This document shows positions 1 through 21,039 of a DNA stretch of 21,039 bases, one piece after another (the stretch's first letter is position 1; every line of letters begins with the position of its first letter). The notes beneath the pieces were generated by a model. It was not told where the DNA came from. It did not search any database and saw nothing but the letters and a program-made list of their open reading frames with translations. Origin of the DNA: a virus; IMG/VR virus record IMGVR_UViG_3300009108_000065, positions 1 through 21,039 of that record, one strand, 5' to 3'. A program made the position numbers and the translations under genes.

Positions 1-50
1 GAATAATAATGATTTACTTCATGCACAAAATAGTATAAGGTTTACTGACT

Positions 51-245
51 ATGAATAAATTAAAATTAAAAATTAAATTAAAAAAATTACACGAAGTCAT
101 ACATAAATTAAAGTTAAAGACTTTAGATAAAGAAGATATAATCTTTGAGGACTTTACAGAATTATCTAATAGGGTGGACACCTTGTTAGATATAGTTATC
201 CACGATACAAAGCCGAAAGATGATGGGTTGTATTTGGAGAACTAA
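51..245 (+). CDS. Hypothetical lysine/leucine-rich small protein
   Basis: A 64-aa protein of unknown function. The first 25 residues are a strongly basic K/L alternation (KLKLKIKLKKL) that could form an amphipathic helix or strand; the rest is acidic and helical in character. The start is preceded only by a weak AGG about 10 bases upstream, so the exact start is uncertain. It is the first gene visible in a run of short same-strand genes, and the operon may begin left of the window. No family is recognised. Confidence 0.55.
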   Translation: MNKLKLKIKLKKLHEVIHKLKLKTLDKEDIIFEDFTELSNRVDTLLDIVIHDTKPKDDGLYLEN

Positions 246-265
246 ACAAGAACAAAGGAGGCACA

Positions 266-457
266 ATGAGTGAACAGAAGATAAAGATGGTGTTAAGAAA
301 AGAACAGAAGTGGGGTAGAGATTTATTCTATCCTGTTAATAGAGATGATGTTTGGATACTTGGTTTGTTAAGACAAAAGTCTATGACTAGAGAGAACATA
401 AACTTTTTAAAGATGACTAACAGATTTGAGTTTGAATTAAAACAGGAAATAATATAA
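266..457 (+). CDS. Hypothetical 63-aa protein
   Basis: A small, mostly helical, charged protein with tryptophans in the first half; no family recognised. Its start is well supported by an AAAGGAGG ribosome binding site ending about 5 bases before the ATG. It lies 20 bases after the previous gene and 9 before the next, consistent with one operon. Function cannot be inferred from the sequence. Confidence 0.65.
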   Translation: MSEQKIKMVLRKEQKWGRDLFYPVNRDDVWILGLLRQKSMTRENINFLKMTNRFEFELKQEII

Positions 458-466
458 GGAGGAATA

Positions 467-715
467 ATGGTTGAATGTCCACATTGTAAAAGTAAAAAGT
501 TAGAATACTACCCAGATGTAGATAATGCAAGTTGGGTAAGACATATCTATACACAAACTAAAGATGGTTGGAAGATAAAAGTTTTTAGTGATGATGATTA
601 TGAAATTAAAAAGGATGTATCTACAATACAAACAGTTAAAATATATGATAATGATATGATGCCTTACATGTATTGCCAAGACTGTACTGCAGAAATAGAT
701 GGAAGGTATATATAA
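467..715 (+). CDS. Zinc-ribbon-like small protein
   Basis: An 82-aa protein with two cysteine pairs, CPHC at residues 4-7 and CQDC near residues 70-73. They bracket a beta-rich middle with many aromatic and acidic residues. A pair of CxxC knuckles in this arrangement is the usual signature of a zinc ribbon, so it probably binds one zinc ion and may contact nucleic acid or a host protein (inference). A strong AAGGAGG site precedes the ATG. A second cysteine-pair protein lies a few genes downstream at 1071-1388. No specific family is recognised. Confidence 0.7.
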   Translation: MVECPHCKSKKLEYYPDVDNASWVRHIYTQTKDGWKIKVFSDDDYEIKKDVSTIQTVKIYDNDMMPYMYCQDCTAEIDGRYI

Positions 716-716
716 T

Positions 717-857
717 ATGTATTGTATATTAATTAAAGATAAAGATAATGGTAGGTATAGAATATATACTAATGAAATCTTTAATCTATTAGAAGAGGCG
801 ATAGATTATGCGAAGAGATGTAAGATAAAAGTTAAATGGAAAGTTGTAGAGTTTGAC
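717..857 (+). CDS. Small hypothetical protein (46 aa)
   Basis: An open frame of 46 codons begins one base after the preceding stop (TAA-T-ATG), a spacing typical of translational coupling here. It starts MYCILIKDKDNGRYRIYTNE, which reads like a beta hairpin, followed by a helix (NLLEEAIDYAKRCK). The beta-beta-alpha pattern resembles the small proteins at 3228 and 3448. Only a weak purine-rich site (GGAAGG) lies upstream. It fills what would otherwise be a 180-base gap between well-supported genes. Confidence 0.5.
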
Positions 858-895
858 TATAAATATTTTAATTAACCTTAACTAAAGGAGGCAGT

Positions 896-1078
896 ATGTC
901 TAACAAAAAAATAACATTAACTTTAGATAAACAAATTCTAAAGGATGGGTTGCAAGGTGCTGATATGTACAAAGCAAGTGGGCAATTCATTGAGGGGAAT
1001 GCTGTTCACGATTTATTCGTTCATATTGTAGAAGAATTAAAACGAATTAAAAAGATAAAGGAGAAAAAAGATGAGTGA
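896..1078 (+). CDS. Hypothetical 60-aa protein
   Basis: A short protein with a beta-strand start (KKITLTLDKQIL), a central glycine-containing stretch and a basic helical C-terminus rich in K, E and I. The AAAGGAGG site about 4 bases upstream fixes the start. Its stop overlaps the start of the next gene by 8 bases, implying translational coupling. The layout (short strand, then amphipathic helices) could suit a small ribbon-helix-helix-type DNA-binding protein, but no diagnostic motif is present, so no function is assigned. Confidence 0.65.
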   Translation: MSNKKITLTLDKQILKDGLQGADMYKASGQFIEGNAVHDLFVHIVEELKRIKKIKEKKDE

Positions 1079-1388
1079 AGATAAAATTTATGGATGGAAT
1101 GAAGAGGAGTTAGATGTAATCTACTCTACTGAAGATGACCCTAACTTTGAACCTGACCCTGAAGAAATAAAGTGTAGTAATTGTGGTGAAGATATAGGTA
1201 CATACGATTATAGTACTTGTACTTATGACACGAAGAGTTGGGTTGCTACTGATAGAAAACAAGATTATTATTGTGATGAAGAGTGTTATAATAATGTGAG
1301 TGGTAGGTTAGTTAAAGGAGTATGGGTTAAAGAACCTTTAGTGTTTGGTTATAATAAAGAGAAAGGTTTTTATAATATATATAATTAG
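1071..1388 (+). CDS. Cysteine-rich putative zinc-binding protein
   Basis: A 105-aa acidic protein with a CSNCG knuckle (about residues 35-39), further cysteines in a tyrosine-rich middle, and a second cysteine cluster (YYCDEEC) near residues 66-72. The two clusters could form a treble-clef or zinc-ribbon site. The N-terminal third is very acidic (EDDPNFEPDPEE). It is the last gene before the 226-base control region, so it probably ends a transcription unit. The start has an AAAGGAG site inside the upstream gene. No family recognised. Confidence 0.65.
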   Translation: MSEDKIYGWNEEELDVIYSTEDDPNFEPDPEEIKCSNCGEDIGTYDYSTCTYDTKSWVATDRKQDYYCDEECYNNVSGRLVKGVWVKEPLVFGYNKEKGFYNIYN

Positions 1389-1614
1389 AAATTGTAATGG
1401 TGATATGATTAATAACCCTAATGATTTATATATAATTAATATAGAAAAATTTTTATGATTATAATAGAACATCATCAGAATTTTATAAGATGCGTCAGTA
1501 TGTCGCATATGTTAATACAAAATTTTCTGTTAGGACACACAATGAACAAGGTCTTAACATAAAATTGACACAATCTTTTAGTAGTATTGTGTTATAAAAA
1601 AACAAAAGGAGTAT
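1389..1614 (+). promoter_or_regulatory. Gene-free control region with three inverted repeats
   Basis: The longest stretch without a supportable gene. It contains three inverted repeats: ATGCG/CGCAT at 1490-1494 and 1504-1508; GTTAGGAC/GTCTTAAC with one mismatch at 1529-1536 and 1551-1558; and ACACAAT/ATTGTGT at 1568-1574 and 1586-1592, which overlaps a TTGACA box. It separates the left gene group from the long operon starting at 1615. It is best read as a regulated promoter region (inference from repeats, promoter box and lack of genes). Confidence 0.5.
1565..1595 (+). promoter_or_regulatory. Candidate sigma70-type promoter with overlapping palindrome
   Basis: A perfect TTGACA box at 1565-1570 is followed by TGTTAT at 1590-1595 (19-base spacing, longer than the ideal 17) within an A/T-rich stretch. 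A perfect 7-base inverted repeat (ACACAAT, 11-base gap, ATTGTGT) covers the space between the two boxes, where a repressor would block polymerase. The gene at 1615 starts about 20 bases downstream. The imperfect spacing makes the promoter call tentative. Confidence 0.4.
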
Positions 1615-2079
1615 ATGCATAGATATAATAAAGCTACAACTAAATATAAAGATGTACCTAACGCAGAAAAATTTATGGTTGCGTTAGATAAGTTGGATAC
1701 TAATGAGGCAGATAGTTTGGGTATGCTATTAAGTAATTTAAGTATGCCTCAAATGTGTTGCAGTTGGGTAAGTGAAGAACACTTTAATAATCTATTAGAA
1801 AAATATAAAATAGACTTGACCCCTTATGTTAAAGATGATACAAGAATTACTACCTCTATTAAATCTGAAATAGCAACTGAACTATTTAGATTAATAGATA
1901 GTGATAAGTACAAGAAGAGAAACTTAATCAAAGCATTAAGACTTAAATTTCCTGATGTCAATTCAGGTGTGATATGTAGATTGATTAAGAAATATTTATC
2001 TTTAAGAATACTAGAGATAGATAGAACATATAAAACAAAACCCTTTGTAATCAAAGGTAAGTACTATATAGGAGGATAG
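1615..2079 (+). CDS. Hypothetical 154-aa protein, possible C-terminal winged helix
   Basis: First gene after the control region, with an AAAAGGAG site very close to its ATG. The N-terminal half is helical, with a CCSW motif near residues 48-51. The C-terminal 50 residues have a helix-turn-helix rhythm (NLIKALRLKFPDVNSGVICR), then a basic helix and a strand pair, resembling a winged helix. If so it might bind the palindromes just upstream, but this is inference; no family is clearly recognised. Its end carries the GGAGG site used by the next gene. Confidence 0.65.
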   Translation: MHRYNKATTKYKDVPNAEKFMVALDKLDTNEADSLGMLLSNLSMPQMCCSWVSEEHFNNLLEKYKIDLTPYVKDDTRITTSIKSEIATELFRLIDSDKYKKRNLIKALRLKFPDVNSGVICRLIKKYLSLRILEIDRTYKTKPFVIKGKYYIGG

Positions 2080-2232
2080 ATGAATAAAACAATAGGACAA
2101 TTAATAAAAGAAAATCATTGGAGTACACGAAGATTAGCAGTAGCCATAAACATAACAAAGGAGGACATACGCAAATGGGAAAAGTCAAACAAGCCATACA
2201 AGAAGTTGAAGAAGAAGTCATATCTTTGGTAA
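2080..2232 (+). CDS. Cro-like helix-turn-helix mini-protein
   Basis: A 50-aa open frame starts directly after the preceding stop, with GGAGG 4 bases upstream. The sequence from W14 to S36 (WSTRRLAVAINITKEDIRKW) fits the XRE/Cro helix-turn-helix pattern: helix 2 RRLAVAI, turn, recognition helix KEDIRKWE. A lysine-rich tail follows. It is little more than the HTH itself, shorter than typical Cro proteins (about 60-70 aa). It lies just downstream of the repeat-rich control region and may regulate it. The next gene's ribosome binding site and start lie inside it in another frame. Confidence 0.6.
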   Translation: MNKTIGQLIKENHWSTRRLAVAINITKEDIRKWEKSNKPYKKLKKKSYLW

Positions 2233-2396
2233 TGGATGGGTTTAAATTGAGTGAGATTAAAGCTACATTTAATTATCAAAATGAGATGAATAGTTTAGAC
2301 AATCTTTACTTCCTTGATGATACTTTAGTTGAGAAGTATTATGACAAGGCAGTATGGCAAAAAGAAAATGATGGAGAGGAGTATCCTTATGAATAA
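2175..2396 (+). CDS. Hypothetical acidic helical protein
   Basis: The reading frame is open further upstream, to a TTG at 2118, but the ATG at 2175 is chosen. It has AAAGGAGG about 10 bases before it, and the longer version would overlap most of the HTH gene. The 73-aa product (MGKVKQAIQEVEEEVISLVM) is acidic and mainly helical, ending in DGEEYPYE. The ATG of the next gene overlaps its stop by 8 bases. No family recognised. Confidence 0.6.
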   Translation: MGKVKQAIQEVEEEVISLVMDGFKLSEIKATFNYQNEMNSLDNLYFLDDTLVEKYYDKAVWQKENDGEEYPYE

Positions 2397-2574
2397 GAAT
2401 AAAGAATATATATACATAACAAGAACTATGAAGATAAATGTACCAGCTTTATTGTGTCAAGATGCGATTGATAAGATACAATCTATGAAAAAACAAGACT
2501 TGATACCAAAAGAAAAGGGCTTTCTTTATACAAGATGCAGAGTAAGAGATAGAGGTAATAGATATGAACTCTAA
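2389..2574 (+). CDS. Hypothetical 61-aa protein
   Basis: The chosen ATG overlaps the previous stop (ATGAATAA) and has GGAGAGGAG shortly upstream; an in-frame upstream start at 2329 lacks this support. The protein has a beta-like start (KEYIYITRTMKINVPALLC), a helix (CQDAIDKIQSMKK) and a basic C-terminus (TRCRVRDRGNRYEL). The layout resembles other small beta-alpha phage proteins, but there is no diagnostic motif. Confidence 0.55.
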   Translation: MNKNKEYIYITRTMKINVPALLCQDAIDKIQSMKKQDLIPKEKGFLYTRCRVRDRGNRYEL

Positions 2575-2716
2575 ACAATTAGAATATGAGATAATAAAAG
2601 CATTAGATATAAATTCTAAAGTTGATTGGAATTGGGCAGAGTTAACACCTAACGAAGAGTTTAAAGAATTGAAAATCTTTTTTAGAAAATTATTTAAGGA
2701 GTATCATGGACTTTAA
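2564..2716 (+). CDS. Small hypothetical protein (50 aa)
   Basis: A 50-codon frame overlaps the end of the previous gene and the start of the next. AGAGGT lies upstream of its ATG, and its own end contains the AAGGAG that serves the gene at 2706. The product, starting MNSKQLEYEIIKALDINSKV, is an amphipathic, tryptophan-containing helical protein. It exactly fills the interval between two better supported genes. Confidence 0.55.
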   Translation: MNSKQLEYEIIKALDINSKVDWNWAELTPNEEFKELKIFFRKLFKEYHGL

Positions 2717-3077
2717 AAATTTACAATACACCTTTGAAGAGTTAGGTGATGTACCTTTTAATGTGGTTAGAATTATGAATGAATGTTGGAATGCTTATAT
2801 GGATGGTGATATAACACAAGCAGGTGAGCATGGTGATTTGATGGCGAGTGGGTGGATGATAGGTAAAGAGTTTGATACCAAGATAAATCAAATTGGTTAT
2901 GATGTAGAAAAATATAAAGAGTTAAAAGAAACATTAGTGAATGATGTTGATGAACACAATCAACATTTATATTGGAAACATTATGAGCCAAGTGAAACAG
3001 AAGAAGAAGATAATGATGAGCCAAAGACTAGGTTAGAACAGATGAGTAAGCTAACTCATGACCCTATTGTAGATTGA
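2706..3077 (+). CDS. Hypothetical acidic protein (123 aa)
   Basis: A 123-aa protein with a helical N-terminal domain containing two tryptophan/glycine-rich stretches (ASGWMIGKEFD) and a very acidic, probably disordered C-terminal region (SETEEEDNDEP). AAGGAG ends 4 bases before the ATG. An acidic surface like this is common among phage inhibitors that mimic DNA, but nothing specific supports that role here. The stop overlaps the next start (TGATG). Confidence 0.65.
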   Translation: MDFKNLQYTFEELGDVPFNVVRIMNECWNAYMDGDITQAGEHGDLMASGWMIGKEFDTKINQIGYDVEKYKELKETLVNDVDEHNQHLYWKHYEPSETEEEDNDEPKTRLEQMSKLTHDPIVD

Positions 3078-3241
3078 TGAACAGAAAAGAATATAATAAA
3101 CTCTACCATCAAAGACCTGATGTGATAGAAAAGAAAAGGAAATACTTTAAAGAGTATAACGCAAGACCTGAAGTTAAACAGGCGAGGCACGAATGGTACA
3201 TTAATAAGAAAATTAAGGAGGTTAATAATGCCAAGATATAA
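3077..3241 (+). CDS. Short basic protein with RPEV-type repeats
   Basis: A 54-aa frame coupled to the previous stop through TGATG. It contains two imperfect copies of a basic unit: YHQRPDVIEKKRKYFKEY, then NARPEVKQARHEWY. Arrays of 'Y-x-RPEV-K' units are familiar as basic flanking segments of some phage HNH/endonuclease VII-type proteins. Here the segment stands alone without a nuclease domain, so it may be a remnant or a small nucleic-acid-binding protein (inference). The next gene's AAGGAGG site lies within its end. Confidence 0.55.
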   Translation: MNRKEYNKLYHQRPDVIEKKRKYFKEYNARPEVKQARHEWYINKKIKEVNNAKI

Positions 3242-3461
3242 AATAACAGAACACCTAACAGGGTGGAAAATAGTAGAGAACTTTATTGATGCTAAAGATG
3301 AAGATGATGCATGGGAAAAACATAATGAGAGAGATTATGTTAATCAGGAATGGAGAGAAGCAGAAGAAGAATATAAATTAGTTGATACAGAGATAACTAA
3401 AGAAGGAGATACACCAACAGAGGGTGTTAAGAAATGGAGAGAGCAGAATGAAAAAGTATAG
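3228..3461 (+). CDS. Small beta-beta-alpha protein, first of a related pair
   Basis: A 77-aa protein with a strand pair (YKITEHLTGWKIVENF), a helix beginning IDAKDEDDAWEKHNE and an acidic second half. The order 'Y-x-I/V ... A-x-D-x-x-DA ... W' is repeated in the next gene at 3448, so the two look like diverged duplicates. AAGGAGG lies 7 bases before the ATG. Function unknown; related small phage proteins are typically uncharacterised. Confidence 0.6.
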   Translation: MPRYKITEHLTGWKIVENFIDAKDEDDAWEKHNERDYVNQEWREAEEEYKLVDTEITKEGDTPTEGVKKWREQNEKV

Positions 3462-3630
3462 AGTGTGGGGATATGAAACTCAAGGATACTACATAGAACT
3501 AAAGGCAAACAACAAACAAGATGCTCATGACAAAGCTATGGATGTTAATAGAGATGAATGGATAGAGGGTAATGATGGAGAGAGTACTTGTTTTGATATT
3601 AATAAAAAAGATATGGAGTTAATTAAATGA
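3448..3630 (+). CDS. Small beta-beta-alpha protein, second of a related pair
   Basis: The ATG at 3448 (GGAGAG upstream) is preferred over a GTG at 3424. The 60-aa product begins MKKYRVWGYETQGYYIELKA, then NNKQDAHDKAMD and WIEG. It has the same layout as the upstream protein: strand, strand ending in a hydrophobic/acidic pair, then a helix starting 'A-N-N-K-Q-D-A'. It overlaps both neighbours slightly. Function unknown. Confidence 0.6.
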   Translation: MKKYRVWGYETQGYYIELKANNKQDAHDKAMDVNRDEWIEGNDGESTCFDINKKDMELIK

Positions 3631-3950
3631 AACTTGATGACAAGAGATGGGCGAGTGCTTACATAGATGGTGAAGGATATTTACAATTTGAGAATGTAAA
3701 GTATAAAAGAAAAAGAATAGAGGTGACAGGCACAGACTTTGCACCAATAAGATTATTACATAAACTTTTTGGAGGTAGAATTTATAAGTCTAAACCTAGA
3801 ATAACAGCGACAGGTAAGAAAGCTAAACCTCAAGAGATATGGGTAGCTTTAAATGAAACAGCTTACAAAGTATGTAAAACTATACTACCTTATCTCTTAA
3901 CAAAGAAGAGAATAAAAGTAGCAAAGGAGATAGTTAAATATTATGAGTAA
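3627..3950 (+). CDS. Free-standing LAGLIDADG-type homing endonuclease-like protein
   Basis: A 107-aa protein. WASAYIDGEGYLQF near residues 8-21 matches the LAGLIDADG helix-plus-strand motif, with the acidic catalytic residue in DGEG. It is followed by a beta region, HKLFGGRIYKSK, an IWVALNE strand, and the helix-rich end LPYLLTKKRIKVAKEIV, which matches the usual 'iL.yL..K..ka' ending. One motif per chain implies a homodimer, as in I-CreI-type enzymes (family knowledge). It is not inside an intron or intein and overlaps its neighbours by 4-8 bases. It may be an active free-standing endonuclease or a domesticated DNA-binding protein. Confidence 0.75.
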   Translation: MKLDDKRWASAYIDGEGYLQFENVKYKRKRIEVTGTDFAPIRLLHKLFGGRIYKSKPRITATGKKAKPQEIWVALNETAYKVCKTILPYLLTKKRIKVAKEIVKYYE

Positions 3951-4245
3951 GAAAATTAAAATAAAGAAAGCTATCTATGGTAAGAAGCAGTTTAATTTAC
4001 CTGAAGAATTAGATTATTATAAAAGATATAAGATGATAAATATACCAGCAGATTTGGTTGATGATATACACCAAGCAGTTGGTAGAGCAGAGGGTTTCAT
4101 TCCATGTAATACTATTGCTGAAGAGTTAGATGCGTGGCAATTTCTAATAGATACAGGGATTGTTTGGAAATTACATGGATGGATGGGCAGACAAGCACAT
4201 TTTTTAATTGATAATAAAATATTAAAAGAAAGGGTTGTGCATTAG
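3943..4245 (+). CDS. Conserved phage-type hypothetical protein (100 aa)
   Basis: Residues 60-93 include AWQFLIDTGIVWKLHGWMGR followed by QAHFLIDNKIL. This 'LIDTG-x-x-W-x-L-x-G-x-x-GR-x-A-x-x-LI' pattern is one I recognise from small uncharacterised proteins of environmental phages. The N-terminal 40 residues are basic and tyrosine-rich. Its ATG overlaps the LAGLIDADG gene by 8 bases. No activity is known to me. Confidence 0.65.
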   Translation: MSKKIKIKKAIYGKKQFNLPEELDYYKRYKMINIPADLVDDIHQAVGRAEGFIPCNTIAEELDAWQFLIDTGIVWKLHGWMGRQAHFLIDNKILKERVVH

Positions 4246-4268
4246 ATTTTAATGTGCTATAAGAACAT

Positions 4269-4409
4269 ATGTCATTAAGATTTAAAAAATTAATAGTTAG
4301 GTTGCGTATGTGGTATGCTAAAATAAGAGGACACAAAGGACATAGATGGGATTACGAACCATCTGCATGGTACATGGGTAGACATAACAAAAAAAATAAG
4401 GAGAAATAA
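4269..4409 (+). CDS. Small basic protein (46 aa)
   Basis: A 46-codon frame fills the interval between two well-supported genes. It begins MSLRFKKLIVRLRMWYAKIR, a strongly basic amphipathic helix, then a His/Trp/Tyr-rich part (GHRWDYEPSAWYMGRHNKK). The end of the frame contains the AAGGAG site for the next gene. The ribosome binding site is weak (AAGAAC). Possibly membrane-surface or nucleic-acid associated, judging only from charge. Confidence 0.45.
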   Translation: MSLRFKKLIVRLRMWYAKIRGHKGHRWDYEPSAWYMGRHNKKNKEK

Positions 4410-4411
4410 AA

Positions 4412-4642
4412 ATGATTACATATGATAATGTAAAAATAATCTCAACAAAAATTGATAAAGATTATTGGGATGAAGATAAAAGAAAACATATAAAGTATAA
4501 GACACCGAAGATAACAAAAAAAACTTTATTTGAGAATAATATTTTTGAGTTAGGTGAATTATATACCGCAATTAAATTTTCATTAGAACAAGAACCTTAT
4601 GATAAAGTTTCAGTTGCGTTTGATGTTAAACAAGAATATTAA
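4412..4642 (+). CDS. Hypothetical 76-aa protein
   Basis: A lysine- and aspartate-rich protein with a beta-like N-terminus, a helix (FELGELYTAIKFSLEQE) and a final strand (KVSVAFDVKQEY). AAGGAG lies about 8 bases before the ATG. It sits between two small genes in the same operon. No family or motif recognised. Confidence 0.6.
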   Translation: MITYDNVKIISTKIDKDYWDEDKRKHIKYKTPKITKKTLFENNIFELGELYTAIKFSLEQEPYDKVSVAFDVKQEY

Positions 4643-4654
4643 TAGGAGAAATAA

Positions 4655-4873
4655 ATGTTTGGAAAAGTTAAAGAAGCAGAGTTGAAAAGATATATAGTAA
4701 TGTCTAAAGGTAAGTTTAGTGAAACTTTTTATCAAGACAGAGCATTTAAAACAGTTGAAGATGCTGATGCGTATGCAAAGTTAATGCAGAAACAAGAAGA
4801 GAAAGATGGACATCAATACTATTTGTTTGAGCAAAGCAAACACTATGGGAATGGTGAGGAGAAAAATGGGTGA
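4655..4873 (+). CDS. Hypothetical 72-aa protein
   Basis: A small protein with strand-strand-helix character (RYIVMSKGKFSETFYQD, then TVEDADAYAKLMQKQ) and a charged glycine-rich tail. The layout again resembles the beta-beta-alpha proteins at 3228-3630. AGGAG lies 6 bases upstream of the ATG. The end overlaps the next gene and carries its GAGGAG site. Function unknown. Confidence 0.6.
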   Translation: MFGKVKEAELKRYIVMSKGKFSETFYQDRAFKTVEDADAYAKLMQKQEEKDGHQYYLFEQSKHYGNGEEKNG

Positions 4874-5126
4874 TGATATTTATTTAACTTCTCTTAAAGA
4901 GAATGCATATAAAAAAGAAATTGCTACTCTAAAAGAGGAGATTAAAAATTTAAAAGCTGATGTTAAATATGAACGAGAGTTAAGGGTTAATGGCACAGCT
5001 TATCATCCTACTGATTATCATAGTAGATTAAGAGAGATGATTAGTAAAGTTAGGAAAGAAAAAAAATTAACTGACTTGTTTGATATAGTTGATGAAGCAC
5101 AGAAGAGATTAAGAGATGCTAACTAA
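4866..5126 (+). CDS. Coiled-coil hypothetical protein (86 aa)
   Basis: The ATG at 4866, with GAGGAG 5 bases upstream, is preferred over an in-frame start at 4806 that would lie deep inside the previous gene. The N-terminal half has heptad-like spacing (YKKEIATLKEEIKNLKADVK), indicating a coiled coil. The C-terminal part is basic and helical. It probably dimerises. It overlaps the LexA-like gene by 11 bases, so the two may be produced together. Confidence 0.6.
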   Translation: MGDDIYLTSLKENAYKKEIATLKEEIKNLKADVKYERELRVNGTAYHPTDYHSRLREMISKVRKEKKLTDLFDIVDEAQKRLRDAN

Positions 5127-5328
5127 AAAACAATTAAAGTTATTTAAATTTTTACAGCATTACTTTAAAGATAATGAAGTGATGCCAACATTTAATGAGA
5201 TGATGCAACATATGAATGTCAAATCAAAGAGTGTTATATGGAATATGCTTGGGTATATTGAATGGAAAGGGTACATAAAAAGGATACCTAATTATGCACG
5301 AGCAATTCAAATTATTAAATACAACTAG
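5116..5328 (+). CDS. Stand-alone LexA-type winged-helix DNA-binding protein
   Basis: A 70-aa protein. KQLKLFKFLQHYFKDNEVMP, then TFNEMMQHMNVKSKSVIWNM, GYIEWKGYIKR and a final RAIQI correspond in order to the LexA N-terminal domain: helix 1, 'xPT' before helix 2, recognition helix with 'KSKS', wing, and the 'RAIxI' end. The usual second domain with the Ser/Lys self-cleaving protease is absent, and the gene stops where that domain would start. It should therefore bind DNA but not be inactivated by RecA-stimulated self-cleavage (inference). It may repress host SOS genes or phage promoters. A hairpin-rich region follows directly. Confidence 0.8.
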   Translation: MLTKKQLKLFKFLQHYFKDNEVMPTFNEMMQHMNVKSKSVIWNMLGYIEWKGYIKRIPNYARAIQIIKYN

Positions 5329-5340
5329 AAGGAGAATATA

Positions 5341-5466
5341 TTGTCTAAACCATTGATTTTATTGAATAAAATTTATTTTTTAGGGGTGTTGGCACAGGTG
5401 GTATTGCCCTCTATAATAGGAGATACTGCCCTACTTAATAGGGTTAGTATTTCTTTTATTAAATAA
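5341..5466 (+). CDS. Possible 41-aa membrane-like peptide with TTG start
   Basis: AAGGAGAATATA precedes a TTG that opens a 41-codon frame; the peptide begins MSKPLILLNKIYFLGVLAQV and is hydrophobic enough for one membrane segment. The same bases form two hairpins (see adjoining entries), the second terminator-like. The region could instead be non-coding RNA structure with a chance reading frame. The good ribosome binding site is the main argument for coding. Confidence 0.35.
   Translation: MSKPLILLNKIYFLGVLAQVVLPSIIGDTALLNRVSISFIK
5381..5413 (+). repeat. Hairpin in GC-richer island
   Basis: TAGGG (5381-5385) can pair with CTCTA (5409-5413), and GGCA (5391-5394) with TGCC (5405-5408), enclosing a 10-base loop. 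The 5' arm carries a five-base bulge (GTGTT). The base composition is markedly less AT-rich than the surroundings. It lies just upstream of the terminator-like hairpin. Confidence 0.35.
5423..5460 (+). terminator. Candidate intrinsic terminator after LexA-like gene
   Basis: ATACT-g-CCCTA (5423-5433), loop CTTAA, TAGGG-tt-AGTAT (5439-5450) gives ten base pairs with a small internal loop. A T-rich stretch, TTCTTTTATT, follows. This fits a rho-independent terminator or a partial attenuator inside the long operon. The T tract is interrupted, so readthrough is likely. Confidence 0.5.
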
Positions 5467-5485
5467 TATTTTATTGGATAGTACT

Positions 5486-5749
5486 ATGGCGAATAAATTC
5501 TTTATGAAAAAATCTTGGGTAAATGTAGATATGTGTATTGAAGATTATTACAATTCAGGTACTACTTTAGAACAAGCAACTAGAGAATTACATTGGTCGC
5601 CTTATTCAAAAATCGTTGGTAAAGAAGTGAAGTTTAAACGTAATACTGTGGAGGAAATTGATGAAGAAACATACAAAAATAAAGTCAAGAAATCCAATAG
5701 CACAGATGTTAATGAGAAAACAGTTTCACTCAAAGATTGTAAAAAGTAA
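5486..5749 (+). CDS. Hypothetical 87-aa protein
   Basis: The first ATG (MANKFFMKKSWVNVDMCIED) is used; an upstream TTG at 5474 is possible. The product has a helical N-terminal half with tryptophans and a highly charged C-terminal half (EEIDEETYKNKVKK). Its last 89 bases overlap the next gene in another frame, so the charged C-terminus may be shaped by that overlap. No family recognised. Confidence 0.5.
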   Translation: MANKFFMKKSWVNVDMCIEDYYNSGTTLEQATRELHWSPYSKIVGKEVKFKRNTVEEIDEETYKNKVKKSNSTDVNEKTVSLKDCKK

Positions 5750-5804
5750 AAAGCCAAAACTGATTGCAAAGTATCTAGACAATAAAATGAAATATGATAC
5801 GTAA
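5661..5804 (+). CDS. Conserved short basic phage protein ('RNPIA' type)
   Basis: A 47-aa frame with GGAGG 6 bases before its ATG, so the start is strongly supported although it lies inside the previous gene's 3' end. It begins MKKHTKIKSRNPIAQMLMRK, then FHSKIVKSKKPK. The 'RNP-[IV]-A ... L ... F/V-K-K-K' pattern is one I associate with a small, basic, uncharacterised protein found in many phages of Alphaproteobacteria. The gene after it (5794) also has a familiar phage type, which supports this call. Function unknown; its charge suggests nucleic-acid contact. Confidence 0.6.
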   Translation: MKKHTKIKSRNPIAQMLMRKQFHSKIVKSKKPKLIAKYLDNKMKYDT

Positions 5805-6144
5805 TGGAAATACAATACCCCTTTGGAATGAGGGGAAAGGCGAAGGCAAGAAGATAACTCCACACATATTACTATGGAGGAGTGTTATTGTCCGAGCCAT
5901 CATGGATGCCCTTGATGTAGATATTCATGCATGGGGTAAACATAGATTACAGATTGTTAAGAATGCTAATGCTTGGTTCAATCCAAATGATGAAGCATTC
6001 TGTGAGGTCTGTGAATATTCCGACTTTGACCCTTCCTTTATTACAAAAACTTTCCACAAATTAAAAATAGCAAATGCGAAAAAATTATTTGAGCATAAGA
6101 ACTTAAATAAATTTCTAACGCATTACCTATGTAGCTTTCATTAA
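5794..6144 (+). CDS. Conserved phage-type DNA-binding-like protein ('LWRSVIVRAIMDAL')
   Basis: A 116-aa protein. LLWRSVIVRAIMDALDVD near residues 26-43, then NANAWFNPNDEAFCEVCEYS and DFDPSFITKTFHKL, match a pattern I associate with short proteins of alphaproteobacterial phages: a helix with WRxVIxxAxxDA, a W-containing turn, then D-x-D-P. The end has a helix-turn-helix rhythm. The first 20 residues are glycine/lysine rich. It overlaps the preceding basic gene by 11 bases and has no clear ribosome binding site, suggesting coupled translation. A regulatory or DNA-binding role is plausible but unproven. Confidence 0.6.
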   Translation: MIRNGNTIPLWNEGKGEGKKITPHILLWRSVIVRAIMDALDVDIHAWGKHRLQIVKNANAWFNPNDEAFCEVCEYSDFDPSFITKTFHKLKIANAKKLFEHKNLNKFLTHYLCSFH

Positions 6145-6146
6145 GG

Positions 6147-6542
6147 ATGGGAAATTTGAATAAGACTTCTGCATTTGATATTGATTTAAAGTATGGTCAA
6201 GTGAGAGAGAAAAGAGTTGATGAATTACTTAAAGGTGGTAATGTAGAAGTTAAAACTGAACGTAGCTGGTGGAGAAAGTCAGGGAATATTGCTATTGAGT
6301 ATGAGTTTAGAGGTAAGCCAAGTGGTATAGCAAAGACAGAAGCTAAATGGTGGTTTCATATCCTTGAATTAAAGAACAAAGAATATAATATGATAGTGTT
6401 CAGAGTTAATAGATTAAAAAAGATAGTAGATAAATATAAAAAGACACACACTAAAGAGATAGGAGATTACAGGGCATCTAAATGTGTAGTAATACCTATT
6501 AAAGAAATCTTTAGTGAGAGTTGTTATGCATTGTTTGATTGA
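6147..6542 (+). CDS. PD-(D/E)XK-like nuclease, possible endonuclease I / resolvase counterpart
   Basis: A 131-aa protein. FDIDLKYGQVREKRVDELL (residues 10-28, conserved E21) is followed by VEVKTE (E34, K36, E38), the E-x-K core of PD-(D/E)XK nucleases. IAIEYEFRGKPSGIAKTEAK (residues 48-67) and WWFHIL come next. This suits a phage nuclease that cuts branched or host DNA, the role T7 gp3 plays for T7, though homology to gp3 itself is not evident. The small size and position upstream of the replication block agree. AAGG lies directly before the ATG. Confidence 0.65.
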   Translation: MGNLNKTSAFDIDLKYGQVREKRVDELLKGGNVEVKTERSWWRKSGNIAIEYEFRGKPSGIAKTEAKWWFHILELKNKEYNMIVFRVNRLKKIVDKYKKTHTKEIGDYRASKCVVIPIKEIFSESCYALFD

Positions 6543-6543
6543 T

Positions 6544-6627
6544 ATGAAAGAAAAAATATATTTAATTTTATTTTATATCCTTTTATTTATTGTCACTATG
6601 GTTCTGTTAAGTTTTATAGGTAAGTAA
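6544..6627 (+). CDS. 27-aa single-pass membrane peptide
   Basis: A tiny frame starts one base after the previous stop and ends one base before the next start, the same TAA-T-ATG spacing seen elsewhere in this operon. The peptide begins MKEKIYLILFYILLFIVTMV and is a single hydrophobic helix with a positively charged N-terminal end and a short polar tail. It may act in the inner membrane. The exact fit between neighbours and the clean membrane profile are the support; no family recognised. Confidence 0.5.
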   Translation: MKEKIYLILFYILLFIVTMVLLSFIGK

Positions 6628-6628
6628 T

Positions 6629-6826
6629 ATGGGTATGATGGATGGAGGAGATAACTTTAAAGACAGGTGTCATGCCTGTGATGGTACTGCTTTGGGTGGT
6701 ACTATGCTCCGAAACGTACATGATAGAAATAAAAAGATATGTAGTAATTGTCATAGTAAATTAAATGATAATGATAAGCAAACATTTGTAAGTGCATCTC
6801 AATTAAAGAGAGGATTGTTTACATGA
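6629..6826 (+). CDS. Zinc-ribbon protein (65 aa)
   Basis: Two cysteine pairs, CHAC (about residues 14-17) and CSNC (about residues 38-41), bracket a glycine-rich and basic stretch, a classic zinc-ribbon spacing. The rest is short and polar. It probably binds one zinc ion and may bind nucleic acid. Its stop overlaps the ATG of the lipoprotein gene (ACATGA), so the two are translationally coupled. Confidence 0.65.
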   Translation: MGMMDGGDNFKDRCHACDGTALGGTMLRNVHDRNKKICSNCHSKLNDNDKQTFVSASQLKRGLFT

Positions 6827-7302
6827 AAAAAATAATAGGATTGATAGTTGGTTTATTATTACTAACTGGATGTAGTAATATAGCGATTGTATCAAGTGGG
6901 TCTAGTCTAGCTTTAAGTAATAATGCTTATGCTAAAGCATATAGTGGTATAGATTTAGCAACAACACTTACAACTAAAAAAGATATTAAAACTCATGCAT
7001 ATGAGTACATAGTTAAAGCAAAAGAAGTTAAGAAAACTTTTGTTGATATAGTTGCACCATCAGTAGAAAGAAAAACATTTAAAGTAGATGAAAGTATTAA
7101 GTTAGCCAGTACTAAAAATGAAAGAGTTGTATTTACAATAGATGTATTTACTATTTGTTATCTCTCTTTTTTCCTAGCTGTATCTATTGTTCTGTTAGCA
7201 TTTAGTTTAATATACCTAGTTATACATTGTTGTAGGAAACCAAAGAAAATTAAAAAGAAAAAAATTAAAAAGAAAAAACTTAAAAGAAAAAAAAGAAAAT
7301 AA
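6823..7302 (+). CDS. Lipoprotein with additional membrane segment and polylysine tail
   Basis: A 159-aa protein. The N-terminus MKKIIGLIVGLLLLTGCSN is a lipoprotein signal with lipobox LTGC and C17 as the expected lipidation site. Residues 18-100 form an extracytoplasmic region. A long hydrophobic segment at about 104-135 ends in HCCRK, followed by about 24 residues almost entirely K/R. The positive-inside rule places this tail in the cytoplasm, so the protein would be anchored by lipid and by a transmembrane helix. This suggests an inner-membrane protein such as a superinfection-exclusion or envelope factor (inference). It lies directly before the replication genes. Confidence 0.65.
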   Translation: MKKIIGLIVGLLLLTGCSNIAIVSSGSSLALSNNAYAKAYSGIDLATTLTTKKDIKTHAYEYIVKAKEVKKTFVDIVAPSVERKTFKVDESIKLASTKNERVVFTIDVFTICYLSFFLAVSIVLLAFSLIYLVIHCCRKPKKIKKKKIKKKKLKRKKRK

Positions 7303-7305
7303 TAT

Positions 7306-7638
7306 ATGAGTGAACGAGATTTAATTAGAGAATATAAAAATACTATATCAGATTTAACTAAAGAAAAAGATGATGCTATTAAATTAGTTTCTCAAAAAGA
7401 TTCTAAAATAAAACAATTACTTATTCAAGTTGAACAAGCAACACAAGATGTTCAGGTATTAGGTAAAAGAATTGCAGAGTTAGAAACAAAATTAAAAAAG
7501 AAACAGAAAATTAAAAGAGTGATAGATGAAAAGATAACAGAAATCCTTGAAAATACTAGCGAAAATGAGGAAAAAAAAGATGCTTCAAGTGTTGACAAGG
7601 GGGGTGCTGATATGCTAAAAGAGTTTTATGAAAAGTAA
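7306..7638 (+). CDS. Coiled-coil protein (110 aa)
   Basis: Residues 8-65 show continuous heptad spacing of I/L/V with K/E/Q at the surface positions (KDSKIKQLLIQVEQATQDV; GKRIAELETKLKKK), indicating a long parallel coiled coil. The C-terminal third is acidic, then ends GGADMLKEFYEK. It probably dimerises and acts as a scaffold or adaptor. It sits between the membrane lipoprotein and the SSB gene. No enzymatic motif seen. Confidence 0.6.
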   Translation: MSERDLIREYKNTISDLTKEKDDAIKLVSQKDSKIKQLLIQVEQATQDVQVLGKRIAELETKLKKKQKIKRVIDEKITEILENTSENEEKKDASSVDKGGADMLKEFYEK

Positions 7639-7665
7639 ATTAACAACAACAAAAGGAAAATACAT

Positions 7666-8115
7666 ATGGCAATAATTGAAGGCACAGCTTACTGGGCTTC
7701 TCTGACACGACCAAACGAAAAGTTTGAACCTATGTGGAGAATTGATTTAGCAGTTGATGATGCAACAGCACAGGATTTTAAATCTCAAGGATTTAATATT
7801 GGTGAAACAAAAGCTGATGATAAAGTAGTAAAGAATATCATCAGGTTTAAGAGAAAGGTTTCAAAAGCAAATGGTGATAAGAACCAACAACCACAATTAG
7901 TGGATGCTGAAAAGAAACCTATTGAAAAAATAATCGGTAATGGCAGTAAGGTAAAGGTAATGTATAAATCTTATGACTGGAATTTCAAAGGAAAGAAGGG
8001 CAAAGGTTTAGATTTACAAGCTGTTCAGGTACTGGACTTAGTGGAATACACACCTAAAGAAGGATTTAATGTAGAAAAATCTTCTAATGGTGTTGACATC
8101 AAGGAAGATTTTTAG
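7666..8115 (+). CDS. Single-stranded DNA-binding protein, T7 gp2.5-like
   Basis: A 149-aa protein. The N-terminus AIIEGTAYWASLTRPNEKFE, the WRIDLAVDD strand, the central basic IRFKRKVSK region, GNGSKVKVMYKSYDW and GLDLQAVQVLDLVEY match the OB-fold ssDNA-binding proteins of T7-like phages. The C-terminus is acidic and ends in a terminal Phe (DIKEDF), the feature through which T7 gp2.5 contacts polymerase and helicase. It is shorter than T7 gp2.5 (232 aa), as in other marine T7-like phages. AAAAGGAAAA precedes the ATG. Its 3' end overlaps a promoter reading into the region before the helicase gene. Confidence 0.88.
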   Translation: MAIIEGTAYWASLTRPNEKFEPMWRIDLAVDDATAQDFKSQGFNIGETKADDKVVKNIIRFKRKVSKANGDKNQQPQLVDAEKKPIEKIIGNGSKVKVMYKSYDWNFKGKKGKGLDLQAVQVLDLVEYTPKEGFNVEKSSNGVDIKEDF

Positions 8116-8121
8116 TATAAA
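8093..8121 (+). promoter_or_regulatory. Near-consensus sigma70 promoter at the end of the SSB gene
   Basis: TTGACA (8093-8098), a 17-base spacer and TATAAA (8116-8121) match the sigma70 consensus at 11 of 12 positions with ideal spacing. Transcription would start near 8128, at a GG. It overlaps the last codons of the SSB gene and points into the hairpin region and terminator that follow. Confidence 0.65.
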
Positions 8122-8127
8122 CCTCTT

Positions 8128-8210
8128 GGTTATTTAGTCATAATGCGTGACTACATTTTCTACTCCTACTGGAGAGTCGGCTTGTAATAGGGTCGGCTCT
8201 CCTTTTTTTT
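8128..8210 (+). ncRNA. Candidate phage small RNA or helicase-gene attenuator
   Basis: The interval begins 7 bases after a near-consensus promoter and ends in a strong intrinsic terminator, giving a predicted RNA of about 83 bases. It contains a perfect hairpin, TAGTCA (8135-8140) / TGACTA (8148-8153) with a 7-base loop, then a T/C-rich linker (ATTTTCTACTCCTA), then the terminator hairpin. CTCC at 8163-8166 could alternatively pair with GGAG at 8171-8174, disrupting the terminator. It could be a free small RNA or a leader controlling readthrough into primase-helicase. No known RNA family is recognised. Confidence 0.5.
8171..8210 (+). terminator. Strong intrinsic terminator between SSB and helicase genes
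   Basis: GGAGAGTCGGC (8171-8181) pairs with GTCGGCTCTCC (8192-8202) as 11 pairs including two G-T pairs, around a 10-base loop. Eight T residues follow (8203-8210). This is a textbook rho-independent terminator and much more GC-rich than its surroundings. It ends immediately before an ATG at 8211. Confidence 0.9.
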
Positions 8211-8234
8211 ATGAACGAATTTAAAAGGGCGACA

Positions 8235-9866
8235 ATGGAAACAAAAACTGGATTTGTAAAGTATCATCTACCCTGTCCATTATGTGACAGTACTGATGCT
8301 GTATCTGTTAATGCAGATGGTTCGGCATTTTGTTTTTCATGTCAACAATATATGAAGGAATATGATATGGAAACAAAACAAACAAATGGTAATGGGAAAC
8401 ATGAATACGAAGTTAAAGATTATATGAAGTCATCTGATTATGCAGAGATAGTAGATAGAAATTTAAGTGAACCTACTTGCAGAAGATATGGGGTGACAAT
8501 TAAGATGGATAGTATGGGTAATATAACAAATCATTATTATCCTTACCATGACAAACAAGGTGCAAAGATTGCAACTAAAACTAGATTTACAAAATTAAAA
8601 GAGTTTACTATACAAGGTAATACAAAGAACTCTGGATTATTTGGAGAACATTTATTCTCTAAAAATAAATTTGTAATAATAACTGAGGGTGAGATAGATT
8701 GTTTATCAGCTTATCAAATGTTTAAGACAGATAGATATGAAACTCCTGTGGTTAGTATTAAGAATGGTATAACTTCTGCAGTTAAAGATATTAAAGGAAG
8801 TTTAGATTGGTTAGAACAATTTGAAAATGTTATAGTAAACTTTGACAATGACGAGCATGGTCGTGAAGGTGCATTAAAGGTAGCTGAATTATTTAGCCCT
8901 GGGAAATGTAAGATAATGTATCTTCCAAATGAATTTAAAGATGCATCTGATTGCTTGATGAAAAATAAATTACAAGTATATCAAAAAGCATTTTGGAATG
9001 CGAAGGTCTATGCTCCTGATGGAATTATAAATGCTAACATTTTATTTGATGAGATAAGTAAACCAACACTTCAAAGCTTTGTTCAATATCCTTTTGAAGG
9101 ATTAAATAAAATAACATATGGATTAAGACCATCTGAATTAGTGACGTTTACTTCAGGTAGTGGGTTAGGTAAGACCCAAGTTATGAGAGAGTTGGTTCAT
9201 CATTTAATTAAATCTACTAAAGATAATATAGGTTTGTTAATGTTAGAAGAGACCCCTGTTATAACATCTAAAGGTATAATGAGTATTGAAGCGAATCAAA
9301 GATTACATTTACCTGATGTTCATGTACCTAAAGAAGAATTAAAAACTTATTTTGATGCAACTGTTGGTACTGGTAGAGTATTTATGTTTGACCATTTTGG
9401 TTCTAACACTATTGATAATATAGTTTCAAGAGTTAGATATTTAGCTAAAGGTTTAGATTGTAAATATATTATTATAGACCACGTTAGTATTATTGTATCT
9501 GACCAAAGTCATGGTGATGAGAGAAGAGCATTGGATGAAATCATGACTAGATTAAGAACACTTGTACAAGAAACAGGTATAGCTATGATAGTTGTATCAC
9601 ATTTAAGACGACCTGATGGTAAAGGACATGAAGAGGGTGCGGCAACTTCTCTATCTCAATTAAGAGGTAGTGCTAGTATAGGACAGTTAAGTGATATGGT
9701 TATCGGATTGGAAAGAGATGCACAAAATGATGACCCTGATATTAGAAATACAACAAAGGTTAGAGTATTAAAGAATAGATTTGCAGGATTAACTGGACCA
9801 TGTTGTGATTTAAAATATGATAATGATACAGGAAGATTAACTGAAGTTAAAGCAAATGACTTTTGA
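8235..9866 (+). CDS. Primase-helicase, T7 gp4-like
   Basis: Bifunctional primase and replicative helicase of about 543 aa. In order: a zinc-binding domain with CPLC and CFSC (residues about 14-36); a TOPRIM primase domain with TEGEID near 150 and FDND near 202; and a RecA-like DnaB-family helicase with Walker A GSGLGKT near 307, EE downstream, Walker B IIIDHVSI near 411, SHLRRPDG and RVLKNRF near the end. All match T7 gp4. The frame is open back to 8211, but that ATG abuts the terminator's T tract with no ribosome binding site. The ATG at 8235 has AAAGGG upstream and gives the family's usual short lead before the zinc finger. The stop overlaps the polymerase start. Confidence 0.93.
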   Translation: METKTGFVKYHLPCPLCDSTDAVSVNADGSAFCFSCQQYMKEYDMETKQTNGNGKHEYEVKDYMKSSDYAEIVDRNLSEPTCRRYGVTIKMDSMGNITNHYYPYHDKQGAKIATKTRFTKLKEFTIQGNTKNSGLFGEHLFSKNKFVIITEGEIDCLSAYQMFKTDRYETPVVSIKNGITSAVKDIKGSLDWLEQFENVIVNFDNDEHGREGALKVAELFSPGKCKIMYLPNEFKDASDCLMKNKLQVYQKAFWNAKVYAPDGIINANILFDEISKPTLQSFVQYPFEGLNKITYGLRPSELVTFTSGSGLGKTQVMRELVHHLIKSTKDNIGLLMLEETPVITSKGIMSIEANQRLHLPDVHVPKEELKTYFDATVGTGRVFMFDHFGSNTIDNIVSRVRYLAKGLDCKYIIIDHVSIIVSDQSHGDERRALDEIMTRLRTLVQETGIAMIVVSHLRRPDGKGHEEGAATSLSQLRGSASIGQLSDMVIGLERDAQNDDPDIRNTTKVRVLKNRFAGLTGPCCDLKYDNDTGRLTEVKANDF

Positions 9867-11538
9867 TAAAGTAATATTTGATATTGAAACAACTCTTAAT
9901 GCAGATAAAATTTGGTGTATTGTTTGTAAACATAAAGGTACTTACTATCAATTCAGACAAGATAAATTACATAGGTTTGAAGAGTTTATAAAACAAACTG
10001 ATGAAGTAATAGGACATAATATTATAGGGTTTGATATACCAGTACTCAATAGATTTTTTGGTTATGATTTATTTAAGAAGTGTAAGATAACTGATACATT
10101 AATCTTATCAAGATTACTTAATCCTATGTTAGAGGGTGGTCATTCATTAAGAAACTGGGGAGAAAAACTTTATAAAAAGAAATATGAGTTTGACCAGTTT
10201 GATTATTTTAGTGAAGAGATGTTAAGGTATTGTAGAAATGATGTTGACTTAACAGAAAAGTTATACAACTTCCTTTCTAAAAAGATGACAGACTTTGGTA
10301 AGTCAATTGATTTAGAACATAAGGTTGCACATATAATACAACGACAACATGAACGAGGATTTATGATTGATGTAGTAGGTGCACATATGCTTCAAGCTAA
10401 ATTTAAAGAGGACATGAATACTCTTCAAGATAAAGTTAGAGAAACTTTTCCTCCTTTAAAAATTGAAACAGAATTTATTCCAAAGGTTAATAACAAAGCT
10501 AAAGGATATGTAAAGGGAAAACCTTTTACTAAAGTTAAGTTTAAAGAATTTAATTTAGGTTCACGACAACAGATTGGAGAACGATTAATTATGTTGGGGT
10601 GGAAACCTAAAAAGAAAACAGATAAAGGACATATAATAGTTGATGAAAAAGTTTTATCAGAGATTAAAAATATTCCTGAAGCTGAATTAATTAAAGAGTT
10701 TCTAATGCTTCAGAAAAGAATTGCTCAAGTCAGTTCTTGGATTGAAGCAACTAGAGAGGATGGTAGAGTACATGGCAAAGTAATTACAAATGGTACTGTT
10801 ACTGGAAGGATGAGCCATCAATCGCCCAATATGGCACAAGTTCCTGCTGTGTACTCGCCCTATGGTAAGGAATGTAGGGCATTATGGGTGGCAAAGAAGG
10901 GCTATAAATTAGTAGGTGTTGATGCTTCAGGACTTGAGTTGAGGATGTTAGCACATTACATGAACGATAAGGAATACACAAATGAAATCATTAATGGAGA
11001 TATACACACAGCAAATAAAAATTCTGCTGGTTTGGGGTCAAGAGATGAGGCGAAGACTTTTATTTACGCATTCATCTATGGAGCAGGGGATAAAAAAATC
11101 GGAAGTATCCTCGGAAGGTCTGAAGCAGATGGAAGAAGAGTTAAAGAAAAATTTCTCAGACATACACCAAGTCTTAGAAGCTTACGAGAAAAAGTGGATG
11201 GAGTGGCTAAAAAAAGATGGCTCAAAGGACTTGACCAAAGAAAAATCCTCATAAGACACCCCCATGCGGCTTTAAATACCCTATTACAGGGTGCTGGTGC
11301 GTGTGTTATGAAGTATGCGTTGACATTACTAGAAGAATATGTTATAAAGAAACGAATCAAAGCTTATCCTGTAGTAAATGTACATGATGAGTTTCAATAT
11401 GAAGTTGAAGAAAGTAAAACAAAAGAGTTCGGAGAGTTGGCAGTACAGTCAATCATCCAAGCTGGAAAGGATTTAAAAATAAGGTGTCCATTAGATGGCG
11501 AATATAAAATCGGAAACAACTGGGCAGAAACGCATTGA
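9856..11538 (+). CDS. DNA polymerase, T7 gp5-like family A
   Basis: A 560-aa replicative polymerase. The 3'-5' exonuclease domain has FDIET (D9, E11), HNIIGFD (D60) and YCRNDVDLT (D129). The polymerase domain has VTGRMSHQSPN, SPYGKECRA, VDASGLELR (catalytic D near 356), the O-helix AKTFIYAFIYGAG (K400, Y404) and VHDEF (catalytic D near 511); it ends GNNWAETH, like T7 'GPNWAICH'. It is about 145 aa shorter than T7 gp5, partly because the region of the thioredoxin-binding loop is much reduced. Tyr at the position of E. coli Pol I Phe762 is usual in lytic phages. It overlaps helicase by 11 bases and the nuclease gene by 44. Confidence 0.95.
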   Translation: MTFDKVIFDIETTLNADKIWCIVCKHKGTYYQFRQDKLHRFEEFIKQTDEVIGHNIIGFDIPVLNRFFGYDLFKKCKITDTLILSRLLNPMLEGGHSLRNWGEKLYKKKYEFDQFDYFSEEMLRYCRNDVDLTEKLYNFLSKKMTDFGKSIDLEHKVAHIIQRQHERGFMIDVVGAHMLQAKFKEDMNTLQDKVRETFPPLKIETEFIPKVNNKAKGYVKGKPFTKVKFKEFNLGSRQQIGERLIMLGWKPKKKTDKGHIIVDEKVLSEIKNIPEAELIKEFLMLQKRIAQVSSWIEATREDGRVHGKVITNGTVTGRMSHQSPNMAQVPAVYSPYGKECRALWVAKKGYKLVGVDASGLELRMLAHYMNDKEYTNEIINGDIHTANKNSAGLGSRDEAKTFIYAFIYGAGDKKIGSILGRSEADGRRVKEKFLRHTPSLRSLREKVDGVAKKRWLKGLDQRKILIRHPHAALNTLLQGAGACVMKYALTLLEEYVIKKRIKAYPVVNVHDEFQYEVEESKTKEFGELAVQSIIQAGKDLKIRCPLDGEYKIGNNWAETH

Positions 11539-12424
11539 TACAATAGCTACTGATATTAAAAATTTAGTAGCTGGAATATCTAATGGTAAACCTGCAAAAG
11601 TAACAGAGGAAAACATGGAGAGATTCCTTAATAATATTAAGGAAGCTTTTAATGCATGGAATAATCCTGTCAGAGAAAAGGATGGGAAATTAAGAATGAG
11701 TGTACTAGGTAAACCACCTAGACAATTATGGTATGATAGATTTAGTCCAAAGAAAACTAAAGACTATGATGCTAGTTTAAATATTAAATTTTTATATGGA
11801 CATATATTAGAACATTTATTATTATATCTAGCAGAATTAACTGGACATAAAATTGGAGACCAACAAAAGAAAGTAGAGATAGATAATATTAAAGGACATA
11901 TAGATGCAACAGTAGATGGTGAAGTATGTGATGTTAAGTCTGCATCATCATTTAGTTTTAAGAAATTTAAAACAGGTGAGTTAGTTAATGATGACCCATT
12001 TGGTTATCATGCCCAGCTATCAGGATATGAAACAGGTATGGGTACAAAGGCAGGTGGCTTCTTGGTTATGGATAAATCAAGTGGAGATGTTTGTTTCTAT
12101 AAACCTGATGAGTTAGCTAAACCTAATGTTACAACTTTAATTAAAACATTACAAGATACATTAAAGAGTAATGCACCACCTGAAAGATGTTATGAATTAT
12201 CTGAAACTAAAGGTGGAAATAAATCTTTACCTATTGGTTGTCAGTTTTGTGCACATAAATGGGAGTGTTATAAAGATGCAAATGGTGGTAAAGGATTAAG
12301 AGTATTTAAATATTCTAATAAGTTTGTTTATTTAGCTGAAGTAAATAGACAACCAAATGTTGAAGAGATAACTAAAAACTTTTCTGAAGAATTAAAAACA
12401 TATGGAAAGCGAATTAAAACATAA
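11495..12424 (+). CDS. RecB/Cas4-like PD-(D/E)XK exonuclease with cysteine cluster
   Basis: A 309-aa nuclease. Motifs: YGHILEH (H103, E106), GHIDAT (D137), CDVKSA (D146, K148) and HAQLSGYE (Q174, Y178, the QxxxY motif typical of RecB/Cas4 nucleases). C232 and CQFCAHKWEC (C249, C252, C258) lie near the end. C-x2-C-x5-C is the spacing that holds an iron-sulfur cluster in Cas4/AddB enzymes, so a cluster is likely (inference). It is the expected counterpart of the T7 gp6 exonuclease, degrading host DNA and processing ends. Its start lies 44 bases inside the polymerase gene, with AAGGTG upstream. Its stop overlaps the SpeD-like gene. Confidence 0.85.
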   Translation: MANIKSETTGQKRIDTIATDIKNLVAGISNGKPAKVTEENMERFLNNIKEAFNAWNNPVREKDGKLRMSVLGKPPRQLWYDRFSPKKTKDYDASLNIKFLYGHILEHLLLYLAELTGHKIGDQQKKVEIDNIKGHIDATVDGEVCDVKSASSFSFKKFKTGELVNDDPFGYHAQLSGYETGMGTKAGGFLVMDKSSGDVCFYKPDELAKPNVTTLIKTLQDTLKSNAPPERCYELSETKGGNKSLPIGCQFCAHKWECYKDANGGKGLRVFKYSNKFVYLAEVNRQPNVEEITKNFSEELKTYGKRIKT

Positions 12425-12794
12425 ACATTTATTAGTTAGAGCAGAAACTTTAGAACCACCTAAAGATTTAAAAGCTATTAAGAAGTGGATGAGGTCTTTA
12501 ATAAAAGATATTGGTATGAAAGTATTAGGTGGACCTTATGCAAAGTATTGTGAGGTACAAGGTAATAGAGGATTAACTTGTGTTACTATTATAGAAACCT
12601 CACATATAACTTTACACTCATGGGATGAACTGAACCCTGCTTTAGTACAGTTAGATGTGTATAGTTGTAAAGAGTTAGATGAAAAGATTGTGTTTGATTA
12701 TGTTTATAAGTTTCAACCTGTTAGGATGAGTTATAGATATTTTGATAGAGAAAAGAATTTTAAATTATTAAAGTTAGATAAAGATGGAAACTAA
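12402..12794 (+). CDS. speD: S-adenosylmethionine decarboxylase-like protein (SpeD family)
   Basis: A 130-aa protein, the length of class 1B prokaryotic SpeD. KHLLVRAE resembles the family's first strand. ETSHITLHSWDE at 65-76 matches the family's 'ESHxTxHTWPE', placing the pyruvoyl-forming serine at S67 and the catalytic histidine at H72; LDVYSC places the catalytic cysteine at C89. The residue before the cleavage serine is T66 where Thermotoga SpeD has Glu. Self-cleavage would yield a pyruvoyl enzyme that decarboxylates AdoMet for spermidine synthesis. No spermidine synthase is nearby, and some SpeD homologues decarboxylate ornithine or arginine instead, so the substrate is uncertain. It overlaps both neighbours. 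Confidence 0.82.
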   Translation: MESELKHKHLLVRAETLEPPKDLKAIKKWMRSLIKDIGMKVLGGPYAKYCEVQGNRGLTCVTIIETSHITLHSWDELNPALVQLDVYSCKELDEKIVFDYVYKFQPVRMSYRYFDREKNFKLLKLDKDGN

Positions 12795-13113
12795 AAATAA
12801 AGAATTATATAAACCATTACCTAATAATGAATGTATTAAACTTACAATTGATAAGAGTAAGATACAAGGTCTAGGATTATTCACCCAATTGTTTGTACCA
12901 AAGGGTGTTAATTTTGGTATAAGTCATTACAAAATTAAAGATGAACTTATTCGTACACCTTTAGGTGGATTTATAAATCATTCTGATGACCCTAATTGTG
13001 AGAAAGTAAAAACACATGATGCAAATTATAGTAAATATAATTTAGTTTCTATAAAAGATATTACAGGAGGAGATGAACTAACTGTTAAATATACTTTTTA
13101 TAATATAAAATGA
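12784..13113 (+). CDS. Minimal SET-domain protein, putative lysine methyltransferase
   Basis: A 109-aa protein that is essentially only a SET domain. IQGLGLFT (27-34) matches the first SET motif (GxGLFA). GGFINHSDDPNC (61-72) matches the AdoMet-binding 'RFINHSCxPN'. ISIKD-type strand and GGDELTVKYTFY (95-106) match 'GEELTxDY', with the catalytic tyrosine in the final stretch. Its size is close to the minimal viral SET enzyme of chlorella viruses. It should use AdoMet to methylate lysine on a protein, host or phage. It directly follows the SpeD-like gene with an 11-base overlap. No pre-SET or post-SET cysteines are present. Confidence 0.8.
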   Translation: METKNKELYKPLPNNECIKLTIDKSKIQGLGLFTQLFVPKGVNFGISHYKIKDELIRTPLGGFINHSDDPNCEKVKTHDANYSKYNLVSIKDITGGDELTVKYTFYNIK

Positions 13114-13295
13114 AAAAATATCTATTAAAACTTACACAAAAAATCACAACTTGGCATGAAAAGATGTTTAAATATCTTACTCGCAAATCTAAAACGAGTG
13201 TGTTTTTTACTTGGCTTTTAGTTTTTATTTGTTTGTATGAAATTTTTGAACATATTATTATACCTATCATTTTAATTTGGTGGGGATTAAGTTGA
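13110..13295 (+). CDS. Small membrane protein (61 aa)
   Basis: The start overlaps the SET gene's stop (ATGA). A basic N-terminal half (KKYLLKLTQKITTWHEKM) precedes a hydrophobic stretch from about residue 30 to the end (VFFTWLLVFICLYEIF and IIIPIILIWWG), enough for one long or two short membrane helices with the N-terminus in the cytoplasm. Its stop falls inside the first copy of a 27-base direct repeat. Function unknown. Confidence 0.55.
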   Translation: MKKYLLKLTQKITTWHEKMFKYLTRKSKTSVFFTWLLVFICLYEIFEHIIIPIILIWWGLS

Positions 13296-13555
13296 ACACT
13301 AAACAAATGAGTAAGATAAATAAATATGAAATAAAAGAACCGATTTGGAAAGATAAGAGTATAGGAATTGCTGACTTTAGATTAAAAAATGATTTACAAG
13401 TTGATATAACTTATAAAAATAAAAACAATGAAAGGATTTTTCCAGATACTTATATTATAAAAAATCCTAATTTGATAAATAGAGACTATCAAATTATCCA
13501 TGGTAATAAAATATATAAATTTTTAATAAGTGAATTAGAGGTTTATGAACACTAA
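13292..13555 (+). CDS. Hypothetical 87-aa protein starting in a direct repeat (TTG start)
   Basis: A TTG at 13292, preceded by GGGG, is chosen because the following codons (NTKQMSKI) are identical to those after the ATG of the gene at 13545; the internal ATG five codons later is an alternative. The rest is beta-rich and lysine-rich (DLQVDITYKNKNNERIF; NKIYKFLISELEVYEH) with no known motif. The shared start segment arises from a 27-base direct repeat. Confidence 0.5.
   Translation: MNTKQMSKINKYEIKEPIWKDKSIGIADFRLKNDLQVDITYKNKNNERIFPDTYIIKNPNLINRDYQIIHGNKIYKFLISELEVYEH
13293..13319 (+). repeat. 27-base direct repeat, copy 1
   Basis: A 27-base sequence starting TGAACACTAAACAAATGAGT is repeated exactly at 13546-13572, 253 bases downstream. 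Each copy covers a gene start and encodes NTKQMSKI in the frame used. Flanking bases differ, so the boundaries are sharp. Confidence 0.9.
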
Positions 13556-13856
13556 ACAAATGAGTAAGATAAGGAATAAAGCTAAACATATAATGGTTGA
13601 ATGGCTTAAAGGATTATTAAATCCTGAAGAGCAAAAGAAAGTTAATGTTAAGAATGTATTAACTTTAATGCCTAATCAAACTCATTATTGGCATGGTACT
13701 ACATTACGTTTACAACCTTGGTCTTATAAATGGATAGTAAAGAAATTAAAAAAGAATCCTCATTGGACTATAGATGATTTAAATGAAAGTTTAGAACCAA
13801 GTGAGAAAGATAAACGTAGACAAAAATATATGGAGAAAGGACCAATGGTTCTGTAA
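13545..13856 (+). CDS. Conserved phage-type hypothetical protein (103 aa)
   Basis: Begins MNTKQMSKIRNKAKHIMVEW; AGAGG lies 3 bases before the ATG. The core (LMPNQTHYWHGTTLRLQPWS, then YKWIVKKLKKNPHWTIDDL) is a pattern I associate with uncharacterised proteins of marine phages: a conserved 'MPNQTHY' followed by a basic helix. It may bind DNA or RNA, judging from charge. The first nine residues come from the direct repeat shared with the previous gene. The stop overlaps the next ATG (TAATG). Confidence 0.6.
   Translation: MNTKQMSKIRNKAKHIMVEWLKGLLNPEEQKKVNVKNVLTLMPNQTHYWHGTTLRLQPWSYKWIVKKLKKNPHWTIDDLNESLEPSEKDKRRQKYMEKGPMVL
13546..13572 (+). repeat. 27-base direct repeat, copy 2
   Basis: Exact second copy of the repeat at 13293-13319. 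Here it begins at the second base of the ATG of the gene at 13545 and includes the stop codon of the preceding gene. Confidence 0.9.
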
Positions 13857-14095
13857 TGACAGATAAAGGAATGTTTAAAGGTATGACATATGAATCGTTA
13901 AATAAACAAGTAGATGGAAATCATTATAGTAATATGAAGATTCAACCAGCAGAATTTATTAATGAAAATAACTTACTCTTTGCTGAGGGTAATGCTATTA
14001 AGTATATATGCAGACATCAGAAAAAGGGTAAGAGAAAGGATATAGAAAAAGCCATACACTATTTAGAAATGATATTGGAAAGGGATTATGAATAG
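13856..14095 (+). CDS. DUF3310-family protein
   Basis: A 79-aa protein. VDGNHYSNMKIQPAEFINEN, then FAEGNAIKYICRHQKKG and KRKDIEKAIHYLEMILE, match the DUF3310 family: 'H-Y ... qP.e ... GNaiKYi.R ... Dl.KA..Yl'. The family is widespread in phages and is sometimes annotated as a nucleotide kinase-like protein, without firm evidence. It is full length. Its start overlaps the previous stop, and its stop overlaps the next start by 8 bases. Context is late in the replication arm. Confidence 0.8.
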   Translation: MTDKGMFKGMTYESLNKQVDGNHYSNMKIQPAEFINENNLLFAEGNAIKYICRHQKKGKRKDIEKAIHYLEMILERDYE

Positions 14096-14441
14096 CGAAG
14101 CACAAATAAGACAACTAGAAAAAAGAGCAAGAGGTTTTCGTATACTGATTGCAGCATTAAATGATTTATCTATGTATGGTATTAATCCTACCATAGATAA
14201 GATGTTGTTTGTTAGAATTGGTGAACTTAAAGAACACTTAAAGAAAAAAATAACAAGGAATAATGAAAAGTTAAATGAACATTATACCACAAGTGTTGAT
14301 AGTTTAATTGATGATGATGGACAATCAGGTGAGTTAGGAGTTGAAAAATATTTAGTTAAAGGATATGATACTTTAGAACATAAAACTTCTTCTGATGCTG
14401 AAGATTTAAGTTACGAAAATGACACGAGAAAAGATAGTTGA
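14088..14441 (+). CDS. Hypothetical 117-aa protein
   Basis: A helical, basic N-terminal half (AQIRQLEKRARGFRILIAAL; RIGELKEHLKKKITRNNEKL) and an acidic, probably disordered C-terminal half rich in S, D and E. The start is coupled to the DUF3310 gene. The N-terminal part could be a short coiled coil. Overlaps the next gene by 23 bases. No family recognised. Confidence 0.6.
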   Translation: MNSEAQIRQLEKRARGFRILIAALNDLSMYGINPTIDKMLFVRIGELKEHLKKKITRNNEKLNEHYTTSVDSLIDDDGQSGELGVEKYLVKGYDTLEHKTSSDAEDLSYENDTRKDS

Positions 14442-14751
14442 TTTAAAAGGTAATCCAATTAAAGGTAAACCTGATGTATATAACATGAGGTTATGTTTAG
14501 TTGGCTTAGATGATATTGATATAAAGAATGTCCAAACATTTGGAATTGCTGATGATGGATTCTTTATGGTTAAAAGTTTTAACAACACAAGACTACCAGT
14601 CTTTATGACTAATCCTATTAGAGTTAGAAGTGTAGAGATATATAAAGATGGTACTAAACCCCTAACAAAATTAAGAAAAGACAAAGCTGATGATGACTTC
14701 TTTGTTGATTTAATGAGGAAAGCTAGTGCAACCCAACCGAAAGTTAAGTAG
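14419..14751 (+). CDS. Hypothetical 110-aa protein
   Basis: A mostly beta-type protein (MRLCLVGLDDIDIKNVQTFG; GFFMVKSFNNTRLPVFMTNP; RVRSVEIYKDG) followed by a helical lysine-rich end (DDFFVDLMRKASATQPKVK). The regular strand spacing suggests a small beta barrel, possibly nucleic-acid binding, but no diagnostic residues are seen. It starts within the end of the previous gene and has no clear ribosome binding site. Confidence 0.6.
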   Translation: MTREKIVDLKGNPIKGKPDVYNMRLCLVGLDDIDIKNVQTFGIADDGFFMVKSFNNTRLPVFMTNPIRVRSVEIYKDGTKPLTKLRKDKADDDFFVDLMRKASATQPKVK

Positions 14752-14785
14752 AAAGAAACGAGTCAAGCGAAAGGAAGCTGACTTG

Positions 14786-14983
14786 ATGGGCTTTAAATTG
14801 ATTATTAATAATCAAGGACAGTTTATTACTGAACTTAAAACATATCCTATGGATAAGATTCCTCTACATTTTAAGAAAGAAAATGCAGGAGTGATAGCTT
14901 CTATGTTGAGGGAATGTAAAACTAATTTTTCAGATTTGCATGACTACCTTGAGAAGATAGCCCAAGATACTTTTTATTCTTAA
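14786..14983 (+). CDS. Hypothetical 65-aa protein, last gene of the rightward arm
   Basis: The ATG at 14786 (AGGAAG upstream) is chosen over a GTG at 14726 that would lie inside the previous gene. The product starts MGFKLIINNQGQFITELKTY, a strand pair, followed by helices. It is the last + strand gene; its stop overlaps the stop of the convergent - strand gene. Function unknown. Confidence 0.5.
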   Translation: MGFKLIINNQGQFITELKTYPMDKIPLHFKKENAGVIASMLRECKTNFSDLHDYLEKIAQDTFYS

Positions 14984-15234
14984 GTCGGTGTACCTGAAGG
15001 TGTTACTCCTTCAAATACTTTATCAGCAGGGAAACAATTATACATCATTTTAATTTCTTGTTTTTTAAAAGCTTCTATCCCTATAGACTTCATATAATTT
15101 TCAGCGACTTCAGCTATATGATAATACCCTTTATAATAACATTGTTCTTCTGTTTCAAATCTCCAATCATTATGAGTTAATGGAGGCATACAACCCATGA
15201 CTCCACATATTGTTATTACCAAAGCTATTTTCAT
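14980..15234 (-). CDS. Small lipoprotein (84 aa)
   Basis: Starts MKIALVITICGVMGCMPPL, a short lipoprotein signal with lipobox VMGC and C15 as the likely lipidated residue. The mature part has HNDWRFETEEQCYYKGYYHI and a second cysteine in MMYNCFP, which could pair with the first. The 'W-x-F-x-T/S-x-E-x-C' layout is one I have met in small secreted proteins of marine phages; no function is known. It is the last gene of the leftward lysis/envelope cassette. A role in outer-membrane disruption or cell-surface modification is possible. Confidence 0.6.
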   Translation of the reverse strand: MKIALVITICGVMGCMPPLTHNDWRFETEEQCYYKGYYHIAEVAENYMKSIGIEAFKKQEIKMMYNCFPADKVFEGVTPSGTPT

Positions 15235-15297
15235 CTTTTCTTTTTTCTTCTTTTCTTTTTAATTGCTCTTCTTTTTTTAAGGAAATAAGCATAAAGT

Positions 15298-15501
15298 TTA
15301 TTCGTCAGTATCTTCCTTCGGTCTAACTTTTCCAAAAATTATTTTATAATTCATTTTAATATTTTGTTCCATGTCAGTACTTAAGGGCTTACCTGATATA
15401 CCTATAGAGTGTCTTGTATTTTCACATCCTGATATTAAAAGAAATAAAATACTGAAAAGGAATATAGTTATATAGCGGACCAACGCATTAATCATCCTCA
15501 T
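15298..15501 (-). CDS. Putative outer-membrane spanin-like lipoprotein (Rz1-type)
   Basis: The frame is open to 15555, but the extra residues (LLRRRRNARKK) are mainly the out-of-frame reading of the upstream gene's lysine run, so the ATG at 15501 is preferred. The 67-aa product has a basic start, a hydrophobic segment (ITIFLFSILFLLISGC) and lipobox ISGC with lipidated C26. A short polar periplasmic part follows (ENTRHSIGISGKPLSTDM). A lipoprotein overlapping the end of a TM-plus-coil gene is the classic Rz/Rz1 layout, which would fuse inner and outer membranes at lysis. Assignment rests on architecture only. Confidence 0.5.
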   Translation of the reverse strand: MRMINALVRYITIFLFSILFLLISGCENTRHSIGISGKPLSTDMEQNIKMNYKIIFGKVRPKEDTDE

Positions 15502-15685
15502 TTTTTTTCTTGCGTTTCTTCTTCTTCTTAATAGTTTTAAAGTCCGATACTTCATTTTGAATAGTCGCCACCTTTTCCTTAATCAAAACCATATCTTTAG
15601 ATATGCTATAAGTTTCCTTTAAATTCCAACCGCCCAATGCTAATAGTATAGCAATCAGGATTGTTATAAGTTTATCATTAACCAT
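15488..15685 (-). CDS. Putative inner-membrane spanin-like protein (Rz-type) with lysine tail
   Basis: A 65-aa protein: N-terminal membrane helix (KLITILIAILLALGGWNL), a short coiled-coil region (VLIKEKVATIQNEVSDF) and a lysine-rich end (KKKKKRKKKNEDD). The first 28 residues closely resemble those of the protein at 16555-16812 (DKLxTxLxxLLxALGGWxLxxT), so the two are paralogues. Its 3' end overlaps a lipoprotein gene, as in spanin pairs. It is much shorter than lambda Rz (153 aa), which weakens the spanin reading. Confidence 0.5.
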   Translation of the reverse strand: MVNDKLITILIAILLALGGWNLKETYSISKDMVLIKEKVATIQNEVSDFKTIKKKKKRKKKNEDD

Positions 15686-15693
15686 TAATTATA

Positions 15694-15762
15694 TTATCTT
15701 TTCTTTTTCTTTTTATTTTTTTTGTTTTTCTTTTTGCCTTTTTTCTTTTTCTTTTTTGCCAT
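15694..15762 (-). CDS. 22-aa polylysine micro-protein
   Basis: A 22-codon frame directly follows a strong AAAGGAG site 5 bases before its ATG. The peptide starts MAKKKKKKGKKKNKK and contains 16 lysines, one arginine, two asparagines and one glycine, with no acidic residue. Such charge suggests binding to nucleic acid, ribosomes or membrane lipids (inference). It lies between the metallothionein-like and spanin-like genes. Lysine runs also end the proteins at 6823 and 15488. The ribosome binding site is the main evidence that it is translated. Confidence 0.5.
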   Translation of the reverse strand: MAKKKKKKGKKKNKKNKKKKKR

Positions 15763-15774
15763 TGTTTCTCCTTT

Positions 15775-15924
15775 CTATTGACAGCTTAAGCATTCGTTTG
15801 AATCATCAACGACTACTTCTTTTTCTTTACATTTACAATTGGTGCAAGGACATACTCCATATAAGTCAGAGTGTTCCTTACTAGAACAATGACAATTGCA
15901 ATTGCATGATTCACATTTATTCAT
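15775..15924 (-). CDS. Metallothionein-like 11-cysteine mini-protein
   Basis: A 49-aa frame whose ATG overlaps the upstream stop (ATGAATAA). It has 11 cysteines: C4, 7, 9, 11, 13 (CESCNCNCHC), C25, 27, 30, 32 (CPCTNCKC) and C45, 48 (CLSC). CxC and CxxC spacing with H12 and H18 and almost no hydrophobic residues is characteristic of metallothionein-like metal-thiolate clusters. Lack of a signal peptide suggests a cytoplasmic protein. It may bind zinc, copper or cadmium, or act as a thiol buffer. Sequence does not match a metallothionein subfamily I can name. Confidence 0.6.
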   Translation of the reverse strand: MNKCESCNCNCHCSSKEHSDLYGVCPCTNCKCKEKEVVVDDSNECLSCQ

Positions 15925-16339
15925 AGCTTTTCTTTTTCTTATAAGCTGCTTTATGTTTACCTAATATTTTTAAAATTTTCCAATCTCCATTTTCTTGTAT
16001 CTCTACTAAGGCATCTACCTTATCACAAGCAAAAACAAATCTTGTACCACCCATTAATTTTCTATGTTCAGGGTCTCTATATTTTAATTCTGCTTTTCTT
16101 TTTTCTTTAAGACAATGACCCATATTAACTGCGGCTCTATGGTCTACTAGATATTTAGTTCCATCTTCACCCACAGCAAATATACATACTGCAAAAACAA
16201 TACCTTTTTCAGGAGCTGAAGGACTTAAATCAACTAATCCTTTTTTCTTTGCAACATCTTCAGCTTCGCCTCCGAATGCTACACATACCCCAAAGAATAA
16301 TATTAATAATGTTAATAAAATAATTTTAAATTTACTCAT
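15917..16339 (-). CDS. Secreted cysteine-pair protein, long paralogue
   Basis: A 140-aa protein with a signal peptide (KIILLTLLILFFGVCVAFGG) and a likely cleavage near residue 24. The mature domain includes VFAVCIFAVGEDGTKYLVDH, GHCLKEKRKAEL, RFVFACDKVDALVEI and DWKILKILG. The order 'CLK-x-KR-x-A ... F-x-C-x-x-x-x-A-x-[IV]-E-[IL] ... ILK[IV]L' is shared with the smaller protein encoded just upstream at 16332-16553, so the two are duplicates. The paired cysteines probably form a periplasmic disulfide. The tail is lysine-rich. Function unknown; its setting is the lysis/envelope cassette. Confidence 0.65.
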   Translation of the reverse strand: MSKFKIILLTLLILFFGVCVAFGGEAEDVAKKKGLVDLSPSAPEKGIVFAVCIFAVGEDGTKYLVDHRAAVNMGHCLKEKRKAELKYRDPEHRKLMGGTRFVFACDKVDALVEIQENGDWKILKILGKHKAAYKKKKSYE

Positions 16340-16553
16340 CTAACACCTTCAAAATTCTTTTTCCATATTGTGCTTGTTCATCTAATTCAATTTTAGCTTT
16401 AATAATTTTACATTTAAAAACAACTCGTTCAGGATTTAATTCACGAGAAGCTATACGTTTGGACTTAAGACATGAACCTAGGTCAGGTTTATAAACGTGC
16501 TCAATCATAGTTCCATTTAAAAATAATAATAATGCTGTAACTGTTTCTATCAT
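16332..16553 (-). CDS. Cysteine-pair protein, short paralogue
   Basis: A 73-aa protein. The N-terminus ETVTALLLFLNGTMIEHVYK is a short hydrophobic segment or strand rather than a clear signal peptide. GSCLKSKRIASREL, RVVFKCKIIKAKIEL and KRILKVLDE line up with the C-terminal two thirds of the product of 15917-16339. I associate the 'LLLFLNG ... CLKSKRIA ... F-x-C' pattern with small uncharacterised proteins of marine phages. It overlaps the long paralogue gene by 8 bases. Function unknown. Confidence 0.65.
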   Translation of the reverse strand: MIETVTALLLFLNGTMIEHVYKPDLGSCLKSKRIASRELNPERVVFKCKIIKAKIELDEQAQYGKRILKVLDE

Positions 16554-16554
16554 A

Positions 16555-16812
16555 TTAGTAATTATAACTCCCTGTTGTACTGTTTTCTGATTCTAATTTT
16601 TCAAATAATTTTTTATGTTGGTCCATAATTTCTTCATCTGAATCCATCATCTTATCCATTTTATCTTCTAATTTTAAAACTTGTCTCTCTAATTTATCCA
16701 CTTTATCTTCATGTACTGCTTGAATTGTAGAGAGTTCAAATGTACGACTAAGACTCCAGCCACCTAGGGCTATGAGCAATCCGACTAATAATGTCATTAA
16801 CTTGTCAGCCAT
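16555..16812 (-). CDS. N-anchored coiled-coil membrane protein, paralogue of 15488
   Basis: An 85-aa protein. Residues 3-25 are a membrane helix (DKLMTLLVGLLIALGGWSLS), and residues 35-75 an acidic/basic coiled coil (DKVDKLERQVLKLEDKMDKM). A polar end (STTGSYNY) follows. The first 28 residues closely resemble those of the protein at 15488. One membrane helix plus a periplasmic coil fits inner-membrane spanins or holin accessory proteins. Its ATG shares a base with the stop of the next coiled-coil gene upstream, so they are coupled. Confidence 0.6.
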   Translation of the reverse strand: MADKLMTLLVGLLIALGGWSLSRTFELSTIQAVHEDKVDKLERQVLKLEDKMDKMMDSDEEIMDQHKKLFEKLESENSTTGSYNY

Positions 16813-17213
16813 TAATGTTGTCCTCCATTTGCAAATGTTCTTTGTTTGTCTTTTAATTTTTCAATATCCGCTAAAACTTTTTCCATATCTTTTTGAAGTC
16901 TATTTATATTAACTTCATTATGCATCATGTTTGACATAGCATCTTCAATTTTAGTAACCTGTCCTGCCATGTGTTCCACTAACATGAAAAGCTCTGCTTC
17001 CCCTGCTGATGTACCCAACTCACCTCTAGGATATTTAATTCTAAATTCACTATTAGCTTCTAAATCTTTAGCCATTAATTCTAAAGTTGTGCTATGTTTG
17101 TTTAGAGTTTCTTGGATACCAAAAAAAGCATACACCCCTACTGCGACAGCCGAGATAATTCCCAGCAAGTTACGCATAGGCATAGAAATTGCAGTCTTGT
17201 CTGATATTTTCAT
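16812..17213 (-). CDS. Membrane-anchored coiled-coil protein (133 aa)
   Basis: A membrane helix at about residues 14-32 (RNLLGIISAVAVGVYAFFGI) is followed by a helical region containing KYPRGELGTSAGEAE and a long coiled coil (VTKIEDAMSNMMHNEVNINR onward to about 127). The architecture, one N-terminal anchor and a long periplasmic coil, is that of inner-membrane spanins and is close to their usual length. It could be the true Rz-type component, though no lipoprotein overlaps it. The start is coupled to a 21-aa peptide gene through ATGA. Confidence 0.6.
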   Translation of the reverse strand: MKISDKTAISMPMRNLLGIISAVAVGVYAFFGIQETLNKHSTTLELMAKDLEANSEFRIKYPRGELGTSAGEAELFMLVEHMAGQVTKIEDAMSNMMHNEVNINRLQKDMEKVLADIEKLKDKQRTFANGGQH

Positions 17214-17275
17214 TTATATAAGTCTTTGAATAACCACTCCAAATACTTGTGCCATAGTTTTTTCAACCATTTCAT
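17210..17275 (-). CDS. 21-aa amphipathic tryptophan/lysine-rich peptide
   Basis: A 21-codon frame with AGGAG exactly 5 bases before the ATG, whose stop overlaps the next start (ATGA). It begins MKWLKKLWHKYLEWLFK. W3, L4, L7, W8, Y11, L12, L15 and L19 fall on one face of a helix and the lysines on the other; net charge is about +4. This is the profile of a membrane-surface or antimicrobial-like helix. In a lysis cassette it may assist holin or envelope disruption (inference). An overlapping alternative frame at 17214-17288 lacks a ribosome binding site. Confidence 0.55.
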   Translation of the reverse strand: MKWLKKLWHKYLEWLFKDLYK

Positions 17276-17289
17276 AAGTACTCCTCATT

Positions 17290-17655
17290 TTATTTTTTTC
17301 TATTTTTTAATAAACTCGTAACTGATATTCCATAATTTCCACCGACTACTATAAACACTAAGTAAAGGTAGACTTCAGGAATTTCTTTTAGTCTGTTAAA
17401 ATAAAATTCAGTTCTTTGTAATATCATTTCATCACCGAAGTAAGAACCATAAGCTAGTACTCCAAGTGGTGCTAATATAAATGCACCGAGAATTAAATCT
17501 AAAAATAAAGAACCATTTCTTTTAGCTCTTTCATTTCCAGTAGCCATCTCTTGCATAGCTATTGCGTGTGCTCTGTCAGACTTTTCTTTTCTTCTTGTCA
17601 TAAAAGTACCGACAGCTTTTGAACCAAGTTTAAATAATATATTGTATGGTATCAT
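17290..17655 (-). CDS. Holin-like membrane protein (121 aa)
   Basis: A basic cytoplasmic N-terminal half (KAVGTFMTRRKEKSDRAHAI) is followed by two hydrophobic helices, about 50-71 (LFLDLILGAFILAPLGVLAY) and 94-112 (EVYLYLVFIVVGGNYGISV). Between them lies FGDEMILQRTEFYFNRLKEI, and the end is basic. The layout 'helix, acidic/aromatic loop with IP, helix ending in G-x-YGI' resembles the 3TM holins of gene transfer agents and many alphaproteobacterial phages. It would make the inner-membrane hole at lysis. Its start lacks a clear ribosome binding site and follows a large hairpin. Confidence 0.6.
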   Translation of the reverse strand: MIPYNILFKLGSKAVGTFMTRRKEKSDRAHAIAMQEMATGNERAKRNGSLFLDLILGAFILAPLGVLAYGSYFGDEMILQRTEFYFNRLKEIPEVYLYLVFIVVGGNYGISVTSLLKNRKK

Positions 17656-17666
17656 AATAATTTTTC

Positions 17667-17702
17667 ATGGCGGCAGAGCAACTCACAGGTTGTTACCGCC
17701 AT
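17667..17702 (-). promoter_or_regulatory. Long hairpin in the Hsp20-holin intergenic region
   Basis: ATGGCGG (17667-17673) pairs with CCGCCAT (17696-17702) and AGCAAC (17677-17682) with GTTGTT (17689-17694), around a 6-base loop. That is 13 base pairs with one small internal loop. It is GC-rich for this genome. No T tract follows on either strand, so it is not a standard terminator. It ends about 12 bases before the holin-like ATG and could be an RNase processing site or translational control element. Confidence 0.6.
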
Positions 17703-17713
17703 CACAGTAAAGA

Positions 17714-18133
17714 TTACTTAATCTTTATTGTCTTAGGTTTTTTCTCTTCAGGTAAGTCTTGATAGAGTTTGATTTTAAGCATTCCATCTTTAAAATCAGC
17801 ATCTTCTACCTTCATATACTCTGATAGAGTAAACTTCCTTAACACACTTCTAGAAGCAATCCCTTGATGAATCAAGTTATCACTATCCTTTTGTTCTTTC
17901 TTTGCTACAACTGTAAGTATGCCATCTTGCAACTCACACTTGATGTCAGACTTAGAGAACCCAGCTAATGCCATCTCTACCTGATACTTACCATCCTTTA
18001 TCTTTCTGATATTATATGGTGGAAAGTTTGAAGTGTTTATCTTAGAGACCTCATTCAATGAATCAAACATTCTATCAAAACCGATAGAGAAGTTTTTAAA
18101 TGGGTCAAAGTTTATTAAATCGTAATGTGTCAT
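17714..18133 (-). CDS. hsp20: Small heat shock protein, Hsp20/IbpA family
   Basis: A 139-aa protein, about the length of IbpA. DPFKNFSIGFDRMFDSLNEV and FPPYNIRKI (37-45) are typical IbpA-like N-terminal features. The alpha-crystallin domain runs QVEMALAGFSKSDIKCEL, DGILTVVAKK to DGMLKIKL. The C-terminal I-x-I motif (IKI, 136-138), used for oligomer assembly, is present. It is an ATP-independent holdase that keeps unfolded proteins soluble. Hsp20 genes occur in marine cyanophages and related viruses, where a role in virion assembly or host stress has been proposed. AAAGGA precedes the ATG; a consensus promoter lies about 65 bases upstream. Confidence 0.93.
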   Translation of the reverse strand: MTHYDLINFDPFKNFSIGFDRMFDSLNEVSKINTSNFPPYNIRKIKDGKYQVEMALAGFSKSDIKCELQDGILTVVAKKEQKDSDNLIHQGIASRSVLRKFTLSEYMKVEDADFKDGMLKIKLYQDLPEEKKPKTIKIK

Positions 18134-18189
18134 ATTAATCCTTTCGTTAAGCGATTTAAATTGAGTAACCCCACAATGGGCATTACTTC

Positions 18190-18211
18190 ATTCCTATATT
18201 ATAGTAGGAAT
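18190..18211 (-). promoter_or_regulatory. Palindrome overlapping the -10 box (candidate operator)
   Basis: ATTCCTA (18190-18196) and TAGGAAT (18205-18211) form a perfect 7-base inverted repeat with an 8-base gap containing the -10 box of the leftward promoter. A dimeric regulator bound here would block transcription. It is not the same sequence as the palindrome at 1568-1592. Confidence 0.45.
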
Positions 18212-18226
18212 TTCTTTACTTGTCAA
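18198..18226 (-). promoter_or_regulatory. Perfect-consensus sigma70 promoter for Hsp20 and lysis genes
   Basis: Read on the - strand, TTGACA (18226-18221), a 17-base spacer and TATAAT (18203-18198) match the sigma70 consensus at all 12 positions with ideal spacing. It overlaps the last codons of the large virion gene and would start RNA near 18191, giving a 5' leader of roughly 58 bases before the Hsp20 ATG. It would allow expression of the Hsp20/lysis genes independently of the upstream virion operon. Confidence 0.8.
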
Positions 18227-21039
18227 CAAAGAAGTACTTGAAAAAATCCTTATTTCTTCCAGTTAATTGTTTAAATTCTCCCTGTTCATTTGTAAATCCT
18301 CTTTCATATTCTTTTTTCATTTTGTTTATATCATTAGAAAAAAGACCTTCTTTAAAATTTTTAAATTTATTTAATCCTACACTACCCATATTATATTGAA
18401 AATCAATAAGCATTTGTTTTCTGTTTTTATCTAACTTATTATATTTTTCTCCATAATCTGCCTGTAATTGTTCATCTGCTTTTTGTAAATCTAATAGTAA
18501 TATATGTTTTGCATTTTCTTTAGTTAAGTTATTTAAGTCATAACCATAAACTTTGTTATCTTTTATTTCTTTATCTGTAAGTTTATGTCCAAATGCTATT
18601 GTATCATTACCACCTTCAATAGATTTATGTATCATTCCATGTTTAAGATTAGGGTTTTCTACTTTTTCTATATATTTTAAAAATTTTTCTTCAGCATAAA
18701 TAGGTTTTGCTTCAGGTAAAATTTGTTTTTCTTCTATAGGAGGAGGTACTATTTTATTTTCTACAGCTTTATTTATCTCTGCATCTACTCCTGTTGTAGC
18801 TATTGTTGCTGCAGCAGCGACACTTGCTAAATCTTTTATATTCATATCTTCCTGTTGGTTTAAGTTTATATCTTCCATAGCAGCAGCTTCTACTACATCT
18901 CCTTTTTTAAATTTCTTTCTAAGAACTAAACCACCTAATTCAAAAGGCATAAGTTCCCCACCTATTGTACCTGAACCTTTTAATTTCAGAGGTTTTGGAA
19001 TCTGAAATAAATCCCATAATCTTCTTCTCCAATTAGGAAGTGGTAATAATCTTTCATTAATAATTCTTATAGCTCTGTCGGTATTTCCATCCCATGCTTG
19101 TTTAATAGCTTGTCCAGGTGCTGATATAATTTGAAAAAAGGGAGCAAATAAGTACCATGGTTCTCTAGAACCTGGTCCAATAAATCTATTAGCAACTAAT
19201 TCTGGTAAGAAACCAAACATACCTGAAAGTCTTGCACCCTCTGCCCACCATCTATTATTATTTGCATCATAGTCAGTTACTACTTCACCATGTTTTGCTA
19301 ATTCTCTTAATGATTGAATTCCACTATAAACTGGTAATACTGCTAAAGTTTTAACTAAAGTTTTTGCACTTCCATTTTCTATTCTTTGTAATATTTTATT
19401 TGTTTGTGCAGACTTTGCTTGTGCCCATGATAAAAACTGACCCATTAATCTAACCCATTGATTATTACTTTGAGTAAATAATAATCTATTAGATACTTGA
19501 GGAATCAATGCGTCTCTATTAGAAGTTATTACACCTGCTTGTTCTATAACTTTTTTATTAGCATTATTTAAAATAGCATCATCAAAATTTTTAGCTGCAC
19601 CTATTTGTAAAGCTTGTCTATTATTTATTCCATAATTATTTTCTAAAAAATATTTAATTCGTTTTGCTCTACCACTATTATCTAATCCTTTTTTTGTTAA
19701 TTGATTTAAAGTTTTGGATAAATAAAAAGCATCAGCATTTCCAACATTATAAGCAAATCTTCTAGCATAACCAGTCAACCATTCTAATCCTAAAAATTTA
19801 AACATTATATTATTAATTTTTTGATTTGGTGTTTGACCCATAAAACTATTACCCATTACTACGTTTTTACTTTCCATTCCAGCAGATTTAATTAGACCTT
19901 GTTGAATTTCATTACTAATATCATAGTTTAAATTTCTAGCTAAACCTGATTCTTTTTTTCCTCGTAAAGCAGTCTTTCTCCAACCTTGAACAATTGCTCT
20001 AAAGCTACTAGAATTTTGAAAAGGTTGAACTAAATCACCTAAAGATGTTATAGTAACTCTACCTAACATATTAGCATTACCTAATGTAGCAATAATACCT
20101 GCTGCTGATTTTGATGCACCTGTCATAGCTACACCATGTCTATCAAAATATGCATCAATAGTATTAGCTACTAATTTCATTTCTTGATTTGCTGCACTTA
20201 AAGCTTTATCAGTTTCTAATCCTGATTTTAAATATTTATCTCGTATTTGTTTAAAGAAAGGTTGTAATAATTCTCCATGAGTTCCAAACTGTCTAGCAAA
20301 CGCAATAGATTTTACTGAATCATTTGCAATTCTACTTAATATAAATCTAGCATCATTTACTAAGTATCCTTTTTTTTCTAATACTTCTTCTACTAATTTA
20401 TATGGACCTTTTAAAGCTCTTTCTTTAGTAATATGTTCACTAACTGGAGTGATAATAAATTTGTTACCTTCTTTTGAAACACCTGATGTAGATTTTGCAA
20501 ACATTTCTTTTAATACTAAAGCATTAAATACACTATCACCAGAAGTTTTATGTCCATTATAATAATTTAAAGCAGCTTTTTCTGGATTTTTATGTCCTAA
20601 ACTTTTATAAATACCTTCAACAGTTTTTAAGAAAGCTTTTTCATCTCTTTTAATTAAATCAAAATTTAAAACTCTAGGAAAATAATTATCTATTTCTTTT
20701 TTAGAAAAGAATCCTGCTGAATTATATAAATCTTTAAACTCATCTAGATAAGTTTTAATATTTTTTGATAATTCCTCTACTCTTTTAGGAGTTTCTTTTG
20801 TTATTTGTTTTCCTCTAAGAAGTGAAATAGCTTCAGCTTGTTCAGCAACAGCGATTGCAGATTTTTCTTGAACAGGTGAATCAATTTCTCTTAATAAAAG
20901 TTTACTTATTTTTTCTGTAGCTCCACCATAAGAATTTAATTTAGAAGAACTTGTTGCTGACATTAAATCTCTAACTTTTTGTAAAGCTAATTGAGTTAGT
21001 TCTCTATCAATAACTCCTAATATTTTTCCTTTTTCTAAT
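18216..21039 (-). CDS. Large virion protein with C-terminal lysozyme-like domain (5' end outside window)
   Basis: The frame stays open through the right edge, past an internal ATG at 20963, so the gene is partial; at least 940 aa are visible. The main part is helical and alanine/asparagine-rich, typical of very large internal virion or DNA-ejection proteins of podoviruses. An Ala-rich segment (ASVAAAATIATTGVDAEI) and a proline-rich linker (VPPPIEEKQILPEAKP) lead to a final domain of about 155 aa. That domain contains KYIEKVENP, GGNDTIAFGH, FQYNMGSVGLNKF and TGRNKDFFKYF, resembling GH24 phage lysozymes ('E ... T-I-G-x-GH'). It would open peptidoglycan during DNA entry, like the transglycosylase domain of T7 gp16 at the other end of that protein. 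Confidence 0.75.
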   Translation of the reverse strand, partial: LEKGKILGVIDRELTQLALQKVRDLMSATSSSKLNSYGGATEKISKLLLREIDSPVQEKSAIAVAEQAEAISLLRGKQITKETPKRVEELSKNIKTYLDEFKDLYNSAGFFSKKEIDNYFPRVLNFDLIKRDEKAFLKTVEGIYKSLGHKNPEKAALNYYNGHKTSGDSVFNALVLKEMFAKSTSGVSKEGNKFIITPVSEHITKERALKGPYKLVEEVLEKKGYLVNDARFILSRIANDSVKSIAFARQFGTHGELLQPFFKQIRDKYLKSGLETDKALSAANQEMKLVANTIDAYFDRHGVAMTGASKSAAGIIATLGNANMLGRVTITSLGDLVQPFQNSSSFRAIVQGWRKTALRGKKESGLARNLNYDISNEIQQGLIKSAGMESKNVVMGNSFMGQTPNQKINNIMFKFLGLEWLTGYARRFAYNVGNADAFYLSKTLNQLTKKGLDNSGRAKRIKYFLENNYGINNRQALQIGAAKNFDDAILNNANKKVIEQAGVITSNRDALIPQVSNRLLFTQSNNQWVRLMGQFLSWAQAKSAQTNKILQRIENGSAKTLVKTLAVLPVYSGIQSLRELAKHGEVVTDYDANNNRWWAEGARLSGMFGFLPELVANRFIGPGSREPWYLFAPFFQIISAPGQAIKQAWDGNTDRAIRIINERLLPLPNWRRRLWDLFQIPKPLKLKGSGTIGGELMPFELGGLVLRKKFKKGDVVEAAAMEDINLNQQEDMNIKDLASVAAAATIATTGVDAEINKAVENKIVPPPIEEKQILPEAKPIYAEEKFLKYIEKVENPNLKHGMIHKSIEGGNDTIAFGHKLTDKEIKDNKVYGYDLNNLTKENAKHILLLDLQKADEQLQADYGEKYNKLDKNRKQMLIDFQYNMGSVGLNKFKNFKEGLFSNDINKMKKEYERGFTNEQGEFKQLTGRNKDFFKYFFVDK

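Follow-up and report, generated by a model that had tools for sequence, protein, structure and literature searches.

Among the anti-Shine-Dalgarno (anti-SD) small RNAs of Alphaproteobacteria, SmelC671 has an unpaired CUCCCUGU flanked by a hairpin on each side, of which the 3' hairpin is the terminator, and SmelA075/A099 present anti-SD CCUCCUCCC loops (PMC3927594). The element described here, at the junction of the ssb and primase-helicase genes of a phage, resembles these RNAs in its pair of hairpins enclosing a CUCC-type motif that is single-stranded, a 3' terminator and a host within the Alphaproteobacteria; compared by description, it differs in being phage-borne, in its shorter motif and in its fixed position at the ssb-helicase junction. 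Among phage RNAs, OOP of lambda is short, has its own promoter, lies near replication genes and is antisense to cII, and PreS of lambda and VpdS of VP882 are trans-acting small RNAs that bind Hfq (PMC12197685). The element shares with OOP a short RNA, an own promoter (both predicted here) and the nearby replication genes, but no overlapping antisense gene was seen; with PreS and VpdS it shares the status of phage small-RNA gene and, as proposed below, base pairing to mRNAs, whereas its host group has no Hfq match in 41 Pelagibacteraceae genomes. Attenuators with intrinsic terminators show the same succession of promoter, leader hairpin, terminator and operon; unlike them, the element has no visible leader peptide or conserved competing antiterminator helix. 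The paper describing the HTVC103P-type group mentions neither promoters nor terminators (PMC8528129), the SAR11 infection transcriptomes that we found cover other phages, HTVC022P and HTVC027P (PMC12753301), and no description of a small RNA of SAR11 phages was found in the literature searched, from which subscription papers were mostly absent.

Source phage and relatives compared

The window, i.e. the whole stretch of DNA analysed (21,039 nt, record IMGVR_UViG_3300009108_000065), is a 21 kb fragment of an HTVC103P-type pelagiphage. Among named phages, HTVC104P and HTVC103P come closest (79% and 78% DNA identity, respectively, across ssb-helicase; 82% identity of the primase-helicase protein), both cultured, with SAR11 strain HTCC7211 as host. 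The helicase and SSB proteins, used as queries, gathered 149 loci, and later scans added further ones; layout was counted over 84 distinct ssb-helicase junctions and codons over 86 distinct ssb genes. Many of the junctions are close kin, and because the promoter and the T-run each switch just three times on the helicase tree, the association between these two traits (p = 1.7e-11) is not independent and was discarded as evidence.

The ssb-helicase gap had a constant order in all 84 distinct junctions, consisting of the stop codon of ssb, hairpin 1, a CUCC-type motif predicted to be unpaired and a GC-rich hairpin 2, usually with a T-run on its 3' side (Table 1). Conservation of the hairpins in related phages had been put forward in an earlier note on this DNA as a test of the locus, and its outcome is positive, the layout being kept throughout.

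Table 1. Features of the ssb-helicase junction in the window, with the basis of each assignment.
Feature	Positions	Strand	Basis
ssb (single-stranded DNA binding protein)	7666..8115	+	named after annotated relatives in HTVC103P/104P
-35 element TTGACA	8093..8098	+	within last ssb codons; codon-level conservation
-10 element TATAAA	8116..8121	+	17 bases from TTGACA, spacing kept in relatives
Predicted small RNA, ~83 nt	8128..8210	+	spacing from -10 and T-run end; predicted ends
Hairpin 1, UAGUCAU-AAUGC-GUGACUA	8135..8153	+	predicted fold; comparison
Single-stranded linker, CTACTCC core 8160-8166	8154..8170	+	CTCC conservation; predicted unpaired
Hairpin 2, terminator stem	8171..8202	+	13 pairs counting G-U; compensatory changes
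T-run of intrinsic terminator	8203..8210	+	T8
Primase-helicase, probable true start 8235	8235..9866	+	AGGGCGACA-ATG conserved; Toprim and DnaB_C domains

A predicted promoter embedded in the end of ssb

The TTGACA-17-TATAAA promoter that the earlier note reported is present; the 118 bases that it described as lacking a gene do include part of one, since the -35 element sits in ssb and only the sequence from 8116 onward is intergenic. A TTGACA-type promoter was found in 69 of the 84 distinct junctions (68 with TTGACA-17-TA and one with TTGATA-18), the TA-starting hexamer lying directly past the ssb stop and varying among relatives (TATAGT, TATAAC, TACAAC, TAGTAT, TATCAT). On single-sequence statistics this promoter is not special, as the AT-rich window holds 104 promoter-like sites against 117 expected, and in the window scan it falls short of the scan's own rule; the support for the predicted promoter at 8093-8121 is comparative. 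TTGACA is retained with either end of the ssb protein, ...GVDIKEDF or ...SVDNIKEF. Across the 86 distinct ssb genes the valine codon within the -35 element is GTT in 73/73 cases, while the other valine columns tested all vary, and the aspartate codon is GAC in 71/78, against 31% GAC for ssb aspartates overall. The fixation of GTT and GAC against this background points to selection on TTGAC as DNA, beyond the needs of the protein.

Two further promoter sequences were noted elsewhere in the window. A perfect consensus promoter, TTGACA-17-TATAAT (18226-18198, minus strand), lies upstream of an Hsp20 gene and is conserved in HTVC103P and HTVC104P. A second promoter-hairpin unit, in 5341-5480, combines TTGGCA-17-TATAAT (5389-5417) with a GCCCTA..TAGGG hairpin (5428-5444), whose pairing is kept despite base changes in close relatives (L354, L358, L373); this unit may overlap a short ORF.

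Hairpins, linker and terminator

The RNA from 8116 to 8210 is predicted to fold at -31.7 kcal/mol, compared with -16.6 +/- 2.8 for shuffled sequences (z -5.3; 0/200 as good). Hairpin 1, noted earlier as a perfect 6-bp hairpin, was confirmed with an additional U-G pair and a 5-base loop. It occurs in every clade at the same place with a very different stem sequence; its pairs are intact in 100% of clade A cells, with G-U changes on one side only, and covariation inside clades is weak. Two-sided changes are almost all within hairpin 2, where compensatory changes affect five pairs in each of clades A and D with all cells paired, and where two G-U pairs are invariant across clade A. The covariation score of clade A was 0.249, compared with 0.133 for shuffled alignments (0/500) and no more than 0.062 for slid ones, and covariation was detected again in clade D. 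The eight T's described earlier at the end of the terminator stand, although its stem counts 13 pairs and not 11; a T-run follows this stem in 69/84 distinct junctions.

Between the hairpins, CTCC was present in 81/84 distinct junctions, the remaining three having UCCU. The CUACUCC of the window has a predicted mean unpaired probability of 0.89, and in 58 of 60 relatives the predicted unpaired probability of CUCC exceeds 0.8.

Intrinsic terminators are common between phage genes, and the locus could on that account be an ordinary intergenic terminator with chance extras. Hairpin 1, CUCC and the promoter are nevertheless conserved from clade to clade, and the structure outlasts loss of the T-run; both observations weigh against this explanation, which we consider very improbable. 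Three sequence features to be expected of a small-RNA gene were found, namely a predicted promoter of its own (on sequence evidence), a structure with compensatory changes and an own terminator in the form of the predicted 13-bp hairpin and T8. A feature to be expected of a trans-acting anti-SD RNA, an exposed CUCC-type motif complementary to the SD sequence, was found as well (predicted unpaired). Conservation of promoter, structure and terminator across clades supports the discrete small RNA that the earlier note had envisaged, and such an RNA is probably made from 8093-8210. Its site within the replication module and its short, terminated predicted transcript would also suit replication-linked transcription, loosely like lambda pO/OOP, in which the promoter activates, or the RNA primes, replication near ssb-helicase; a primer needs neither a conserved CUCC nor covarying hairpins, and we regard this alternative as extremely improbable.

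Distribution and loss of promoter and T-run in clade D

An exact hairpin-2 pattern matched 61 of 2.9 million viral contigs, 60 of which had an HTVC103P-type ssb and/or helicase alongside, the other being a chance match in an unrelated GC-rich contig. A covariance model built from clade A (R1) found one copy per phage, at the ssb-helicase locus only; it matched the window at 84.6 bits, a copy of the window sequence having been in the model, and recognised clade D only weakly (0.016-0.22). What this group conserves is the sequence of the promoter, the RNA structure, the CUCC-type motif, the locus and the occurrence as one copy. R1 gave no match in the HTVC115P type, which is the sister group, or in HTVC200P, 119P, 109P or two roseophages, where a diverged form could escape it, and none in 397 Pelagibacteraceae genomes, searched under stricter filters without an internal positive control; in the HTVC115P type the ssb-helicase gap is just 20-30 bases. 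Rfam 15 yielded no match at the gathering threshold (best PyrR, 27 vs 54 bits), the match to mmgR/suhB stood at chance level (16.1 bits vs a gathering threshold of 41), and no tRNA was found.

On a helicase tree rooted on the HTVC115P type, clade D is nested among the remaining element-bearing phages, and within it loss of the promoter came before loss of the T-run. Clade D junctions, mostly without promoter or T-run, keep both hairpins and ACUCC, and because these outlived the two losses the RNA structure is probably useful beyond termination. The same pattern and order of losses would fit an element of processed mRNA, in which the hairpins and linker work inside the ssb-helicase transcript (affecting its stability, its processing or the binding of a protein) and the promoter and terminator play a secondary part. 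TTGAC is, however, apparently selected at the DNA level in most lineages, which would be superfluous for an element borne on mRNA alone, and this explanation appears decidedly unlikely.

Much of clade D (L120, L123, L125, L127, L137, L143) has an anti-SD core, ACCUCC, as the loop of hairpin 2, on a stem without T-run. An apparent covariation in this clade between the ssb ribosome site and the hairpin-2 loop (GAGGTA with TACCTC) was rejected, as close relatives with AGGAAA share the loop.

The helicase start and possible attenuation in cis

The earlier note had the terminator abutting the helicase gene. This is probably not so, as the AGGGCGACA-ATG common to relatives at the helicase start has its ATG at 8235 in the window, and the gene probably starts there rather than at 8211. 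Several relatives (loci L153, L154, L060, L065, L067, L148) have a hydrophobic ORF of ~30 aa, MNEFK... in HTVC103P and HTVC104P, between terminator and helicase, and the MNEFK ATG of the window at 8211 (8211-8225) looks like a remnant of such an ORF, fused to the helicase. For the other neighbour, the window ssb product had no Pfam match. Further along the replication module, a small SET-domain protein (Pfam PF00856) is encoded at 12784-13113, adjoining an S-adenosylmethionine decarboxylase gene (12402-12794).

The principal rival to a small-RNA gene is a cis attenuator, a promoter-terminator leader that passes part of transcription to the primase-helicase operon and yields the short RNA as a by-product. 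A strong predicted terminator directly 5' of the replication operon with a promoter on the same strand, the lack of any strong promoter found between terminator and helicase, and a predicted partial pairing of the linker with the helicase start in read-through RNA of the window all favour it. That pairing, however, reaches a predicted probability above 0.5 in just 9/42 junctions (read-through RNA), the distance to the helicase is variable, with the small ORF inserted in some relatives, and the clade D structure persists without a T-run. The competition of CUCC for the GGAG of the terminator stem, which the earlier note took as attenuator-like, is not conserved either: GGAG follows CTCC within 16 bases in only 41/81 junctions, so that no conserved helix competing with the terminator stem was found, and an attenuator of this design is unsupported because CUCC is kept where hairpin 2 has no GGAG. 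We judge attenuation somewhat unlikely. Of the two readings offered earlier, a small RNA or a means of adjusting how much helicase is made relative to SSB, the small RNA is supported by the conserved promoter, structure and terminator and the CUCC/GGAG detail is not; the element may still act in cis on the helicase, including the setting of that ratio, because helicase mRNA begun upstream must read through the terminator.

GGAG ribosome sites and the anti-SD reading

GGAG was scored before the ATG of ORFs at all loci with enough flank. The counts for upstream ORFs and for those from ssb onward were, respectively, 108/481 and 1/193 in clades A-C, 24/71 and 1/35 in clade D, and 39/78 and 21/74 in the element-less HTVC115P type. 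Among individual phages, HTVC103P had GGAG in 21/34 early genes, 0/10 genes from ssb onward and 11/34 late genes, HTVC104P in 19/36, 0/10 and 11/34, and HTVC115P, which lacks the element, in 10/21, 4/12 and 13/39. The ssb ribosome site itself contained GGAG in none of 34 distinct forms from element-bearing phages and was AGGAGG in all 10 forms of the HTVC115P type. In the window, most early genes (1-4700) are led by AGGAG-type ribosome sites and the genes from ssb onward (7666-14700) are not. This bias, a post hoc comparison in which avoidance amounts to few homologous genes and few independent differences, is suggestive in that it would fit an RNA damping early genes and sparing the replication module; late genes are also GGAG-led, in about a third of cases.

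In mean energy of pairing with HTVC103P gene starts, no shuffled linker equalled the real one (0/300). The linker has only a short CUCC seed, and none of its candidate targets is prominent; the top HTVC103P match, gp15 (GGAGGAGTAGATAAATG), is not among the strong HTVC104P sites. Full antisense pairing to one gene start was considered, since the linker complement GGAGTAGAAAATG resembles an SD sequence with ATG, but was rejected, as no strong match to it was found in the window. Exact matches of GGAGTAGAAAATG in 16 SAR11 genomes numbered two, ~170 bases inside a 383-aa ORF, and no covarying target of the linker was found. Searches for Hfq (PF17209) and ProQ (PF04352) gave no match in the 41 Pelagibacteraceae genomes (G011, G017-G056), with positive controls, and the usual small-RNA chaperones may thus be absent from the host; any pairing by the linker would then need another chaperone or none.

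Proposed function and significance

Our preferred explanation, to which we give an even chance, is that HTVC103P-type pelagiphages have a small-RNA gene, here at 8093-8210, whose CUCC linker most likely pairs with GGAG. Transcription, RNA ends, targets and timing are what we infer in the following scheme. Host RNA polymerase of the sigma-70 type would initiate at ~8128 from the promoter with its -35 element in the end of ssb, and transcription would end in the T-run; the resulting RNA of ~83 nt would consist of a 5' hairpin, an exposed (U)ACUCC linker and the terminator hairpin. The linker would pair with GGAG Shine-Dalgarno sequences and damp translation of GGAG-led mRNAs, chiefly those made from early genes of the phage itself, after the replication module has switched on; ssb and the genes downstream would be spared because GGAG is avoided there. 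The anti-SD mechanism taken by itself is tentative, and we place it somewhat short of an even chance. In its fullest form, an Hfq-independent phage anti-SD RNA acting as an early-to-replication translational switch that silences GGAG-led early mRNAs as a class, the proposal is unlikely.

The element is most likely a new family of an already known kind of RNA. SAR11 are the most abundant bacteria of the ocean, and the element is a conserved predicted small RNA of their phages, with cultured members in which it is directly testable. If the anti-SD reading is true, the phage would sort its own mRNAs into classes by the sequence of their ribosome sites, and would do so in a host that seems to lack both Hfq and ProQ.
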